64,000 nt of DNA from Pelomonas aquatica (GTDB taxonomy: Bacteria; Pseudomonadota; Gammaproteobacteria; Burkholderiales; Burkholderiaceae_C), in contig NZ_JAPPUW010000001.1 in NCBI RefSeq assembly GCF_026712205.1, positions 372,001 to 436,000 of the forward strand, written 5' to 3'. This document shows, one piece after another, positions 1-64,000 of this stretch (position 1 is its first letter; every line of letters begins with the position of its first letter). The notes beneath the pieces were generated by a model. It made no database searches, was not told the origin of the DNA, and was given only the letters and a program-made list of their open reading frames with translations. The translations under genes and the position numbers were made by a program.

Positions 1-1
1 C

Positions 2-1930
2 GATGTCATCGTCGTCGGCGGCGGCCATGCCGGCACCGAGGCGGCGCTTGCGGCCGCGCGAATGGGTGCGCAGACGCTGCTGCTGACCCACAACATCGAG
101 ACCCTGGGCCAGATGAGCTGCAACCCCAGCATCGGCGGCATCGGCAAGGGCCACCTGGTCAAGGAGGTCGACGCGTTGGGCGGCGCGATGGCCCTGGCCA
201 CCGACGAAGGCGGCATCCAGTTCCGCATCCTCAATGGCTCCAAGGGCCCGGCCGTGCGCGCCACCCGCGCCCAGGCCGACCGCATCCTCTACAAGGCGGC
301 CATTCGCCGCCGGCTGGAGAACCAGCCCAATCTTCAAATCTTCCAGCAGGCCGTGGACGACCTGTTGGTGGAAGGCGACCGTGTCATCGGCGCCGTCACG
401 CAGGCCGGCATCCAGTTCCGCGCCCGCGCCGTCGTGCTGACGGCCGGTACTTTCCTGGACGGCCGCATCCACGTCGGCCTGGAGAACTACAGCGCCGGCC
501 GCGCGGGCGACCCGCCGGCGGTCTCGCTGTCGGCCCGGCTCAAGGAGCTGAAGCTGCCGCAGGGCCGGCTCAAGACCGGCACGCCGCCGCGCATCGACGG
601 ACGCACGATCGACTTCTCCAAGTGCGAGGCCCAGCCCGGCGACCTCGATCCGGTGCCGGTGTTCAGCTTCCTCGGCAATGCGGCCATGCACCCGCAGCAG
701 CTGCCCTGCTGGATCACGCACACCAACCTGCGCACGCACGAGATCATCCGCAGCGGCTTCGACCGCAGCCCGATGTTCACCGGCGTCATCGAAGGCGTGG
801 GCCCGCGCTACTGCCCGAGCATCGAGGACAAGGTGAATCGCTTCGCCGACAAGGACTCGCACCAGATCTTCCTGGAGCCCGAGGGCCTGACGACGCACGA
901 GTTCTACCCGAACGGCATCTCCACCTCCCTGCCCTTCGACATCCAGCTCGCCGCGGTGCGCAGCATCCCCGGCCTGGAGAACGCCGACATCCTGCGCCCC
1001 GGCTACGCCATCGAGTACGACTACTTCGACCCGCGCGGGCTGAAGGCCTCGTTCGAGACCAAGGTCATCCAGGGCCTGTTCTTCGCCGGCCAGATCAACG
1101 GCACGACCGGCTACGAGGAGGCGGCGGCCCAGGGTCTGTTCGCCGGCCTGAACGCGGCGCTGCAGGTGCGCGGCGACGGCCCGTGGACGCCGACGCGCGA
1201 CCAGGCCTACCTCGGCGTGCTGGTGGACGACCTCATCACCAAGGGCGTGACCGAGCCCTATCGCATGTTCACCAGCCGCGCCGAGTTCCGGCTGCAGCTG
1301 CGCGAGGACAACGCCGACGCCCGCCTGACCGAGACCGGCCGCCGGCTCGGCCTGGTGGACGACGAACGCTGGGCCGCCTTCAACCGCAAGCGCGACGCGG
1401 TTTCACGTGAAACCGAGAAGCTGAAAAGCACCTGGGTCCACCCCGGTATCCTGCCGGCGGCGGACGCCGAACGCTTGGTCGGCAAGGCGCTGGAGCGCGA
1501 GTACAGCCTGGCCGACCTGTTGCGCCGGCCCGGCGTGGGCTTCGACACCATCGCCGAAGTGGCCGCGATTGCGAAGCCGGAGGCGGGTGTTTCACGTGAA
1601 ACGCTTGTCGCTGAGCTGGGCCAGGAGCTGGCCGACCTCGTGGCCGAGCAGGTCGAGATCAGCACCAAGTACGCCGGCTACATCAACAAGCAGGTCGACG
1701 ACGTCGCCCGCGCCGCCCACTTCGAGCACCTGAAGCTGCCCGAGGACCTGGACTACGGCCTCGTCCACGCCCTCTCCTTCGAGGCCCGCCAGAAGCTGAA
1801 CGTTCACCGCCCCGAGACGCTGGGCCAGGCCTCGCGCATCTCCGGCATCACGCCGGCCGCGATCTCGCTGCTGCTTGTGCATCTGAAGAAAGGCAAGTTC
1901 AAGGGCTTCACCGAGGCGGAAGCGGCATGA
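2..1930 (+). CDS. mnmG: tRNA uridine-5-carboxymethylaminomethyl synthesis enzyme MnmG (5' end missing)
   Basis: FAD-dependent subunit that works with MnmE to place a carboxymethylaminomethyl group on the wobble uridine of certain tRNAs. The reading frame is already open at base 2, where it encodes the dinucleotide-binding motif [12 protein letters not shown]; only about eight residues appear to be lost upstream, so an internal ATG at base 62 is not the real start. Family motifs follow: [24 protein letters not shown], and [19 protein letters not shown]. The 642 residues seen are normal for the family. The stop overlaps the start of rsmG (ATGA), as in the classic gidA-gidB order. Two parS-like palindromes lie within the gene, both encoding Val-Ser-Arg-Glu-Thr, in the less conserved C-terminal part. 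Confidence 0.97.
1399..1414. promoter_or_regulatory. parS-like site 1, inside mnmG
   Basis: The 16-mer GGTTTCACGTGAAACC is a perfect palindrome and matches the widely conserved ParB-binding parS consensus TGTTTCACGTGAAACA at 14 of 16 positions; both differences are at the outermost bases. It lies inside mnmG. ParB would load here and spread to form the partition complex. ParB binding has not been tested. Confidence 0.8.
1588..1603. promoter_or_regulatory. parS-like site 2, inside mnmG
   Basis: TGTTTCACGTGAAACG matches the parS consensus at 15 of 16 positions, with only the last base different. It lies 189 bases after site 1 in mnmG and encodes the same Val-Ser-Arg-Glu-Thr peptide in the same reading frame. 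Confidence 0.87.
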
Positions 1931-2553
1931 GGGACACGCTCGCCGCGGCAGCCACGGAACTCGGCCTCGAACTCACAGACACCCAACTCGACCAGCTGCT
2001 GGCCTACCTGGCCCTGCTGCAGAAGTGGAACAAGGTCTACAACCTGACCGCCGTACGCGACCCGGCCCAGATGCTGAGCCACCATCTCGTGGACAGCCTC
2101 TCCGTCATCGCACCGCTGCAGCGCCACGGCGCGCCGGCCAGGCTGATGGACGTGGGCGCCGGCGGCGGCCTGCCCGGCGTGGTCATCGCGATCTGCTGCC
2201 CGGGCACCGACGTCAGCTGCGTGGACGCCGTTGTCAAGAAGGCCACCTTCATCCAGCAGGTGGCGGCCGAGCTGAAGCTGCCCAATCTGCATGGCGTGCA
2301 CAGCCGCGTCGAGCAGCTCAGCACCCCGCCCTTCGGCGTCATCACGTCCCGCGCCTTCGCGTCCCTGGTCGACTTCACGAGCCTGACCCGCCAGCATTTG
2401 GCGGAAGGCGCGGTCTGGATGGCCATGAAGGGCCAGCACCCGGCCGACGAGATCGCCGCCCTGCCCGCCGACGTGGACGTGTTTCACGTGGAACAACTGG
2501 CCGTCCCCGGCCTGGACGCCCAGCGCTGCATCGTCTGGATGCGCCCCCGCTGA
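1927..2553 (+). CDS. rsmG: 16S rRNA (guanine-527-N7)-methyltransferase RsmG
   Basis: Methylates N7 of G527 in 16S rRNA using S-adenosylmethionine. The 208-residue protein has the family's N-terminal [10 protein letters not shown] segment (about residues 34-43) and the SAM-binding glycine loop [10 protein letters not shown] (about 75-84). Its length is typical. It overlaps the mnmG stop by four bases, so the two are probably translationally coupled, and parA follows after 79 bases. Near its 3' end the coding sequence carries a third parS-like site, encoding Val-Phe-His-Val-Glu-Gln. Loss of this enzyme is known in other bacteria to give low-level streptomycin resistance. Confidence 0.97.
2480..2495. 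promoter_or_regulatory. parS-like site 3, inside rsmG
   Basis: TGTTTCACGTGGAACA matches the parS consensus at 15 of 16 positions. Its reverse complement, TGTTCCACGTGAAACA, is one of the common natural parS variants. It lies 137 bases upstream of the parA start. Confidence 0.85.
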
Positions 2554-2632
2554 GCGGCTCACGCGGGTCGCGCCCGAGGGTCGGCCCGCCCTCTCCCCGG
2601 TACGATGCCGGCAGTCCCGCAAAACCCCAGCC

Positions 2633-3406
2633 ATGGCCAAGATTTTCTGCATCGCCAACCAGAAGGGTGGCGTCGGCAAGACCACCACCACCGTCAACCT
2701 CGCCGCCGGCCTGGCGCAGCTCGGCCAGCGCGTGCTCGTCGTCGACCTGGACCCGCAGGGCAATGCGACCATGGGCTCCGGCATCGACAAGCGCAAGCTG
2801 GAGACGACGGTCTACGACGTGCTGCTGGAGTCCGCCTCCATCGCCGAGGCCAAGGCCCGCTCCGAGAAGGCCGGCTATGACGTGCTGGGCGCCAACCGCG
2901 AGCTGGCCGGCGCCGAGGTCGAACTGGTGGAGCTGGAGCGCCGCGAGGCCCGGCTGAAGGGCGCGCTGGCCGAGGCGGCCAAGGACTATGACTTCGTGCT
3001 GATCGACTGCCCGCCGTCGCTGTCCATGCTGACGCTGAACGGCCTGTGCAGCGCCCACGGCGTCATCGTGCCGATGCAGTGCGAATACTTCGCGCTGGAG
3101 GGCCTGACCGACCTGGTCAACACCATCAAGCAGATCCACGCCAACCTGAACCACGACCTGCAGATCATCGGCCTGCTGCGCGTCATGTTCGACCCGCGCA
3201 TCACGCTGCAACAGCAGGTCAGCGACCAGCTCAAGGCCCACTTCAACGACAAGGTCTTCGACACCGTCATCCCGCGCAATGTGCGCCTGGCCGAGGCACC
3301 CAGTTACGGGCTGCCGGGCGTCGTCTTCGACCCCAGCTCCAAGGGCGCGCAGGCCTTCGTCGACTTCGCCAGGGAGATGGTGAAGCGCATCGAGACGATG
3401 CGGTGA
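2633..3406 (+). CDS. parA: chromosome partitioning ATPase ParA (Soj)
   Basis: Walker-type ATPase that moves ParB-parS complexes and so segregates newly replicated origins. The 257-residue protein begins with the deviant Walker A loop NQKGGVGKTTT (about residues 9-19), has the Walker A' segment VDLDPQGNATMGSG and the Walker B segment DFVLIDCPPSLSMLTLN. The length fits chromosomal ParA (Soj) rather than the longer plasmid types with an N-terminal HTH. A weak -10-like TACGAT lies about 28 bases upstream of the ATG. The expected downstream partner parB is not here: a GNAT gene overlaps the parA stop by four bases, and parB lies about 19 kb away on the other strand. Confidence 0.97.
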   Translation: MAKIFCIANQKGGVGKTTTTVNLAAGLAQLGQRVLVVDLDPQGNATMGSGIDKRKLETTVYDVLLESASIAEAKARSEKAGYDVLGANRELAGAEVELVELERREARLKGALAEAAKDYDFVLIDCPPSLSMLTLNGLCSAHGVIVPMQCEYFALEGLTDLVNTIKQIHANLNHDLQIIGLLRVMFDPRITLQQQVSDQLKAHFNDKVFDTVIPRNVRLAEAPSYGLPGVVFDPSSKGAQAFVDFAREMVKRIETMR

Positions 3407-4149
3407 TCGACGCCCTCGCCCTGCGCGCCGAACTCGCCGGCCTCGACGCCAGCGCCCCGCCCCAGCAGGCCGACATCGACGGCTGGCTGATCCGGCTGTC
3501 GCCCGGCAAGGCCAAGCGCTCGCGCTGCATCAATGCGCTGCGCCAGGGCGCGCTGCCGCTGGACGATCTGCTGGCCCGCTGCCAGGCCGCCTACGACGCC
3601 GCCGGCCTGCCGCTGGCCGTGCGCGTGACGCCCTGGAGCCAGCCGGCCGACCTGGACGCACGCCTGGCCGCCAAGGGCTGGGGCGCCTTCGACGCAGCCG
3701 ACGTGATGGTGCTGGACACCCTGCTGCCCGACCCCGCGCCCGTCGCGCTGCAGGCCCTGGGCGCGCAGGACTACGCCGCCCGCGTCGGCGCATTGCGCGG
3801 CTCGTCGGACACGGCCATCGCGGCCCACGCGGAGCGCATCGCTAACGCTCCGGTCAGCTACCAGGGCTTCGCGCTGAACGACGCCGACGGGCGGCTGCTG
3901 GCCTGCGGCCAGATGGTGGTCGACCGCGACATCGTCGGCCTCTACGACATCGCGTCCGCCGTCGAACGCCAGGGCCATGGCGAGCGCCTGTGCCGCGCGC
4001 TGCTGGCCCTCGCCCATGCCCAGGGCGCGCGCCAGGCCTATCTGCAGGTCGGCAGCGACAACTCGGTGGCCCGGCGGCTGTACGCGCGCCTGGGCTTCGT
4101 CTTCGCCTACCGCTACCACTACCGCAGCCCCGAGCACGAGCTGACGTGA
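3403..4149 (+). CDS. GNAT family N-acetyltransferase downstream of parA
   Basis: Predicted acetyl-CoA-dependent N-acetyltransferase of unknown substrate, 248 residues. The C-terminal half is a recognisable GNAT fold: the acetyl-CoA loop is seen in VERQGHGERLCRALLALA (about residues 185-202), followed by the YLQVGSDNSVARRLYARLGF segment that closes the fold. The N-terminal half is less conserved, as in two-domain GNATs. The GTG start lies in a four-base overlap with the parA stop (GTGA), which makes translational coupling likely. I recall a GNAT in this position in other Burkholderiales partition loci, where parB normally follows. Any link to segregation is inference from position only. Confidence 0.88.
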   Translation: MIDALALRAELAGLDASAPPQQADIDGWLIRLSPGKAKRSRCINALRQGALPLDDLLARCQAAYDAAGLPLAVRVTPWSQPADLDARLAAKGWGAFDAADVMVLDTLLPDPAPVALQALGAQDYAARVGALRGSSDTAIAAHAERIANAPVSYQGFALNDADGRLLACGQMVVDRDIVGLYDIASAVERQGHGERLCRALLALAHAQGARQAYLQVGSDNSVARRLYARLGFVFAYRYHYRSPEHELT

Positions 4150-4174
4150 CGCCGCGCCTGGTTCGACGCACCAA

Positions 4175-4198
4175 CAAAAAAGGGAGCCGCCGGCTCCC
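4175..4198 (-). terminator. Rho-independent terminator of the ompW-like gene
   Basis: Read on the minus strand this is a stem GGGAGCC / GGCTCCC (arms 4192-4198 and 4182-4188, 3-base loop) followed by a run of seven T (A-run at 4175-4181 on the plus strand). It lies 24 bases past the stop of the minus-strand OmpW gene and 25 bases past the end of the convergent GNAT gene, which it may also serve weakly. Confidence 0.85.
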
Positions 4199-4222
4199 TC
4201 GGGATGATCGGCCGGGGCCGGA

Positions 4223-4888
4223 TCAGAAGCGGTAGCCGACGCCGAACTTGATGGACACCGGGTCCAGCGTCGTCTCGATGGCCTGGCCGGTGGACAGGCT
4301 GCCCGTGGTCTTGATGAAGGTCTTGGTCACCGACAGGCTGGCGGACCAGTCCTTGGTGATGTTGTAGGCGCCGCCCAGTTCCAGCGTGGCGCCGAAGCGG
4401 CTCTTCATCGACAGCGTGGTCGGGTTGCTGGGCGTGCCGCCGGTGATGCCCGACAGCGCGGCCGTGGCCTTGGGCTTGTAGAAATAGCCATAGGTGACGC
4501 CGGCGCCGACGAAGGGGCGGAAGGCGCTGCCGGCCTCACCGAAGCGGTACTGGGCCAGCAGCGTGGCCGGCAGCGACTTGACCGTGCCGAGCTTGCCGAC
4601 GCCCTGGATCGCGCCCGCGCCGATGACGTCGTGCGTGAACGGCGCCGAGATCGGCAGGTCGATGCTGATGTTGTCGGTCCAGTAGTAGGTGATGCCGCCG
4701 ACGAAGGACGTGGCCTTCTTCACATCGATCTTGGTACCGGGCGCGCTGGGCGCGCTGAGGTCGCCGCTGTCGACCTGCGGCGTGATCTGGGCCGCGCCGC
4801 CGTAGACGACGATGCTGCCGGCCGACTGCGCGTGAACAAGACTAGTGGCGCAAAGCAGGGTTGCTGCAAGCAGGGATTTGATATTCAT
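4223..4888 (-). CDS. OmpW family outer-membrane porin
   Basis: Small eight-stranded outer-membrane barrel protein. The 221-residue product has a clear Sec signal peptide ending VHA-Q at about residue 20, alternating hydrophobic beta strands, and family segments such as GGITYYWTDNISIDLPISAP, FRPFVGAGVTYGYFY and ELGGAYNITKDWSASLSVTK. It ends in GVGYRF, with the terminal aromatic residue required for barrel assembly. OmpW proteins form narrow hydrophobic channels linked to stress and small hydrophobic compounds. A strong terminator follows. A GDSL lipoprotein gene lies 28 bases upstream on the same strand, so the two may be co-transcribed. The exact substrate is unknown. Confidence 0.93.
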   Translation of the reverse strand: MNIKSLLAATLLCATSLVHAQSAGSIVVYGGAAQITPQVDSGDLSAPSAPGTKIDVKKATSFVGGITYYWTDNISIDLPISAPFTHDVIGAGAIQGVGKLGTVKSLPATLLAQYRFGEAGSAFRPFVGAGVTYGYFYKPKATAALSGITGGTPSNPTTLSMKSRFGATLELGGAYNITKDWSASLSVTKTFIKTTGSLSTGQAIETTLDPVSIKFGVGYRF

Positions 4889-4916
4889 AAAGTTCTCCTG
4901 ATTGGCTCACGCGGAC

Positions 4917-6005
4917 TCAGAGCCAGCCTTTGCGAGCCAGTTCCAGGGACACTGCCTGCGACAGCAATTGTTCCCCGTAGGGAGTAGGGTGGACGGTGTC
5001 GGCGAACAGGTAGTGGCTGACATCGCCGGCGACGACATTGTTGGCATTGCAGACCAAGGACGAAGCCAAGGGGTTCTTGGCCGGGCTGAGGTCGCAGGCC
5101 GGCATGGTGACATTGGCCAGGCTGTACTTCGCGGGATTGGCAATCTCGTCGCGCACTCCCTGGGCGGCATCGACCCAAACCAAGTCGGTACCGGACAAAC
5201 CGCCCTTGAGCTGATCGTTGAAGGTGTTAACCATCTGCAGGATCAGGCCCTGCGTTGCGGCAGGCAGGCTCTTGGCGAAAGGCGTCAGGCTGACATCGGG
5301 CAGGTTGATAACCACGACGTTCTTGGCACCCTTGCCAACCACCAAGGCCTTGACATAGCCGGCCAACTCGGCACCTGCCTGGCCCATTGCAGTCACACCT
5401 GCGGTAGCGGCAGCGGTCGGGTCGCCACCAGCGGCTATGGTCGCCTGCACGGTGGCAAGGTTGATGAACACATCGTTGCCACCGGCATAGACGAACACGA
5501 GCTCGGTGCCCTTGTAGCTGCCGCCGACCGCGGCGAGGTGGTTTTGCAACTGCGTCACGACGGGCACCGTGAGCTGGCCCAGCACGGCGTTGGAGCCACC
5601 CAGCAACTTATTGCCCGGACCAACCGGATTGGTCACGCGCGAGCCGCCCTGGCCATAGGCGAAACAACCTGCATTGTTCTTGACAGGCACGCTGAACCCT
5701 TGAGAGGCGAGTCCGTCTAGGCCTTGCTGGGCCGGGCAAGGCTTGGCCAGGCCATAGAGGGCGGCGATGCGCGCCAGCCAGCTGGGACCGACGCCGTTGA
5801 CGGTGTATTGGCCGCCGCCCAGAGCGGCGACCGTGCCCACCTGATAGGTCCCCTGGTCACTCAGGCTGTCGCCGAAGGACACCACGCTGCCGGGGCTGAA
5901 CTTGGGCGTCGTGTCCGCGGTGGCACCGCCGCCGCAACCCGCCACCAGCAGGCCGGCCATCAGCGCCGCGGAGGCCGCGGCAATCCGGGTGAGGAAGGGT
6001 TTCAT
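4917..6005 (-). CDS. SGNH/GDSL-type esterase lipoprotein
   Basis: Predicted secreted or membrane-anchored ester hydrolase of 362 residues. The N-terminus is a lipoprotein signal with lipobox LVAGC (Cys24 would be lipidated). Family blocks are visible: block I FGDSLSD with nucleophile Ser at about residue 47, block III AGGND, and block V ADTVHPTPYG with the catalytic Asp and His near the C-terminus. This is the PlaA/EstA-like layout, but no autotransporter barrel follows, so the enzyme is probably held in the outer membrane by its lipid. It precedes the OmpW gene by 28 bases on the same strand. Substrate unknown. Its upstream region is the long intergenic region with DnaA-box-like words. Confidence 0.92.
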   Translation of the reverse strand: MKPFLTRIAAASAALMAGLLVAGCGGGATADTTPKFSPGSVVSFGDSLSDQGTYQVGTVAALGGGQYTVNGVGPSWLARIAALYGLAKPCPAQQGLDGLASQGFSVPVKNNAGCFAYGQGGSRVTNPVGPGNKLLGGSNAVLGQLTVPVVTQLQNHLAAVGGSYKGTELVFVYAGGNDVFINLATVQATIAAGGDPTAAATAGVTAMGQAGAELAGYVKALVVGKGAKNVVVINLPDVSLTPFAKSLPAATQGLILQMVNTFNDQLKGGLSGTDLVWVDAAQGVRDEIANPAKYSLANVTMPACDLSPAKNPLASSLVCNANNVVAGDVSHYLFADTVHPTPYGEQLLSQAVSLELARKGWL

Positions 6006-6374
6006 CGTTGTCTCCTAGGGGACACCGCGGCTGCGGCGCATTGAAATTCGGGAGCGCAACTCTAGCCCTTGCACCCGCGGCGGCCGTTGTGTTTTGGGCC
6101 GCAAGGCGTAAAGAACTTCCCTGATGAAGGGCTTGAGCAAGTCTGTGGATGGCTGCAGGACAACTGCCCGGATATCCACAGGCCTGGGCCGTTTGGCGAA
6201 GTTGTTCCCAAACGCGGGACAAACCGTCCGGGTTCCGGCACACAGGCTTGTTAGCCAGCCAAGCGCTTGCCACGCAAGGGGTTTTCGGCCTTGTCCACAG
6301 CGCGGGCCGGCCCCTACTACCACCACCAATTTGAAATCTTGAATACCGTCTTGAATACATTGGACACTTCCGGC
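6006..6374. other. 369-base intergenic region with DnaA-box-like nonamers and a trinucleotide run
   Basis: This gap separates two divergent genes. It holds words close to the DnaA box TTATCCACA: ATATCCACA at 6172-6180 (one mismatch), TTGTCCACA at 6291-6299 (one mismatch) and, reversed, CCATCCACA at 6144-6152 (two mismatches). The last third shows an order reminiscent of bacterial unwinding elements: a DnaA box, a GC-only cluster (6301-6314), a trinucleotide-periodic CTACTACCACCACCA (6314-6328) and then a locally AT-richer stretch (6329-6360). It must also contain the promoters of both flanking genes. Origin activity is speculation, because mnmG-rsmG-parA run toward this site rather than away from it. 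Confidence 0.35.
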
Positions 6375-6689
6375 ATGGATTTCCAAGCCCTGCAGCAGCG
6401 TCTGCGCCGCTTCGCCGACGAACGCGGCTGGCAGCCCTACCAGACCCCCAAGAACCTCGCGATGGCCATGACGGTGGAGGCCGCCGAGCTGCTGGAAATC
6501 TTCCAGTGGCTGACGCCGGAGCAGTCCCTGAACCTCAACGACGACCAGCGCCGCCACGTCGGCGAGGAACTGTCCGACGTGCTGCTCTATCTGGTGCAGA
6601 TCGCCGACCACGGCGGCGTGGACCTGGAGGCTGCCGTCGAGCGCAAGCTCGCGATGAATGCGATCAAGCACCCGCCCGGCAGGTCTTGA
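6375..6689 (+). CDS. MazG-like nucleotide pyrophosphohydrolase
   Basis: Predicted all-alpha NTP pyrophosphohydrolase of the short MazG-like type (104 residues), likely to hydrolyse non-canonical or excess dNTPs to monophosphate and pyrophosphate. The metal-binding acidic pattern is present: VEAAELLEIFQW (Glu35, Glu38, Glu41) and, one helix later, GEELSDVLLYL (Glu64, Glu65, Asp68). The ATG at 6375 gives the usual family N-terminus MDFQALQQRLRRFADERGW. Proteins of this shape are sometimes fused to or placed beside mazEF-like genes, but none is here. A DnaQ-like exonuclease begins 10 bases downstream; together they could clean nucleotide pools or ends, which is inference. Confidence 0.9.
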   Translation: MDFQALQQRLRRFADERGWQPYQTPKNLAMAMTVEAAELLEIFQWLTPEQSLNLNDDQRRHVGEELSDVLLYLVQIADHGGVDLEAAVERKLAMNAIKHPPGRS

Positions 6690-6699
6690 AGGGGTCTTG

Positions 6700-7353
6700 A
6701 TGGAAACCATCGCCGTCATCGACTTCGAGACGACCGGCCTCGGCCCCGCCGGCGGCGGCCGCGCGACCGAGATCGCGGCCGTGCTGGTGCGCGGCGGCCA
6801 GGTCGTCGACCGCTTTGCCAGCCTGATGCGCAGCGGCGCCTGGGTGCCGCCGCAGATCCAGGCCCTGACCGGCATCAGCAACGAGATGCTGGCCGGCGCG
6901 CCCGATGCGGCCGATGTGATGCGCGAGCTGGCCCGGTTCACCGCGGGCTGCCCGCTGGTGGCGCATAACGCCGGCTTCGACCGGGGCTTCTGGCAGGCCG
7001 AGATGCAGCGCGCCGGCATCGAGCCCGACCCCGCCCACGAATTCGCCTGCACGGTGCTGCTGACGCGCCGGCTCTGGCCCGAGGCCAAGAGCCATTCACT
7101 GGGCGAGCAGGTGCGCTTCCATCGGTTGAGCTATTCAGGCCGCGCCCACCGTGCGCTGGCCGATGCCCTCGTCGCCGCGGAGCTGCTGCTGAAGGTGCAG
7201 GCCGAGGTGGCGCGGCGCTTTGCGCTGGACCTGGGTGGCACCGAGGTCGACCATGCGCTGCTGGCCGAGCTGCAGCGCACGCCGCTGCGCTGGCTCAGGC
7301 GCGGCCTGGTCGAGCATCTGAAGGCGCGAAGAGCCGCGTGCGAGGCAGCCTGA
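6700..7353 (+). CDS. DnaQ-like 3'-5' exonuclease (DEDDh)
   Basis: Predicted 3'-5' exonuclease of the DNA polymerase III epsilon family, 217 residues. Exo I is VIDFETTGLG (Asp8, Glu10), Exo II is the segment around VAHNAGFDRGF, and Exo IIIh is HRALADAL, giving the DEDDh set. The product lacks the C-terminal polymerase-binding extension of the main replicative DnaQ and is probably an accessory proofreading or repair exonuclease. The start follows a purine-rich stretch and lies 10 bases after the MazG-like gene, so one operon is likely. The 108 bases downstream, before the next GNAT gene, show no clear terminator. Confidence 0.9.
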   Translation: METIAVIDFETTGLGPAGGGRATEIAAVLVRGGQVVDRFASLMRSGAWVPPQIQALTGISNEMLAGAPDAADVMRELARFTAGCPLVAHNAGFDRGFWQAEMQRAGIEPDPAHEFACTVLLTRRLWPEAKSHSLGEQVRFHRLSYSGRAHRALADALVAAELLLKVQAEVARRFALDLGGTEVDHALLAELQRTPLRWLRRGLVEHLKARRAACEAA

Positions 7354-7461
7354 GCGCAGCGCAGGAAGCCCAGAAATAATTCTGTCAAGAGGCTGCCGCG
7401 CGGGCTCGGGCAAGGACAATGCCGGCCTTTCGTGCCCCGCGTATTGCTGAAGAAGAATTCC

Positions 7462-7980
7462 ATGTCCGTGATCCAGGTTCGCCCCGCCACCCTGCGCGAT
7501 GCCAAGGCCATCGCCGAGATTCACGTCGCCGCCAGCCAGGACGCCTACAAGTCGCTGCTGCCGGCCGCCGCGCTGGATGCGATGTCGGTGCAGAAGCGCC
7601 AGGCCTTCTGGCGCGAGGCCATCGACCTGTGCGAGCCCCAGGTCATCGTGGCCCATCTGGACAACAAGATCATGGGCTTCGCCGGCTTCGACCGTTCGCG
7701 CGACAAGGGCACGCCGGCCACGACCGGCGAGGTCTGGGCGCTGTTCGCCGACCCCGTGCACTGGGACAAGGGCGTGGGCCTGGCGCTGTGGGATGCCACG
7801 CGCGACGGCCTGCAGGAAGAAGGCTGCACCAAGGCCACGCTGTGGTGCTACTTGCGCAACGAGCGCGCGCTGCGCTTCTTCGAGCTGGCCGGCTTCAAGC
7901 GCGAGCTGGGCAGCGCCCGCACGACCGAAGTCGGCGGTGCCCGCGTCGAAGAGATCCGCCTGCACCGCTCGCTGGTCTGA
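7462..7980 (+). CDS. GNAT family N-acetyltransferase
   Basis: Predicted acetyltransferase of 172 residues. The N-terminal VRPATLRDAKAIAEIHVAAS is the typical first strand and helix of GNATs. The acetyl-CoA-binding region (VHWDKGVGLALWDATRDGL, about residues 95-113) and the closing CYLRNERALRFFELAGFKRE segment (about 129-148) follow. The ATG at 7462 has a weak purine-rich AGAAGAA upstream and gives the natural N-terminus. The gene is followed by a strong symmetric hairpin that separates it from the convergent HNH-like gene. Substrate unknown. Confidence 0.92.
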   Translation: MSVIQVRPATLRDAKAIAEIHVAASQDAYKSLLPAAALDAMSVQKRQAFWREAIDLCEPQVIVAHLDNKIMGFAGFDRSRDKGTPATTGEVWALFADPVHWDKGVGLALWDATRDGLQEEGCTKATLWCYLRNERALRFFELAGFKRELGSARTTEVGGARVEEIRLHRSLV

Positions 7981-7998
7981 GCGACTCCGGCCAGAAGA

Positions 7999-8022
7999 AA
8001 AGCGCCTCTGGCGAGGCGCTTT
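7999..8022. terminator. Symmetric hairpin between convergent genes
   Basis: Perfect 10-base arms AAAGCGCCTC / GAGGCGCTTT (7999-8008 and 8013-8022) with a 4-base loop. It carries A and T at its outer ends and so could terminate both the plus-strand GNAT and the minus-strand HNH-like gene. Confidence 0.75.
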
Positions 8023-8028
8023 GTCGTT

Positions 8029-9072
8029 TCAGGCCGCATAGCCCTGCGTGGCCAGCGCCCAGCCGTCGGTCGCGTCGTCATGGCGCTGGATGTGTACCGG
8101 GCAGAGCTTCTTGGCTGCGGCGCGTTCCACCAGTGCTTCGGCCTGCTCGGGCGTCAGCTGCAGCGCGAAGCGCGTCCAGCGCTTCTGCACCAGCGGCAGG
8201 GCCCAGGCGTCTTCCAGCGCCCAGCGGATCTGGTGCGGCTGCTGCAGTTCGGCCGCGGCCAGCACGCGCGGCGCCAGCGCGAGCAGGAAGCGGTTGAAGT
8301 CGCTGCGCAGCGCGTCGGTCGGCAGCAGGGCTTCGAGGCGGCTCAGGCGGGCGCTCCAGCCCGGCGTCGCGAGCTGGCGCGTGATGAGGGCTTGCAGCGC
8401 CTGGATGGGATTGAACAGGCGCAGCCGGTTGGGCGGCAGCACGCGCAGCGGGATCTGCGCGGCCTGTTCGTGGCTCAGCGGCGTGACGAAGCTGGCCAGC
8501 ACGGCCAGGCGCTGCCACTCGGCCTCGGCCAGGCCGCCGATGCGGGTGATGGGGCCGGCCGCGCAGCTGGCGGCCATGCCGGCGATGGCCTGCCGGCCGT
8601 GGCTGCCCTTGGCGCGGTTGGCGCGGCGGCTCATCACGGCGAGGTTGCCGGCCGCGTAGCCGGCGTCGTCGCGGACGCGGTCGATGCTGCGGTTGTCGTC
8701 GCCCAGCAGTTCGCGGGTGATGGGGCAGTGGCTGGTGTCCAGCTGCGCCAGGTGGTGGGGCGTCAGCTGGATGTCCTCGAAGCTGCGGCCGCGAGCCCAG
8801 GCATGGGTGCGCAGTGCCAGCCACAGCACCACCGGCGGGCTGGCCGGCGTGCGCACGGCGCGGCCGCGCGTGGCCATCCAGCCGCGCTGCAGCGGCGACT
8901 GCGGGTAGAGGTGGGCGATGGGCGGCGTGAGGCCGTGCAGCGCGTAGTCGCGGCCCAGGGCCAGGCCGATGCGCTCGTGGGCGCTGACGGAGGTGGGGGC
9001 CTCGATCAGTCCCAAGTCGAACTGGACGAGGGCGGGCTGGGCGGTGGCTTGGGTGTTGAAGGCGGCTTGCAT
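8029..9072 (-). CDS. uncharacterised protein with a degenerate HNH-nuclease-like core
   Basis: I do not recognise this 347-residue protein as a named family. One segment, about residues 115-156, resembles the core of phage-type HNH endonucleases: a Cys-Pro-Ile-Thr turn (Cys116), then NRSIDRV, GYAAGN and SRRANRAKG, compared with the typical SlDRI...GY..gN.....aN..K pattern. The flanking regions are helix-rich, and a Leu/Gln/Arg-rich C-terminal half has no obvious motif. No signal peptide or membrane segment is seen. It is transcribed divergently from a WYL-domain regulator with 116 bases between them, so the regulator probably controls it. The nuclease role is inference from the short motif. 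Confidence 0.75.
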   Translation of the reverse strand: MQAAFNTQATAQPALVQFDLGLIEAPTSVSAHERIGLALGRDYALHGLTPPIAHLYPQSPLQRGWMATRGRAVRTPASPPVVLWLALRTHAWARGRSFEDIQLTPHHLAQLDTSHCPITRELLGDDNRSIDRVRDDAGYAAGNLAVMSRRANRAKGSHGRQAIAGMAASCAAGPITRIGGLAEAEWQRLAVLASFVTPLSHEQAAQIPLRVLPPNRLRLFNPIQALQALITRQLATPGWSARLSRLEALLPTDALRSDFNRFLLALAPRVLAAAELQQPHQIRWALEDAWALPLVQKRWTRFALQLTPEQAEALVERAAAKKLCPVHIQRHDDATDGWALATQGYAA

Positions 9073-9188
9073 GTCGGGCTCCTGGTCGGTTGGGCTCGCC
9101 GATGAAGTTCGCGGGCCTTCTCTGCAGTCTGCGAGCCAGCTGGCTCATGAGATGATCTACCTGCAAAACCACTGTAAATATTTTCAGG

Positions 9189-10163
9189 ATGGACCGCACC
9201 GAGCGCTTCTACAAGATCGAGCACCTGATCCGCTCGCGTGGCTGCGTGTCGTTCGCCGAGCTGATCGACGCGCTGGAGGTGTCTTCAGCCACGCTCAAGC
9301 GCGACCTGGCCTATCTGCGCGAGCGGCTGGACGCCCCCATCGAGTACGACGTCGGCGAGAACGGCTACCGCTTCGGCCAGCAGTGGCGCGGCGGCAAGCA
9401 CGAGCTGCCGGGCGTCTGGTTCAACGAGGCCGAGCTGCACGCGCTGCTGACGATGCAGCAGATGCTGGCCGGCCTGGACGAGCAGGGCGTCGTGGGCCGC
9501 CATCTGCAGCCCATGTTCGACAAGATCACCGGCATGCTGGGCGTGGACGCGGCCGAGGCGGACGAGCTGCGCCGGCGCGTCAGGCTCATCGGCACCGCGC
9601 GCCGGCGCGTGGCCAGCGACAGCTTCGAGACCGTCGGCAGTGCCGTCGTCAAGCGCCGCAGGCTGGCCATCCGCTACCGCAAGAAGCGTGATGGCGTGGC
9701 CAGCGAGCGCGAGGTCTCGCCGCAGCGCCTCGTGCACCACCGCCATGCCTGGTATCTGGACGCCTGGTGCCATGCCAGCGACGCCTACCGCCGCTTTGCG
9801 CTGGACGGCATCGAAAGCGCGACGCTGCTGGACACCGACGCCAAGGCCGTGCCGCTGGCCGAGCTGGAGGCCGAGCTGGACCAGGGCTATGGCATCTTCG
9901 CCGGCGGCACGCCGCGCGAGGCCGAGCTGGTCTTCAATGCCGAGACGGCGGCCTGGGTGTCGCGCGAGGAATGGCATCCGGCCCAGCACAGCGAGTTCCT
10001 GCCCGACGGCCGCTGGCGGCTGCGCCTGCCCTATGTGGACGACACCGAACTGCTGATGGACCTGCTGCGCCACGCCGGCCGCGTCGAAGTCGTCGGGCCG
10101 CCTGCGCTGCGCGAGGCCTATGCGGCACGCCTGCGCCGGGCCGCCGCGGCGCTCGAGGTTTGA
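9189..10163 (+). CDS. YafY-type transcriptional regulator with HTH and WYL domains
   Basis: 324-residue regulator. Residues 1-60 form a winged HTH of the HTH_11/DeoR type (TERFYKIEHLIRSRG, then SSATLKRDLAYLRERL as the likely recognition helix). The middle and C-terminal parts hold the WYL sensor domain, with HHRHAWYLDAWCHASDAYRRFALDGI near residues 180-205 and a C-terminal WCX-like extension. WYL domains bind nucleic acids or nucleotides and often control DNA-damage or phage-defence loci. The ATG lies just past an AT-rich stretch and a weak TTCAGG. It is divergent from the HNH-like gene at 8029-9072, which is its most probable target together with its own promoter. Confidence 0.92.
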   Translation: MDRTERFYKIEHLIRSRGCVSFAELIDALEVSSATLKRDLAYLRERLDAPIEYDVGENGYRFGQQWRGGKHELPGVWFNEAELHALLTMQQMLAGLDEQGVVGRHLQPMFDKITGMLGVDAAEADELRRRVRLIGTARRRVASDSFETVGSAVVKRRRLAIRYRKKRDGVASEREVSPQRLVHHRHAWYLDAWCHASDAYRRFALDGIESATLLDTDAKAVPLAELEAELDQGYGIFAGGTPREAELVFNAETAAWVSREEWHPAQHSEFLPDGRWRLRLPYVDDTELLMDLLRHAGRVEVVGPPALREAYAARLRRAAAALEV

Positions 10164-10234
10164 GGCCGGTCATATGGCAGCGGGGTCAATCGCGTTAGGC
10201 TCGGCGCATCTTCCATCCGACCGAGGAGCTTGCG

Positions 10235-10543
10235 ATGAGTGACACCACCCTGGCGAAGGAAAAGCTGGCCGCGGACTTCCGCGCCGTCATGGACGACATC
10301 GACTCGCTGATGACGGCCACGGGCAGCCAGGCCGAAGGCGAAGCCAAGGCCTTGCGCGCACGCATCCGCGAGCGCCTGGACGATGCGAGGGAAAGGCTGC
10401 TCGACGCCCAGCACGAGGCCGTGCGGCGCGCCAGGGCCGCGGCCACGGCCACCGATGACTATGTGCACGACAACCCCTGGCAGGCCATCGGCGTCGCCGC
10501 GGCCATCGGCCTGGCCTTGGGCGTGCTGATCGGCCGCCGTTGA
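10235..10543 (+). CDS. DUF883 family (ElaB/YqjD-like) membrane-anchored protein
   Basis: 102-residue protein with an amphipathic, probably coiled-coil N-terminal region (residues 10-75) and a C-terminal membrane helix with glycine-zipper character ending GLALGVLIGRR. This is the ElaB/YqjD pattern; E. coli YqjD is a stationary-phase inner-membrane protein that binds ribosomes. A good ribosome-binding site (GAGGAG) precedes the ATG. It is the first gene of a tight three-gene operon matching the E. coli yqjD-yqjE-yqjK order, with the next gene starting inside its stop codon. Confidence 0.9.
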   Translation: MSDTTLAKEKLAADFRAVMDDIDSLMTATGSQAEGEAKALRARIRERLDDARERLLDAQHEAVRRARAAATATDDYVHDNPWQAIGVAAAIGLALGVLIGRR

Positions 10544-10929
10544 GCACGACGCCCGAGCGCGAGCCGGTTTCCGGCCCGCTGCGTCGACTCGGCGCCTCGC
10601 TGCTGACGCTGGGCCGCATCCGGCTCGAGCTGCTGGCCGTCGAGGTCCAGGAGGAGAAGGAGCGCATTGCCGGCCTGGTGCTGTGGGCCGTGCTGGCCGC
10701 GCTGCTGGCCGGCTTCGCCGTGCTGATGCTGCTGGTGCTGGCCGTCGTCGCGCTGTGGGACAGCCATCCGCTGCTGGCGCTGGGTGCGGCCAGCGGCGTG
10801 CTGGTGGTCGCGGCCGCGCTGGCCGTGCGCCGGCTCAAGGCCCTGGCCGCCCAGCCCGCGACGCTCTTCCAGGCCAGCCTGGCCGAGCTGCGCGACGATG
10901 CCGACACCCTGCACCGCCGCACGCCATGA
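10540..10929 (+). CDS. YqjE-like (phage holin superfamily III) membrane protein
   Basis: 129-residue inner-membrane protein with two strongly hydrophobic segments, about residues 46-68 and 74-95, and charged ends. The N-terminal GRIRLELLAVEVQEEKERI segment is typical of YqjE/DUF1469. The start is a TTG overlapping the preceding stop (TTGA). Despite the holin-like family name, members are general envelope proteins; the role here is probably stationary-phase membrane organisation with its DUF883 partner. It overlaps the following small gene by four bases. Confidence 0.87.
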   Translation: MSTTPEREPVSGPLRRLGASLLTLGRIRLELLAVEVQEEKERIAGLVLWAVLAALLAGFAVLMLLVLAVVALWDSHPLLALGAASGVLVVAAALAVRRLKALAAQPATLFQASLAELRDDADTLHRRTP

Positions 10930-11225
10930 TCCCGCGCATCCCCGAGGACCCGGCCCGGCGCGCCCAGCGCAAGGCCGACCTGCTGATGGCCTCCCAGCTG
11001 CTGCGCGGCCAGGCCGTGCTGGCCGTGGACGACCTGGGCCAGCGGGCAGACCATTGGGGCCGCCGCTGGCTGTGGCTGCGGGCCCAGCTGGCCGACCCCT
11101 GGGTGCGGACGGCAGGGGCGCTGGGCGCGGCCTTCATGGCCGGGTCGGGCCGCCGCCGTGGCCGCTGGATGCAGGCGCTGCGCTGGGGGCTGCTGGCCTG
11201 GCGGATCTGGCGGCGCAAGCCTTGA
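10926..11225 (+). CDS. YqjK-like small basic protein
   Basis: 99-residue, strongly basic protein rich in Arg and Trp, with the sequence RRAQRKADLLMASQLLRGQ near its start and a short hydrophobic stretch, AGALGAAFMAG, near residue 60. It occupies the yqjK position of the yqjD-yqjE-yqjK operon and overlaps the preceding stop by four bases (ATGA). Sequence similarity to E. coli YqjK is only impressionistic; the assignment rests on context. It ends two bases before the convergent adenosyltransferase gene. Confidence 0.7.
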   Translation: MIPRIPEDPARRAQRKADLLMASQLLRGQAVLAVDDLGQRADHWGRRWLWLRAQLADPWVRTAGALGAAFMAGSGRRRGRWMQALRWGLLAWRIWRRKP

Positions 11226-11226
11226 T

Positions 11227-11811
11227 TCAGTTCTCGGCCGCGTCCAGCCGCTTCATCCTCTCGCTCTGCCAATAGACGTCGTCGCCGCCCAGCCCGTCGA
11301 GGTTGGCGCGGTTCAGCACGCGGGCCAGCACGAAGAGCAGGTCGGACAGCCGGTTCAGGTACTGGCGCGGCGCGGCGTGCAGGGTCTCGCTGGCGGCCAG
11401 CGTGATGACGGCGCGTTCGGCGCGGCGGGCCACGGTGCGGCAGACATGGGAAATGGCCGCGCTGCGCGTGCCGGCCGGCAGGATGAATTCCTTGAGCCGC
11501 GGCAGCGCCGCGTTGTAGTGCTCCAGCGCCTCGTCCAGGCGCAGCACGGCGGCGTCCTTCAGCAGCTGGCCACCCGGCCAGGAGAGTTCGCCGCCGAGGT
11601 TGAAGAGCTCGTGCTGGATCGTGATCAGCAACTCGCGGATGTCGTCGGGCAGGGGCTCGGCCAGCAGCAGGCCGAGGTTGGAATTGAGCTCGTCGACGTC
11701 GCCCATGGCCTGCACGCGCAGGTGGTTCTTGGGCACGCGGCTGCCGTCGGAGAGGCCGGTCGTGCCGTCGTCGCCGGTGCGGGTGGCGATCTGGGAGAGG
11801 CGGTTGCCCAT
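11227..11811 (-). CDS. PduO-type cob(I)yrinic acid a,c-diamide adenosyltransferase
   Basis: Transfers the 5'-deoxyadenosyl group from ATP to cob(I)alamin to make coenzyme B12. The 194-residue protein shows PduO/EutT-type motifs: the N-terminal ATP-binding TRTGDDGTTGLSDG (about residues 10-23), VDELNSNLGLL, LFNLGGEL, and the conserved RTVARRAERAV helix with its essential arginines (about 124-134), then YLNRLSDLLFVLAR. The length is normal for the single-domain enzyme. No other cobalamin gene is adjacent, so it probably serves salvage of imported cobalamin. A small membrane-protein gene lies 37 bases upstream on the same strand. Confidence 0.95.
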   Translation of the reverse strand: MGNRLSQIATRTGDDGTTGLSDGSRVPKNHLRVQAMGDVDELNSNLGLLLAEPLPDDIRELLITIQHELFNLGGELSWPGGQLLKDAAVLRLDEALEHYNAALPRLKEFILPAGTRSAAISHVCRTVARRAERAVITLAASETLHAAPRQYLNRLSDLLFVLARVLNRANLDGLGGDDVYWQSERMKRLDAAEN

Positions 11812-11848
11812 GTGGCGGTCTGCAAGGGTTGGGAGGCCGCCATTGTCC

Positions 11849-12082
11849 TCAGTGGCGTCTGCCGCTGCGATGGAAGCCGGGCTTGCGCGCCGGCGCGGCG
11901 TGCGGGTGCAGGCCGGGGTTCTCGGGCAGCTGTTCGACGAGGGGGCCGGCCCGCGGGGGCTCTTGCCCGGCCTGTGGCTGGCCCATCAATTCACGCCAGC
12001 GGGCCACCAGCATGTCGAAGCGCAGGGCGCCGAGCGCGATCAGCGCGACGGCCAGGATCAGCAGCAGCCAGGTCAGGGTCAT
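11849..12082 (-). CDS. small single-span membrane protein, unknown
   Basis: 77-residue predicted protein: an N-terminal hydrophobic helix (TWLLLILAVALIALGALRF, residues 3-21) followed by a soluble, proline-rich and basic tail. The ATG at 12082 is preceded by a purine-rich GGGAGC on the minus strand, which supports translation. It lies 37 bases upstream of the adenosyltransferase gene on the same strand, so both may share a transcript, and it is divergent from the FAD-linked oxidase gene. I do not recognise a family. Confidence 0.55.
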   Translation of the reverse strand: MTLTWLLLILAVALIALGALRFDMLVARWRELMGQPQAGQEPPRAGPLVEQLPENPGLHPHAAPARKPGFHRSGRRH

Positions 12083-12173
12083 GGAAGTTGCTCCCGGTGT
12101 GGACAGCCCGATGCTGGCACCGTCGGCGCCGCGCTGCAACACAATCGGCTGATCTGCATCAGGAGACCCGCCG

Positions 12174-13589
12174 ATGAACGCGCCCGCCCACCCCGTCGCC
12201 GTCGCGCCGCCGCTGCCTGAAGGCCTGCTGTCCGCGCTGCATGCCGAATTCGCCGGGCGCTGCTCGACGGCCCTGGCCGTGCGCGAGCAGCATGGCCGCG
12301 ACGAGTCCGTCTTCGACATGCCGCCGCCGCAGGCCGTCGTGTTCGCCGAGAGCGAGGCCGAGGTCGCGCGCGTCGTCGCGCTGTGCGCGGCCCACCGTGT
12401 GCCCGTCATCCCCTATGGCGCGGGCTCGTCGCTGGAGGGCCATCTGCTGGCCGTGCGCGGCGGCATCAGCCTGGACGTGTCGCGCATGAACCGCATCCTG
12501 CGCATCGCCGCCGAGGACCTGACCGTGACCGTGCAGCCCGGCGTCACGCGCAAGGCGCTGAACGAGGCCTTGAAGCACGAGGGTCTGTTCTTCCCCATCG
12601 ACCCCGGCGCCGACGCCAGCCTGGGCGGCATGGCCGCCACGCGCGCCAGCGGCACGAACGCGGTGCGCTACGGCACGATGCGCGAGAACGTGCTGGGCCT
12701 GCGTTTCGTCAATGCGAACGGCGAGATCGTGCGCAGCGGCTCGCGGGCGAGGAAGAGCAGCGCCGGCTACGACCTGACGCGCCTGCTGGTCGGCAGCGAA
12801 GGCACGCTGGGCGTCATCACCGAGCTGACGGTCAAGGTGCATCCGCTGCCCGAGGCCGTCTCGGCGGCGATCTGCTTCTTCCCCGGCATCGACGCGGCCG
12901 TGCGCACGGCCATGCAGATCATCCAGATCGGCGTGCCCATCGCGCGCTGCGAGCTGCTGGACGCGAACGCGCTGCGTGCCGTCAACGCGCACGACAAGCT
13001 GGGACTGAAGGAAGCCTCCATGCTGCTGATGGAGTTCCACGGCAGCGAGGCCGGCGTGGCCGAGCAGGCGGCCGTCGTGCAGGACATTGCCGCCGACCAT
13101 GGCGGCGAGGCCTTCGAATGGGCCACGACGCCCGAGGCGCGCACGCGGCTGTGGACGGCCCGCCACCATGCCTATCTGTCGGGCCTGCAGATGCGACCGG
13201 GCTGCCGCGCGGTGACGACGGACACCTGCGTGCCCATCTCGCGCCTGGCCGAGAACATCAACGCGTCCATCGATGAGGTCGAGGCCGCCGGCCTGCCCTA
13301 TTTCATCGTCGGCCATGTCGGCGACGGCAATTTCCACATGGCCTATCTGCTGGACCCGGCCAAGCCCGACGAACTGGCGACGGCCGAGCGCCTGAGCGCG
13401 CAGATGGTGGCGCGGGCGATTGCGCTGGAGGGTACCTGCACCGGCGAGCACGGCATCGGGCTGCACAAGCAGGGCTTCCTGCTCGACGAGGCGGGGCCGG
13501 AGGCCGTGGCGATGATGCGGGCCGTGAAGGCGGCGCTGGATCCGCTCGGCATCTTCAACCCGGGCAAGGTCTTCGCCTCCACAAACTGA
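12174..13589 (+). CDS. FAD-linked oxidase, D-lactate/glycolate dehydrogenase type
   Basis: 471-residue flavoprotein of the VAO/DLD family that probably oxidises a D-2-hydroxy acid to the 2-keto acid. The FAD-binding (PCMH) domain contains IPYGAGSSLEGH (about residues 81-92), LGGMAATRASGTNAVRYGTM and KSSAGYDLTRLLVGSEGTLGVI broken into adjacent motifs. The C-terminal FAD-linked oxidase domain has GHVGDGNFH (about 380) and GTCTGEHGIG (about 420), the site of substrate and metal binding. The length matches D-lactate dehydrogenase (cytochrome). An AGGAG ribosome-binding site precedes the ATG, and a -10-like CACAAT lies further upstream. The P450 gene starts 39 bases downstream. Confidence 0.93.
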   Translation: MNAPAHPVAVAPPLPEGLLSALHAEFAGRCSTALAVREQHGRDESVFDMPPPQAVVFAESEAEVARVVALCAAHRVPVIPYGAGSSLEGHLLAVRGGISLDVSRMNRILRIAAEDLTVTVQPGVTRKALNEALKHEGLFFPIDPGADASLGGMAATRASGTNAVRYGTMRENVLGLRFVNANGEIVRSGSRARKSSAGYDLTRLLVGSEGTLGVITELTVKVHPLPEAVSAAICFFPGIDAAVRTAMQIIQIGVPIARCELLDANALRAVNAHDKLGLKEASMLLMEFHGSEAGVAEQAAVVQDIAADHGGEAFEWATTPEARTRLWTARHHAYLSGLQMRPGCRAVTTDTCVPISRLAENINASIDEVEAAGLPYFIVGHVGDGNFHMAYLLDPAKPDELATAERLSAQMVARAIALEGTCTGEHGIGLHKQGFLLDEAGPEAVAMMRAVKAALDPLGIFNPGKVFASTN

Positions 13590-13628
13590 ACGAGGCCGAA
13601 GCCGGGCCGGATTCCTAAACTCGGCCGG

Positions 13629-15056
13629 ATGGACAGCACCACCGCTCCCTGCGCGCTGCGCCGCTTCGACGACCTGCCCGGCCCGCGCGGCCTGCCGGTG
13701 CTCGGCAATCTGCTGCAGATCGACTCGCCGCGGGTGCACCAGCAGGTCGAGGCCTGGTGCGAGGAGTTCGGGCCGCTGTTCAAGCTCAGGCTGGGCAAGC
13801 GGCGCGTCGTCGTCGTCGGCGACCATGAGCTGATCGGCATCGCGCTGCGCGACCGGCCGGATGGCTTCCGGCGCACGCAGAGGCTGGAGGACGTGGGCCG
13901 CGAGATGGGGCTGAGCGCGGGCCTGTTCGCGTCCAACGGCGAGGTCTGGAAGCGCCAGCGCCGCATGGTCATGGCCGGCTTCGACCCGGTGCATGTGAAG
14001 CGCTACTACCCGGCCCTGCTGCGCGTGGCCGGGCGCCTGGTGGGGCGCTGGCAGGACGCCGCCCGCGCGGACCGCCGCATCGAGCTGCAGGCCGACCTGA
14101 TGCGCTTCACGGTGGACGCCGTGGCCGGGCTGGCGTTCGGCGAGGACGTGAACACGCTGCAGTCCGACGAGGACATCATCCAGCGCCACCTGAACCGCAT
14201 CTTCCCGATGCTGTCCAAGCGCCTGTTCCTGCCGCTGCCGATCTGGCGCTGGTGGCCTTCGGCCGAGGACCGCGCGCTGGTGCGCAGCGTGGCCGAGATC
14301 GATGTCGCCGTGCAGGGCTTCATCGCCAAGGCGCGGGCACGCCTGGCCGCCGACCCGGGCCTGCACCGCGAGCCGGGCAATCTGCTGGAGGCCATGCTGG
14401 TGGCGGCCGACGAGCCCGGCAGCGGCATCGACGACGAGCAGGTGGCCGGCAATGTGCTGACGATGCTGCTGGCCGGCGAGGACACGACGGCCAACACGCT
14501 GGCCTGGCTGATCTGGCTGCTGTCGCGCCATCCCGCGGCCCTGGCCCGCGCGCGGGCCGAGGTGGACGGCGTGCTGGCCGGCGCGGCCCTGCCGGACCTG
14601 GAGCAGCTGGGCCGGCTGGACTTCGTCGAGGCTTGCGCCCACGAGACGATGCGGCTGCGCCCGGTCGCGCCCATCAACACGATGCAGGCCGTGCACGACA
14701 CGCAGGTCGGCGATGTGGCGGTGCCGGCCGGCATGATCGTCATGGCCGTGATGCGGCGCGATGCCGTCAGCGAGCGCCACTTGCGCGATGCGGCCGAATT
14801 CGACCCCGACCGCTGGCTGGCCGACGCCAGGCAGGCCGGCGCGGCCAAGCGCCTGTCCATGCCCTTCGGCGCCGGGCCGCGCATCTGCCCGGGGCGCTAT
14901 CTGGCGCTGATGGAGATCAAGCTGGCCTGCGCGCTGCTGCTGCGCCATTTCGACATCGCCGCCGTCGACACGCCCGACGGTCAGGCGCCGCGCGAGCGCC
15001 TGCAGCTGGCCATGGGGCCGGTGGGGCTGTCGATGCGGCTGGGCCTGCGCGGCTGA
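13629..15056 (+). CDS. cytochrome P450
   Basis: 475-residue haem-thiolate monooxygenase. The I-helix oxygen-activation motif AGEDTT is at about residue 284, the K-helix ExxR is in ETMRLRP (about 338), and the haem-binding loop is FGAGPRICPGR with axial Cys at about residue 420. There is no N-terminal membrane anchor, so it is a soluble bacterial type. The redox partner is not encoded nearby. Substrate unknown; the motif spacing resembles fatty-acid or CYP4-like hydroxylases, but that is only an impression. No ribosome-binding site is visible; a -10-like TAAACT ends seven bases before the ATG, so the mRNA may be leaderless. Confidence 0.95.
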   Translation: MDSTTAPCALRRFDDLPGPRGLPVLGNLLQIDSPRVHQQVEAWCEEFGPLFKLRLGKRRVVVVGDHELIGIALRDRPDGFRRTQRLEDVGREMGLSAGLFASNGEVWKRQRRMVMAGFDPVHVKRYYPALLRVAGRLVGRWQDAARADRRIELQADLMRFTVDAVAGLAFGEDVNTLQSDEDIIQRHLNRIFPMLSKRLFLPLPIWRWWPSAEDRALVRSVAEIDVAVQGFIAKARARLAADPGLHREPGNLLEAMLVAADEPGSGIDDEQVAGNVLTMLLAGEDTTANTLAWLIWLLSRHPAALARARAEVDGVLAGAALPDLEQLGRLDFVEACAHETMRLRPVAPINTMQAVHDTQVGDVAVPAGMIVMAVMRRDAVSERHLRDAAEFDPDRWLADARQAGAAKRLSMPFGAGPRICPGRYLALMEIKLACALLLRHFDIAAVDTPDGQAPRERLQLAMGPVGLSMRLGLRG

Positions 15057-15148
15057 GCGGCCGACCCGGGGATTCGGCCGGCGCGCCATGCGGCCCGCCC
15101 GGATTGCCCACAATCCGCCCGTTCCAACCGTTCCGAGGAGAACAAGCG

Positions 15149-15547
15149 ATGTTCAACCACATCATGGTCGGCAGCAACGACATCGAGCGCAGCAAGCGCT
15201 TCTACGACGCGGTGCTGGCCGTGCTCGGCGCCCCCGCGGGCTTTCCGAACACGGGGCCCAAAGGCCACCAGCGGGTGTTCTACCGCCATGCGGGCAACAG
15301 CTTCGCCATCAGCCAGCCCATCAACGGCGAGCCGGCCTGCCATGCCAACGGCGGCACCGTCGGCTTCAAGTGCGAGTCGGCCGAGCAGGTCAAGACCTTC
15401 CACGACGTGGCCGTGGCCCACGGCGGCCAGCCCATCGAAGAGCCGCCGGGCCTGCGCGAGAGCGCGATGGGCGCCATGCACCTGGCCTATGTGCGCGATC
15501 CGGACGGCAACAAGCTCTGCGCGGTCTACCGCGTGCCCAAGACCTGA
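15149..15547 (+). CDS. VOC (glyoxalase/bleomycin-resistance fold) family protein
   Basis: 132-residue metal-dependent-fold protein. The first beta-alpha unit [22 protein letters not shown] and the last unit [15 protein letters not shown] are classical VOC segments; His4 and a C-terminal acidic position could be metal ligands. A good ribosome-binding site (CGAGGAG) lies upstream. Activity (lyase, dioxygenase or binding protein) cannot be told from sequence. A stretch with -10-like CACAAT about 36 bases upstream may be its promoter, so it need not be co-transcribed with the P450. Confidence 0.88.
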
Positions 15548-15629
15548 GAGCTTGAGACGCTTCGTTGCGCGCCTAAGCGTCCGCGCCCCGGCGCGCCGCA
15601 CAGTGACGGGCATCGCAACAGGAGCCGCC

Positions 15630-15941
15630 ATGCCCGCCATCACCTGCTTCATCCGCTACGAGATCGATCCCTTCCAGCGCGAAGCCTTCCGCCGCTACGC
15701 CGGCAACTGGGGCCGCATCATTCCCCGCCTCGGCGGCCGGCTGCTGGGCTACTGGCTGCCCTGGGAGGGTACGAACGACGAGGCCTGGGGCCTGGTCGGC
15801 TTCGACTCGCTGGCCGACTACGAGGCCTACCGCGCGCGGCTCAAGGCCGACCCCGAGGCGCGGGCCAACTTCGAGTTCGCGCAGCAGCAGCGCTTCATCC
15901 TGCGCGAGGAGCGTACTTTCTGTGAGGATGTGCGCCCATGA
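15630..15941 (+). CDS. NIPSNAP family protein
   Basis: 103-residue ferredoxin-like alpha/beta barrel protein. The N-terminus [21 protein letters not shown] and the central [15 protein letters not shown] and [17 protein letters not shown] segments follow the NIPSNAP pattern. A GGAG ribosome-binding site is five bases upstream of the ATG. It overlaps the next gene, a related dimeric alpha/beta-barrel monooxygenase-like protein, by four bases, and that in turn overlaps an ArsR-type regulator: a compact three-gene unit. The biochemical role is unknown. Confidence 0.87.
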
Positions 15942-16261
15942 TCGCCGTCATCTTCGAAGTGCAGCCCACGGCCGAGGGCCGTCAGGCCTACCTTGACCAT
16001 GCCGCGGCCTTGAAGCCGCTGTTGGAGCGCATGGACGGCTTCATCTCGGTGGAGCGCTTCCAGAGCCTGGCGCAGCCGGACAAGCTGCTGTCGCTGTCCT
16101 TCTGGCGCGACGAAGAGGCCGTGCGCGGCTGGCGCGAGATGGAACGCCACCGCGAGGCCCAGGCGGCCGGCCGCGGCGGCTTGTTCGCCGACTACCGGCT
16201 GCGCGTCGCCCATGTCGTGCGCGACTACGGCCTGAACGAGCGCGAGCAGGTGCCGGGATGA
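15938..16261 (+). CDS. antibiotic biosynthesis monooxygenase (ABM) domain protein
   Basis: 107-residue protein of the dimeric alpha/beta-barrel superfamily. It shows the ABM signature in [20 protein letters not shown] (about residues 27-46) and [24 protein letters not shown] (about 53-76). Such proteins are small cofactor-free monooxygenases or haem-degrading enzymes; no defining catalytic residue can be assigned. It overlaps the preceding NIPSNAP gene by four bases and the following ArsR gene by four bases, so all three are probably translated together. Confidence 0.87.
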
Positions 16262-16956
16262 GCGCGGAGCCGCGTCTTGCGCGCGTTGCCGCGGCCATTG
16301 CCGACCCCACGCGGGCACGCACGCTGGCCCGGCTGCTCGACGGCCGCCTGCACACGGCCGGCGAGCTGGCCGCGCATGCGGGCGTCAGCGCCGCGACCAT
16401 GTCGGCCCATCTGAAGCTGCTGGTCGACGAAGGCCTGGCGCGCGTGCGCCCGCAGGGGCGGCATCGCTACTTCGGCCTGGCCGATGGCGACGTGGCCCAT
16501 GCGCTGGAGGCGCTGCTGCGCGTGGCGGACCGCCGCGACGGCGGCGACGAGCCGGCGGCCGACCTGCGGCGCTGGCAGCGGCCCGCGATGCGCGGCCTGC
16601 GCCATGCGCGCAGCTGCTATGGCCATCTGGCCGGCGAGCTGGGCGTTCAGTGGCGCGAGACGCTGCTGGCCAGGGCCTGGGTGAAGGCGGCGCCGGACGG
16701 CCGCTACGAGCTCAGCGAAGCGGGGCGCGAGGCCCTTGCCGAGCTGATGCCCGAGGGCTTCGCCGCGACGGGGCGGGTGCTCTACGACTGCGTGGACTGG
16801 TCCGAGCGCCGCGACCATTTCGCGGGGCCGCTGGCCGTCGCGTGGCTGGACGCGATGGTGGACAAGGGCTGGCTGCGGCGCAGCGCGGCGTCGCGCGAGC
16901 TGGCGCTGACGCCGGTCGGAACGCTGAAGCTGAAGGCCTGCGCGGATCTCGTCTAG
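16258..16956 (+). CDS. ArsR-family winged-helix regulator with C-terminal extension
   Basis: 232-residue regulator. Residues 5-85 hold the winged HTH (ADPTRARTLARLL, then HAGVSAATMSAHLKLLVDEGL as HTH). The roughly 140-residue extension is unusual for the metal-sensing members but common in a subset of ArsR proteins found beside small monooxygenases. No metal-binding Cys pair occurs in the HTH, so a metal sensor is unlikely; an organic ligand is more probable. It is the last gene of the NIPSNAP-ABM-ArsR unit and presumably controls it. Confidence 0.9.
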   Translation: MSAEPRLARVAAAIADPTRARTLARLLDGRLHTAGELAAHAGVSAATMSAHLKLLVDEGLARVRPQGRHRYFGLADGDVAHALEALLRVADRRDGGDEPAADLRRWQRPAMRGLRHARSCYGHLAGELGVQWRETLLARAWVKAAPDGRYELSEAGREALAELMPEGFAATGRVLYDCVDWSERRDHFAGPLAVAWLDAMVDKGWLRRSAASRELALTPVGTLKLKACADLV

Positions 16957-17072
16957 GGATTCGCCTCGGTGCCGGCGGGCCGGAGCTGCCTAAGATCGGC
17001 CGGCCGCGCTTGCATGACGGGTGCGGCGCTTGTCGAGCTTTCTCCCTGCAACCCTAGGAACGAGAGGTTTTC

Positions 17073-17327
17073 ATGCTGCATTACCTGTGGATGTTCATCG
17101 TCGGCGTCGTGGTCGGCGCGATTGCCCGGTTCATCATGCCGGGCTCCGAGCATCTGGGCCTGCTGATGACCGGCGTGCTGGGCATCGCGGGCTCCTTCGT
17201 CGGCGGCTTCATCGCGCGCCTCTTCAGCCAGCCGGCCGATGGCGCCATCGTGCACCCCGCGGGCCTGATCCTGTCCGTCGTCGGTGCCCTGATCCTGCTG
17301 TACGTCTGGAACCATTTCGTGCACTGA
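17073..17327 (+). CDS. GlsB/YeaQ/YmgE family stress-response membrane protein
   Basis: 84-residue very hydrophobic protein with three membrane segments (residues 4-20, 28-48 and 61-80). The GVVVGAIARFIMPG and GVLGIAGSFVGGFIARL segments are typical of the transglycosylase-associated family. The ATG follows an AACGAGAGG ribosome-binding region. Members are general-stress inner-membrane proteins of unclear biochemistry. A strong hairpin lies just downstream. It is a single-gene unit convergent with the SpoVR gene. Confidence 0.92.
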   Translation: MLHYLWMFIVGVVVGAIARFIMPGSEHLGLLMTGVLGIAGSFVGGFIARLFSQPADGAIVHPAGLILSVVGALILLYVWNHFVH

Positions 17328-17336
17328 AACAGAACC

Positions 17337-17360
17337 CGGCCCGGCGGATACGCCGGGCCG
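17337..17360. terminator. GC-rich hairpin between convergent genes
   Basis: Perfect 10-base arms CGGCCCGGCG / CGCCGGGCCG with loop GATA. It lies 10 bases past the GlsB-like stop and 15 bases past the SpoVR stop. There is no T-run on either strand, so the terminator call rests on position and stem strength. Confidence 0.5.
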
Positions 17361-17374
17361 CAAGACCCCGGTAT

Positions 17375-18976
17375 TCAGCCCACCTGGGCCGGCACGTTCC
17401 AGCGCCGCGTCACGTCGCCGCGGCCGTTCACGCTTTCGAGGTTGACGGCAAAGCCCCACAGCCGGCCGACGTGCTTCAGCACTTCCTGCGCGCTGTCGTG
17501 CAGCGGGCGGTTCAGGTGCTGCTGGTGGCGCAGCGTCAGCGACCGGTCGCCGCGCAGGTTCACGTTCCAGACCTGGATGTTGGGCTCGCGGGTGGACAGG
17601 TCGTACTGGCGCGACAGCGCCTGGCGCAGGTGGCGGTAGCCGCCTTCGTCGTGAATGGCGGAGATCTCGTACTCGTTCTTGGTCTCGTCGTCGAGGATGG
17701 CGAAGAGGCGGAAGTCGCGCATGATCTTCGGGCTCAGGTACTGGCCGATGAAGCTCTCGTCCTTGAAGTTGCGCATCGCGTGGTCGAGCGTGGGCAACCA
17801 GTCGCAGCCGGCGATGTCGGGGAACCAGGCGCGGTCCTCGTCGGTCGGGCTCTCGCAGATGCGCTTGATGTCGGTGTACATCGCAAAGCCCAGCGCATAG
17901 GGGTTGAGGTTGGCGCCCGGCTGCTGGTAGATGACATTGGTGTGGGACTTGAGCCACTCGATCATCATGCCGTCCGACAGATAGCCGTCGTCGTACATCT
18001 GGTTCAGCAGCCGGTGGTGCCAGAAGGTGGCCCAGCCCTCGTTCATGACCTGGGTCTGGCGCTGCGGATAGAAATACTGCGCGATCTTGCGCACGATGCG
18101 GACGATCTCGCGCTGCCAGGGCTCCAGCAGCGGCGCGTTCTTCTCGATGAAGTAGAGCAGGTTTTCCTGCGGCTCGTCGGGGAAGCGGCGGCTCTCGGCC
18201 GCCTCGTCGGGGCGGTCGGGCTTCCTGGGCAGCGTGCGCCAGAGGTCGTTGATCTGCAGCTGCGCGTGGTGCTCGCGGTCCTTCAGCCGCGCACGCTCCT
18301 CGGCCAGCGACAGCTTGGCCGGCCGGCGGTAGCGGTCCACGCCGTGGTTCATCAGCGCGTGGCAGCTGTCCAGCAGCGCCTCGACGGCGTCCAGCCCGTG
18401 GCGCTCCTCGCAGTCGGCCACGTAGTTCTTCGCGTAGACGAGGTAGTCGATGATGGACGAGGCATCCGTCCACATGCGGAACAGGTAGTTGCCTTTGAAG
18501 AATGAGTTATGTCCGTAGCAGGCATGGGCGATGACCAGGGCCTGCATGGCCAGCGTGTTCTCCTCCATCAGATAGGCGATGCAGGGGTCTGAGTTGATGA
18601 CGATCTCGTAGGCCAGACCCATCTGGCCGCGCTTGTAGCTGCGTTCGGTGGCGATGAACTCCTTGCCATAGCTCCAGTGGCGGTAGTTCACCGGCATGCC
18701 GACCGACGCATAGGCGTCCATCATCTGCTCGGCGGTGATGACCTCGAGCTGGTTGGCATAGGTGTCCAGGCCGAAGCGCTCGGCGGTCTTGCGGATGACC
18801 TCGTGGTATTCGTCGATGAGCTCGAAGCTCCAGTCGTTGGGCGAAGGCAGGGGCTGGCTCGGCCGCGCCTGCAACGGCTTCATCTGGCGCAGCGGCTGGC
18901 GCTGGCGGCGCTCGGTCACGCCGGGCGGCGGCACCGCGGCACGCTCGATCTGACGGCGATCCTCCTTGCAGCTCAT
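17375..18976 (-). CDS. SpoVR family protein
   Basis: 533-residue member of the SpoVR/YcgB family. Recognisable segments include WSFELIDEYHEVIRKTAERFGLDTY cut by motif limits near residue 48, HACYGHNSFFKGNYLF, QVMNEGWATFWH and HTNVIYQQPGANLNPYALGF. Despite the sporulation name, proteobacterial members are stress or stationary-phase proteins of unknown activity. The ATG overlaps the stop of the YeaH-like gene (ATGA), and it is the last gene of the prkA-yeaH-spoVR operon, corresponding to E. coli yeaG, yeaH and ycgB. The N-terminal 40 residues are basic and poorly conserved, so the true start could lie slightly downstream. Confidence 0.95.
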   Translation of the reverse strand: MSCKEDRRQIERAAVPPPGVTERRQRQPLRQMKPLQARPSQPLPSPNDWSFELIDEYHEVIRKTAERFGLDTYANQLEVITAEQMMDAYASVGMPVNYRHWSYGKEFIATERSYKRGQMGLAYEIVINSDPCIAYLMEENTLAMQALVIAHACYGHNSFFKGNYLFRMWTDASSIIDYLVYAKNYVADCEERHGLDAVEALLDSCHALMNHGVDRYRRPAKLSLAEERARLKDREHHAQLQINDLWRTLPRKPDRPDEAAESRRFPDEPQENLLYFIEKNAPLLEPWQREIVRIVRKIAQYFYPQRQTQVMNEGWATFWHHRLLNQMYDDGYLSDGMMIEWLKSHTNVIYQQPGANLNPYALGFAMYTDIKRICESPTDEDRAWFPDIAGCDWLPTLDHAMRNFKDESFIGQYLSPKIMRDFRLFAILDDETKNEYEISAIHDEGGYRHLRQALSRQYDLSTREPNIQVWNVNLRGDRSLTLRHQQHLNRPLHDSAQEVLKHVGRLWGFAVNLESVNGRGDVTRRWNVPAQVG

Positions 18977-20253
18977 GCCGCGGCCCCCTCTTTCTTGAAC
19001 AGCTCGCGGAAGACCGGGTAGATCTCGGACGCCTCGACGGCCTTGCGCATCGCGAAGTGGCCGACCTCCTCGCTGAGCTTCTGGTATTCCTCCCAGAGGT
19101 TCTGCTCGGGCTCGGCCACCTGCACATAGGCGAAGTAGCGGCACAGCGGCAGCAGCTTGTCCTGCAGCAGCTCGCGGCAGCGACCGCTGTCGTGGTGCCA
19201 GTTGTCGCCGTCGCTGGCCTGCGCGCCGTAGATGTTCCACTCGGTCGGCGAGTAGCGCTCGCGGATGATCTGCTCCATCAGCACCAGCGCGCTGGACACG
19301 ACGGTGCCGCCGGTCTCGGTCGCGTGGAAGAAGTTCTGCTCGTCCACCTCCTGGGCCTGCGTGTGGTGGCGGATGAAGACGACGTCGATCTTCTCGTAGT
19401 GCCGCGTCAGGAAGAGGTATAGCAGGATGAAGAAGCGCTTGGCCAGGTCCTTGCGGCCTTCGTCCATCGAGCCGGACACGTCCATCAGGCAGAACATGAC
19501 GGCGCGCGTCGTCGGCACCGGGATGCGCACGCGGGCGCGGAAGCGCAGGTCGATGGGGTCGAGGAAGGGGATGGCGTTGATGCGCTCGCGCAGATGCTGG
19601 ATGCGCGCGCGCGTCTCGGCCAGCAGGCGCGGTGTCTCGGGGCGGTCTTCCTTCAGCAGCTCCTGCTCGCGGGCTTCGAGCTCGTGCAGTTCGCGGCGCT
19701 TGTCCATGCCCAGCGCGATGCGGCGGCCGAGGGCGCCGCGCATGGAGCGCACGACATGCAGATTGGTGGGCGTGCCGTCGGACACGAAGCCGGCGCGCTG
19801 CGAGCGCCACTCAGGCGTGTCGGCCAGCGTCGTGCGGGCGAGGTTGGGCAGGGCCAGGTCCTCGAAGAAGACCTGCATGAATTCTTCCTTGCTGAGGTGG
19901 AAGACGAAGTCGTCCTCGCCCTCGCCCTGGTCGCTGGCCTGGCCGCCTCCGCCCTGCCCGCCTTGTCCACCCTTCGGCTTGGCGATGCGGTCGCCCTTCA
20001 CATACTCCTGGTTGCCCGGCCGCACGACCTCGCGGATGCCGCCGTCGCCATGGCCGAAGACGGGTTCGCTGAGGTCGCGCTTCGGGATGTGCACGTCCTC
20101 GCCGCGCTCCATGTCGCGGATGCCGCGGCCGTCGACCGCGCGCTTCACCGCCTCGCGGATCTGCTCCTTGTGGCGGCGCAGGAAGCGCTCGCGGTTGCCG
20201 ATGGACTTGTTCTTGCCCGACAGCCGTCTATCGATGATTTGCTGAAGCGACAT
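18973..20253 (-). CDS. YeaH/YhbH family (DUF444) protein
   Basis: 426-residue protein of the DUF444 family. The N-terminal half contains the conserved IIDRRLSGKNKSIGNRERFLRR segment and a low-complexity Gly/Gln linker (about residues 95-108). The C-terminal half is a von Willebrand A-like domain with VMFCLMDVSGSMDEGRKDLAKRF (MIDAS-type DxSxS, about residue 250) and VVFIRHHTQAQEVDE. It acts with PrkA kinase in stationary-phase and nitrogen-stress responses in enterics. It lies 19 bases downstream of prkA and overlaps spoVR by four bases. Confidence 0.95.
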   Translation of the reverse strand: MSLQQIIDRRLSGKNKSIGNRERFLRRHKEQIREAVKRAVDGRGIRDMERGEDVHIPKRDLSEPVFGHGDGGIREVVRPGNQEYVKGDRIAKPKGGQGGQGGGGQASDQGEGEDDFVFHLSKEEFMQVFFEDLALPNLARTTLADTPEWRSQRAGFVSDGTPTNLHVVRSMRGALGRRIALGMDKRRELHELEAREQELLKEDRPETPRLLAETRARIQHLRERINAIPFLDPIDLRFRARVRIPVPTTRAVMFCLMDVSGSMDEGRKDLAKRFFILLYLFLTRHYEKIDVVFIRHHTQAQEVDEQNFFHATETGGTVVSSALVLMEQIIRERYSPTEWNIYGAQASDGDNWHHDSGRCRELLQDKLLPLCRYFAYVQVAEPEQNLWEEYQKLSEEVGHFAMRKAVEASEIYPVFRELFKKEGAAA

Positions 20254-20272
20254 CGAGCGACCTGCTTTCTGC

Positions 20273-22195
20273 TCAGCTGGACTTGCGCACCCTCAAATAC
20301 CACTCGCACAACAGCCGCACCTGCTTGGCCGTGTAGCCCTTGTCCACCATGCGCTGCACGAAGTTCTCGTGCTTCTTGGCGTCCTCGGCGCTGGCCTTGG
20401 CATTGAAGCTGATGACGGGCAGCAGCTCCTCGGTGTTGGAGAACATCTTCTTCTCGATGACGGTGCGCAGCTTCTCGTAGCTGGTCCAGTTCGGGTTCTT
20501 GCCGGCGTTGTTGGCGCGCGCGCGCAGCACGAAGTTGACGATCTCGTTGCGGAAGTCCTTGGGGTTGGAGATGCCGGCGGGCTTCTCGATCTTCTCGAGC
20601 TCGGCGTTCAGCGCCGCGCGGTCGAAGACCTCGCCGGTGTCGGTGTCGCGGTATTCCTGGTCCTGGATCCAGTAGTCGGCATAGGTCACGTAGCGGTCGA
20701 AGATGTTCTGGCCGTACTCGCTATAGCTTTCCAGGTAGGCGGTCTGGATCTCCTTGCCGATGAACTCGGCGTAGCGCGGCGAGAGCTGCTCCTTGATGAA
20801 GCCGACGAACTTCTCCTCCTGCTCCTTGGGGAACTGCTCGCGCTCGATCTGCTGCTCCAGCACGTACATCAGGTGCACCGGGTTGGCGGCCACCTCGGCC
20901 GGGTCGAAGTTGAAGACCTTGGACAGGATCTTGTAGGCGAAGCGGGTGCTGATGCCGCTCATGCCTTCGTCGACGCCGGCGTAGTCGCGGTACTCCTGGT
21001 AGCTCTTGGCGCGCGGGTCGGTGTCCTTCAGGTTCTCGCCGTCGTAGATCTGCATCTTGGAGTACAGCGACGAGTTCTCAGGCTCCTTCAGGCGCGTCAG
21101 CACCGCGAACTGGCTCATCATCTTCAGCGTGCCCGGCGCACACTTGGCCTCGGCCAGGGACGAGCCGCGGATCAGCTTCTCGTAGATCTTGACCTCCTCG
21201 CTGACGCGCAGGCAGTAGGGCACCTTGACGATGTAGACGCGGTCGAGGAAGGCCTCGTTGTTCTTGTTGTTGCGGAAGGTCTTCCACTCGCTCTCGTTGC
21301 TGTGCGCGAGGATGATGCCGTCGAAGGGAATCGCGCCGAAGCCCTCGGTGCCCTTGTAGTTGCCCTCCTGCGTGGCCGTCAGCAGCGGGTGCAGCACCTT
21401 GATGGGCGCCTTGAACATCTCGACGAATTCGAGCAGGCCCTGGTTCGCCAGGCACAGGCCACCAGAGTAGCTGTAGGCGTCGGGGTCGTCCTGCGCATAG
21501 GTCTCGAGCTTGCGGATGTCGACCTTGCCGACGAGGCTGGAGATGTCCTGGTTGTTCTCGTCGCCCGGCTCCGTCTTGGACACGCCGATCTGCTTGAGCA
21601 CGCTCGGGTAGCGCTTGACGACCTTGAACTTGCGGATGTCGCCGCCGAACTCGTCGAGGCGCTTCACGGCCCAGGGGCTGAGGATGCGGTTGAGGTAGCG
21701 GCGCGGGATGCCGTAGTCGCGTTCCAGCAACGGGCCGTCCTCGACGAAGTCAAAGAGGCCGAGCGGGCTCTCGTTCACCGGCGAGCCGGCCAGCGAGTAG
21801 AAGGGCACCTGCTCCATCAGCTGCTTGAGCCGCTCGGCGATGGAGCTCTTGCCGCCGCCGACCGGGCCGAGCAGGTAGAGGATCTGCTTCTTCTCTTCGA
21901 GCCCCTGGGCTGCGTGGCGGAAGTAGGAGACGACCTGCTCGATCGCTTCCTCCAGCCCGTAGAACTCGGCGAAGGCCGGGTAGATCTTGATCGTCTTGTT
22001 CGCAAAGAGGCGCGACAGCCGCGGGTCGTTGCGCGTGTCGAGCATCTGCGGCTCGCCGATGGCCTGCAGCATGCGCTCGGCGGCCGTCGCGTAGGCGAGG
22101 GGGTTCTTCTTGCACTCGGCGAGGTAGTCCTCCAGGGAGAGTTCCTCGACCTTGCTGCGCTCGTAGCGCGCTGCGAAATGGCTGATGACGTCCAT
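20273..22195 (-). CDS. PrkA-family serine protein kinase (YeaG-like)
   Basis: 640-residue AAA+/kinase fusion, close to E. coli YeaG (644). The N-terminal AAA domain has Walker A GPVGGGKSSIAERL near residue 110; the C-terminal part is the PrkA kinase domain, with the conserved ARYAEFIGKEIQTAY-type helix and YCEWYLR-like end. The ATG at 22195 is chosen because GGAGG lies eight bases upstream and the product then begins MDVISHFAARYE like relatives; an in-frame codon nine residues earlier is less likely. It heads the prkA-yeaH-spoVR operon. A candidate promoter with a palindrome around the -10 box lies 156 bases upstream. Confidence 0.96.
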   Translation of the reverse strand: MDVISHFAARYERSKVEELSLEDYLAECKKNPLAYATAAERMLQAIGEPQMLDTRNDPRLSRLFANKTIKIYPAFAEFYGLEEAIEQVVSYFRHAAQGLEEKKQILYLLGPVGGGKSSIAERLKQLMEQVPFYSLAGSPVNESPLGLFDFVEDGPLLERDYGIPRRYLNRILSPWAVKRLDEFGGDIRKFKVVKRYPSVLKQIGVSKTEPGDENNQDISSLVGKVDIRKLETYAQDDPDAYSYSGGLCLANQGLLEFVEMFKAPIKVLHPLLTATQEGNYKGTEGFGAIPFDGIILAHSNESEWKTFRNNKNNEAFLDRVYIVKVPYCLRVSEEVKIYEKLIRGSSLAEAKCAPGTLKMMSQFAVLTRLKEPENSSLYSKMQIYDGENLKDTDPRAKSYQEYRDYAGVDEGMSGISTRFAYKILSKVFNFDPAEVAANPVHLMYVLEQQIEREQFPKEQEEKFVGFIKEQLSPRYAEFIGKEIQTAYLESYSEYGQNIFDRYVTYADYWIQDQEYRDTDTGEVFDRAALNAELEKIEKPAGISNPKDFRNEIVNFVLRARANNAGKNPNWTSYEKLRTVIEKKMFSNTEELLPVISFNAKASAEDAKKHENFVQRMVDKGYTAKQVRLLCEWYLRVRKSS

Positions 22196-22338
22196 GCCGA
22201 CCTCCTGCGGTTTGAACTCCACAGGGCGCGAGCACGATCCGTGCCCGGGCTGGCTGGGGGGTTCTGATCGCGCCTCAACTGCAAGGCGTCATCAGAACTC
22301 TCCGCTCGGCTTGCCGCCAGCGTGCTGCCGCCGGCGAC

Positions 22339-22379
22339 AGGGCGGTCTCAAGAATAAGCCGCCCTACACCCACCAACAA
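22339..22379 (-). promoter_or_regulatory. candidate promoter and palindromic operator of the prkA operon
   Basis: On the minus strand TTGTTG (22379-22374) and TATTCT (22356-22351) are separated by exactly 17 bases, a fair sigma-70-type promoter. The -10 hexamer sits in the 13-base centre of a 7-base inverted repeat, AGGGCGG / CCGCCCT (22339-22345 and 22359-22365), a plausible operator. The predicted leader is about 150 bases. The remainder of the 322-base gap (22196-22517) shows only a hairpin past parB. Confidence 0.4.
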
Positions 22380-22487
22380 ACGAGCTCGGCTTTTCGTTGA
22401 CAGGTGCCGGTCCAGCATACGCCCGCCGGCCAGGCAAGACCTGGCACTTTTCGGGCAAACCACACGAACGTGGGGGCCTTGTGGCCG

Positions 22488-22507
22488 TGCGCAGACAGGC
22501 CTGCGCA
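22488..22507 (-). terminator. hairpin just past parB
   Basis: Arms TGCGCAG / CTGCGCA with a 6-base loop, 11 bases beyond the parB stop on the minus strand. There is no T-run, so it is only a weak terminator candidate. Confidence 0.35.
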
Positions 22508-22517
22508 AGGGCCGGTT

Positions 22518-23420
22518 TCAGCCGCCGCGCAGCCGGTCGAGGATGCCCGAGAGCGCGTCCAGCGAGTCGAAATGGATGGCCAGCTCGCCGCTCTGGCCGC
22601 CGCGCTTGCTGCGCTTCTTCACGCGCACCTCGACGGTGGCGCCGAGGGCGTCGGCGAGTTCCTCTTCCAGCCTCAGCACGTCGCGGCTCTTGTCGCCCTT
22701 CACGCGCAGCAGCGGCGCCTGGCGCGCGGCGCCCTGGGCCTTGGCGACCAGCTTCTCGGCCTCGCGCACGCTGAGCTTCTTGGCCGCGATCTCGCTGGCC
22801 GTCGTGATCTGGGCGGCGCCTTCCAGCGGCAGCAGCGCGCGGGCGTGGCCCATGTCCAGGTCGCCGGCCATCAGCATGTTCTGCACCGGCGTGCTGAGGT
22901 TGAGCAGGCGCAGCAGATTGCTCGCCGCGCTGCGCGAGCGGCCGACGGCCTGCGCCGCCTGCTCGTGCGTGAGGCCGAACTCGTCGGTCAGGCGCTTCAG
23001 GCCCTGGGCCTCTTCCAGCGGGTTGAGGTCCTCGCGCTGGATGTTCTCGATCAGCGCCATCGCGGCGGCGGATTCGTCCGGCACGGCCTTCACCAGCACC
23101 GGCACCTCGCGCAGGCCTGCGAGGCGTGCCGCACGGAAGCGGCGTTCGCCGGCGATGATCTCGTAGGCCACGCCGCCATGAGGCGCGATCGGGCGAACCA
23201 GGATCGGCTGCATGATGCCCTGGGCCTTGATGCTCTCGGCCAGCTCGTACAGCGAGCCCTCGTCCATGCGCGTGCGCGGCTGGTATTTGCCGGCCTGCAG
23301 CTGTTCGAGCTTCAGCGTGCCGGGCGCGCCGTCGCGCTCGGGCGCGGGGGTGTCGCTGACTTTGGGGCCGAGCAGGGCTTCGAGGCCGAGGCCGAGGCCT
23401 TTGGGTTTCTTGGTCGCCAT
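22518..23420 (-). CDS. parB: chromosome partitioning protein ParB (Spo0J)
   Basis: 300-residue DNA-binding CTPase that loads at parS and spreads. The N-terminus TKKPKGLGLGLEALLG is the ParA-stimulating peptide typical of chromosomal ParB. The ParB/Srx domain contains AGERRFRAARLAG (the GERRxRA CTP-binding motif, about residues 90-102) and NIQREDLNPLEEA. The HTH domain (GLTHEQAAQAVGRSRSAASNLLRLL, in two adjacent parts near 150-175) and a C-terminal dimerisation segment follow. The length is standard. It is separated from parA by about 19 kb and lies on the opposite strand, between the RBBP9-like gene and the PrkA operon. The three parS-like sites near parA are its expected targets. Confidence 0.97.
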   Translation of the reverse strand: MATKKPKGLGLGLEALLGPKVSDTPAPERDGAPGTLKLEQLQAGKYQPRTRMDEGSLYELAESIKAQGIMQPILVRPIAPHGGVAYEIIAGERRFRAARLAGLREVPVLVKAVPDESAAAMALIENIQREDLNPLEEAQGLKRLTDEFGLTHEQAAQAVGRSRSAASNLLRLLNLSTPVQNMLMAGDLDMGHARALLPLEGAAQITTASEIAAKKLSVREAEKLVAKAQGAARQAPLLRVKGDKSRDVLRLEEELADALGATVEVRVKKRSKRGGQSGELAIHFDSLDALSGILDRLRGG

Positions 23421-23436
23421 GGGCGCGGATTGTCCT

Positions 23437-23976
23437 TCAGCGCCTGGCGAGCTCTTCCAGCAACTGGCGGCCCTCGGACCAGTCGCCCAGGCCGGACTCG
23501 GCGTTCAGGTGGCCGCGCGGGCCGGCCATGACGACCTGCGAGCCCCAGTCCTGGGCCATCTGCAGCGTGCGCTCGGCCGCGCCGTAGGGGTCGTCGCTGC
23601 TGATGACGGTGATGCTGGGGAAGGGCAGGCGCGGGCGGCGGATCGGGCGCCAGTTGTGCAGCTGCGGCGGCATGGCCTCGTGCTCGGTGTCGGGCGGCGC
23701 GACGAGCAGGGCGCCCTTCACGCGCGCCGTGTGTTTCGAGTGCTCGGCCCAGCTGGCCACCAGCTGGCAGCCCAGCGAGTGGGCCACCAGCACGGCCGGC
23801 GCGTCGTCCTGCAGCAGCACCTCGTCCAGGCGCGCCATCCAGTCGCCGCGGCGCGGCCAGTCCCAGTCGTGCTGCTCCACGCGCTCGTCGCCGTGCAGGC
23901 GTTCCCAGCGGCTTTGCCAGTGGTCGGGGCCGGAGTTCTGCCAGCCGGGGAGAAGCAGTACGCGCTCTGACTTCAT
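23437..23976 (-). CDS. RBBP9/YdeN family alpha/beta hydrolase
   Basis: 179-residue serine hydrolase. The N-terminal [20 protein letters not shown] is the family hallmark. The nucleophile is in VAHSLGCQL (Ser67), the acid probably in [12 protein letters not shown], and the histidine in [15 protein letters not shown]. The substrate is unknown; relatives are small serine hydrolases without a clear pathway. It lies 16 bases upstream of parB on the same strand, so parB may be read from this gene's promoter. It is divergent from argC with 51 bases between them. Confidence 0.93.
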
Positions 23977-24027
23977 GGTTTGCCCTTATCCTGCACAGTT
24001 GGATTTTCAGCCAGTGGAGCAGCGGCG

Positions 24028-24975
24028 ATGACGTTCAAGGTGTTTGTGGATGGCCAGGAAGGCACGACGGGCCTGCGGATTCACGACTACCTCGCGGCGC
24101 GGCGCGACATCGAGGTGCTGAAGATCGCCACCGACAGGCGCAAGGATCCCGCCGAACGCGCCCGCCTGCTGAACGCGGCCGACGTGGCCTTCCTGTGCCT
24201 GCCGGATGCCGCCTCGCGCGAGGCGGCGGCCATGATCGACAACCCCAACACCTGCCTGATCGACGCCAGCACGGCCCATCGCACGGTGCCGGGCTGGACC
24301 TTCGGCCTGCCCGAGCTGGCCAAGGGCCAGCGCGAGGCCATCCGCGCGTCCAAGCGCATCGCCAACCCGGGCTGCCACGCCAGCGCCTTCATCCTGGCCG
24401 TGCGCCCGCTGGTGGACGCCGGCCTGCTGCCGCGCGAGGCGGCCGTCGGCGCCACCTCCATCACCGGCTACTCGGGCGGCGGCAAGAGCATGATCGCCGA
24501 GTACGAGCAGCAGCCGCTGCCGGCCCCTCTGCAGGCGCCGCGGCCCTACGGCCTGGCGCTCAAGCACAAGCACCTGCCGGAGATGATGGCCCACACCGGC
24601 CTGGCCACGCCGCCGGTCTTCATGCCCATCGTCAGCAGCTTCTACAAGGGCCTGGCCGTCAGCGTGCCGCTGCAGCTGGGCCAGCTCAAGCAGGGCACGA
24701 CGCCGGAGCAGGTGCAGGCCGCGCTGGCCGCGCACTATGCCGGCGAGCGCTTCATCGACGTGAAGCCGCTGCGCGACGCGGCCACGCTGGAGAGCGGCTT
24801 CTTCGACGTGCAGGCCTGCAACGACACGAATCGCGTCGACCTCTTCGTGTTCGCATCGGACACGCAGCTGCTGCTGATGAGCCGCCTGGACAACCTCGGC
24901 AAGGGCGCCAGCGGCGCGGCCGTGCAGAGCATGAACGTGCACTTGGGCGTCGAGGAAAGCCTCGGCCTGGTCTGA
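24028..24975 (+). CDS. argC: N-acetyl-gamma-glutamyl-phosphate reductase, type 2
   Basis: Third step of arginine synthesis: NADPH-dependent reduction of N-acetylglutamyl-5-phosphate to the semialdehyde. The 315-residue length and N-terminus [20 protein letters not shown] mark the shorter type-2 ArgC. The catalytic cysteine is in [10 protein letters not shown] (Cys116), and [10 protein letters not shown] and [10 protein letters not shown] are also conserved. The ATG at 24028 is preferred to an in-frame codon 48 bases upstream because it gives the standard N-terminus and lies near GTGGAGC. No other arg gene is adjacent, which is common outside enteric operons. Confidence 0.95.
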
Positions 24976-25050
24976 ACGTGAAAGGTGGCGTTGCGCGGGA
25001 GCGTGGCGTCGCGATACTGCGGTCCGTCTCGACGACTTGAGGACCGCTCC

Positions 25051-27483
25051 GTGGGCAAGACCCGAACGCTGCCCGAGCACGCGCAGCTGCTCGAAGGCGT
25101 GCGCATCGCCAGCGCCGGCAACGCGCTCGGCGTGCCGCTGGCCGGCATGGACCCGCGCTCGCGCCAGAGCATGGCCCAGCAGGCGCTGCGCTGGACCTAT
25201 GTGCTGCGCTCGCGCCAGCGCTGGGTGCGCGACGCCAAGGTGCGCGAGCAGCACCAGGCCCTGGCCCGCGAGACGCTGATCGACAAGCTGGGGCTGGACG
25301 ACCACGAACTGCAGGCCCTGGGCCGGGCGCCGATGCTGGTGGTGCGCGTGCCCTACCAGCACGAGGCGGTCTGCTGGGAGGGCCGCATCTTCCCGTGGGA
25401 ATACGTGCTGGCCGCCGCCACGCGCGAGCAGCGCCGCAGCGCCGCCGAGGGCCTGCGGGCGCTGACCATCATCCGCGAGCTGCAGGTGCAGCACGAGGTC
25501 GAGGGCCGCTGGCAGCCGCTGCCGCGCCAGGCCGTCGTGCTGCCGCCCTGGAAGGCGCTGCGCGTGCTCTTCGTCAACGCGCTGCCGACCGAACTGGGCG
25601 AGCGCTGGACGGTGGAGGGCGAGCTGAAGAACCTCGCCGCCGCGCTGCCGCCCGAGGTGCCCGCGCCGCGCGTGCTGAACTATCCCAGCCTGCAGGAGCT
25701 GGCCGCCGAGCTGAGGCAGCGGCCGCCGCATCTGCTGCACTTTGCCGGCATGGACAGCCACCAGGGCCTGCGCGAGCTGGGCACGCTGCTGGGTAGGGCG
25801 GCGCTGGTCGACGCGCCCGATTCGGACGAGGCCGGCGCGTCGAGCCGCGTGCAGCCCATCGACGAGCTGCTGGCCGATTCGCACCGGCTGCTGGACGGCC
25901 TGCTGCTGCGCGGCGCCGGCGGCTACCCGCAGCTCGTGCACGCCCAGGCGCTGGCCCGGGCCGTGGCCGAGGCCGTGGGCCCCACGCCGCCCTATCTGAC
26001 GACGCTGAATGTGTGGAACAGCGCCGCGCGCCTGGCCCCGATGCTGATCGCCGAGGGCGCGACGCGGGCGGCCCTGGGCTTCCAGGACGCCTTCGACGAC
26101 TCGCTGGCCGAGTACGCGCTGGTGCAGCTGCTGCGCCAGCTGTTCGCCGGCGGCTTCGACCTGCCGGCGGCCTTCCGCAGCGCCTGGGAGGAGGTGAGGG
26201 CCCTGCCCGAGTCCGTGGACGCGACCGGCGTGACGCTGTGGCTGGACGGCCCGGTCTTCGTCGACGCCGCCACCCGCGCCGCCCACGAGGCCCGGGGCCA
26301 TGCGCTGGCCGCGGCCGAGGTCGCCGCGCCGGCGCCGGCCTCGCCCGAGGTGCGTTGCGCGATCGAGCCCTTCCCCGAGCTGAACTATGCGGTGCTGCAC
26401 AACGCCCAGCCGCTGTTCAAGCGCTTCGTGCTGAGCTGCGACGCGCCCGCCGCGGCCGAGCCGCTGGACATCGAGGTGGCCGTCCACATGGGCGACGAGG
26501 AGGCGCGCTTCGAGCGCCGCGTCGTCATGCAGCACGAGCGCGAGAACCTGACGAAGGACATCCATGTGCCGCTGACGGCCGACGTGGCCCGCGGCGTGCA
26601 CGAGGCCATCAACACCAGCCTGCAGGTGCGCGTGCGCCAGGGCGGCGCGCTGCTCTACCACGACAGCCACCGGCTGCGCCTGCTGCCGGTGGACCAGTGG
26701 CGCGACAACCGTCGCGACGGCCAGTGGCTGCCCTCCTTCGTGCTGCCGCGCGACCCGGCCGTGGTGCGTGCGGTGTCGCAGTCGCAGCGCTACAACCGCG
26801 TGCTGCGCGACGACCCCACGGCCGGCTTCGAGGGCTACCAGTGCGTGCCCGACGGCGCCGTGGCGGCGGACGGCCGCATCGACGAGGAGCTGCTGCGCGG
26901 CGTGGACCGCCAGGTCGAGGCCATCTGGGCCACGCTGCTGCACGACTGGCAGCTCGGCTACGTCAACCCGCCGCCCAGCTACAGCCGCCAGCTCGACTCG
27001 CAGCGCCTGCGCATGCCCTCCACCGTGCTGGCCGACCGTGCCGGCACCTGCATCGACCTGGCCCTGCTGTTCGCGGCCTGCCTGGAGCTGGTGGACATCT
27101 ACCCCGTCGTCTTCCTGCTCGACGGCCATGCGCTGCCGGGCTGGTGGCGCCATCCGTCCTTCCGCGAGGCCTATATGCAGATGACCGGCAACTACAGCGG
27201 CGCCGTGCAGGCCGATGCCGGCGGCAGCTCGGCCGCCAATGCGCAGACGGTGCCCTGGCATGCCGGCCGCGCCAGCTGGGACGAGGTGCGCCAGCTGATC
27301 GCCGAACGCAAGCTCGTGCCCATCGAGACCGTGCGCCTGACCGAGCACTGCGGCTTCGTCGAGGCCATCGAGGCCGGCGTCGACGCGCTGAACGACCGCG
27401 CGGACTACGACTCCATGCTGGACATCATCACCGCGCGGCAGCGGCAGATCACGCCGTTGCCGCTGCTGAGGGATGAGCCATGA
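25051..27483 (+). CDS. CHAT-like domain (degenerate) fused to a transglutaminase-like cysteine protease
   Basis: 810-residue fusion. Residues about 85-370 resemble a CHAT caspase-like domain: the RIFPWEYVL core (compare IPWELL), LLHFAGMDSHQG (about 228-239) and TLNVWNSAARL (about 318-328). The catalytic His of the usual GHG and the catalytic Cys of LNAC appear replaced by Met234 and Trp322, so this part is probably a pseudoprotease. Residues about 640-780 form a transglutaminase-like domain with a plausible intact triad: Cys667 (GTCIDLALLF), His693 (GHALPGWW) and Glu759 (PIETVRL). A GTG with GAGGA upstream is chosen as start; another GTG 66 bases earlier is possible. It overlaps the hydrolase gene by four bases. 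Function is unknown; a regulated protease in a conflict system is an inference. Confidence 0.8.
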   Translation: MGKTRTLPEHAQLLEGVRIASAGNALGVPLAGMDPRSRQSMAQQALRWTYVLRSRQRWVRDAKVREQHQALARETLIDKLGLDDHELQALGRAPMLVVRVPYQHEAVCWEGRIFPWEYVLAAATREQRRSAAEGLRALTIIRELQVQHEVEGRWQPLPRQAVVLPPWKALRVLFVNALPTELGERWTVEGELKNLAAALPPEVPAPRVLNYPSLQELAAELRQRPPHLLHFAGMDSHQGLRELGTLLGRAALVDAPDSDEAGASSRVQPIDELLADSHRLLDGLLLRGAGGYPQLVHAQALARAVAEAVGPTPPYLTTLNVWNSAARLAPMLIAEGATRAALGFQDAFDDSLAEYALVQLLRQLFAGGFDLPAAFRSAWEEVRALPESVDATGVTLWLDGPVFVDAATRAAHEARGHALAAAEVAAPAPASPEVRCAIEPFPELNYAVLHNAQPLFKRFVLSCDAPAAAEPLDIEVAVHMGDEEARFERRVVMQHERENLTKDIHVPLTADVARGVHEAINTSLQVRVRQGGALLYHDSHRLRLLPVDQWRDNRRDGQWLPSFVLPRDPAVVRAVSQSQRYNRVLRDDPTAGFEGYQCVPDGAVAADGRIDEELLRGVDRQVEAIWATLLHDWQLGYVNPPPSYSRQLDSQRLRMPSTVLADRAGTCIDLALLFAACLELVDIYPVVFLLDGHALPGWWRHPSFREAYMQMTGNYSGAVQADAGGSSAANAQTVPWHAGRASWDEVRQLIAERKLVPIETVRLTEHCGFVEAIEAGVDALNDRADYDSMLDIITARQRQITPLPLLRDEP

Positions 27484-28841
27484 ACAGCGTCGCGAGCCAG
27501 GCCCTGTGGGCCCAGGTCGGCGAGCAGTTCGACGTGCCCGCGCCCGGCGGCGACGCGACGCGCGCGCCCATCCAGCAGCGCCGCCGCCGCGGTTTCGACC
27601 CGCGCGCCGCCGACGGCCGCGCCGCCGTGCGCCTGGTGCGCGACGATGGCCTGCTGCGCTGGGTCTACGAGCCGCCGCTGCGCCAGCTCGGCACGCAGGG
27701 CCGCCGCGGCTGGCGCAGCTACAGCGCCGAGTCGCGCGAGACGGTGCAGCGCATCGCCTTTCCCGAGCTGGGCGAGAACGCCGTCACGGCCGGCCTCGTC
27801 AAGCTGGACCGCCACCTCAACCCCGTGCTCGCCGACCTGGCCGCGCCGACCGACGGCCTGCGCCGCTGGGACGGCCAGGCCTGGGCGCCGCTGCCCGCCG
27901 GCTTCCTGGCCGGGCTGAGCGGCCGGGTGCTGGTGCTGGTGCACGGCACCTTCAGCGCCAGCGCGATGTATGCGAAGGAGTTCAACGCGACGGCCGAGGG
28001 CGAGGCCCTGCTGCAGCGCCTGGCCGACGCGCGCGGCGCCTACGCCGCCGTGCTGGCCTTCGACCACCCGACGCTGTCCGTCGGGCCCTGGCTGAACGCG
28101 CTGGCCCTGCGCGACGCGCTGAGCCCCTGCCCGGCCGAATTCGACTTCGTCGGCCACAGCCGCGGCGGCCTCGTCATCTCCTGGCTGCTGCGCATGGCGC
28201 CCGGGCTGCGCGCGCGCCAGGCCCTCTTCGTCGGCGCGCCGCTGGCCGGCACCTCGCTGGCCGCGCCGGACAAGCTGCGCCAGGCCCTGGACACGCTGGC
28301 CAGCTTTGCCGACGCCGTGGCCGAGGCGGCCTCCCAGGCCCGCAAGATCGCCCCACCGGGCCTGGACGCGCTGGCCCTGGGCGTGGGCGGCCTGGCCTGT
28401 GTGCTGGGCAAGGTGCTGCAGCTCGGCGCCCGCACGCCGCTGGCCGACGCGGGCGTCGGCCTCGTGCCGGGGCTGCTGGCGATGGGGCGGGTGGACAACA
28501 ACCTGGAGCTGGCCCAGCTCTGGCCGCTGCAGGGGTCGGCATCGGGCGTCGACATGCGCGCCATCGGCGGCAGCTTCCGGCCCGCCGAGGTCAACGAGCC
28601 GCTGTGGAAGCTGTGGAAGCGCGTGACCCACGTCAAGGGCCAGGCCCTGTACTACGGCGCCGACCTGATCTTCGACCAGCCCAACGACCTCGTCGTCGAC
28701 ACCGCCGCGATGAACCGGCTCGGCCCGCTGACGCTGGCGGCGCCGCAGTGGGAGGACCTCGGCGTCAGCGCCGAGACCCACCACACCAATTATTTCCAGG
28801 ACCTGCGCGTGCTGAACTGGCTGGACCGGCGCCTGCGCTGA
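27480..28841 (+). CDS. alpha/beta hydrolase (lipase-like), partner of the CHAT-transglutaminase protein
   Basis: 453-residue predicted serine hydrolase with no signal peptide. After an N-terminal region of about 145 residues comes LVLVHGTFSASAM (oxyanion-hole HG, about 152-164), then the nucleophile elbow FVGHSRGGLV (Ser227). The acid is probably Asp in QPNDLVV (about 400) and the histidine in THHTNYF (about 430), in lipase-like order. Ala/Leu-rich segments around residues 270-345 may form a lid or touch a membrane. It overlaps the upstream CHAT-transglutaminase gene by four bases (ATGA), so they are translated together. Lipid or peptidoglycan-ester hydrolysis as an effector activity is possible but not shown. 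Confidence 0.85.
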   Translation: MNSVASQALWAQVGEQFDVPAPGGDATRAPIQQRRRRGFDPRAADGRAAVRLVRDDGLLRWVYEPPLRQLGTQGRRGWRSYSAESRETVQRIAFPELGENAVTAGLVKLDRHLNPVLADLAAPTDGLRRWDGQAWAPLPAGFLAGLSGRVLVLVHGTFSASAMYAKEFNATAEGEALLQRLADARGAYAAVLAFDHPTLSVGPWLNALALRDALSPCPAEFDFVGHSRGGLVISWLLRMAPGLRARQALFVGAPLAGTSLAAPDKLRQALDTLASFADAVAEAASQARKIAPPGLDALALGVGGLACVLGKVLQLGARTPLADAGVGLVPGLLAMGRVDNNLELAQLWPLQGSASGVDMRAIGGSFRPAEVNEPLWKLWKRVTHVKGQALYYGADLIFDQPNDLVVDTAAMNRLGPLTLAAPQWEDLGVSAETHHTNYFQDLRVLNWLDRRLR

Positions 28842-28921
28842 GCCCGCGGGCCGGCCCGGTCTACGATCTGCGGCGCAATTGCCCTCCCCCGCTACGTTGA
28901 CGACCCCAGGAGCGCAGAACC

Positions 28922-29251
28922 ATGTCGCGCAATCCCGGCCTCGAGGAACTCATTCACGACGAGCTTCGCGCCGTCGCGGGCATCACGCAGAAGTCGATGT
29001 TCGGCGGCCGGGCCTGGCTGCTCCACGGACATCTCCTGTGCGGTGCGCGTTCCGACGGCTTGCTGGTCCGGCTCGGCAAAGGCGGCGATGCCTGGGCGCT
29101 CGGGCTGGACGGTGTCCAGCCCATGCTGTCGCGCGGCAAGGCCATGGCCGGCTGGGTCCGCGCGGATGGCGGGGTCTGCGGCGACGACGCGCTGCGTCGT
29201 CGATTGATCGCCGGTGCGCTGGCCTTCGTCCGCACCCTGCCGCCCAGATAG
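28922..29251 (+). CDS. TfoX/Sxy N-terminal domain family protein
   Basis: 109-residue protein consisting of the TfoX N-terminal domain alone: ELIHDELRAVAGITQKSMFGG, then LCGARSDGLLVRLG and a C-terminal helix. Full-length TfoX/Sxy activates competence genes with CRP; single-domain homologues such as this are widespread and of unknown function. An AGGAG ribosome-binding site precedes the ATG, and a -10-like TACGAT lies about 60 bases upstream. It is convergent with queE, with three bases between the stops. Confidence 0.9.
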   Translation: MSRNPGLEELIHDELRAVAGITQKSMFGGRAWLLHGHLLCGARSDGLLVRLGKGGDAWALGLDGVQPMLSRGKAMAGWVRADGGVCGDDALRRRLIAGALAFVRTLPPR

Positions 29252-29254
29252 CGC

Positions 29255-29884
29255 TCAGGCGATGCCGACCACCTTGTGCATCTGCACCGACAGCCGCCAT
29301 TGCGGGTGCTTCATGCAGTAGTCCACCGCCGCCTTCGTGTGCTCGCGCTGCAGCACGGAGTCCATCGGCTGCAGGAAGAAGTGCTGGAAGTCCAGGCCGG
29401 CAAAGCGCTCGGGCCGGGCCAGCGGCTGGGGGTAGACCAGCTTCAGCTCGTGGCCCGAGGTCAGCAGCAGCGGCGCGTCGGCCTTGGGGCTGACGCAGAT
29501 CCAGTCCAGGCCCGGCGGCGCGGGCTGGGTGCCGTTGGTCTCGACGGCGACCTCGAAGCCGCGCGCATGCAGCGCGGCGATCAGCGGCGCGTCCAGCTGC
29601 AGCAGCGGCTCGCCGCCGGTGCAGACGACATACGGCCTTCCGCCGCCGGGCCAGGCCTTCGCGATCGTGTCCGCCAGCGCATCGGCCGTCGCGAACTTGC
29701 CGCCGCCCTCGCCGTCCGTGCCGACGAAGTCCGTGTCGCAGAAGCTGCAGACCGCCGCTGCGCGGTCCTGCTCGCGGCCGGTCCAGAGGTTGCAGCCGGC
29801 AAAGCGGCAGAACACGGCCGCGCGGCCGGCCTGGGCGCCCTCGCCCTGCAGCGTGTAGAACAGCTCTTTGACGGAATAGGTCAT
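29255..29884 (-). CDS. queE: 7-carboxy-7-deazaguanine synthase QueE
   Basis: Radical-SAM enzyme that converts 6-carboxy-5,6,7,8-tetrahydropterin to 7-carboxy-7-deazaguanine in queuosine and preQ0 synthesis. The 209-residue protein begins VKELFYTLQGEG. Its cluster-binding cysteines are spaced CX14CX2C (GCNLW...VCSFCDTD) instead of the usual CX3CX2C; the same expanded form is known from Burkholderia multivorans QueE. The glycine-rich VCTGGEPLLQLD and VETNGT motifs follow. It overlaps the upstream T-fold gene by four bases, giving a compact queuosine operon. Confidence 0.96.
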   Translation of the reverse strand: MTYSVKELFYTLQGEGAQAGRAAVFCRFAGCNLWTGREQDRAAAVCSFCDTDFVGTDGEGGGKFATADALADTIAKAWPGGGRPYVVCTGGEPLLQLDAPLIAALHARGFEVAVETNGTQPAPPGLDWICVSPKADAPLLLTSGHELKLVYPQPLARPERFAGLDFQHFFLQPMDSVLQREHTKAAVDYCMKHPQWRLSVQMHKVVGIA

Positions 29885-30990
29885 ACGGGAATCAGCTCTT
29901 CCGAGTCGGCACGGCTGACGATGGCGCCCGAGCCGCGCGTCTCGTAGACGTCCACGCGGTCGATCTGCGGCAGCGCGCCGCCGCCCTCGCGCAGCACCCA
30001 GGCCGCGATGCTCGCCGCGTCGCCGTCGTGAAGCCCCTGCAAGTTGGCGTTGTCGAACAGCGGATGGTGGTCCAGCCGCTTGAAGATCGGGTTGAACAGC
30101 GTCTTCACATCGCCGAAGTCCACCGTCCAGCCCATGACCTGGTCCAGCGGCGCGGCCAGGTGCAGGCGCAGCGTGAAGGTGTGGCCGTGGATGCCCGCCA
30201 GCGGGTGGCCGCCGGGCGCGTGGCGCATGCGAACGGCGCTGTCGAGCGTCATCTCCTTCCAGATGCGATAGCTCTGGCCGTTGAAGTTGGCGCCGCTGGA
30301 GCCGGTCTCGTAGACGGTCACCCAGCTCAGCTCCGGCAGCGCCGGCTTCAGCCGCGCCCACAGCCAGGCCGAGATGTTCTCGCTGGTCGGGTTCTGCAGG
30401 CCGGCGATGTCGTTCAGGCAGCGGTAGTTCAGCTCGAAGTGCAGCGGCGCCCAGACCTCGTCGAGGTGGTCGTAGTCGATGGCCAGGTCGCGTTCGCCGA
30501 GGTCGGCGTTGGCATGCAGGATGACCTCGAAGCCATGGCCGTGCATGCGCCCGCACTGGTGGCCGGCCGGCACATGGGGCAGCTGGTGGGCGGCCTGGAA
30601 GCGGTAGCGGCGCCAGACATGGGCATGGCCGGCACCGTCCAGGTCGACGCCGCTGTGCGGCGTGCTCTGCACGCCGACCTGCACGATGCCGGTCACCTCG
30701 GGGCTCAGGCGGCCGCGCACCCAGCGCGCGAGGTTCTCGTCGGTGGGCTCGGCCAGATGGTCGTTCAGCAGCGCGTGGTCCAGCGGCGCGACCGTGTCGG
30801 CCATGCGCGCGCGCAACGCCTCCACCTCGCCGCCGGGGAAGGCCGCCCAGCCGGCCGGCAGTGCGGCGCGGACGGTCGCGAAATAGCCGTGGCCGTGCAG
30901 GCCATGGCTGCGGTGAGCGGCGGGCAGGGCGGGGATGCGGCAGGCCGACTCGAAGCCGGCCGAGGCACAGTGCAACACGGAAACAGACAT
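29881..30990 (-). CDS. triple T-fold protein of the 6-pyruvoyl-tetrahydropterin synthase/QueD family
   Basis: 369-residue protein made of three consecutive PTPS-type T-fold units (about residues 6-120, 126-245 and 248-369), each with an H-G-H motif at 32-34, 150-152 and 268-270. Only the middle unit keeps the full active site: zinc His135 in QAAHQLP, nucleophile Cys146 in QCGRMHGHG, His150 and His152, and the later VYETGSSG with Glu228. In units 1 and 3 the first zinc His is Cys17 or Val253 and the nucleophile Cys is Ser28 or Leu264. QueD makes the QueE substrate, and the gene overlaps queE by four bases, so the same role is likely. A single chain could form a pseudo-trimer. Confidence 0.9.
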   Translation of the reverse strand: MSVSVLHCASAGFESACRIPALPAAHRSHGLHGHGYFATVRAALPAGWAAFPGGEVEALRARMADTVAPLDHALLNDHLAEPTDENLARWVRGRLSPEVTGIVQVGVQSTPHSGVDLDGAGHAHVWRRYRFQAAHQLPHVPAGHQCGRMHGHGFEVILHANADLGERDLAIDYDHLDEVWAPLHFELNYRCLNDIAGLQNPTSENISAWLWARLKPALPELSWVTVYETGSSGANFNGQSYRIWKEMTLDSAVRMRHAPGGHPLAGIHGHTFTLRLHLAAPLDQVMGWTVDFGDVKTLFNPIFKRLDHHPLFDNANLQGLHDGDAASIAAWVLREGGGALPQIDRVDVYETRGSGAIVSRADSEELIPV

Positions 30991-31023
30991 GCCCCGATTG
31001 TCCCCTCCACCCTCGATGCCCGC

Positions 31024-31061
31024 TTGACTTGAAGTGGGCTTGAGCTTTTACGCTCCGACAA
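31024..31061 (+). promoter_or_regulatory. candidate promoter of the MFS gene
   Basis: TTGACT at 31024-31029 matches the -35 consensus at five of six positions. A poor -10 (TTTACG, 31047-31052) follows after 17 bases. The ATG is only nine bases further on, and no ribosome-binding site is seen, so the transcript may start at or next to the start codon. Confidence 0.4.
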
Positions 31062-32399
31062 ATGCTGATTCCCGCACCCGCTTCGCCGGCCGACACCGCC
31101 CTCTTCGCCCCGGGCCGCCGCGCCGCCTGCGTGGGCGCCGTCGCGCTGATCTCCATGCTGGCCTTCGAGTCCATCGCCGTGGCCACCGCGATGCCGGCCG
31201 TGGCCGCGGCGCTGGACGGCCTGCCGCTCTACGCGCTGGCCTTCGGCGCCACGCTGGCGACCTCGGTGCTGGGCATGACGGCGGCCGGCCAGCTCTGCGA
31301 CAAGCGCGGCCCCTACCGTGCGTCGCTGGCCGGGCTGGCGGCCTTCCTCGCCGGGCTGCTGCTGGCCGGCTTCGCACCCGACATGAAGGCGCTGGTGGCG
31401 GGCCGGGCGCTGCAGGGCCTGGGCAGCGGCGTGCTGGGCGTGGCGCTGTACGTCGGCGTGGGCCGGGTCGTGCCCCAGCCCCTGCATCCCAAGCTGTTCG
31501 CGATGTTCGCCGGCGCCTGGGTCGTGCCCGGCCTCGTCGGGCCGGCGCTGGCGTCCTTCCTCGTGCAGGCCTTGAGCTGGCGCGCGGTCTTCCTGGCCGT
31601 CGCGGCGGCCGTGCCGCTGGCGGCGGCGCTGATGCTGCCCTCGCTGAAGCGGGTCGGCACGGGCACTGGCGAGGAACTGCGCTGGGGCGCCATGCGCTGG
31701 GCGCTGCTGGCCAGCCTCGGCGCGCTGGCCCTGCACGCCGCCAGCCAGCAGGCCGGCCCGGGCGCGGCCCTGCTGTTCGCCACCGGCCTGGGCCTGGCCG
31801 GCGTGTCGGCGTGGCGGCTGCTGCCGGCGGGCACGCTGAGCGCCGCGCGCGGCCTGCCCTCGGTCATCCTGCTGCGCGGGCTGATCGCGGCCACCTTCGC
31901 CAGCGCCGAGGCCTTCCTGCCGCTGCTGCTGACCCAGCGCTTCGGCTGGAGCCTGACCGAGGCCGGCGTCGCGCTCAGCGCGGGGGCCGTCACCTGGAGC
32001 CTAGGCAGCACCCTGCAGGCCCGCGTGGCCGGGGCCGAGCAGCGCCGCCTGCTGCTGCCGGGCGGCTTCGGGCTGACGGCGCTGGGCCTGCTCGTCGTCA
32101 TCGCGCCGCTGCTGTTCGCGCTGCCCTCGGGCTGGGTGTTCGCCGGCTGGTCCACGGTGGGCCTGGGCATCGGCCTGTCGTTTCCGATGCTGTCGGTGCT
32201 GCTGCTCAAGCTGTCGCCGCCGGCCAGCCAGGGCAGCAACACCTCGGCGCTGCAGCTCAGCGATGCGATGACCAGCAGCGCCGCGCTGGCCGGCGCCGGC
32301 CTGCTGTTCGACCCCGCCACGCGCGAGGTCCTGCCCGTGCTGCTGCTGGCCCTGGCCCTGGTGACGCTGGCGGCCCTGCTCAGCCCGCGTGCGCTGTGA
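31062..32399 (+). CDS. major facilitator superfamily transporter
   Basis: 445-residue inner-membrane protein with about 12 hydrophobic segments. The loop-2/3 signature appears as GQLCDKRGPYRASLAG (about residues 76-91), and GRALQGLGSGVLGVALYVGVGR contains the TM4 arginine. The N-terminal ESIAVATAMPAVAAAL matches drug:proton antiporters of the 14- or 12-helix type, so multidrug or metabolite export is likely; the substrate is unknown. It is a single-gene unit, divergent from the queuosine operon. A structured repeat region follows. Confidence 0.9.
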   Translation: MLIPAPASPADTALFAPGRRAACVGAVALISMLAFESIAVATAMPAVAAALDGLPLYALAFGATLATSVLGMTAAGQLCDKRGPYRASLAGLAAFLAGLLLAGFAPDMKALVAGRALQGLGSGVLGVALYVGVGRVVPQPLHPKLFAMFAGAWVVPGLVGPALASFLVQALSWRAVFLAVAAAVPLAAALMLPSLKRVGTGTGEELRWGAMRWALLASLGALALHAASQQAGPGAALLFATGLGLAGVSAWRLLPAGTLSAARGLPSVILLRGLIAATFASAEAFLPLLLTQRFGWSLTEAGVALSAGAVTWSLGSTLQARVAGAEQRRLLLPGGFGLTALGLLVVIAPLLFALPSGWVFAGWSTVGLGIGLSFPMLSVLLLKLSPPASQGSNTSALQLSDAMTSSAALAGAGLLFDPATREVLPVLLLALALVTLAALLSPRAL

Positions 32400-32400
32400 A

Positions 32401-32570
32401 TGGAGCCCCCGGCCCAGCGAGTACGCTGGTCCACCCCCCGCGGGGGTGGCGATTCCTGCCGGATTGACCGGCCGGTATCGCCAGGTGGGCCGGCTTGGCG
32501 AACTGGAGTCGGACACAAGCAGTCCCTGCGGACTGCTTGTGCCTACGGAAGGCCAGGGGCCTCTGGCCCA
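32401..32570 (-). repeat. structured intergenic repeat, copy A
   Basis: This gap is a string of hairpins. The core is a 12-base inverted repeat CACAAGCAGTCC / GGACTGCTTGTG (32514-32525 and 32530-32541, loop CTGC). Others are GGCCAG / CTGGCC (32551-32556 and 32563-32568), CCACCCCC / GGGGGTGG (32431-32438 and 32442-32449) and CCAGCG / CGCTGG (32414-32419 and 32424-32429). Read on the minus strand, the order of elements matches copy B at 61173-61300, and the core arms differ by compensatory changes. Part of it may terminate the MFS transcript. Confidence 0.7.
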
Positions 32571-32615
32571 TGGCAGGCCCGGCGCTCGGCCCGAATGCCG
32601 AATCGGCCGGAGCCC

Positions 32616-33347
32616 TCAGCCGCCGGCGCCGGGGCGAGCGTCGGTTGCCCGCCGGGCGCGGCGCGCGGCGGCCGAGCGCAGATGCGTCAGCGACTGCACG
32701 CGCTTGAGCAGTTCGCGGTCGCTCCAGGGCTTCTTGAAGATGCCGTAGACGCCCTCGATCTGGCCGACGCGGCCGTGCAGCTCGTCGTGGCCGGTGATGG
32801 CGATGACGGGCAGGTCCTCGGTGGCGATGCTGCCGTGCACGTCGGCGATCAGCTCGAAGCCGTCCTTGTTGGGCATTTCCAGGTCGGTGATGAGCACGGC
32901 GATCTCGGGCCTGGCCTCCAGCTCGGCCAGGGCCTCGTTGCCGTCGTTGACCTGCAGCACGACGAAGCCGGCGCCCTCCAGCAGCCGCTTGAGCTTGGTG
33001 CGCACGACGGCCGAGTCGTCGGCGATCAGGATGGCGGGCGGGCCCTCGGGGATGACCGGCGGGGCCTGCGGCGGCTGCATCGGCGACGGCGCCATGACGA
33101 AGGCGCTGGCCATGCTCGGGCCGGCATTGGGCTCGATGGGCAGGGGCGGCAGCGCGACGGGCGGCTGGGCGGCGCGCGCTGCCTGCGGCGGCACGGGCGG
33201 GCGCGGCGGCGGCGCGTAGTCGCGCGATGGCCGGTAGTCGTCGCGCTTGAAGGCGGCGATGAGCACGATGATGGCCAGCGGCACCGCGATCAGCACCGGC
33301 ATCAAGTACGCGCCCAACAACTCCTGCAGCTCCTGAAACATCTCCAT
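32616..33347 (-). CDS. membrane-anchored stand-alone receiver (response-regulator) protein
   Basis: 243-residue protein with no output domain. Residues 12-33 form a hydrophobic membrane helix (YLMPVLIAVPLAIIVLIAAF). Residues 34-104 are a Pro/Ala-rich linker, and residues 105-220 are a complete receiver domain: acidic pair Asp110/Asp111, phospho-acceptor Asp155 (LITDLEMPNKDG), Thr185 (AITG) and Lys206 (FKKPW). The C-terminus is basic. Signalling from a tethered CheY-like domain could feed a chemotaxis or phosphorelay partner, but none is adjacent. The start is the first of two close ATG codons; the second would shorten it by two residues. Confidence 0.88.
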   Translation of the reverse strand: MEMFQELQELLGAYLMPVLIAVPLAIIVLIAAFKRDDYRPSRDYAPPPRPPVPPQAARAAQPPVALPPLPIEPNAGPSMASAFVMAPSPMQPPQAPPVIPEGPPAILIADDSAVVRTKLKRLLEGAGFVVLQVNDGNEALAELEARPEIAVLITDLEMPNKDGFELIADVHGSIATEDLPVIAITGHDELHGRVGQIEGVYGIFKKPWSDRELLKRVQSLTHLRSAAARRARRATDARPGAGG

Positions 33348-33562
33348 CCCCGACGTGCAACTGGGCGGCAGCCTAACACCCGTCTCCGGGCCGCACCACC
33401 GAGGAAAGCCGGCATTCGCCGGCGGTGGCGGGGGCCGGGCCTTGCCCTTGAGTTTCACGTTCGGAACGTCGGCAGGGCCGTGGGCCCGGCCGCCAGCGCG
33501 GGCCAGGGCAGCAGGGTCAGCAGCAGGCGGCGCTGCATGGCGGCTTGTCGGACACTCGGCGC

Positions 33563-34870
33563 ATGAAGACCCGGCACCCTCTCCGAAGCGCCGCCGCGCT
33601 GCTGCTCTTCACCTTTGCCGCTTCGGCCTGGGCCGGTGGCCTGGACGCCCAGGAGCAGCAGATCGTCGCCCACGTGAAGCGCCACACGCCCGAGGCGCTG
33701 CGGCTGCTGGAGCGCAGCGTGCTCGTCAACAGCGGCACGCTGAACCCGGCCGGTGTGCGCGAGGTCGGCGCCCTGTACGCCAAGGAATTCGAGAGCCTGG
33801 GCTTCGGCACGCGCTGGGTCGACATGCCGCCGGCCATGCAGCGCGCCGGCCACCTGGTGGCCGAGCGCAGGGGCACACAGGGCCGGCGCCTGCTGCTGAT
33901 CGGCCACCTCGACACCGTGTTCGAGAAGGACAGCCCCGTGCCGCCCTGGCGCAGCGACGGCAGCCGGGTCAGCGGCCAGGGCGTGAGCGACATGAAGGGC
34001 GGCGACGTCATCATCCTGCTCGCGCTGCGGGCGCTGCACGAGGCCGGCGCGCTGGACGGGCGCACGGTGCGCGCCGTCTTCACCGGCGACGAGGAGCGCG
34101 TGGGCAGCCCCGTGGAGGTCGCGCGCGCCGCGCTGGTCGATGCCGCCCGGCAGAGCGACGCGGCGCTGGCCTTCGAGGGTGCCACGCGCGACGACCAGGG
34201 GCGCGACGCCGCCACCATCGGCCGCCGCGCCTCCGCTGGCTGGCAGCTGCAGGTCACGGCCCGCACGGGCCACTCGGCCGGCGTGTTCGGCCGCGACGGC
34301 TTCGGCGCGCTCTACGAGGCGGCGCGCGTGCTCGATGCCTTCCGCACCCGGCTCATCGAGCCCGACCTGACCTTCAACGCCGCGACCCTCGTCGGCGGCA
34401 CCAGCGCCAGCTGGGACGACGCCCAGAGCCAGGGCCAGGCCTATGGCAAGAGCAACGTCATCCCGCGCGACGCGCTGGTGCGCGGCGACCTGCGCTATCT
34501 GACGCCCGAGCAGGGCGCGAAGGCGCGCGAGCGCATGCAGGCCATCGTCGAGCAGGCGCTGCCGGGCACGCGCTCGCGCATCAGCTTCAGAGAGGCCTAT
34601 CCGCCAATGGCGCCCACGCCGGGCAATCTCAAGCTGCTGGAGGCCTACTCGCGCGCCAGCGCCGATGCCGGCCTGGGCGAGATCGCGCCCTTCCCGCCGG
34701 GCCAACGCGGCGCGGGCGACGTGCAGTTCGTCGCCTCCTTGGTGGACAGCCTGGACGGCCTCGGCGCCGCGGGCGGCGGCGCGCACACGCCCGACGAGTG
34801 GCTGGACATCGCGTCCATCGAGCGCGGCGCCATCCGCGCCGCCCTGCTGATCTACCGGTTGACGCGGTAG
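33563..34870 (+). CDS. M20 family metallopeptidase (carboxypeptidase G2-like)
   Basis: 435-residue secreted zinc peptidase with a Sec signal peptide (residues 1-24, ending SAWA). Catalytic motifs are LIGHLDTVFEKDSP (zinc His about 114 and catalytic Asp about 116), GVSDMKGGDVIIL (bridging Asp about 143) and FTGDEERVGSP (catalytic and zinc Glu, about 176-177). A dimerisation-domain segment, ARTGHSAGVFGRDGFGALYE, contains the conserved His. The end GAAGGGAHTPDEWLDI carries the last zinc His. The layout is that of Pseudomonas carboxypeptidase G2, which removes C-terminal glutamate from folates and peptides. It is a single-gene unit. Confidence 0.93.
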   Translation: MKTRHPLRSAAALLLFTFAASAWAGGLDAQEQQIVAHVKRHTPEALRLLERSVLVNSGTLNPAGVREVGALYAKEFESLGFGTRWVDMPPAMQRAGHLVAERRGTQGRRLLLIGHLDTVFEKDSPVPPWRSDGSRVSGQGVSDMKGGDVIILLALRALHEAGALDGRTVRAVFTGDEERVGSPVEVARAALVDAARQSDAALAFEGATRDDQGRDAATIGRRASAGWQLQVTARTGHSAGVFGRDGFGALYEAARVLDAFRTRLIEPDLTFNAATLVGGTSASWDDAQSQGQAYGKSNVIPRDALVRGDLRYLTPEQGAKARERMQAIVEQALPGTRSRISFREAYPPMAPTPGNLKLLEAYSRASADAGLGEIAPFPPGQRGAGDVQFVASLVDSLDGLGAAGGGAHTPDEWLDIASIERGAIRAALLIYRLTR

Positions 34871-34875
34871 AGCGC

Positions 34876-35544
34876 TCAGCTCAGCAAGTCATACGGCCCG
34901 CCGCGCTCCAGCGCCCGCTTGTACGCCGGCCGCGCATGGATGCGGTCCAGGAAGGCCTTGATCTTCGGGTAGCCGTCCATCGCGCCGCCGCGCGCCGCGG
35001 CGGCTTCCAGCGGGAAGCTCATCTGCACGTCCGCCGCCGAGAACTCGGCGCCGGCGAACCAGGGGCGCGCGGCCAGCTCGCTCTCCAGGAACCTGAGCTG
35101 CGCGTCGATGTTGGGCTGCACGAAGCCGGCGAGCACCTTGTTCGCGATGCCCCTGGCGACGGGCTTCACGAAGAAGGGCATGGGCGCGCGCTTGACCTTG
35201 TTGAAGACCAGCTTCATCAGCAGCGGCGGCATCGCCGAGCCCTCGGCGAAGTGCAGGTAGTAGCGGTAGTGCAGCAGGTCCTGCTCGCCCGTGGGCTTGA
35301 GCCGGCCCTGGCCGTAGCGGTCCACCAGGTATTCGAGGATGGCGCCGCTCTCGGCCACCGTGAAGCCGCCGTCCGTGATGACGGGCGATTTGCCCAGCGG
35401 GTGCACGCGGCGCAGCTCCGGCGGCGCCAGCGAGGTCCTGGCGTCGCGCTGGTAGTGCTGGATCTCGTAGGGCAGGCCGAGTTCTTCGAGCAGCCACAGC
35501 ACGCGCTGCGAGCGGGAGTTGTTCAGGTGGTGGACGGTCAGCAT
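34876..35544 (-). CDS. glutathione S-transferase
   Basis: 222-residue cytosolic GST. The N-terminal thioredoxin-like domain begins LTVHHLNNSRSQRVLWLLEELGLPYE (the Ser of NNSRSQR is the likely glutathione-activating residue). Its cis-proline loop is GKSPVITDGG, followed by TVAESGAILEYLVDRYG. The C-terminal helical domain ends with FSAADVQMSFPLEA and YPKIKAFLDRIHARPAYKRAL. The form resembles E. coli GstB. Electrophile detoxification is the general role; the substrate is unknown. It is convergent with the M20 gene (five bases between) and 33 bases downstream of the POT transporter. Confidence 0.94.
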   Translation of the reverse strand: MLTVHHLNNSRSQRVLWLLEELGLPYEIQHYQRDARTSLAPPELRRVHPLGKSPVITDGGFTVAESGAILEYLVDRYGQGRLKPTGEQDLLHYRYYLHFAEGSAMPPLLMKLVFNKVKRAPMPFFVKPVARGIANKVLAGFVQPNIDAQLRFLESELAARPWFAGAEFSAADVQMSFPLEAAAARGGAMDGYPKIKAFLDRIHARPAYKRALERGGPYDLLS

Positions 35545-35577
35545 GGGGGCGAGTCTAGGCAGGCCGGGCTACACGGG

Positions 35578-37017
35578 CTATGCGGCCTGGGCGGCCGGCG
35601 CTTCGTCGTCCGGCGCCAGCAGCCGGCCGAACAGCAGCTTCACGAGCAGCATGCCCACGCCCGCGCCGCCCACCAGCGCGGCGTGCAGCAGCCAGAACTG
35701 GGAGCCCGGCAACACCTCCAGCAGCCCGGCCAGCCAGCCGACGAACATATTGCCGAGGAAGAGGTGCAGGTAGTAGATGCCGATCATGACGCCCTGCAGG
35801 CCGCGCGGCGCGGCGCGCGAGTACAGCGCCAGGCCCACGGGCAGGATGTTGGCGAAGCCGATGTCGTTGACCAGCGTGTAGGCGAAGGTCCACAGGATGC
35901 TGATCTTGGCGCCGCCGGCCTCGATGGACAGGGCCGGGATCAGCAGCAGCGCCGGCGCGCCGGCGGCGAGGAAGCAGCCCAGCGCGATCTTGGTGACCTC
36001 GTCGGGCTCGCGGCGGCCGGATTCTGGCTTGGCCCACCAGCGCCAGAACGCGATGGAGCCCAGCATCGTGACGAAGCTGACCGTGGCGTCCACCGCCTGC
36101 AGCCAGGTCACCGGCACCTCGAAGCCGCCCACCGTCATGTCCATGAACTTCTGCGACCACAGCGGGTAGGCGTTGTTGAACTGCTGGTTGCCGACGATGG
36201 ACAGCATCAGCAGCGGGATGATGGCCACGAGCAGCAGGACCTGCAGCAGGCCGCGGCGGCCGAGCGGCGGGTGCGCCTCGGCGTCGGCCCTGGCGGCCTG
36301 GCGCGGCGCCTCGGGCGGCAGGTGGCGCCGGCCGCCGAGGTAGACGAACAGGCCGATCAGCATGCCCACGCCGGCGGCGCCGAAGCCCCAGTGCCAGGCC
36401 ACCTTCTCGCCCAGCGTGCCGCAGACGATGGGGGCGGCGATGACGGCGATCTGCACGGCCAGCATGAAGATCTGGAAGGCGCTGGCGCGGCGCTTGTCGC
36501 CCGGCGCGTAGAGGTCGCCCACCTGGGCGGCGATATTGCCCTTGAAGCAGCCCACGCCCAGCAGCAGGCAACCGAGGGCCGGCAGCAGCGCGGCCTCGAA
36601 GGCCATCAGGAAGTGGCCCAGCGCCATCAGCAGCGCGCCCAGCACGACGGTGCGCGTGCGGCCCAGCACGCGGTCGGCCAGCAGGCCGCCGAAGATGGGC
36701 GTGAGGTAGACGAAGCCCGTGTACAGGCCGAACACCGCCGAGGCCAGCTGCAGCGTCGAGCGCGGGCCGGTCACGCTCTCGATGGCGGCGCGCAGCGAGC
36801 CGATGCCGGCCACGCCGCCGATGTGCTCGGGCAGGAACAGGTAGTTGCCCAGGTAGAGCACCAGCAGGGCCTGCATGCCGTAGTAGGAGAAGCGCTCCCA
36901 CAGCTCGCAGAAGGACAGCCAGCCGAGGCCGGCGGGGTGGCCCAGGAAGGCGCGGTCGTGGCGGGCGCGTGCGGCGCTTGTGGCGTCGGCGGCCGCGGTC
37001 AGGGGGACGGTGGTCAA
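35578..37017 (-). CDS. POT/PTR family proton-dependent oligopeptide transporter
   Basis: 479-residue inner-membrane transporter. The POT signature E-x-x-E-R-F-x-Y-Y-G is intact in FCELWERFSYYGMQALLVLYL near the N-terminus, and the second family motif lies in GCFKGNIAAQVGDLYAPGDKRRASAFQIFM (spread over about residues 140-170). About 14 hydrophobic segments are seen. It imports di- and tripeptides with protons. The start is taken as the TTG at 37017, which has an AGGA six bases upstream; a longer in-frame TTG 60 bases earlier is possible. It is divergent from the reductase gene. Confidence 0.92.
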   Translation of the reverse strand: MTTVPLTAAADATSAARARHDRAFLGHPAGLGWLSFCELWERFSYYGMQALLVLYLGNYLFLPEHIGGVAGIGSLRAAIESVTGPRSTLQLASAVFGLYTGFVYLTPIFGGLLADRVLGRTRTVVLGALLMALGHFLMAFEAALLPALGCLLLGVGCFKGNIAAQVGDLYAPGDKRRASAFQIFMLAVQIAVIAAPIVCGTLGEKVAWHWGFGAAGVGMLIGLFVYLGGRRHLPPEAPRQAARADAEAHPPLGRRGLLQVLLLVAIIPLLMLSIVGNQQFNNAYPLWSQKFMDMTVGGFEVPVTWLQAVDATVSFVTMLGSIAFWRWWAKPESGRREPDEVTKIALGCFLAAGAPALLLIPALSIEAGGAKISILWTFAYTLVNDIGFANILPVGLALYSRAAPRGLQGVMIGIYYLHLFLGNMFVGWLAGLLEVLPGSQFWLLHAALVGGAGVGMLLVKLLFGRLLAPDDEAPAAQAA

Positions 37018-37139
37018 GAGAAGTCCTGAGAAATCCGGAAAAGCCGCGACTGTCCCTTGCTCCGTGCCGGCTGGCAATGCGCACTCGCCCTCGGGTGCCG
37101 TCGGTCATGGCAGGCCGGCGCGCCCGGACAATGCGGCGC

Positions 37140-38180
37140 ATGGCCTCTTCCGCGCCCTCTCCCCGCATCCTCGTCACCGGCGGCAGCGGCTACGTCGCCG
37201 GCGTGCTGATCCGTCAATTGCTGGCCGGCGGCTGGCAGGTCAACACCAGCGTGCGCGACCTGGCGCGCGAGCCCGAGCTGCGCCAGCTGCTGGGCGTGGC
37301 ATCGGGTGACGACCAGCTGCGCTGCTTCGCCGCGGACCTGACGGCCGATGCCGGCTGGGCCGAGGCCGCGGCCGGCTGCAGCCACCTGGCCCATGTCGCA
37401 TCGCCGCTGCCGGCCGGCGTGCCGCGCGATGCCAACGAGCTCATCGTGCCGGCCCGCGATGGCGCGCTGCGCGCGCTGAAGGCCGCGCGCGATGCCGGCG
37501 TCCGGCGGGTGGTGATGACCTCCTCCGTCGCGGCCATCGCCTACGGCCACGGGCCGGGCGAACACCATCTCACCGAGGCCGACTGGACGAATCTCGGTGC
37601 GCCCGGCATCCCGCCCTACGTCCAGTCCAAGGCCGTCGCCGAGCGCGCCGCGCGCGACTGGGTGGCGCGCGAGGGCGGCGGGCTGGAGTTCTGCACCGTC
37701 AACCCCTCCGTCGTGCTCGGGCCGGTGGCCAGCGCCGACTACTCGGCCAGCGTGCTCATCGTGCGCCGCCTGCTCGAAGGCCGGCTGCCGGCCCTGCCGA
37801 ATATCGGCTTCGGCATCGTCGACGTGCGCGACGTGGCCGAGCTGCACTGGCGCGCGCTGACGGCGCCGCAGCGCATGGCCGACGAGCGCTTCATCGCCTG
37901 CGGCGGCTTCCTGTGGCTGCGCGAGATCGCGGCCATCCTGCGCGCCGAGCTGGGCGATCAGGCGCGCAAGGTGCCGACGCTGGCGCTGCCGGACTGGAGC
38001 GTGCGGCTGTTGGCCAGGTTCAGCCCGACCGTGCGCGCCGCGGCCAGCGAGCTGGGCACGGCCCGGCACCAGGATTCCAGCCATGCGCGCGAGCGGCTGG
38101 GCTGGGTGCCGAGGGCGCCGCGGGAGGCGATCGTGGCGACGGCGCGGGACCTGATGGCGCTGGGGTCGGTGACCCGCTGA
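37140..38180 (+). CDS. NAD(P)-dependent reductase of the dihydroflavonol-reductase/epimerase type (extended SDR)
   Basis: 346-residue extended short-chain dehydrogenase. The Rossmann motif is ILVTGGSGYVAGVLIRQLL near residue 12; VMTSSVAAIAYG holds the catalytic Ser region, and YVQSKAVAERAA gives the YxxxK pair. FCTVNPSVVLGP and GIVDVRDVAELH are typical of dihydroflavonol-4-reductase-like bacterial enzymes acting on small carbonyl compounds. The ATG at 37140 is preferred because a -10-like GACAAT (37127-37132) overlaps an ATG nine bases earlier, leaving seven bases to the chosen start; no ribosome-binding site is seen. Substrate unknown. Confidence 0.9.
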   Translation: MASSAPSPRILVTGGSGYVAGVLIRQLLAGGWQVNTSVRDLAREPELRQLLGVASGDDQLRCFAADLTADAGWAEAAAGCSHLAHVASPLPAGVPRDANELIVPARDGALRALKAARDAGVRRVVMTSSVAAIAYGHGPGEHHLTEADWTNLGAPGIPPYVQSKAVAERAARDWVAREGGGLEFCTVNPSVVLGPVASADYSASVLIVRRLLEGRLPALPNIGFGIVDVRDVAELHWRALTAPQRMADERFIACGGFLWLREIAAILRAELGDQARKVPTLALPDWSVRLLARFSPTVRAAASELGTARHQDSSHARERLGWVPRAPREAIVATARDLMALGSVTR

Positions 38181-38265
38181 CCGGCGCCGCGCGGGTCCGG
38201 GCCTATGCCGATCGCGTCCGCCGCGCCGCCCGCCGGGGCCGGCCAGGCCCCGGTGGATGCGCCCG

Positions 38266-40698
38266 TCAGAAGGCGCCGGAGAAGGTCAGGAAATACTGGC
38301 GCGGCGGGATCGGGAAGGTGTTGTAGGTGCCCGCGGCCGAGCCGACGACGACGTTCAGGTCGCCCCTCCTGTTGGCCAGGTTGCTGACGGTCAGCCGCAG
38401 CCTCGCGTCCTTCAGCAGCCCGCCGGACTCCAGCATCGGCAGCCGCGTGCCGACCATGGCCGAGGCGAGGAAGTAGCCGCTGACCCAGAGGTCGTTCGTG
38501 TAGGTCGCGTAGCGCCTGCCGACGTAGTCGCCCATCAGCTGGGCCTCGACGTCGCCGTAGTTCATGCTCAGCGTGAACTTCTCCAGCAGCTGGGGGCTGC
38601 CGGGCACGCGCTTGCCCGAGGTGTTGACGGTCGTGTTGTTGGAGCCGGTCTGGTAGTCGGCCGTGTAGACCGAGCGGTTGTAGGACAGCGCGTTGTAGAA
38701 GGACCAGTGGCTGCCGAAGTGCAGCGTCGCCGCCAGGTCGATGCCGTCGGTGCGCACGTCGCCGACGTTGGCCAGGATGGGGTTGCCCGGGTTGATGACT
38801 CCGATGACCGGCGTCGACGAGATCTGCAGCAGCCGGTCGTGGAAGTCGACGTGGTAGACGCTGAGCTGGCCCTCGATCGCGCTCAGCGGGCCGAGGTCGA
38901 GCGCGCGGCGGCCGCGCAGGCCGGTCTCGTAGGTCTCCGAGGTCTCGGGCTTGGCGGTGGCCTTGAAGAGGTCGAAGCCGGCCTGGCTGGACAGGCTCCA
39001 CGGCGACAGGCCGCCGGCGCCGTAGGTGACGAACTGGCGCAGGTTCTTCTGCACGTTGGCATAGACCTGGGCCTGCGGCGACAGCGTCCAGACCAGGCCG
39101 GCCTGCGGCAGGAACCAGCGCTTGGTGTCGATGCGGCCCTCGGGCAGCGCCGGCGAGCCGCCGGTGATGGAGCCCGCCTTCTGCTGCACCGGGAAGCGGC
39201 CCTCGGCGAACTGCAGGCTGGACTTGAAGCCGGCCTGCAGCAGCAGGTCGGAGCGCACCTGCCAGCTGTCCTGCAGGTGCAGCTGCACGACGCGGTTCTG
39301 GATCGTGCTGCCGTACTGCGTGATCAGCGCGTCACCGTTGGGCCGGTCGTAGGGCGTGCCGGGGTTGTTGACGTCCACCGGGTACCAGCGCCGGTAGGCG
39401 TCGGCGCGGTTGTGCTCGAACCAGTAGCCGGCCTGCAGCTGGTGCTCGCCCAGCTCCAGCTCGAACTTGCCGATCAGGCCGCCGCGGTCGATCCGGTACT
39501 CGGTCGTGCGCAGCGCCAGGCCGGAGTTGCCGAACACCTGCTTGAGGTTCTGGCCCGGGAAGTAGACCGAGAACAGACCGGGCAGGCCGGCCACGCCGAT
39601 CGGGCCGGCCACCAGGCCGGCGCCCTTGTCGTGGTGCCAGTAGAGCTGCTGGCTCCAGCGCAGCGTCTCGCTCGGCTGGGCCTCGTACTTCAGATAGCCC
39701 AGCGTGTCGTCGCGCTGCGCAGCGCTGTAGTAGTTGTTGTAGTTGGCGCCCTGGGCCGTCGGTGTCGCGCTGGTCTTGGGGTCCAGATAGGCCACGTAGG
39801 CGGCGAAGTCGGGGTAGTAGAACGGCCGCGTGTAGGGCTGGAAGACCTGGCTGGCCGAGTGCACGGTCGAGTCCTCGTTGGGCTCGATCTTGTGGCTGTA
39901 GCTCAGGTAGGCGGTCAGCCGGTCGTCGCCCATGCGGCGCACGAACTTGGCGTTGTAGTGCTCGCCGCCCTGGCTGCCGTCGAAGTCCCAGGCGCGGGCG
40001 CGCAGGCGCATCGCCGACACATAGGCCGAGTTGCCCTCGCCGAAGTCGCCGGTGTCGTAGCGCACGAAGCTGCGCGTCGCGCTGTAGCTGCCCAGCGTCT
40101 GCTCCAGCGACAGGCGATGCTGGCTGCGCGGGTCGCTGCTGAAGGTCTCGATGGTGCCGCCGAGGTTGCTGGTGGACGCGGTGGCGAGGTCGCCCGCGCC
40201 CGAGGACAGCACGACGCTGCGCACGTTCTCGCTGCTGATGGCGCGCTGCGGCGACAGGCCGTTGTAGTTGCCGTACTGCTGGTCGCCCAGCGGCACGCCG
40301 TCCAGCGTGTAGCCGAGCTGCTGCGCGCTGAAGCCGTGGATGAACAGCTGCGCGTTCTGCTCGTTGTTGCCCCAGGGGTCGGCGGTCTGGTAGCTGACGC
40401 CGGGCAGCGACTGCAGCGCCTTCAGCGGGTTGACGCCCGGCAGCTGGGCCTGCACGTCGGACGCCTGCAGCGATGTGGCCGAGCGCGTGCGCTTGGCCAC
40501 CACTTCCACGGCCTGCAGCGAATGGGTCGTGGCGGCGCCGCCCTCGGCCGCGTCAGACGGGGCCGGCGCGACGGAGGCTGCCGGCGCGGCGGTGTCGGCC
40601 CAGGCGGCCTGGGCCGCCAGCAGCCAGATGGCGGCGGCGACGGCGCAAAGACGGTGGGCGGAGAAACGGAATGGGGAAGGGAGGCTCGGGGCGGTCAT
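38266..40698 (-). CDS. TonB-dependent outer-membrane receptor
   Basis: 810-residue TonB-dependent transporter. It begins with a signal peptide ending AAWA, then a short periplasmic stretch and a TonB-box-like HSLQAVEVVAKR. The plug domain has QAQLPGVNPLKALQSLPGV, QLFIHGFSAQQLGYTLDGVPLG and SNLGGTIETFSS. The rest is a 22-strand barrel ending RQYFLTFSGAF with the terminal Phe. It has no extra N-terminal signalling domain, so it is not a FecA-type sigma regulator. The plug GVPLGDQQYGNYNGLSP resembles receptors for small metabolites rather than well-known siderophore types; the ligand is unknown. The start lacks a clear ribosome-binding site. The helicase gene lies 99 bases upstream. Confidence 0.93.
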   Translation of the reverse strand: MTAPSLPSPFRFSAHRLCAVAAAIWLLAAQAAWADTAAPAASVAPAPSDAAEGGAATTHSLQAVEVVAKRTRSATSLQASDVQAQLPGVNPLKALQSLPGVSYQTADPWGNNEQNAQLFIHGFSAQQLGYTLDGVPLGDQQYGNYNGLSPQRAISSENVRSVVLSSGAGDLATASTSNLGGTIETFSSDPRSQHRLSLEQTLGSYSATRSFVRYDTGDFGEGNSAYVSAMRLRARAWDFDGSQGGEHYNAKFVRRMGDDRLTAYLSYSHKIEPNEDSTVHSASQVFQPYTRPFYYPDFAAYVAYLDPKTSATPTAQGANYNNYYSAAQRDDTLGYLKYEAQPSETLRWSQQLYWHHDKGAGLVAGPIGVAGLPGLFSVYFPGQNLKQVFGNSGLALRTTEYRIDRGGLIGKFELELGEHQLQAGYWFEHNRADAYRRWYPVDVNNPGTPYDRPNGDALITQYGSTIQNRVVQLHLQDSWQVRSDLLLQAGFKSSLQFAEGRFPVQQKAGSITGGSPALPEGRIDTKRWFLPQAGLVWTLSPQAQVYANVQKNLRQFVTYGAGGLSPWSLSSQAGFDLFKATAKPETSETYETGLRGRRALDLGPLSAIEGQLSVYHVDFHDRLLQISSTPVIGVINPGNPILANVGDVRTDGIDLAATLHFGSHWSFYNALSYNRSVYTADYQTGSNNTTVNTSGKRVPGSPQLLEKFTLSMNYGDVEAQLMGDYVGRRYATYTNDLWVSGYFLASAMVGTRLPMLESGGLLKDARLRLTVSNLANRRGDLNVVVGSAAGTYNTFPIPPRQYFLTFSGAF

Positions 40699-40797
40699 GG
40701 CAAGGGGACATTGCTGGGAGCGCGCAATGTCGCCGCCGCGCATGACGTCCGAATGAAGAATCCCGCCGCGGCGCCCGGCGCCCGGCGCTGGCCGCGG

Positions 40798-43032
40798 TCA
40801 GCGCCCGCGGCGCTGCCAGAGCGGCTTTCTGCCTTTCAGCTGCCTTTCAATGCCGTCATTGAGCCGCCCGCGCAAGTCGATGACGGCCTCCACCTCGCCG
40901 TAGACGCCGGGGAAGCGCAGGTCCAGCCACAGCCACAGCGTGCAGATGCGCAGCGCCTGCTCCATGCGGTCCAGGCGGCCGTGCTGGTCGTAGTCGTCGA
41001 GGAAATAGGGCTGACCGGCCTTGCCGGTTCGGGCGTGCTGGGTGGCCCAGCTTTCGTACTGCTCCACCAGCATCGGCAGCCGCGAGTCCACCGGCGCCTG
41101 CGCGTAGCGGAAGCGCTCCTGCAGCGGCAGCGTGGCCGCGTTGCGGTCCAGCATCTCGGCCAGCTCCAGCATCTGCTCCAGCTCGGCCACGGCGAAGTGG
41201 GCGTCGTCCAGGCGCAGCTGCTGCATGAAGATGCTCAGCACCGCATGGAGCTTGTTCACGCCCATGCGCTGCGAGATGGTCTGCACATGGCGCCAGTTCG
41301 GCGCCACCGGCGCCTTGAAGTCGCGCGGCGCGCGCGGCTCCTTGGGCAGTTGCTGGCGCAGGATCTTCATCGCGTCGGCCTCGGCCTCCTTCAGCACGGA
41401 CACGAAGCCCTCGTCGTGCATGCCGTAGCGGCCCGCGCGGCCCGCGATCTGGTGCACCTCGCTGACGCTGAGTTCGCGGTCGCCCACGCCGTCGAACTTC
41501 TCCAGCGTCGAGAACAGCACGCGGCGGATCGGCAGGTTCAGGCCCATGCCGATGGCGTCGGTCGCGACCAGCACGTCGCTGGCGCCGACGGCGAAGCGCT
41601 CGGCCTCGCGGCGCCGCACCTCGGGCGGCAGCGCGCCGTAGATGACGCTGACGGAGTGGCCGTCCTGCGCGATCTGGTCGCGCAGCATCAGCACGTCGCG
41701 GCGGCTGAAGGCGACGACCGCGTCGCCGGCCTGCAAGTGCGACATGGGCACCGGCGCGGGCATCAGCTGCACCTGCTGCTTGCGCTCGAAGAAGCGCTTC
41801 TCCGGCTTCTCGCCGCACAGCTGCAGCAGCCGCTCGATGGCCGGCGCCGCATAGGCCGAGCCGATGATGATGAGCTCGCGCGCCGGCACGCCGACGATGG
41901 CCTGCGTCCAGGCCCAGCCGCGCGAGTCGTCGAAGATCATCTGCGCCTCGTCGATGACGGCCACGTCGATGACGTCGCGGGTGTTGACCATCTCGATGGT
42001 GCTGCTGACGACGCGCGCATTGGCCGCCGGCACGTTCTCCTCGCCGGTCAGCAGCGAGCAGGGCACGCCGCGGCCGACGAGCCGGTCGCGGCCCTCCAGC
42101 GCCAGCAGGCGCAGCGGCGCGAGGTAGGCGCCGTCCAGCGCCTGCGCCAGCCGCTCGAAGGCCGAATACGTCTTGCCGCTGTTGGGCGGGCCGAGGTAGA
42201 GCGTCACCTTGCGGCCCAGCTTGCGCGCCGCGTCGAAGCTGTCCGGATAGCCCTGGAAGGCCAGCTCGCGGCCCAGGCTGGCCAGCGTGCTCTGCTCCTC
42301 GACCTGCTGCTCCCAGCGGTCCTGGGCGCGGGTCAGCGCGGTCTTCAGGTCGCCGAAGGACATGGGCACGCCGCACTCGGCCTGCAGGCGCGGCAGCAGC
42401 GACGCGAGCTGGGCGGAGTCGCCCATGGCCTCGCTGCGCGCGACGAGGTGGTTCAGGTGCAGGGCCAGCTCGGCGGTGTAGGAATACTCGGGTGCCTGGC
42501 CCAGCGCATGCCGCAGCGCGGCTGCGTCGCCGTCGCGGAAGAAGGCCCAGACGGGCGCCTCCGGCACCGGCACGCGGTGCGACAGGTCGATGCGCCAGCC
42601 CTCGTGCGCGAGCGTGATCGGGTGCACGCACAGCCGCGTGAACACCAGGCCCTCGCGGCGCAGGCCGAGCGATTCGAGCTGGTGCAGGCGCTGCTGCAGC
42701 TGCGAGCGCAGCGTGTTGGCCAGCGGCGTCGCGTCCAGCTGGGCCAGCGCCACGGGGATCTGGGCCGGCAGGATCCAGCGGCTCGGCCGGCCACCGCCGG
42801 CGGCCTTGGAGATCTGGATGCAGCCCAGCCGGTCGAGCGCGTCGTCGCTGCCGTCGTCGAGGTCGGCCGGCACCAGCACCTGGGGCAGCGCATGGGCGGC
42901 CTGGCGGATGCGGGCCCAGTCTTCGGGCGACAGGTCGGCCGGCAGGCGCGAGGCGTGGCGCGGCTGGGGAAGGGGAAAGGCCGGCGGCGGCGCTTTGGCC
43001 GGCTTGGCGGCTGGGGAGACTTCGGGATTCAC
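40798..43032 (-). CDS. Suv3-like DExx/Q-box RNA helicase
   Basis: 744-residue superfamily-2 helicase most like the mitochondrial RNA-degradosome helicase Suv3. After an N-terminal helical domain (about 1-275) come Walker A LYLGPPNSGKTYSAFERL (near 282), the DEAQ box DVAVIDEAQMIFDD (near 359), motif III region IIIGSAYAAPAIE, and motifs V-VI in ATDAIGMGLNLPIRRVLFST and HQIAGRAGRYG. A Suv3-type C-terminal domain follows. RNA unwinding coupled to decay or processing is the likely role in the cytoplasm. A small gene with a ribosome-binding site ends 53 bases upstream on the same strand and is probably co-transcribed. Confidence 0.92.
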   Translation of the reverse strand: MNPEVSPAAKPAKAPPPAFPLPQPRHASRLPADLSPEDWARIRQAAHALPQVLVPADLDDGSDDALDRLGCIQISKAAGGGRPSRWILPAQIPVALAQLDATPLANTLRSQLQQRLHQLESLGLRREGLVFTRLCVHPITLAHEGWRIDLSHRVPVPEAPVWAFFRDGDAAALRHALGQAPEYSYTAELALHLNHLVARSEAMGDSAQLASLLPRLQAECGVPMSFGDLKTALTRAQDRWEQQVEEQSTLASLGRELAFQGYPDSFDAARKLGRKVTLYLGPPNSGKTYSAFERLAQALDGAYLAPLRLLALEGRDRLVGRGVPCSLLTGEENVPAANARVVSSTIEMVNTRDVIDVAVIDEAQMIFDDSRGWAWTQAIVGVPARELIIIGSAYAAPAIERLLQLCGEKPEKRFFERKQQVQLMPAPVPMSHLQAGDAVVAFSRRDVLMLRDQIAQDGHSVSVIYGALPPEVRRREAERFAVGASDVLVATDAIGMGLNLPIRRVLFSTLEKFDGVGDRELSVSEVHQIAGRAGRYGMHDEGFVSVLKEAEADAMKILRQQLPKEPRAPRDFKAPVAPNWRHVQTISQRMGVNKLHAVLSIFMQQLRLDDAHFAVAELEQMLELAEMLDRNAATLPLQERFRYAQAPVDSRLPMLVEQYESWATQHARTGKAGQPYFLDDYDQHGRLDRMEQALRICTLWLWLDLRFPGVYGEVEAVIDLRGRLNDGIERQLKGRKPLWQRRGR

Positions 43033-43085
43033 GGCGGAAGTGGAACACAGGCGGGTTGGCGCCTATCCGCCGCCCCCGGGCGGCC

Positions 43086-43334
43086 TCAGCGCAGAGATCG
43101 CCCGTCGCCGCGGTTCAGCAAGGCCGTGAGGTGTTTGCACAGGTTCTCGCCGGTCGTCGTCAGGCGCAGCGTGCCGCCCTGCCATTCGAGCCAGTGCAGG
43201 GCCACGTAGTCATCGATATAGCCCTCGGCGATCTCGGCCGCGCGCCGCTGCTTGAGCAGGTCGACGGTGGCGAGCAACCGGTCACGGAGCACGTCGCGTC
43301 GCGTTGCAGCGGGGGACGAGGCGGATGGGGTCAT
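43086..43334 (-). CDS. small conserved-looking protein upstream of the Suv3-like helicase, unknown
   Basis: 82-residue predicted soluble protein with two helices (RRDVLRDRLLATVDLLKQRRAAEIAEGYIDDYV in adjacent stretches) and a C-terminal WLEWQGGTLRLTTTGENLCKHL segment with the look of a winged-helix wing. The ATG at 43334 has GGAG eight bases upstream, which argues that it is real. It lies 53 bases upstream of the helicase on the same strand. I do not recognise a family; a role as helicase cofactor or small DNA-binding protein is a guess from position and shape. Confidence 0.6.
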   Translation of the reverse strand: MTPSASSPAATRRDVLRDRLLATVDLLKQRRAAEIAEGYIDDYVALHWLEWQGGTLRLTTTGENLCKHLTALLNRGDGRSLR

Positions 43335-43464
43335 CGAGATCTCCGGCAAGGATCAACGCGGACGGGGCTTCTCGGCCGAGTGGAACACAGCTGGGAGGCG
43401 GGTTGATGTCGGTGGCGGGAAATTGGCGTGGCGACTGCGGCCAAACGATGGGCTCCCGCATGCC

Positions 43465-43476
43465 TACACTCGAGCC
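43465..43476 (+). promoter_or_regulatory. -10-like hexamer directly upstream of mntA-like gene
   Basis: TACACT (43465-43470) matches the -10 consensus at four of six positions and ends six bases before the ATG; no ribosome-binding site or convincing -35 is visible. This suggests a leaderless toxin-antitoxin transcript, perhaps autoregulated. Confidence 0.35.
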
Positions 43477-43782
43477 ATGCATCTCAGCATCGCTCAGGCC
43501 CGCGAAGCCCTTGCCGCCCTGTGCCGCCGCCATCACATAGCGCGGCTGGAGGTGTTCGGCTCTGCGGCACGCGGTGACGACTTCAGGCCGCAGAGCGACG
43601 CCGACCTGCTGGTCGCCTTCGAGCCCGGCTTCCGCGTCGGCCTCGACGAATGGGACGCGGCCCGGCGTGATCTCGAGTCCGTGTTGGGGCGTCGGGTCGA
43701 CCTTGTGCAGGCGGACGCGGTGCGCAACCCGTTCGTGCTGCGCCAGATCGAGCGGGAGCGCGAGCTGCTCTATGCGGCGTGA
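43477..43782 (+). CDS. mntA: MntA-type minimal nucleotidyltransferase antitoxin
   Basis: 101-residue minimal nucleotidyltransferase with the catalytic GSAARGDDFRPQSDADLLV motif (Gly-Ser and the Asp-x-Asp pair, about residues 27-45) and the third acidic residue near RRVDLVQ. In HepT/MntA modules the MntA enzyme neutralises the HEPN RNase toxin by adding AMP groups to it. It overlaps the HepT gene by 11 bases, the typical arrangement. The start is the ATG at 43477; the in-frame sequence upstream has no family similarity. Confidence 0.93.
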   Translation: MHLSIAQAREALAALCRRHHIARLEVFGSAARGDDFRPQSDADLLVAFEPGFRVGLDEWDAARRDLESVLGRRVDLVQADAVRNPFVLRQIERERELLYAA

Positions 43783-44125
43783 TCCGCGAGCCTTCCTGTG
43801 GGATGCGCTGAGCGCCGCCGAGGCGATACAGGGTTTTGTGCAGGGCCGGGATGCAGGGTTGTACGCGGCTGATGAGCTGCTGCACTCAGCGGTGGAGCGC
43901 AAGTTCGAGATCATTGGCGAGGCTCTGGGCCAATTGGCGAGGGTCGACGCCGAATTGGCCACACACGTGCCGCGCCTGGCCCAGATCGTGGCTTTCCGGA
44001 ATGTGTTGATCCACGGATACGCCGTCGTGAATCATGCGACGGTGTGGAACGTCGTCCAGGACGCGCTGCCAGAGTTGACCGCCACGTTGCGACGACTGCT
44101 CAGCGAGGCAGATCCCGGCTCTTGA
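43772..44125 (+). CDS. hepT: HepT-type HEPN-domain RNase toxin (DUF86)
   Basis: 117-residue HEPN protein. The HEPN active-site motif R-x4-H is present in FRNVLIHGYAVV (about residues 75-86), and a Tyr follows the motif, the site typically adenylylated by MntA. FLWDALSAAEAIQGFV and AVERKFEIIGEALGQL are standard DUF86 helices. It probably cleaves RNA unless modified by MntA. It overlaps mntA by 11 bases. Its last 26 bases overlap the 3' end of a convergent unknown gene, which suggests insertion of one of the units against the other. Confidence 0.93.
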   Translation: MRRDPRAFLWDALSAAEAIQGFVQGRDAGLYAADELLHSAVERKFEIIGEALGQLARVDAELATHVPRLAQIVAFRNVLIHGYAVVNHATVWNVVQDALPELTATLRRLLSEADPGS

Positions 44126-44741
44126 GACGCGCCAGCCTTTGGGGAAGAAAGACGAAGTACGGCGAGTCGGATTTCACCCAGGCGGGTTTGGCTTTGGCAA
44201 CGGCACGGGCCATCGCCTCTTCCAGCGCCGAATCCGTCGCCAGACTCTTCAGCAGCGGCGTGAATAACCGCTCAAAGTCCGCCGCCCAAACGTGAATGTT
44301 CGGCTTGTTCGTGTCATGGCCCAGGGTCATGGCCCAGCTCGGGTTGATGCTGTCTTCCCTCTCGCACCATTTCAAATGCGAGAGGCAATAGCCAATGCAG
44401 GGCTCGAAGCCCTCAAATAGCGCACTCTTTGTCCCGCTCATCCACGGGTCCGAAGGTTCACTCACCTCGTGAAGCGTCTTTGACCTGATCACCGCGCGGC
44501 AGCTGAACGTCGCGTAACCGTTGTCGGCGCTGACGGCGCTCAGGCCGACGCTGGCCTTGATCGTCGGCCCCAGCGCCATCGTGAATGGGACAAGGGCACC
44601 TTCTTTCCACGTTGTTGGGCCATCGCACCCTTGGCGTTGCAAGAAGTCAATGGCGAAGTCGAACGCGGGGGCGGACTGCAGTCCCCACCAACGCAGCGTG
44701 GACTTGGGAGCGTTCGAAAGCGATTTGATGGGCTTTGGCAT
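44100..44741 (-). CDS. unknown protein coupled to the caspase-deacetylase gene
   Basis: 213-residue predicted soluble protein that I do not recognise. Features seen: an N-terminal LRWWGLQSAPAFDFAIDFLQ segment, five cysteines, a central GFEPCIGYCLSHLKWCERED region, an aromatic NIHVWAADFERLF segment and a basic C-terminus. Codon use looks less GC-rich than neighbours, suggesting recent acquisition. Its ATG lies one base after the stop of the deacetylase-caspase gene, so translation is probably coupled and the products may work together. It overlaps the convergent HepT gene by 26 bases. No function is proposed. Confidence 0.72.
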   Translation of the reverse strand: MPKPIKSLSNAPKSTLRWWGLQSAPAFDFAIDFLQRQGCDGPTTWKEGALVPFTMALGPTIKASVGLSAVSADNGYATFSCRAVIRSKTLHEVSEPSDPWMSGTKSALFEGFEPCIGYCLSHLKWCEREDSINPSWAMTLGHDTNKPNIHVWAADFERLFTPLLKSLATDSALEEAMARAVAKAKPAWVKSDSPYFVFLPQRLARLKSRDLPR

Positions 44742-44742
44742 C

Positions 44743-47484
44743 TCACAACGCCTTCGGCCTCGTCCCCTCCGACGGATTCGCAATCCACCCCTGCAACTCC
44801 GCCGCCCGCGCATGCCTGGGCGCCAACTCCAGGAAGGTCTTGTAGGCCGCCATCGCCTTGGCGTCGTCGCCGGCCTGCAGCCGCGCATCACCCAGATTGA
44901 GCCAGGCCAGCGCGCGGCTGCCGTCCATGTCGACGGCCTTCTCGAACCACGCGGCCGCATCGGCGGGCTTGCCGCGGCGGTAGAGCACAAAGCCCAGGTT
45001 GTTGGCGGCAAGAGCGAACTTGGGTTGCAGCTGCAGCGCCTCCTTGAACGCGGCCTCGGCCTCGTCGTAGCGGCGCTCGCGGTAGAGCTGCAGGCCGCGG
45101 TCGTTGGCGCGCTGGGCGGCCACGCGGGCGCCGGGGTCGACGCGCACGGTCGGCGCGGCAAGCGCCTGGTCCTTGCCGTCCAGGCCCTTGATCGTCACCT
45201 GCACGGCGCTGGCCGCGGTCGCCACCTGGCGGCCGGCGCTGCTGGCCTCGTCAACCTTCAGCGCGAGCCGGCTGGCCCTGTCGTCCAGCTGGGCCACGGC
45301 GCCGCTCAGCGCCGGCTCCTGTGCCACCGGCAGCTCGAAGACGAATTCGCCGCCCTCGCTGCCCGGCAGGCTGCCGAAGGCGGGGGTCTGGTGGGCGATG
45401 GCCGACACGGCGGGCGCGACGTAGGCGGCCAGCTCGGTGGCGGTGATGAGGCCGTCGCCATTCAGGTCGGCCTTGCCGGACAGCGCCTGCAGCAGCGTCC
45501 ACGTGAACACCGAGTGGCCGCCGGGGCCGTCGTCGGCGACCTGCTGGTCGGCGCCGCCGGCGGTCATCATCTGGCGGCCGATGCGGCGCGCGTTGGTGCG
45601 GGCGAAGTTGCTGTCCGCCGCCGCCGAGCCGCCGCGGGTCAGGCCCAGGCCGGAGTAGCAGGCGTCGATGACGAAGAGGGCGTGCTTGGCGGTGATGGCT
45701 TCGGCCACCTCCTGCAGCTGCGGCATCGCGATGGCGTCGGCCTGCAGGTTGTTCAGGCCGGCGTCCACCGGCACGATGTAGCCGACCTCGCGGCCGCTGG
45801 GCAGCTTGCGCGTGCTGCCGTGGCCGGCGAAGAAGACGAAGACGCGGTCGTCGCGCTTCACGCGCTTGGGGTCGCCGAAGCGGTCGTTGAGCGCCTTCAG
45901 GATGTTGGCGCGCGTCGCGTCGGCATCGGTCAGCAGCGTGACGTGGTCGGCCGCGAAGCCGAAGCGCGTGACCAGGGTGTCGCGCATGGCCTGGGCGTCG
46001 CGCACCGCATGCGACAGCCTGGGCCAGGCCGTGTATTGGTTGATGCCGATGACCAGTGCATGGCTGTCGCGGTAAAGCTCGCCCGCGGCGGGTGGCGGCG
46101 CGGCGGCGGCCTTCTCGGCCGAGACGACGAACTGGCCGCCCTGGTAGCTGGCGAAGCGCCAGCCCTCGGCGGCGAGCTGGTCCAGCACCAGCGGCAGGGC
46201 CTGCACGGTGCGGGCGTGGATGTCGTGGAAGAGCACGATGCCGCGCTGCTGCCTGTCCAGCTCGGCCATCACGCGGGCGGCGATGCTCTTGGGGATGGGG
46301 TCGCTCCAGTCCAGCGAGTCCACGTTCCACATCATCGAGCGCAGCTTCAGCGTCTCGATGGTGGTCAGCGCGCCGTCGTTGCGGGCACCGTAGGGGAAGC
46401 GGAACAGCGCGTCGCCGTTGCGGCCCGCGGCGTCCAGCAGCGCCTCCGTGTTGGCGGCCTCCTCCTTGACCTTGGGCAGCTCGAACTTGCTCATCAGCCC
46501 GTGCGTGAAGCTGTGGTTGGCGATCTGGTGGCCGGCGGCCAGCACCCGCTTGGCCACCGCGCTGCCATTGCCGGGCTGCACGGCGCCGGCGGCGTCCACC
46601 TTGCCCAGGTTCTGGCCCAGCTCAAAGAACACGGCCGGCGCGTTGTAGCGCTTCAGGATCTCCAGGATCTCGTCGGTGTAGTGCGGGTGCGGGCCGTCGT
46701 CGAAGGTCAGCAGCACGGTCTTGGGCGGCAGCTTGTCGCCGAAGACCTCGCGCTCCTTGGCGGCCACGCCGCGCAGGCCGCCCGAAGCGGCGGAGGCCGG
46801 CGGCTCGGGCGTCAGGTCCGCCGCCGCGGGCAGCTGTGCGCCGTACTGCTTCATGACCGCCTCGCGCGTGTGCAGCACCTTGAGCTTGGCGACGTAGTCG
46901 GCCCACTTCTCGCGCTTGAGCGCCATGCCGCGCTTCGCAAAGCCGCCGAAGACGTCCTTGAGCTCCTGCTCATAGGCCTTCTCGACTTCGGCCAGCGTGT
47001 CCAGGTCGTCCTGCGCGCGGCGCGCGAGCTTGATGCCCTCCAGCGTCTGCGCCGTCTTCAGCCCCGTGGCGAGCTGGCTCAGCACCTCCTTGAACGCGAG
47101 GCGGTCGGCGTCGAACCAGCCCGGCTCGCTCTCGATGCGCGTCAGCAGCGCGGCCGTGGCCTCCAGCGCGTCGGGCTTCAGCGCCGCGTCGGCCAGGTGC
47201 TGCTGGCCTTGCAGCAGTTCGTGGAAGAGCTGCTGGCCCAGGGCCTGCACCTCGCTGCGCTGCACCGGCGGCAGCGCGGCCTCGCCGTCCATCAGCACGA
47301 TGATCCGGCGGTGCAGGGCCAGCAGGCCGTCGGCCTCGTCGCGCAGCTGGGCCGTGGCGCCGGCGTCCTGCGCGGCGGAGGCGGCGGGCAGCGCGGCGGG
47401 AACATCGTTGACGCGCTGGCAGGCGCTCAGCGCGAGGGCAGCGGTCAGCAGCAGGGCGGTCTGGGCGTGGCGCAGGGCGGGCAT
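44743..47484 (-). CDS. lipoprotein fusion: polysaccharide deacetylase, caspase-like peptidase (C14), EF-hand-like loop and TPRs
   Basis: 913-residue protein. A lipoprotein signal (lipobox LSAC, Cys22) is followed by a helical region (about 30-240). Next is a NodB-type polysaccharide deacetylase domain (about 250-450) with LLTFDDGPHPHYT near 260 and the zinc motif NHSFTHG near 323. A C14 caspase-like domain (about 475-720) follows, with catalytic His in VFFAGHGS (about 551) and Cys in VIDACYSGLG (about 608). An EF-hand-like loop DLNGDGLITATEL lies near 675, and TPR units occupy the last 130 residues. Both enzyme domains look intact. It would sit on the periplasmic side of a membrane. The start is the ATG at 47484; a TTG two codons earlier is possible. 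Confidence 0.88.
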   Translation of the reverse strand: MPALRHAQTALLLTAALALSACQRVNDVPAALPAASAAQDAGATAQLRDEADGLLALHRRIIVLMDGEAALPPVQRSEVQALGQQLFHELLQGQQHLADAALKPDALEATAALLTRIESEPGWFDADRLAFKEVLSQLATGLKTAQTLEGIKLARRAQDDLDTLAEVEKAYEQELKDVFGGFAKRGMALKREKWADYVAKLKVLHTREAVMKQYGAQLPAAADLTPEPPASAASGGLRGVAAKEREVFGDKLPPKTVLLTFDDGPHPHYTDEILEILKRYNAPAVFFELGQNLGKVDAAGAVQPGNGSAVAKRVLAAGHQIANHSFTHGLMSKFELPKVKEEAANTEALLDAAGRNGDALFRFPYGARNDGALTTIETLKLRSMMWNVDSLDWSDPIPKSIAARVMAELDRQQRGIVLFHDIHARTVQALPLVLDQLAAEGWRFASYQGGQFVVSAEKAAAAPPPAAGELYRDSHALVIGINQYTAWPRLSHAVRDAQAMRDTLVTRFGFAADHVTLLTDADATRANILKALNDRFGDPKRVKRDDRVFVFFAGHGSTRKLPSGREVGYIVPVDAGLNNLQADAIAMPQLQEVAEAITAKHALFVIDACYSGLGLTRGGSAAADSNFARTNARRIGRQMMTAGGADQQVADDGPGGHSVFTWTLLQALSGKADLNGDGLITATELAAYVAPAVSAIAHQTPAFGSLPGSEGGEFVFELPVAQEPALSGAVAQLDDRASRLALKVDEASSAGRQVATAASAVQVTIKGLDGKDQALAAPTVRVDPGARVAAQRANDRGLQLYRERRYDEAEAAFKEALQLQPKFALAANNLGFVLYRRGKPADAAAWFEKAVDMDGSRALAWLNLGDARLQAGDDAKAMAAYKTFLELAPRHARAAELQGWIANPSEGTRPKAL

Positions 47485-47537
47485 GGTCAAGCTGGGGCCG
47501 GGGACGGGCGTGATTGTGCTGCCCGCCGTCCGCGCGC

Positions 47538-47572
47538 TTGCCGGTATTTGTCACTTCGAGTATTCTGGAAAT
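47538..47572 (+). promoter_or_regulatory. promoter and likely ArsR operator of the ars operon
   Basis: TTGCCG (47538-47543) and TATTCT (47561-47566) are separated by exactly 17 bases, four of six matches each to the sigma-70 hexamers. The ATG of arsR follows six bases later without a ribosome-binding site, so the message may be leaderless. The AT-rich TTCGAGTATTCTGGAA (47555-47570) overlaps the -10 and is a plausible ArsR operator. Confidence 0.6.
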
Positions 47573-47890
47573 ATGGATGAGCAGGACGTCGTCAAAGCCC
47601 TGGCCGCGCTGGCCCAGCCCGTGCGGCTCAAGGTCTTCCGCGCCCTCGTCGTCACCGGCGATGCCGGGCTCACGCCGGGCACGATGGCCGAGGGCCTGGA
47701 CATCCCGGCCAACACGCTGTCCTTCCACCTGAAGGAACTGGTCAACGCCGGCCTCGTGACGCAGGAGCGGTCCAGCCGCAACCTGATCTGCCGCGCCGCC
47801 TATCCGCGCATGAACGCGCTGCTGGGCTATCTGACCGAGAACTGCTGCCAGGGCGCCGATTGCGGCCTGCCGGCGGCCCGCTGCTGCTGA
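47573..47890 (+). CDS. arsR: ArsR-type metalloregulator of the ars operon
   Basis: 105-residue winged-HTH repressor. The HTH is DIPANTLSFHLKELVNAGLV in the middle of the protein. There is no ELCVCDL-type cysteine pair in the HTH; instead the C-terminus carries a cluster, ENCCQGADC and AARCC, which is the likely arsenite site. This is similar to ArsR proteins that bind As(III) at C-terminal cysteines. Binding of arsenite would release the operator overlapping the promoter. The arsC gene starts five bases downstream. Confidence 0.93.
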   Translation: MDEQDVVKALAALAQPVRLKVFRALVVTGDAGLTPGTMAEGLDIPANTLSFHLKELVNAGLVTQERSSRNLICRAAYPRMNALLGYLTENCCQGADCGLPAARCC

Positions 47891-47894
47891 ACGC

Positions 47895-48401
47895 ATGACC
47901 ACCCACGTCCTCATCCTCTGCACCCACAACTCGGCCCGCAGCGTGCTGGCCGAGGGCATGCTCAACCACTGGGCCGGCGGGCTCGGCGTCGACCTGCGCG
48001 CCCACAGCGCCGGCAGCGCGCCCAGCGGCCGCATCCATCCCTTCGCGCTCGAGGCGCTGCAGCGGGCGGGTGTCGACACCACGGGCTGCCGCAGCAAGAG
48101 CTGGGACGAGTTCATGGCGCCCACGGCGCCGCCGCTGTCCATCGTCATCACGGTCTGCGACAGCGCGGCGGCCGAGGCCTGCCCGGTGTTCCACGGCGGC
48201 GCGGGCGGCGCGCCCCTCAGGCTGCATTGGGGCTACCCGGACCCGTCCAACGCCGAGGGCGGCGACGAGGGCCGGCGCCGCGCCTTCGAGCTGACGCGCC
48301 AGGCCATCGGCTACCGCATGCTGCAGCTGCTGAGCCTGCCGCTGGCCACGCTGGGCCGGGCCGAGCTGCAGCAGCGCCTGGCCGAGATCACCGCGTCGTG
48401 A
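47895..48401 (+). CDS. arsC: arsenate reductase ArsC (low-molecular-weight phosphatase type)
   Basis: 168-residue arsenate reductase of the thioredoxin/LMW-PTP family. The P-loop is CTHNSARSV (Cys9, Arg15). Conserved VITVCDSAAAEACPVF holds the later redox cysteines, and WGYPDPSN has the catalytic Asp. It reduces As(V) to As(III). It starts five bases after arsR and overlaps the aquaporin gene by four bases. The tail of about 30 residues after the PTP fold is a little longer than usual. Confidence 0.94.
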   Translation: MTTHVLILCTHNSARSVLAEGMLNHWAGGLGVDLRAHSAGSAPSGRIHPFALEALQRAGVDTTGCRSKSWDEFMAPTAPPLSIVITVCDSAAAEACPVFHGGAGGAPLRLHWGYPDPSNAEGGDEGRRRAFELTRQAIGYRMLQLLSLPLATLGRAELQQRLAEITAS

Positions 48402-49060
48402 CGGCGGAGCTGCGCCGCCGCCTGTTCGCCGAATGCCTCGGCACGGCCCTGCTGCTGGCCGTCGTCATCGGCTCCGGCGTCATGGCCGAGCGCCTGGCGG
48501 GCGGCAATGCCGCGCTGGCGCTGCTGGCCAACACGCTGGCCACGGTCGGCGGCCTCTACGTGCTGATCGAGGTCTTGGCGCCGGTCAGCGGCGCGCATTT
48601 CAACCCGGCGGTGTCGCTGGTTATGGCCGTGCGCGGCCGGCTGGCCGCCGGCGCGCTGGCGGCCTATGTCGCCGCCCAGCTGCTGGGCGCCGTGCTGGGG
48701 GCCTGGCTGGCCCATGCGATGTTCGACATGAGCCTGCTGCAGTTCTCCGCCAGGCCGCGCGGCGGCACGGGGCAGTGGGTCGCCGAGGCCGTGGCCACGT
48801 CCGGCCTGCTGCTCGTCGTGCTGCGCGCGCCGGCCTCGCGGGTGGCCGCCATGGTGGCGGCCTACATCGGCGCGGCCTACTGGTTCACGTCGTCCACGGC
48901 CTTTGCCAACCCGGCCGCCGCCTTCGGCCGCATGTTCAGCGACAGCTTTGCCGGCATCGCGCCGGCCAGCGTGCCGGGCTTCGTCGCGGCCGAGTTGGCC
49001 GGCGCGGCGCTGGCCCTGGCCGTGCATCGCGGCCTTGGGGCCGGCTCGCGCGACGACTGA
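48398..49060 (+). CDS. aqpS: MIP family aquaglyceroporin, probably arsenite channel AqpS
   Basis: 220-residue six-helix channel protein. The first pore loop has SGAHFNPAVSL (canonical NPA) and the second has AFANPAAAFGR (NPA). The GTG start overlaps the arsC stop (GTGA). In the arsR-arsC-aqpS order known from Sinorhizobium, arsenite made by ArsC leaves the cell by downhill movement through AqpS instead of a pump; no arsB or acr3 is present here, which fits. A short hairpin follows the stop. Confidence 0.9.
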   Translation: MTAELRRRLFAECLGTALLLAVVIGSGVMAERLAGGNAALALLANTLATVGGLYVLIEVLAPVSGAHFNPAVSLVMAVRGRLAAGALAAYVAAQLLGAVLGAWLAHAMFDMSLLQFSARPRGGTGQWVAEAVATSGLLLVVLRAPASRVAAMVAAYIGAAYWFTSSTAFANPAAAFGRMFSDSFAGIAPASVPGFVAAELAGAALALAVHRGLGAGSRDD

Positions 49061-49089
49061 CGCCGCCCGCTTCCCTACCCCGGGCGGCG
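49061..49089. terminator. hairpin between aqpS and the metallo-hydrolase gene
   Basis: Nine-base arms CGCCGCCCG / CGGGCGGCG (49061-49069 and 49081-49089) with an 11-base loop, beginning at the aqpS stop and lying 27 bases past the convergent metallo-hydrolase stop. There is no T-run. Confidence 0.4.
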
Positions 49090-49115
49090 TGCCCGCGCCC
49101 ATCCCCGTGGTACCG

Positions 49116-50258
49116 CTAATCCAGCGGCCAGGGCATGGCCTGCGGCAGCTTGCCCGGGTCTTTCTCCGGCTCGGCCGGCTTCGCGCGCCGGTGCGAGGGC
49201 AGGTCCGCCGCGCGCCACCAGGGCGTGGCGGGCTCGCCGTGGGCCGGCTCCACGGCCTCGCCGAGCCGCGGCATCAGCAGCCGGGCGCCCTGCCGGGGGC
49301 CGAGCTTCAGCAGCGTCTCGGCCGGCTGGTCCCAGTCGTGCAGGGCCAGGCTGAACGTGCCCCAGTGCACCGGCAGGAAGGCGCCGCCGCCGAGCAATTG
49401 CAGCGCCTTCAACGCGTTCTCCGGCCCGAGGTGGATGTCGCCCCAGGACGGGTGGAAGGCGCCCACCTCCAGCATGACGAGGTCGAAGGGGCCGAAGCGC
49501 TCGCGGATGCCGGCGTATTCGCCCGTCAGCCCGGTGTCGCCGCTGAAGAAGACGCGGTGCCGCGGCGTCTCGATGACGAGGGACGACCACAGCGTCGCGT
49601 TGCGGTCGCCCAGCGAGCGGCCCGAGAAGTGCTGCGACGGCGTGGCGTGGATGCGCAGCCCGGCCGCCGGGTGCTGCCAGTGCTCCCACCAGTCCAGCTC
49701 GATGATGCGCTCGGCCGGCACGCCCCAGGCCTGCAGATGGGCGCCCACGCCCAGCGAGGTGATGAAGGGCATGTTCTGCAGCTTCACCAGCTCGCGGATG
49801 CTGCCGTGGTCCAGGTGGTCGTAGTGGTCGTGCGAGATGACGACGGCGTCCAGCGGCGGCAGGGCCTTCAGGCCCAGCGGCACCGGCTGGAAGCGCTTCG
49901 GGCCGGCCAGCTGCGAGGGCGACGCGCGCCGGCCCCAGACCGGGTCGGTCAGCACGCGCAGGCCGTCGATCTCGACCATCACCGTGGAGTGGCCCAGCCA
50001 GGTCGCGCGCAGGCCGCTGCCGGCCGGTTTGAGCCAGGCGTCCAGCGGGTTCACGGAAGGCAGCGGCCCCGGCGGCGTGCGCCGGCCCTCCGAGCACAGG
50101 AAGTCGCCCAGCGACGGCCGCTCGCTGCCGTCGCGCAGCCCGGGCTGGATGGGGTGGACGTTGCGAAAGCCCTCGCCGGCGTCGGTCTTCAGGTAGCGGG
50201 GCGAGGCCCGCATGCGTTCCAGGCGCAGGCCGGCGGCGCGCTTGCCGAGTGATTTCAT
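49116..50258 (-). CDS. metallo-beta-lactamase-fold hydrolase (UlaG/NAPE-PLD-like)
   Basis: 380-residue zinc hydrolase. The metal motif is VVISHDHYDHLDHGSI (HxHxDH, near residue 140), with preceding WLGHSTVMVEIDGLRVLTDPVW (typical of the UlaG/NAPE-PLD group) and later FFSGDTGLTGEY and PVHWGTF providing further ligands. Homologues include N-acylphosphatidylethanolamine phospholipase D and L-ascorbate-6-phosphate lactonase; the substrate cannot be assigned. The length fits the NAPE-PLD-like group. There is no clear signal peptide. A 20-base GC palindrome (50267-50286) lies just upstream. Confidence 0.92.
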   Translation of the reverse strand: MKSLGKRAAGLRLERMRASPRYLKTDAGEGFRNVHPIQPGLRDGSERPSLGDFLCSEGRRTPPGPLPSVNPLDAWLKPAGSGLRATWLGHSTVMVEIDGLRVLTDPVWGRRASPSQLAGPKRFQPVPLGLKALPPLDAVVISHDHYDHLDHGSIRELVKLQNMPFITSLGVGAHLQAWGVPAERIIELDWWEHWQHPAAGLRIHATPSQHFSGRSLGDRNATLWSSLVIETPRHRVFFSGDTGLTGEYAGIRERFGPFDLVMLEVGAFHPSWGDIHLGPENALKALQLLGGGAFLPVHWGTFSLALHDWDQPAETLLKLGPRQGARLLMPRLGEAVEPAHGEPATPWWRAADLPSHRRAKPAEPEKDPGKLPQAMPWPLD

Positions 50259-50266
50259 CGAGGCTG

Positions 50267-50286
50267 CGGGGCCGGCGCCGGCCCCG
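50267..50286. repeat. 20-base perfect GC palindrome between cupin and metallo-hydrolase genes
   Basis: CGGGGCCGGC followed directly by GCCGGCCCCG. It lies 60 bases past the cupin stop and nine bases before the metallo-hydrolase ATG on the minus strand, so it could form a hairpin near the ribosome-binding region. No T-run is present. Confidence 0.4.
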
Positions 50287-50345
50287 GAAAGCGGGAGACC
50301 CGAGGAAGTGGCGGTGGGGGCGGCAGTTTCAAGGCGCGACGCCGG

Positions 50346-50726
50346 TCAGGCCGGCCGGTGCTCGGTGCCGGCCCCCATCGTGATGAAGAGCATGCGGCTG
50401 GGCCGGAACACCTTGGCCGTGTGCCAGACGCCGCGCGGCACGACGACGGCGCCGCGGCCCGCGATGCGCTGCGCGGCGACGCCCTCGGGCGTCTCCAGCC
50501 GGAACTCGATGTCGCCGTCCAGCAGGTAGACGAACTCGTCGCCGTGGGGGTGGATCTCCCAGCTGCCCCAGTCGGCCTCGCATTCGAACTCCGACACCAG
50601 CCAGTCGCGGCCGAGCGCGTCCATTGCCTCTTCGGGCTGGGACCAGAACTCGGCGCCGCCGGCCTGCCGGCGGATGCCACCGCGGGCGTCGAGCAGCGCA
50701 TAGATCGCATCGGGCAGGAATGTCAT
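50346..50726 (-). CDS. cupin-domain protein
   Basis: 126-residue single cupin barrel. Motif 1 is WEIHPHGDEFVYLLDGDIEF (His-x-His...Glu pattern) and motif 2 is VVPRGVWHTAKVF with the last His, so a metal site is likely. Typical roles are ligand binding or small-molecule dioxygenase or isomerase activity; none can be assigned. It lies 52 bases downstream of the histidine kinase gene on the same strand and might share its transcript. Confidence 0.9.
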   Translation of the reverse strand: MTFLPDAIYALLDARGGIRRQAGGAEFWSQPEEAMDALGRDWLVSEFECEADWGSWEIHPHGDEFVYLLDGDIEFRLETPEGVAAQRIAGRGAVVVPRGVWHTAKVFRPSRMLFITMGAGTEHRPA

Positions 50727-50778
50727 GGCGGGTCTCCCTGTTTCGGCAGCAGCGGCGCCCGATTGTGGCCAGGGCCGA

Positions 50779-52839
50779 TCAGGCCTGGCGCAGGCCGATC
50801 TCGAACACGACGCCATCCGCGACGTTGCGCGCCGCGATGCTGCCGCCCATCTTGGCCAGATAGGTCTTGGCCACGAACAGCCCCTGGCCACGCCGCACGC
50901 CGTCCTCGGGCTCGGCATCGCTGACGCCGTAGTCGAAGATGCGCGCGAGCTGGTCGTCCACGATCCGCGGGCCCTGATTGTGGATGTCGATGCTGGCCAG
51001 GTCACCGTCCACGCGCAGCGCCAGCGTGATCGGCGTGCCGGCCACGCGGTAGCGGTCGGCATTGCCCAGCACATGGGTGATCGCGTCTTCCAGCGGGTAT
51101 TCGTCGGCCTGCACCCAGACGGGCTCGGCGGCCGGCGCGTAGGCCACGTCGGCGATGCCGGCATAGGCCGCGTTCTCGGCCACGCCGCGCAGGAAGGCGT
51201 CCAGGTCCAGCCGGCCCACGGCCAGCGTCGCGGCCGCGAGCGCCTCGCTCGGCGAGGCCTGGCCGTACAGCACCTTGACGGCCTGCTGCATGCGCTGCAC
51301 ATAGCGCCGGCTCGGGTCGCTGTCGGCCGCGTGCAGCAGCATCAGCGACTGCAGCGGCGACATGATCTCGTGGCCCACGGCATGCCACTGGTCGTGCTCG
51401 CGCTCGGCGCGCAACTGCTCGCGGCGCAGGCTGTCGCGCGCATGCTGCAGCAGGTCCGCGAGGCTGCCGGCCAGGATGCCGAGCTCGTCGCGCCCGCGCA
51501 GGTCGGCCACGTCCAGCGTGCCGAGGGCGAAGCGCTGTTCGGGCGCCTGCAGCTGGTGGGACAGGGCCGCGGCGCGTTTCGTCAGCGTCGCGATGCGGCG
51601 GATCAGGCCCATCTCGATGATGAGCCAGGCCAGCGCGATGGCCGCCAGCATCGCACCCACCGGCCAGGCCAGGCGGGCGGCGCTGGCGCTCAGGGAACGG
51701 TCCAGGCCCTGCAGGTCGCCGGTCAGCACCACGTCGAAGCGGCCGGCCGGCGTCGTCACCGTGTCGCGGGCCTGCAGCGCGTGCGGCATGGCGGGCGCCG
51801 GCAGGTGCCGGATCAGCGCGGTCAGCCAGGGCGAGGGCGGGGCGCCGGCCGCGTCGGCGCCCTGCAGCAGCGCCACGACATTGCTGCCGCGCGTGATCTT
51901 CAATGTCTCGCCCGGCGCCAGCGCGCGGGACAGCCGGGACAGCGTCAGCGGCGGCTGGGCGCCGGGTGCCGCGCTGTCGAACAGCGTCGTGCCGCCGGGG
52001 CCGAGCAGTGCGAGGCGCAGGCCGGTGCGGGCCAGGTCGGCCGGCGGCCACTGCGGCCCGCCGGGGCGGAACAGCGCCTCGCGGAAGGCCTCGACCGGCA
52101 GCCGGATCGAGATCGTCGTGCGGCGCACGCAGTCCGCCGCGCCGGTGGCGGCGTTCAGGCAGGGGCCCTCGCGCCAGACCCAGCCGCGGAAGTCGCGCTG
52201 CGGGCGGGCCTTGGCGCGCAGCGTGTCGGTGACCGTGGCGTCGACGGCGAAGCCGGGCAGCTGGCCGTGCTGCGCGTCCAGCGCCTCGAAGGGCGCCAGC
52301 CAGTGCGCCTGCGCGCCGTCGTGCAGCAAGCGGATGCGCACGCGGTGCAGGCCCGCCAGGTCCAGCGCGCCATGCTCGCGGGGCACCAGGGGCGGCGCGT
52401 CCACGTTGGCGACGAGGTAGACGAAGCCGCCCGCGTAGGCATTGCTGCCCACCGCCGCGCACAGGCTGGCGCCGCCCGGGTATTGCAGCGCGCAGCCGGC
52501 CATGTCGACGGCCCGCTGGGCCTTGGTCGCGTCGTCGAAGTCGATGGCCGCGAAGGGCAGCAGCAGCGGCGCCACCCAGCCGGCCTCGACCTGCGGCGGC
52601 TCCGGGTTGAGCAGCGCCAGCTGGCCCGAGGGATGGCGCAGCTGGGCCACGATCTCGGCCAGCGACTTGGCGAAGCTCTGCTCGTAGCGCTGCGCATTGC
52701 GCTGGCGCTCCTCGTTCAGCAGCGCCAGCGCGAGGGCCAGCGTGGCCAGTGCCAGGGCCACGAAGACGAGGTGGAAGACGATGCGGTTGCGAAAGGCCGC
52801 GACGCCGAGGCGCGGCATGTCGACGCGGCCGAGCTTCAT
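50779..52839 (-). CDS. membrane sensor histidine kinase
   Basis: 686-residue sensor kinase. TM1 is at about residues 15-35 and TM2 at about 405-425, flanking a large periplasmic domain of about 370 residues with no recognised fold. A HAMP-like linker follows, then the H-box AVGHEIMSPLQSL (phospho-acceptor His), the N-box ITHVLGNADRYRVA and the G-box RRGQGLFVAKTYLAKMGG. The start overlaps the stop of the response regulator gene (ATGA), giving an operon with the regulator first. The signal is unknown; the periplasmic domain contains several cysteines that could form disulfides. Confidence 0.92.
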   Translation of the reverse strand: MKLGRVDMPRLGVAAFRNRIVFHLVFVALALATLALALALLNEERQRNAQRYEQSFAKSLAEIVAQLRHPSGQLALLNPEPPQVEAGWVAPLLLPFAAIDFDDATKAQRAVDMAGCALQYPGGASLCAAVGSNAYAGGFVYLVANVDAPPLVPREHGALDLAGLHRVRIRLLHDGAQAHWLAPFEALDAQHGQLPGFAVDATVTDTLRAKARPQRDFRGWVWREGPCLNAATGAADCVRRTTISIRLPVEAFREALFRPGGPQWPPADLARTGLRLALLGPGGTTLFDSAAPGAQPPLTLSRLSRALAPGETLKITRGSNVVALLQGADAAGAPPSPWLTALIRHLPAPAMPHALQARDTVTTPAGRFDVVLTGDLQGLDRSLSASAARLAWPVGAMLAAIALAWLIIEMGLIRRIATLTKRAAALSHQLQAPEQRFALGTLDVADLRGRDELGILAGSLADLLQHARDSLRREQLRAEREHDQWHAVGHEIMSPLQSLMLLHAADSDPSRRYVQRMQQAVKVLYGQASPSEALAAATLAVGRLDLDAFLRGVAENAAYAGIADVAYAPAAEPVWVQADEYPLEDAITHVLGNADRYRVAGTPITLALRVDGDLASIDIHNQGPRIVDDQLARIFDYGVSDAEPEDGVRRGQGLFVAKTYLAKMGGSIAARNVADGVVFEIGLRQA

Positions 52840-53540
52840 CCGCCGCGGGTCCAGCGGAAGCCGCGCATCGGGATGTTCTCGATGCCGTCGAAGCTGGCGT
52901 CCACGTCGCGGAAGGCGTCGCGAATGGTGGCCACATGCTTGCGCACGTTGTCGCGGTTGCGGCCGCTCTTGACGACGTCGAACAGCTCCTCGTAGCTGAC
53001 CACCTCGCCGGTGCGGGCGTGCAGCGTCGCGAGGATGCGCTGGGCGGTCAGCGGCAGGTTGATGCGCTGGCCGCGCCACATCGGCGTGCGCTGCTTCAGC
53101 GGGTCGAGCTGCAGGCTGGCGTCGGCCTGCTTTGCTGCCGGCTTGGAGGCCGGCCCGCGCTGGCGGGCGGTGCGCAGGATGTCGAGGAAGGTCTCGACGA
53201 ACTCGGCCTCGTCGAAGGTGGTCTTCTGCAGATAGTCCCAGGCGTCCAGCGCCTTCATGATGCTGCGGTAGATGGCCGCCGGCATCGCCGACACCACCAG
53301 CACCGGCGTGCCCAGGCCCTGCTTGTTGATCTCGTTGATCAGCGCCACGCCGGCATTGCGCTCGCGGCCCAGCTCGATGTCGAGCACGACGAGGTCGTAG
53401 CGTTCGCGCCGCAGCGCGGCCTCGGCCGCGTCACGGTCGAAGTGCTGGTCGACGCTCAGCTCGGGGCGGGCGGCGCGGATCCAGCCGGCCAGCTGGGCGC
53501 TGGTGGTGGGGTCGTCTTCGATGACGGCGATGCGGGGCAT
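52836..53540 (-). CDS. OmpR-like response regulator (receiver plus winged HTH)
   Basis: 234-residue response regulator. The receiver has acidic residues Glu8-Asp9-Asp10, phospho-acceptor Asp54 (VVLDIELG), Ser84 (VVSAM) and Lys106 (LQKTTF). The C-terminal winged helix has INLPLTAQRILATLHARTGEVVSYEELFDVV in adjacent parts, NRDNVRKHVATIRDAF and the wing NIPMRGFRW. It overlaps the cognate kinase gene by four bases. The ATG is only 41 bases from the edge of a large inverted repeat, so its promoter must lie in that short gap or within the repeat. Confidence 0.93.
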   Translation of the reverse strand: MPRIAVIEDDPTTSAQLAGWIRAARPELSVDQHFDRDAAEAALRRERYDLVVLDIELGRERNAGVALINEINKQGLGTPVLVVSAMPAAIYRSIMKALDAWDYLQKTTFDEAEFVETFLDILRTARQRGPASKPAAKQADASLQLDPLKQRTPMWRGQRINLPLTAQRILATLHARTGEVVSYEELFDVVKSGRNRDNVRKHVATIRDAFRDVDASFDGIENIPMRGFRWTRGG

Positions 53541-53580
53541 GGCGCGGATTATGTGGAGGTGGGTCTGGTGTGGCGTGGGA

Positions 53581-53858
53581 AGGAATCTTCCGGTGGCTCG
53601 TTGCTTTGGGTTGATGGCAAGGCCCATGCCGGGAGTTCGCCCCGGCGGGCGACCTACTTTCTGAGCGACCAGAAAGTAGGCAAAGAGTCGCCCCCGAACC
53701 GCCCGGCCCTTTGCTGCGCAGCGGGCTGCCCTGCGGTGCTCGGTCCTTGAGGCCCCGCGCAAAACTCCCTTCGCTGCGCTCCGGTCAAACAGTTGCGCGG
53801 AGTCAGATGTTGAAGCGTGCTGCGCACGCGGCCTCAAGGCCCTGCGCTCCTCGGCGGG
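53581..53858 (+). repeat. structured repeat module, left arm of a large inverted repeat
   Basis: About 278 bases that recur in inverted orientation at 53957-54225 with many scattered differences. Landmarks from the outer end inward are AGGAATCTTCCGGTGG, GGTTGATGGCAAGGCCC, an 11-base hairpin CCTACTTTCTG / CAGAAAGTAGG (53653-53663 and 53670-53680), TTCGCTGCGCTCCGGTCAAAC and AGTCAGATGTTGAAGCGTGC. It codes for nothing convincing. Such elements are dispersed in many Burkholderiales genomes as far as I recall. Confidence 0.85.
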
Positions 53859-53956
53859 CTCAAAGGGGGAGTGAAGGAACAGCCGGCGCCAGCCGGCTTT
53901 CGGGTTTGACTGTTGGCTGTTGCGGCTGCTGGCTGTTCGGGGTCTCCCCTTCTAAA
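53859..53956. other. unique spacer at the centre of the inverted repeat
   Basis: 98 bases between the two arms. It holds small repeats: AGCCGGCGCCAGCCGGCTTT, which can fold (AGCCGGC / GCCGGCT), and an iterated GGCTGTT word (about 53914, 53932). No coding potential is seen. Confidence 0.5.
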
Positions 53957-54225
53957 CCGCCGAGAAGCGCAGGAGCCCGGGGCGCGTGCGCAGCACGCTT
54001 CAACATCTGACTTCGCGCCCCTTTGTTTGAACGGAGCGTAGCGAAGTGAGTTGGGCGCGGCCCCGGGTTCCGAGCATCGCAGGGCACCCCGCAGGGGCGG
54101 TTTTGCAGGGGCGCTTTCTTTGCTTACTTTCTTGCGCGCACAAGAAAGTGAGTCGCCCGCGGGGGCGAAATCCCCGCACGGGCCTCGCCATCAACCTACT
54201 GCAACGAACCACCGGAAGAATTCCT
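53957..54225 (-). repeat. structured repeat module, right arm of the large inverted repeat
   Basis: About 269 bases; its reverse complement follows the left arm from AGGAATTCTTCCGGTGG through GGTTGATGGCGAGGCCC to AGTCAGATGTTGAAGCGTGC. Its hairpin is CTTACTTTCTTG / CAAGAAAGTGAG (54123-54134 and 54141-54152), where the left arm has CTG/CAG and this arm has TTG/CAA, a compensatory change that keeps the stem. Between this arm and the SPFH gene there are about 125 further bases with no recognised feature except a GGAG ribosome-binding site. Confidence 0.85.
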
Positions 54226-54350
54226 CCGCCCCAACGGAAGACTCCCACCCCACTCCTCCCTCGTCCCTTCCCACCCAACCGGGAACCATGGCCGCCATGC
54301 ACCGCACAACCCCACGACGCGATGCAACCACCGCCAAGGAGCCCGTCACC

Positions 54351-55607
54351 ATGCTGCAACGCCTCAAGACCCTCGCCGACGCCATCCGCAATGCCTTCAG
54401 TCGCGGGGCCAGCCGCGGCCTGGAGGCCACCGTCACGGCCGCGCCCGGCGCCGCCCGCTCGCTGCGCCGCGTGCTGCCTCCGCTGCTGCTGCTGACGGCG
54501 GTGACCGCTGCCGGCTATGCCGTCCTCACCCACCCGCCCCTCCAGGCCGTGCCGCACGGCCAGGCCGCGCTGCGCACCAACCAGTTCAGCGGTGGCAGCA
54601 GCGAGTTCCGCGAGGGCAGCTTCCTGCGCATCCCGGGCCTGCACGAGGTGCGCCTGTTCCCGCTGCGCGACCAGAGCTTCCACCCGGCCGCGCTGGCCAG
54701 GGCCGGCGGCCCGTCGCCGCTGCAGTCGGTCGAGGGCCTGTCCCTGGGCCTGGACATGAATGTGCGCTGGGCCGTCGACGACAAGCGCCTGGCCGAGCTG
54801 TCGCGCAGGCTGCCGGACGACATCGAGGCCGACGTCATCGCGCCGGCCGTGCAGGCCGTCGTCTACAAGCAGATCGCCAGGCACACGGTGCGCGAGATCT
54901 TCTCCAGCCAGCGCGCCGAGATCGCAGCGGCGCTGGAGGCCGAGCTGCGCGCCAGGCTGGCGAGCGACGGCATCCTGCTCAGGGGCGTGCAGATCGGCTC
55001 GGTGGACCTGCCGCCCGACTACCGCCGCGGCATGGACAACCTGCTGGCCGACAGCCTGGCCAGCGAGCGCATGCGCTACACGCTGGAGATCGCCGACAAG
55101 AAGGTCAGGGAGACCGAGCTGGAGGCCGCCGCCGACAAGGTGCGCCGCGAGACCGCGGCCGAGGCGGCCGGGCGCGAGCAGATCATCGCGGCCAAGGCGC
55201 AGGAGGAGGCCATGAAGCATGTGCTGCCCTTCAAGCAGAAGCAGATCGAGCAGCGCGCGCTGGAGGCCCAGGCCGACAGTGCCGCGCGCATCCAGCAGGC
55301 CGAAGGCGCGGCCAAGGCGCGCCGCATCGAGATCGACGCCGAGGCCGCCGCGCGCCAGAAGCTGGCCGATGCCGAGGCCTACCGCCTGGCCCAGGTCGGC
55401 AAGGCCAACGCCAGCCAGATGGCGACCGAGGGCGAGCTGCTGACCCGCCACCCGCTGCTGGTGCAGAAGGCCATGGCCGACAAGCTCTCGGACAAGGTGC
55501 AGGTCATCATCGCGCCGCCCGGCTCGGGCGGCTTCATCGGCAGCGCGCTGCTGGCCGGCACGACGACCAAGGCCGCCGGCCAAGGCGACGAACCGGAGAA
55601 GGAGTAA
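54351..55607 (+). CDS. SPFH/band-7 domain membrane protein
   Basis: 418-residue membrane-anchored protein with one hydrophobic segment (LRRVLPPLLLLTAVTAAGYAVL, split over about residues 43-64). An SPFH domain (about 70-240) follows, with GLHEVRLFPLRDQSF, LGLDMNVRWAVDD and the RHTVREIFSSQRAEI helix, then a long Ala/Glu/Lys-rich coiled coil (about 240-370). The layout is that of prohibitin/HflK-like scaffold proteins. The start has GGAG 11 bases upstream; an ATG 63 bases earlier would add a Thr/Arg-rich leader. It forms an operon with the SH3-like periplasmic protein, which starts six bases downstream. Confidence 0.88.
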   Translation: MLQRLKTLADAIRNAFSRGASRGLEATVTAAPGAARSLRRVLPPLLLLTAVTAAGYAVLTHPPLQAVPHGQAALRTNQFSGGSSEFREGSFLRIPGLHEVRLFPLRDQSFHPAALARAGGPSPLQSVEGLSLGLDMNVRWAVDDKRLAELSRRLPDDIEADVIAPAVQAVVYKQIARHTVREIFSSQRAEIAAALEAELRARLASDGILLRGVQIGSVDLPPDYRRGMDNLLADSLASERMRYTLEIADKKVRETELEAAADKVRRETAAEAAGREQIIAAKAQEEAMKHVLPFKQKQIEQRALEAQADSAARIQQAEGAAKARRIEIDAEAAARQKLADAEAYRLAQVGKANASQMATEGELLTRHPLLVQKAMADKLSDKVQVIIAPPGSGGFIGSALLAGTTTKAAGQGDEPEKE

Positions 55608-55613
55608 GCCATC

Positions 55614-57095
55614 ATGCGTCGCCTTCTGTTGATCGTGATCGGCGCCGCGGTGGCGGCCGTCGTGATGACCCAGGCGGACGCCGCGCCCGCCGCCGACTTC
55701 CCGCGCGCCGGCCTCGTCGTGCAGGACGCGCCGCTGCGTGGCGCGCCGCGCGATACGGCCTCGCTGCAAGCCCAGATGGGGCGCGGCGAGGCGCTCGAGA
55801 TCCGCGCCGAGCGCGGCGACCACTGGCAGGTCTGGGACTACCGCCGCGAGCGTGGCGGCTGGATGCGCAAGGGCCAGGTGCTGCTCATGCCGAAGGGCGA
55901 CGGCGCGAGCGCCGAACTGCTGGCCCAGCTGCGCCTGGCGCGCCAGCAATGGGGCACCGAGGGCCTGGGCCTGGGTCTTGCGGCGGCCTATGTGCAGGCC
56001 GCGACGCCGGCCGAACTGGCCGGCCCGGGCGGCGCGGAGGCGCTGGATGCGATGGGCACGTTTGCCGAGCGCATCGCCGACCGCGCGTCCCTGCCCAACG
56101 CCAAGCCCGGCGAGGGCCAGCTGGCCGCGCAGATCGACGTGGCCGCGCGCTACGGCCTGAAGTTCCAGCAGGTCGAGGCGGAGGACGGCCGCGTGCAGGT
56201 CTGCTACGACGGCGAGGCCTTCCGCCGCGTGCTGGCCGTGGCCGCCACGCCCGAGCAGCGTGTGCGCGCCGCGCTGGCGCTCACGCGGCCCGACTGCCTG
56301 GACCCGCGCGCCACGCCGCGCGAGGCCGAGGCGCGCGACCAGTGGCGCCAGCAGCTGCTGGCCCAGGTGGACGCCGCCACGCTGCCCGCGCACTGGAAGA
56401 ACCGGCTGCTGATGCGCCGCGCCTCGGTCAGCGCCAGCCTGGCGTTCGCGCAGGCGCGGCGCGGTGCCGGCGGCGAGGCCGCGCCGGCCCTGGCCGAGTT
56501 CGCCGGCATCCTGCCCACCGAGCTGACCGAGGACGACCAGGCCGCCTATGCCGATGCGGCCATGCGCGTGAATGCGGCGCGCTGGCTGGGCACGGGCACG
56601 GCGGCGCGCGACTTCGGTGCCGTGCAACTCGTGCTCGAACCCGGCGCGGACGGCGAGCGCTGCGTCGCGCTGAAGGAGGCCGGCAAGCTGGCCGTGCGCC
56701 GCTGCAGCTTCGGCCAGGTGGCGCTGGCCTCGGCCTCGCTGAACCGCGAGGGCCGCGCGCTGGCCCTGGCCGTGCAGCCGCTGGATGGCTGGCGCGAGCT
56801 GTGGCTGTTCATCAAGAGCCCGGGCCGGGACGGGGGCTGGCGCATCGAGGTGATGCCGCCCGCATCGGCCCAGCCCGGCCTGGGCGTGGCCGAGTTCGCC
56901 GGCTGGGTGCCGGGCGGCGCGCTGATGCTGCTGGCTCGCGAGTTCCGCGCCGAGGGCAAGTACCGCCGCAGCTTCGAGGTCCTGTCCCTGGCCACGCTGG
57001 CCACCGAGCGCCAGTCGCCCGAGCCGGCGCTGCTGGGCGCCTTCCAGCGCTGGGCCGACGCCTCTTGGCGGTCGAACTCGCCAGTGAGGCGGTGA
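55614..57095 (+). CDS. periplasmic protein with an SH3-like domain, unknown
   Basis: 493-residue exported protein. The signal peptide spans residues 1-23 (ending ADA-A). Residues about 30-95 form a bacterial SH3-like domain (VVQDAPLRGAPRDTASLQAQMGRGE and WVWDY-like RGGWMRKGQVLLM). The remainder is helical, then beta-rich near LVLEPGADGERCVALKEAGKLAVRRCSFGQVAL, with two paired cysteines, and ends with a low-complexity tail. I do not recognise the main body. It starts six bases after the SPFH gene, so the two are co-transcribed and may form an envelope complex. Confidence 0.8.
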   Translation: MRRLLLIVIGAAVAAVVMTQADAAPAADFPRAGLVVQDAPLRGAPRDTASLQAQMGRGEALEIRAERGDHWQVWDYRRERGGWMRKGQVLLMPKGDGASAELLAQLRLARQQWGTEGLGLGLAAAYVQAATPAELAGPGGAEALDAMGTFAERIADRASLPNAKPGEGQLAAQIDVAARYGLKFQQVEAEDGRVQVCYDGEAFRRVLAVAATPEQRVRAALALTRPDCLDPRATPREAEARDQWRQQLLAQVDAATLPAHWKNRLLMRRASVSASLAFAQARRGAGGEAAPALAEFAGILPTELTEDDQAAYADAAMRVNAARWLGTGTAARDFGAVQLVLEPGADGERCVALKEAGKLAVRRCSFGQVALASASLNREGRALALAVQPLDGWRELWLFIKSPGRDGGWRIEVMPPASAQPGLGVAEFAGWVPGGALMLLAREFRAEGKYRRSFEVLSLATLATERQSPEPALLGAFQRWADASWRSNSPVRR

Positions 57096-57123
57096 GGCAT
57101 GCGGGCCGGGCGAGGGACCCTGC

Positions 57124-58770
57124 TTACGCAGCCAGCCTCAGCGTGTTCAGCGGCGGCAGCTCCAGTCTGACCGTGGTGCCCTTGCCGGGCTGGCTGTCGA
57201 GCTGGATGCTGCCGCCTTGGCCGAAGGCGGTGGTGAAAAAGGGTTCGAAGGCGCGCTCGACGTCGGCGCGCGGCATGCCGGCGCCGTTGTCGCGCACCTC
57301 GAGCACGAGGCGGTTCGTCGGCCCCGGCGCGCTGCCGATGCGGATCTGGCCGGCGCTGCCGCGGAAGGCGTGCAGGCAGGCGTTCTCGATGAGCTGCTCC
57401 AGCACCTGGTGCAGCACCTCGGGGTAGCCGTCGAGGGCGAGGTCCTCGGGCAGGTCGCAGACGAGCTGCACATGGCGCACCCGCAGCCTCGCCCGAACGC
57501 GGGCCCAGGCCTGCTGAACCGCGTCGCGCAGCAGGAAGCGCGAACGCATGGCGCGGCCGCTGTCTTCGGTCAGCTGCTTGAAGCGGTTGATGAGGCGCAG
57601 CGCGCGGTCGACGTTCTGCTGCACGAGCTCGGCCGCGCCCGAGGTCTGGCCGAGCAGGTCGGCCAGCTCCTTGCGCTTGAGCGGCGCGTTGCCGGCGAGC
57701 TTGTCGGCCAGCACGCGGCCCTGGCTGCGCAGCACGTCGGCGGCGAGCAGCGCATTGCCCAGCGGCGTGTTCATCTCGTGCGAGATGCCCGACAGCATCT
57801 GCCCCAGCGCCGCGAGCTTGCGGCTGTTGACGAGCTCGTCCTGGGCGGCCAGCAGCTCGGCGGTGCGCTTCTCGACCTGCTCCTCCAGCCACTGCGCCTC
57901 GCGCAGGCGCTCCTGCTCGCGGCGGTCTTGGTCGATGGCGATGCCGGCCAGGTGGCTGGCGGTGCGCAGCGCCGTCAGCTCCTGCTCGCCAGGCGCGCGG
58001 CATTCGCGGTAGTACATCGCGAAGCTGCCGATGACGCCCTGGCCGGCCGCGTGGATGGGTTCGGACCAGCAGGCCCGGAAGCCGTAGGGCAGTGCGAGCG
58101 CCTTGTAGGGCGCCCACAGCGGATCGGTCTCGATGTCGGTGACGATGACGGTGCGGTCGTCGTGCATCGCCGTGCCGCAGCTGCCCATCGTCGGGCCGAT
58201 CTCGTAGCCGTCCAGCGCCTTCATGTAGTCGGCCGGCATGCGCGGGCCGGCGCCGAGGCGGATGTGGCGGCCGTCCAAGTCCAGCAGCAGCACCGTGCAG
58301 AACAGGCCGTCGAACTGCGCCTCGATCAGCGCTGTCAGCCGCGCCAGCACGGTCGCCAGGGGCCGGCCGGTGGCCACCATCTGCAGCAGCTCGTTCTCGG
58401 CGGCGCTCATGGCCTCGATGAATTTGAGCCGGCTCAGGTCCACGAGGCAGGCGGCCACCAGCGGCTCGCCGTCGCGCTCCATGCGCGTCAGGTGAAGCCC
58501 GTGCGGGCGGGCGACGCCGTCGTGGGTCAGGAAGGTCCAGGCCAGGCTGCGCGAGCCGCCGCTCAGCACTTCGTCGAAGAGGCGGGCCAGCGTCTGCGCC
58601 GAGTCGCGGCCGTCGGGCTGCTGGGCGGGGCACAGCGACGCGAAGCCGCGCCCGCGCAACTCGAGCGGCGCGTGGCCGAGCACGCGGTTCAGGCTCGATG
58701 CCGCCGCCACGATGGGCAGGCCGGGCACGGCGCGCAAGGAAAGCATCGCCACCTGGGGGCTGTCGTTCAT
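57124..58770 (-). CDS. cytosolic PAS/GAF sensor histidine kinase (orphan)
   Basis: 548-residue soluble kinase. Residues 1-125 look like a PAS-type domain (LSLRAVPGLPIVAAASSLNRVLG). A GAF domain spans about 148-290, with GLFCTVLLLDLDGRHIRLG, GPTMGSCGTAMHDDRTVIV and WSEPIHAAGQGVIGSFAMYY. A short coiled coil leads to the H-box LSGISHEMNTPLGNAL (phospho-acceptor His near 330). The N-box ENACLHAF and G-boxes DNGAGMP and GGSIQLDSQPGKGTTVRLEL close the ATPase. No response regulator is adjacent. The GAF resembles those in light- or small-molecule-sensing kinases. Confidence 0.92.
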   Translation of the reverse strand: MNDSPQVAMLSLRAVPGLPIVAAASSLNRVLGHAPLELRGRGFASLCPAQQPDGRDSAQTLARLFDEVLSGGSRSLAWTFLTHDGVARPHGLHLTRMERDGEPLVAACLVDLSRLKFIEAMSAAENELLQMVATGRPLATVLARLTALIEAQFDGLFCTVLLLDLDGRHIRLGAGPRMPADYMKALDGYEIGPTMGSCGTAMHDDRTVIVTDIETDPLWAPYKALALPYGFRACWSEPIHAAGQGVIGSFAMYYRECRAPGEQELTALRTASHLAGIAIDQDRREQERLREAQWLEEQVEKRTAELLAAQDELVNSRKLAALGQMLSGISHEMNTPLGNALLAADVLRSQGRVLADKLAGNAPLKRKELADLLGQTSGAAELVQQNVDRALRLINRFKQLTEDSGRAMRSRFLLRDAVQQAWARVRARLRVRHVQLVCDLPEDLALDGYPEVLHQVLEQLIENACLHAFRGSAGQIRIGSAPGPTNRLVLEVRDNGAGMPRADVERAFEPFFTTAFGQGGSIQLDSQPGKGTTVRLELPPLNTLRLAA

Positions 58771-58884
58771 CCCTGACCTCTGAGGGCGCCCCGGGGCGGG
58801 AGCCGATACCCCGACTTTGCACCAGCCGGGCGCGGCCAGTCCAGAATGGGCATTGTTACTTTTCTCGCTTTGCGGACTTAAGCC

Positions 58885-59232
58885 ATGCCTCAGATGCTGC
58901 TCATCGTCGAACCCCTGGGCCAGCGCGCGGCGCGTGGCCGCGTCGCCGGCGAGGCTGTTTACCAGCGCATGCTGGACTTCGCCGCCGAACTGAAGGCCGA
59001 AGGCCTGCTGATCGGCACGAACTCCCTCGGCACCGCGGCGCGGCGGCTGAGCAAGCGCGACGGCGGTGCCCAGGTCTGGGACGGGCCGTTTGCCGAGGCC
59101 AAGGAGATGGTGGGCGGCTACTTCCTGCTCGACACCGAGGACCCGGTCGTTGCGCTGGCCTGGGCCGAGCGCTGCCCGGCGGCGGAGTGGGCGACGGTCG
59201 AGATCCGCGGTGTGGGCCCCTGCTATACCTAG
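58885..59232 (+). CDS. YciI/DGPF family protein 1
   Basis: 115-residue YciI-like protein with the DGPF signature in VWDGPFAEAKEMVGGYFLL (about residues 66-84). The fold is a ferredoxin-like dimer. Such proteins are typical partners of ECF42 sigma factors and are often in the same regulon. It stands 105 bases before a second family member on the same strand. Its start is the first ATG after an AT-rich stretch (58850-58882) that could hold its promoter. Confidence 0.92.
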   Translation: MPQMLLIVEPLGQRAARGRVAGEAVYQRMLDFAAELKAEGLLIGTNSLGTAARRLSKRDGGAQVWDGPFAEAKEMVGGYFLLDTEDPVVALAWAERCPAAEWATVEIRGVGPCYT

Positions 59233-59336
59233 GGGTTTCTAGGTAATTTCCCGAAGTCTGTCGAAGCCGGGTCGCGTAGATCGTCGTGGGGATGGAGGCA
59301 GCAAAAGCGCTGCCCGACCACCCCAGGAGACCCGCC

Positions 59337-59738
59337 ATGCGATTCATGATCCAAGTCCGCGCCACCGCCACCAGCGAGCGCGGCGACCCGCCCGGCCCCG
59401 AGCTGCAGCCCGTCTTCGAGGCGATGGGCATCTTCCATGAGGAGATGGCGCGCGCCGGCGTGCTGCTGGACGCCGCCGGCCTGCGCCCCAGCCGCGAGGG
59501 CTGGCGCCAGCACTACCGGCCCGATGGCCGCCGCGAGGTCGTCGACGGGCCCTTTGCCGAGACCAAGGAGCTCATCGCCGGCTACTCGCTGATCCAGGTG
59601 CGCTCCGAGGAGGAGGCGCGGGCCTGGGCCAGCCGCTTCCCCAACCCCTTCCCGGGCCACGACTGCGCCGTCGAGATCCGCCGCCTTTACGACGATGTCG
59701 ACTTCGCCCCCGGCGGCGACATGGCCTTCCGCAACTGA
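59337..59738 (+). CDS. YciI/DGPF family protein 2
   Basis: 133-residue YciI-like protein. The DGPF signature lies in VVDGPFAETKELIAGYSLIQV (spread around residues 63-83), preceded by FMIQVRATATSERG and EMARAGVLLDAAGL. It differs from protein 1 in having a longer C-terminal tail. A clear ribosome-binding site (AGGAGA) fixes the ATG at 59337. The next gene starts 13 bases downstream. Its function is unknown; membership of an ECF42-controlled group is inferred from the sigma gene three genes further on. Confidence 0.92.
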   Translation: MRFMIQVRATATSERGDPPGPELQPVFEAMGIFHEEMARAGVLLDAAGLRPSREGWRQHYRPDGRREVVDGPFAETKELIAGYSLIQVRSEEEARAWASRFPNPFPGHDCAVEIRRLYDDVDFAPGGDMAFRN

Positions 59739-59751
59739 CGGGGAGAACGCC

Positions 59752-60294
59752 ATGAGCAACTTCTCCATCGTGCTGATGGGCCTGGCCGTGGCCATCCTCA
59801 TGCTGCTGGGCTATGCGTCGACCCGGCCCGACGAGTTCAGCGTCGAGCGCCGGCTGCGCATTGCGGCGCCTGCCGACAAGCTCTGGCCCCTGGTCGGCGA
59901 GCTGCGCGGCTTCAACCGCTGGAACCCCTACGAGCGCAAGGATCCGCTGGTCAAGGGCAGCTACGGCGGCGCGGCCAGCGGCGTCGGCTCGCGCTATGCG
60001 TGGGAGAGCGACAAGGTCGGCACCGGCAGCCTCGAGGTCACCGGCCAGCAGCCCGGCCGGGCCGTGCAGATGAAGCTGGACTTCGTGAAGCCCTTCGAGG
60101 CCCACAACCAGGCCGAGTTCGCGCTGCGGCCCACGGCCGACGGCGCGACCGAGGTGAGCTGGCGCATGCACGGCCCCGCCAACTTCGTGAACAAGCTGAT
60201 GGGCGTCTTCATGGACATGGACAGGATGGTCGGCCGCGACTTCGAGGACGGGCTGCAGAACCTGCGCCAGCTGGCGGAAGGCGGCCAGGGATGA
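59752..60294 (+). CDS. SRPBCC-fold protein with N-terminal membrane segment
   Basis: 180-residue polyketide-cyclase-like protein. Residues 5-24 form a hydrophobic anchor (IVLMGLAVAILMLLGYAS). The SRPBCC fold follows with SVERRLRIAAPADKLWPLV, FNRWNPYERKDP and the long C-terminal helix GRDFEDGLQNLRQLAE. These proteins bind hydrophobic ligands; the ligand here is unknown. A GGGAGAA ribosome-binding site precedes the ATG, and the stop overlaps the next SRPBCC gene by four bases. Confidence 0.9.
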   Translation: MSNFSIVLMGLAVAILMLLGYASTRPDEFSVERRLRIAAPADKLWPLVGELRGFNRWNPYERKDPLVKGSYGGAASGVGSRYAWESDKVGTGSLEVTGQQPGRAVQMKLDFVKPFEAHNQAEFALRPTADGATEVSWRMHGPANFVNKLMGVFMDMDRMVGRDFEDGLQNLRQLAEGGQG

Positions 60295-60731
60295 AGGACT
60301 TGCAGTTCGACATCGCCGTCGCGGCGCCGGTCGCGCGGGTCTGGGACTGCATGTTCGACCCCATCGCCTACCGCGACTGGACGCGCGCCTTCGCCGAGGG
60401 CTCCTACTTCGAGGGCCACTGGCGGCCCGGCCGGCGGCTGCGCTTCCTGGACCCGCGCGGCTTCGGCATGGAGGCCATCGTCGACGAGTGCCGCACGCAC
60501 GAGCTGATGGCGCTGCGCCTCGTCGGCGAGCTCCGGGACGGCCGCCCCGTGGCCGACAGCTCGCTGGCCCGCGAACCCGCCCACGAGCGCTATACGTTCG
60601 CGCCGACGCCCGAGGGCACCCAGCTCGTCGTGCAGCTGCAGGGCTGGGCCGACGGCTTCACGGACTTCCTGCAAACCACCTGGCCGCAGGCCCTGCTGCG
60701 CCTGAAGGCCCTGGCCGAATCCACCCACTGA
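60291..60731 (+). CDS. SRPBCC family protein (AHSA1/START-like)
   Basis: 146-residue single-domain SRPBCC protein: FDIAVAAPVARVWDCMFDP, YRDWTRAFAEGSYFEG, and the C-terminal helix FTDFLQTTWPQALLRLKALAE. It overlaps the preceding membrane-anchored SRPBCC gene by four bases, so the two may form a heteromeric ligand-binding unit. A VOC gene follows after 11 bases. Confidence 0.9.
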   Translation: MKDLQFDIAVAAPVARVWDCMFDPIAYRDWTRAFAEGSYFEGHWRPGRRLRFLDPRGFGMEAIVDECRTHELMALRLVGELRDGRPVADSSLAREPAHERYTFAPTPEGTQLVVQLQGWADGFTDFLQTTWPQALLRLKALAESTH

Positions 60732-60742
60732 AAGCACCCGCC

Positions 60743-61147
60743 ATGCACAAGCAGATCTACGTCAACCTGCCCGTCAAGGACCTGGCCGCCAGCAAGGCCT
60801 TCTACGAGGCGGTGGGCTACACCTTCAACCCGCACTTCACCAACGACAAGGGTGCCGGCCTGGAACTGGGCGAGAACCTCTACGCGATGCTGCTGACCGA
60901 GGACTTCGCCCGCACCTTCACCCCCAAGACGCTGATCGACAACAAGACCTCGACCGGCGGCTGGATGTGCCTGAGCTGCGAGAGCCGCGAGGAGGTCGAC
61001 GCCCTCGTCGCCAAGGCCCGTGCAGCCGGCGGCAACATCCCGGGCAAGGCCGAGGACCATGGCTTCATGTACGGCCACGGCTTCGAAGACCCGGACGGCC
61101 ACCACTGGGAACTCGTCCACATGACCGGCATGCCCCCACAGGGATGA
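60743..61147 (+). CDS. VOC family protein
   Basis: 134-residue glyoxalase-fold protein: QIYVNLPVKDLAASKAFYEAVGY at the N-terminus, a central GAGLELGENLYAMLLT, and FEDPDGHHWELVHM with His and Glu as possible metal ligands. This is the PhnB/COG3607-like subtype often found beside SRPBCC and DGPF genes. It ends the tight run before the 199-base gap with repeat copy B. Confidence 0.9.
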   Translation: MHKQIYVNLPVKDLAASKAFYEAVGYTFNPHFTNDKGAGLELGENLYAMLLTEDFARTFTPKTLIDNKTSTGGWMCLSCESREEVDALVAKARAAGGNIPGKAEDHGFMYGHGFEDPDGHHWELVHMTGMPPQG

Positions 61148-61172
61148 CCCACCCCCTACCGGCTTCGCCGTG

Positions 61173-61300
61173 CCAAGGCCAGAGGCCTTGGCCTTCGGCA
61201 GGCACAAAGAGTCCTCAGGACTCTTTGTGTCCGGCCTCAGCCCCCCAAGGGGGCGCCCCCAGCCGCCTGGCAAAGCCAGATCGGCGGGGGCCGCTGGATG
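61173..61300 (+). repeat. structured intergenic repeat, copy B
   Basis: Order of elements: CCAAGGCC / GGCCTTGG (61173-61180 and 61184-61191), a core inverted repeat CACAAAGAGTCC / GGACTCTTTGTG (61203-61214 and 61218-61229, loop TCA), CCCCC / GGGGG (61242-61246 and 61249-61253) and a GC-rich tail. The same order occurs on the minus strand at 32401-32570. In the core, two base pairs differ as G-C, C-G in copy A and A-T, G-C in copy B, so the stem is preserved. Confidence 0.7.
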
Positions 61301-61346
61301 AGGTCTGCGCGCTGGCACGCCAGACCGCTTAGTTAGGAGAATCTCG

Positions 61347-62276
61347 ATGCAGCTCCAGCACAAGCTCACACCCTTCATCTGGTACCAGAGCGGCGCGGAA
61401 GATGCCGTGGCCCATTACCTGCGGGTCTTCGGCGCCGACCAGAGCCGCGTGCTGCACACCCAGCATTGGGGCGAGAACTCGCCCGGCCCGGCCGGCGGCG
61501 TCATGCTGCAGCACTTCGAACTGCTGGGGCTGCAGATGACGGCCTTCAACGGCGGCCCCTACTTCAAACTCAACGAGGCCTTCTCGCTGACCGTCGCCTG
61601 CGCCGACCAGGCCGAGATCGACCACCTCTGGGAGCAGCTGCCCGCGGGTGGTGGACAGGCCCAGGCCTGCGGCTGGGTGAAGGACGCCTGGGGCCTGCAC
61701 TGGCAGATCATTCCGGCGCAATGGTTCAGCATGATCCGCGACCCCGACGCGGCCCGCGTGCAGCGCGTGTTCCAGGCCCTCTGGACCATGCACAAGATCG
61801 ACCTGGCCGCGCTGCAGCGCGCCTACGACGGCACCGACATGAGCGACGCACGCACCCTGGCCACCGAGCGCCTGCTGCCCGCCCCGCCCAAGCGCGTCTG
61901 GCAGGCCTTTGCCGACCCCGCGCAGCTCGCGCGCTGGTGGGGCCCGGAGGGCTTCACGAACGAGTTCGAGACCTGCGACTTCCGCGAGGGCGGCGCCTGG
62001 CGCTCCACGATGATCGGCCCCGATGGCGCGCGCTACGCGAACGAGAGCCGCTTCGGCGCGCTGCTGCCGCGGCAGCGCATCGTCGTCGACCATGTCTCGC
62101 CGCCACGCTTCGTGCTGACCGTCACGCTGGAAGCCGAAGGCGGGGGCACGCGCGTCGGCTGGTCGCAATGCTTCGAGACCGCCGAACTGCGCCAGGCGCT
62201 GCAGGCCATCTGCATCCCGGCCAACGAGCAGAACCTCGACCGGCTCGCGCGCGTGCTGGCGGCCGGCGCGCCGTGA
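61347..62276 (+). CDS. fusion of a PhnB-like VOC domain and an AHSA1-type SRPBCC domain
   Basis: 309-residue two-domain protein. Residues 1-160 are a 3-demethylubiquinone-methyltransferase-like/PhnB VOC domain (LTPFIWYQSGAEDAVAHYLRVF, WGLHWQIIPAQWFSMI, and the C-terminal RVFQALWTMHKIDLAALQRAY). Residues about 170-309 are an AHSA1 SRPBCC domain (TERLLPAPPKRVWQAFADPAQLARWWGP in adjacent stretches). The two domains are separate genes in most genomes. A TTAGGAGA ribosome-binding site precedes the ATG. Its stop overlaps the sigma factor start (GTGA), which couples it to the ECF42 gene. Confidence 0.9.
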   Translation: MQLQHKLTPFIWYQSGAEDAVAHYLRVFGADQSRVLHTQHWGENSPGPAGGVMLQHFELLGLQMTAFNGGPYFKLNEAFSLTVACADQAEIDHLWEQLPAGGGQAQACGWVKDAWGLHWQIIPAQWFSMIRDPDAARVQRVFQALWTMHKIDLAALQRAYDGTDMSDARTLATERLLPAPPKRVWQAFADPAQLARWWGPEGFTNEFETCDFREGGAWRSTMIGPDGARYANESRFGALLPRQRIVVDHVSPPRFVLTVTLEAEGGGTRVGWSQCFETAELRQALQAICIPANEQNLDRLARVLAAGAP

Positions 62277-63532
62277 GCCATGCAGACCTCGCCGCCGGCG
62301 TCTGGCGCATCGAGCGCAGCCGCCTCGTCGGCGCCGCGGCCAGGCTGCTGCGCGACCTCGACGAGGCCGAGGACTGCGCGCAGGACGCCCTCATCGCCGC
62401 CCTCGAGACCTGGCCGCGCGACGGCCAGCCCGCCAACCCTGCCGCCTGGCTGATGGCCACCACCCGCAACCGCGCCCTCGACCGCCTGCGCCGCCGCGCG
62501 ATGCTGGAGCGCGAGCACCAGGCCCTGGCGGCCGACGACGAGGCCGCCCAGGCCCATGCCGTGCCCGACTTCGTCGACCACCTCGACGCCGCCCGTGAGC
62601 AGGCCGAGATCGGCGACGAGCTGCTGCGCCTGATCTTCATCGCCTGCCACCCGGTGCTGCCGCGCGAGGCCCAGGTCGCGCTGACGCTGCGCCTGCTCGG
62701 CGGCCTGGAGACGGCCGAGATCGCGCGCGCCTTCCTGCAGCCCGAGGCCACCGTGGCCCAGCGCATCGTGCGCGCCAAGAAGGCCCTCAACGGCCAGGCC
62801 TTCGAGCTGCCCGGCCCCGACGAGCGCCAGCAGCGCCTAGCCGCCGTGCTGGCCGTCGTCTACCTGATCTTCAACGAGGGCCACAGCGCCGGCAGCGGCG
62901 CCTGCCTGCTGCGCCCGGCCCTGTGCGACGAGGCGCTGCGCCTGGCGCGCCAGCTCCAGCACCTGCTGCCGGGCGAGGCCGAGGTGCATGGCCTGGCCGC
63001 CCTGCTCGAGATCCAGTCCTCGCGCCTGCCCGCGCGGCTGGACGCCCGGGGCCGGCCCGTGCTGCTGCCCGACCAGGACCGCCGCCGCTGGGACCGCCTG
63101 CTGATCCAGCGCGGCCTGGCCGCGCTGGAGCGCGCGTTGGCCCTGGGCGAGCCCGGCCCCTACACCTTGCAGAGCGCCATCGCAGCCTGCCATGCGCGTG
63201 CCGCGCGCCCCGCGGACACCGACTGGCGAGCCATCGTCGCCGGCTACGACCGGCTGCTCGCGCTCAACCCCTCGCCCGTCATCGCGCTGAACCGCGCGGT
63301 CGCCGTCAGCTTCGCCGACGGCCCGGCCGCCGCCTGGCCGCTGCTGCAGGCCCTGGCCGCCGCGCCGCAGTTGCAGCGCTACCCCTGGCTGGCCGGCGCC
63401 CAGGCCGACGTGCTCGAACGCCTGGGCCGCGTGGGCGAGGCGCGCGAGGCCTATCTGCGCGCGGCCGGGCTGACGGAGAACGAGGTGCAGCGGGCGTTGC
63501 TGCAGGAGCGGGCGGCGCGGCTCGCGAACTGA
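62273..63532 (+). CDS. ECF42-type RNA polymerase sigma factor with TPR-like C-terminal extension
   Basis: 419-residue ECF sigma factor. Region 2 lies in RLLRDLDEAEDCAQDALIAALETWP with WLMATTRNRALDRLRRR (about residues 15-75). Region 4 is LTLRLLGGLETAEIARAFLQPEATVAQRIVRAKKAL in adjacent parts near 135-170. The long C-terminal domain (about 185-415) carries hallmarks of the DUF6596 extension: YLIFNEGHSAGSG, LLPDQDRRRWDR, YTLQSAIAACHARA, DTDWRAIVAGYDRLL and ALNRAVAV. ECF42 members lack an anti-sigma factor and rely on this extension, and are linked to DGPF proteins, which fits the upstream cluster. The GTG start overlaps the VOC-SRPBCC stop. Confidence 0.93.
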   Translation: MSHADLAAGVWRIERSRLVGAAARLLRDLDEAEDCAQDALIAALETWPRDGQPANPAAWLMATTRNRALDRLRRRAMLEREHQALAADDEAAQAHAVPDFVDHLDAAREQAEIGDELLRLIFIACHPVLPREAQVALTLRLLGGLETAEIARAFLQPEATVAQRIVRAKKALNGQAFELPGPDERQQRLAAVLAVVYLIFNEGHSAGSGACLLRPALCDEALRLARQLQHLLPGEAEVHGLAALLEIQSSRLPARLDARGRPVLLPDQDRRRWDRLLIQRGLAALERALALGEPGPYTLQSAIAACHARAARPADTDWRAIVAGYDRLLALNPSPVIALNRAVAVSFADGPAAAWPLLQALAAAPQLQRYPWLAGAQADVLERLGRVGEAREAYLRAAGLTENEVQRALLQERAARLAN

Positions 63533-63571
63533 GAACAGCCCTCGCCTGCCTTCTCACCGACGAGGACAGCG

Positions 63572-64000
63572 ATGACCGTCACCATCACCGCCTTCGACCG
63601 CTCGCCCGACGGCGGCAAGGGCCTGGCGCGCGACATGCGCGTGCGCTGGGCGCTGGAGGAAGTGGGCCAGGCCTACGAGGTCCGCCTCGTGTCCACGCCC
63701 GCGCTGAAGGAGGCGGCGCATCTGGCCCGGCATCCCTTCGGCCAGATCCCGACCTGCGCGGACGGCGATCTCGCGCTGTTCGAGAGCGGCGCCATCGTGC
63801 TGCATCTCGCCGAGCGCCATGCCGGCCTGCTGCCCGGCGAGCCCCGGGCCCGCGCGCGGGCGATCTGCTGGCTGTTCGCGGCGCTCAACACCGTGGAGCC
63901 GCCCGTGCTGGAGCTGTCCGCCGCCCGCCTGTTGGAGCGCGACCGGCCCTGGTCGGCCGAGCGCCTGCCCCTCGTCGAGGAACGCGTGCGCGGCCGGCTG
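63572..64000 (+). CDS. glutathione S-transferase (3' end missing)
   Basis: 143 residues are visible before the window ends. The N-terminal thioredoxin-like domain has RVRWALEEVGQAYEVRLV, the cis-proline loop HPFGQIPTCADGDLALFESGAIVLHLAER and then the start of the helical domain (GEPRARARAICWLFAALNTVEPPV). The ATG lies six bases after GAGGA. It lies 39 bases after the ECF42 gene and could belong to the same unit. The catalytic residue cannot be assigned with confidence; the N-terminal DRSPDGGKGLARD is longer than in the GST at 34.9 kb. Confidence 0.9.
   Translation, partial: MTVTITAFDRSPDGGKGLARDMRVRWALEEVGQAYEVRLVSTPALKEAAHLARHPFGQIPTCADGDLALFESGAIVLHLAERHAGLLPGEPRARARAICWLFAALNTVEPPVLELSAARLLERDRPWSAERLPLVEERVRGRL

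What the first reader, a model, noticed from the sequence alone, without database searches (positions are those of the whole stretch)
25051..28841. Operon of an inactive-looking CHAT domain fused to an intact transglutaminase-like protease, plus a lipase-like hydrolase
Seen: the CHAT-like fold signature (FPWEYVL, LLHFAG, TLNVWNSA) lacks its catalytic His and Cys (Met234, Trp322), while the fused C-terminal transglutaminase-like domain keeps a Cys667-His693-Glu759 set. The next gene overlaps by four bases and encodes a serine hydrolase with an intact GHSRGG elbow. Known: CHAT, caspase-like and transglutaminase-like proteases recur in bacterial conflict and programmed-death systems, often with lipases as effectors. 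Inference: the CHAT part senses or scaffolds, the transglutaminase-like protease is the activator, and the hydrolase is the effector. I know of no described system with this exact pair.
Basis: partly seen in the sequence, partly recalled or inferred. Interest (0 to 1): 0.86.

Follow-up and report, generated by a model that had tools for sequence, protein, structure and literature searches.

The report
Dead-CHAT/transglutaminase protein plus lipase-like partner
Two coupled bacterial genes encode a protein with a disabled caspase-like domain and a probably working second protease domain, together with a lipase-like enzyme; the pair is inherited and apparently swapped between strains as one unit and is probably, though not proven to be, a self-destruct or anti-virus device.

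Summary
P1 (25051-27483, 810 aa) is a CHAT fold with Met234 and Trp322 at the catalytic His and Cys positions, then an Ig-like and a transglutaminase-like domain with Cys667-His693-Glu759. P2 (27480-28841) is a DUF7379 alpha/beta hydrolase with Ser227, Asp403/407 and His435. New: (1) the CHAT pair is missing in 23 of 23 testable family rows; (2) the Ig+transglutaminase module is homologous to the N-terminus of DUF4011 helicases that NCBIfam calls 'anti-phage ProA'; (3) five of five strong DUF7379 relatives examined are fused to CHATs that keep His and Cys, three beside caspase, TIR or SIR2-AAA genes; (4) P2 follows P1 wherever the contig allows, with a 4-base overlap in 19 of 23; (5) in Roseateles kin the pair lies at one site, P1 and P2 agree (Mantel r=0.93) but not with their neighbours, so it looks exchanged as a cassette. 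Against: no defence genes among 8 neighbours, ordinary dN/dS, weak transglutaminase scores, no experiment. Best reading: a new variant of the known caspase-type plus alpha/beta-hydrolase conflict pairing, with protease duty moved to the transglutaminase domain. Defence function about 0.6.

The parts
25051..27483 (+). P1: pseudo-CHAT / Ig-like / transglutaminase-like protein, 810 aa (alternative in-frame GTG start at 24985)
   Evidence: ORF; homologues in 22 genome-contig loci; model, mean pLDDT 74
25336..26310 (+). CHAT-fold region, residues 96-420; catalytic His and Cys positions are Met234 and Trp322
   Evidence: Foldseek to SAVED-CHAT 8tl0 and Csx29; profile match to 8tl0 in which its motif His falls on 234; hhalign to CHATs of fusions; column counts
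26350..26694 (+). Ig-like beta-sandwich, residues 434-548
   Evidence: strands in model; Ig, RelB and UNC119-like Foldseek matches, E about 0.015-0.05; aligned with ProA-type N-termini
26695..27465 (+). Transglutaminase-like peptidase module, residues 549-805; Cys667, His693, Glu759
   Evidence: NF058533 match 445-703 E=4e-46; invariant triad columns; weak DUF553/Transglut_core matches
27480..28841 (+). P2: DUF7379 alpha/beta hydrolase, 453 aa; Ser227 (GHSRGG), Asp403/Asp407, His435
   Evidence: PF24096 86.8 bits over cut-off 33; alpha/beta-hydrolase Foldseek matches, E from 1.9e-6; hhalign to DUF7379 of CHAT fusions, 99.8%
27480..27483 (+). ATGA overlap of P1 stop and P2 start (likely translational coupling)
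   Evidence: same 4-base overlap in 19 of 23 loci, 21 if alternative starts are allowed

Best explanation
A two-gene, probably translationally coupled conflict (anti-phage or programmed-death) cassette. P1 is an adaptor-protease: the CHAT domain has lost catalysis and serves as binding or sensing scaffold; the attached Ig plus transglutaminase-like thiol peptidase, of the type found at the N-terminus of ProA helicases, does the cutting. P2 is a cytoplasmic serine hydrolase (lipase/esterase-like) held in check until P1 is triggered; proteolysis or release by P1 unleashes it on membrane lipid or another ester. Shown: domain make-up, loss and retention of catalytic residues, overlap, co-inheritance, disagreement with the flanks at a fixed site. 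Inferred: peptidase activity, that P2 is P1's client, lipid as substrate, phage as trigger.
For: Invariant peptidase and hydrolase triads with a CHAT lacking its catalytic pair in every testable row (also L132). P2 next to P1 in 36 of 37 loci (window copy and duplicates included; the exception L034 ends at its contig end). 4-base overlap in 19 of 23. P1 and P2 distances correlate r=0.93, P=0.0001, whereas P1 against argC, rbbp9, parB and prkA gives r=-0.21 to 0.05, n.s.; five of six flank-flank comparisons are significant (r=0.37-0.51, P<=0.007). The flank tree rejects P1's classes A and D as clades (AU p=3e-5 and 0.003). Presence is patchy, with pair-less argC sites in four genus members. Relatives in conflict-type settings: DUF7379-CHAT fusions with both CHAT catalytic residues, of which L127 and L128 lie near caspase genes, L128 also beside TIR, and the Ruegeria one beside a SIR2-AAA gene. 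Precedent: a caspase domain always with a neighbouring alpha/beta-hydrolase gene in VMAP systems (PMC7159879 passages); transglutaminase-like peptidases in conflict systems (PMC8195603 passages) and in giant SF-I helicase proteins, proposed to cleave protein as a further line of defence (PMC3710099 passages).
Against: No PADLOC match among 8 scanned window neighbours or for either protein. dN/dS in four close pairs (0.23-0.35 for P1) is like argC (0.20-0.35), so no arms-race acceleration. In the class A-B pair tested (L021-window) only dN is raised, not dS, which weakens replacement for that class. No relative in viral contigs from short-peptide pattern scans; no phage match for P2 (P1 was not searched in phages). 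No recognisable sensor domain apart from the CHAT. Transglutaminase scores are below cut-offs. P2 model confidence is low (64). L016 has a 145-base gap instead of the overlap, L032 94.
Confidence: 0.5

Rival explanations
1. The transglutaminase-like peptidase is itself the effector (cleaving host or phage proteins) and P2 supplies the signal or modifies the trigger; P2 is upstream rather than downstream.
For: The same module stands at the N-terminus of ProA-type helicases, where protein cleavage as a line of defence was proposed; it is the best conserved part of P1 (mean identity 0.68 against 0.49 for the CHAT region).
Against: In the DUF7379-CHAT fusions the hydrolase goes with a CHAT whose catalytic residues are kept, and tblastn with P1 found no match in those four loci, which fits hydrolase and CHAT as the core pair.
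Confidence: 0.22
2. A toxin/antitoxin-like arrangement: P2 is a toxic hydrolase and P1 its cognate inhibitor or degrading protease, kept as an addictive cassette.
For: Co-inheritance, overlap and cassette-like exchange fit any addictive pair.
Against: P1 comes first and is large with an invariant enzymatic triad, unlike usual antitoxins (recalled); no phage match for P2 and no plasmid record covering 80% of P1 or of P2.
Confidence: 0.13
3. A non-immune accessory function, such as envelope or storage-lipid stress handling in Roseateles and kin.
For: Fixed chromosomal place beside argC/parB in 14 loci, purifying selection at ordinary rates, no PADLOC neighbours.
Against: Alleles at that site that disagree with the flanks, no match in 6 of 20 genus members, two of them the more incomplete assemblies, relatives of both halves in conflict-type proteins.
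Confidence: 0.15

Closest known systems
DUF7379-CHAT fusion proteins (L126-L129; Ruegeria pomeroyi WP_051420469.1)
   Same: Same hydrolase family (hhalign 99.8%, residues 138-452 of P2) and same CHAT fold (85%, E=5.8e-6) (L126-L129 only).
   Different: One polypeptide, hydrolase first; CHAT keeps His motif and Cys in 5 of 5; no P1 match, hence no sign of the Ig/transglutaminase module, in L126-L129.
'Anti-phage protein ProA' NF058533 (DUF4011 SF-I helicases with MTES_1575 nuclease)
   Same: Ig-like plus transglutaminase-like module with the same Cys, His and Glu columns.
   Different: P1 scores 157 bits against a cut-off of 1500, over profile positions 1-240 of 1903, and has no Pfam match to DUF4011, helicase, nuclease or DUF3320. 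The source paper of the name ProA was not found.
Caspase plus alpha/beta-hydrolase pairing of VMAP ternary conflict systems (PMC7159879)
   Same: A caspase-superfamily domain paired with a neighbouring alpha/beta-hydrolase gene (passages); that CHAT belongs to the same superfamily is recalled.
   Different: No MoxR or vWA partner among the 8 scanned window neighbours; the caspase-type site is dead; a separate peptidase is added.
SAVED-CHAT filament (8tl0) and TPR-CHAT Csx29 (8eey)
   Same: CHAT fold.
   Different: Csx29 works with Cas7-11 (entry titles) and Craspase is an RNA-activated protease (abstract starts); that 8tl0 is also CRISPR-linked is recalled. No SAVED or TPR was found in P1 by Pfam, and its CHAT catalytic pair is absent.

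Membership tests
CHAT protease (PF12770) | CHAT fold | tested here: met
   Foldseek to 8tl0 E=3.9e-9 and Csx29 7.5e-4; profile 8tl0 E=0.001; but no Pfam CHAT match at E<=1
CHAT protease (PF12770) | catalytic His and Cys | tested here: not met
   absent in 23 of 23 rows with the region and in L132 (V and H there); positions 234 and 322 align with the His and Cys motifs of L126, 234 also with the His of 8tl0
Transglutaminase-like peptidase (DUF553/PF01841 superfamily) | Cys-His-acid triad in order | tested here: met
   C667, H693 in 24 of 24, E759 in 23 of 23; invariant also over 9 ProA-type rows
Transglutaminase-like peptidase (DUF553/PF01841 superfamily) | score over the curated Pfam cut-off | tested here: not met
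   DUF553 14.8 bits against 20.5 for the P1 module; hhalign to 15 genus Transglut_core rows (3 of 18 left out for their shorter loci) E=0.0014, probability 18%
Transglutaminase-like peptidase (DUF553/PF01841 superfamily) | protease activity | not testable with these tools
   needs biochemistry
Anti-phage ProA (NF058533) | score of at least 1500 bits | tested here: not met
   157 bits, profile positions 1-240 of 1903
DUF7379 hydrolase (PF24096) | curated Pfam cut-off and nucleophile elbow/triad | tested here: met
   86.8 against 33 bits, profile positions 1-144 of 191; S227, D403, D407, H435 in 23 of 23
VMAP/MoxR-vWA ternary conflict system | MoxR ATPase, vWA protein and VMAP partners in the neighbourhood | tested here: not met
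   8 window neighbours scanned with Pfam: ParB, Ser_hydrolase, semialdehyde dehydrogenase, TfoX_N, Radical_SAM, PTPS, MFS, PrkA
Anti-phage defence system | protection against phage | not testable with these tools
   no experiment; PADLOC has no match to either protein

The most novel reading that the evidence does not exclude
A caspase-type conflict protein whose own protease site has died throughout its family and whose catalytic duty passed to a fused transglutaminase-fold peptidase shared with ProA-type anti-phage helicases; it controls a lipase-like killer enzyme, and allelic versions of this two-gene immune cassette are swapped at one fixed chromosomal site in Roseateles, as specificity loci are.
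Probability: 0.35. Interest if true: 0.72.

Novelty: new variant of a known kind. Interest (0 to 1): 0.56.

Why it matters
It joins two halves of bacterial conflict biology seen apart before: the caspase-type plus alpha/beta-hydrolase pairing and the transglutaminase-like module of giant anti-phage helicases. With only two genes and clear active-site residues, it is a small, testable system for asking how dead caspase-like domains act as switches and what the transglutaminase module of ProA does. The alleles at a fixed site offer natural variants for mapping specificity.

Tried and rejected
Defence-island location: not supported for the window (0 of 8 neighbours). For six other loci (L025, L027, L031, L032, L035, L036) I only read gene-caller output by eye, which showed mostly ordinary-looking genes and is no formal scan. 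In L131, the same contig as L029 by length, a PDC-S06/PrrC-like candidate defence gene lies about 3.6 kb from P2.

Rapid arms-race evolution: P1 and P2 are much more diverged than their flanks (median identity 71% and 74% against 90% for argC), but dN/dS in four close pairs is ordinary. Of the 11 pairs, within-class pairs have P1/P2 values near those of the flanks; the pairs of C or D with other classes have both dN and dS raised; the single A-B pair has dN raised but not dS. I prefer cassette replacement for C and D; for B it is open. Class A is well split off in the P1 tree (1.000) but hardly in the P2 tree (0.066).

Mobile carriage: of 63 plasmid records that match P1, none covers 80% of it, and the 25 listed all match the Ig/transglutaminase part. 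P2 has one plasmid match, a CHAT fusion, and no phage match; P1 was not searched in phages. Two viral-contig scans, each on two short peptide patterns, gave no relative.

A PDB profile search with the transglutaminase module gave only insignificant WzzE matches. The promoter/terminator scan gave nothing beyond chance. A first hhalign of the module against 12 transglutaminase references gave 6% probability; the better alignment, 15 references, 18%. PHROGs had no match. Of the 12 genomes with DUF7379 matches over the cut-off, seven are weak (about 33-38 bits) and were not examined; they may be unrelated hydrolases. So the statement on strong DUF7379 relatives rests on four plus the Ruegeria record. 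In some searches at most two candidates per genome were scored, so the counts from those samples are lower bounds.
Full report
What is there. P1 runs from GTG 25051 to 27483 and P2 from ATG 27480 to 28841 on the + strand, overlapping by ATGA. The named relatives with the closest copies are Roseateles/Pelomonas, and the flanking proteins are nearest to Roseateles saccharophilus. The gene before is an argC-type semialdehyde dehydrogenase; after P2 come a TfoX_N protein and radical-SAM and PTPS genes; none of 8 neighbours scanned matches PADLOC. A 1113-aa ORF on the other strand (24007-27348) is best explained as a by-product of 72-74% G+C (inference).

P1 domains. AlphaFold with 24 family sequences gives mean pLDDT 74. 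Foldseek's six PDB matches at E<=0.001 are five SAVED-CHAT filament chains (8tl0) and Csx29 (8eey); separase comes at 7.4e-3, behind one unrelated entry; TM-scores are about 0.2 over the whole model. A profile of the family matches 8tl0 at E=0.001, and the second His of its HFIGHG motif falls on residue 234 of P1 (residue-level reading by eye). In hhalign with the CHAT domains of four DUF7379 fusions the fold aligns (85%, E=5.8e-6), and the HFACHG and NAC motifs of L126 line up with HFAGMD and NVWN (by eye). So residues 96-420 are a CHAT fold whose catalytic positions are Met234 and Trp322. This is a family trait: M, F, V, L or C at 234 and W, E or D at 322 in 23 of 23 rows that have the region, and V and H in the 33%-identical L132. 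The five fusions keep both: HxxxHG, and NAC or NCC.

Residues 434-805 are homologous to the N-terminus of NF058533 'anti-phage protein ProA': E=4e-46 for 445-703 against profile positions 1-240, and a second, weaker stretch (251-335, running past P1's stop) in the genome search. The three ProA-type proteins scanned all carry DUF4011, AAA helicase and MTES_1575 nuclease domains, and two of them DUF3320. The shared module is an Ig-like sandwich followed by a transglutaminase-like domain. C667, H693 and E759 are invariant over 18 rows, 9 of them ProA-type. Pfam support is weak: DUF553 in 13 of 18 and Transglut_core in 5 of 18 module members at E<=0.1. PMC3710099 (passages read) had already assigned a transglutaminase-like peptidase to giant SF-I helicase proteins with MTES_1575-type nuclease and DUF3320 regions, and suggested protein cleavage as a line of defence. 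In the model C667 starts a helix, H693 starts a strand, and E759 comes just after a short strand, in a four-residue helix; Cys on a helix and His on a strand fit that fold (recalled).

P2. PF24096 (DUF7379) at 86.8 bits against a cut-off of 33; Foldseek gives alpha/beta hydrolases, E from 1.9e-6, although the model is poor (pLDDT 64). S227, D403, D407 and H435 are invariant in 23 of 23. No signal peptide was seen by eye; the most hydrophobic stretch (KD 1.81, from residue 295) is in the region I take for the cap.

The pair elsewhere. The overlap is exactly 4 bases in 19 of 23 loci, 21 if alternative starts count; L016 has a 145-base gap and L032 94. P1 with both CHAT and transglutaminase parts occurs in 14 of 20 genus members, in 4 of 399 genomes of the order including the window's, and only in the window's among 398 of the phylum, where the other 30 matching genomes show one part only.

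A cassette at a fixed site. Of 22 genome-contig loci, 13 have argC, rbbp9 and parB before the pair, and so has the window; nine, three of them short contigs, show none of the tested flanks. The distance from argC to P1 is 73-165 bases in 11 of the 13, and about 2 kb in L020 and L024. Four genus members have argC but no P1: L137-L139 have parA nearby, L136 not within the fetched stretch. Over 14 genomes P1 and P2 distance matrices agree (Mantel r=0.93, P=0.0001), but P1 does not follow argC (-0.13), rbbp9 (-0.21), parB (0.05) or prkA (0.05; 13 genomes), nor does P2 follow argC, rbbp9 or parB; five of six flank-flank comparisons are significant (r 0.37-0.51), parB-parA with 9 genomes is not (r=0.29, P=0.09). 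I grouped the alleles into four classes after seeing the P1 identities. A tree of four flanking proteins (13 genomes; L033 left out because it lacks prkA) places L028 with L019 (100/99), whereas P1 and P2 place L028 with L030, and AU tests reject P1's classes A and D as clades of the flanks (p=3e-5 and 0.003). Class A is hardly supported in the P2 tree (0.066). Within classes dN and dS of the pair are near those of the flanks; for classes C and D against others both are raised; for the one A-B pair only dN is (11 pairs). dN/dS in four close pairs is ordinary. I read this as exchange of the whole pair between lineages at one site, well supported for D, open for B.

Wider relations. In 299 phylum genomes the four DUF7379 matches over 60 bits outside the window are in ORFs of 1134-2025 aa, and all four proteins carry CHAT. 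A fifth, on the Ruegeria pomeroyi megaplasmid, is a 966-aa DUF7379-CHAT protein next to a SIR2-AAA protein with PtuA-like matches. L127 and L128 lie within about 1.5 kb of caspase genes, and L128 also beside a TIR gene; neighbours of L126 and L129 were not domain-scanned. PMC7159879 (passages read) states that in VMAP systems a caspase domain always comes with a neighbouring alpha/beta-hydrolase gene.

Mechanism. Most likely P1 senses through its pseudo-CHAT part, its transglutaminase-like peptidase is released, and P2 is activated or released to hydrolyse lipid or another ester, killing or stalling the cell. Only the anatomy, conservation and inheritance are shown; trigger, client and substrate are inferred. 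Defence in the broad sense: about 0.6; this exact order of events: lower.

Novelty. Ten literature searches in the open PMC library gave no description of a CHAT-transglutaminase fusion in the listings, nor in the passages I read of five papers, and no paper naming DUF7379. Subscription papers are not held, and I could not find the source of the name ProA. Both halves have known relatives, so this is a new variant of a known kind.

Noticed in passing
window 2633-3406 (+) and 22518-23420 (-): parA-type and parB genes lie about 20 kb apart on opposite strands; in 8 of 8 relatives' loci where both were found, parA is on parB's strand, beyond the pair, so the window genome seems locally rearranged.
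   Followed up: partly
L181 7419-14223 (Ruegeria pomeroyi NC_006569.1): DUF7379-CHAT protein, then a SIR2-AAA protein with PtuA-like PADLOC matches, then a hypothetical gene: looks like a three-gene conflict system.
   Followed up: partly
   Followed up: no
   Followed up: no
window 29881-30990 (-): The 369-aa PTPS/QueD-type gene has three matching PTPS stretches, an internally repeated form.
   Followed up: no
L136-L139, argC site: The argC sites without P1 hold other genes, in L138 a 252-aa ORF between argC and parA, so this place may be a small variable site.
   Followed up: partly
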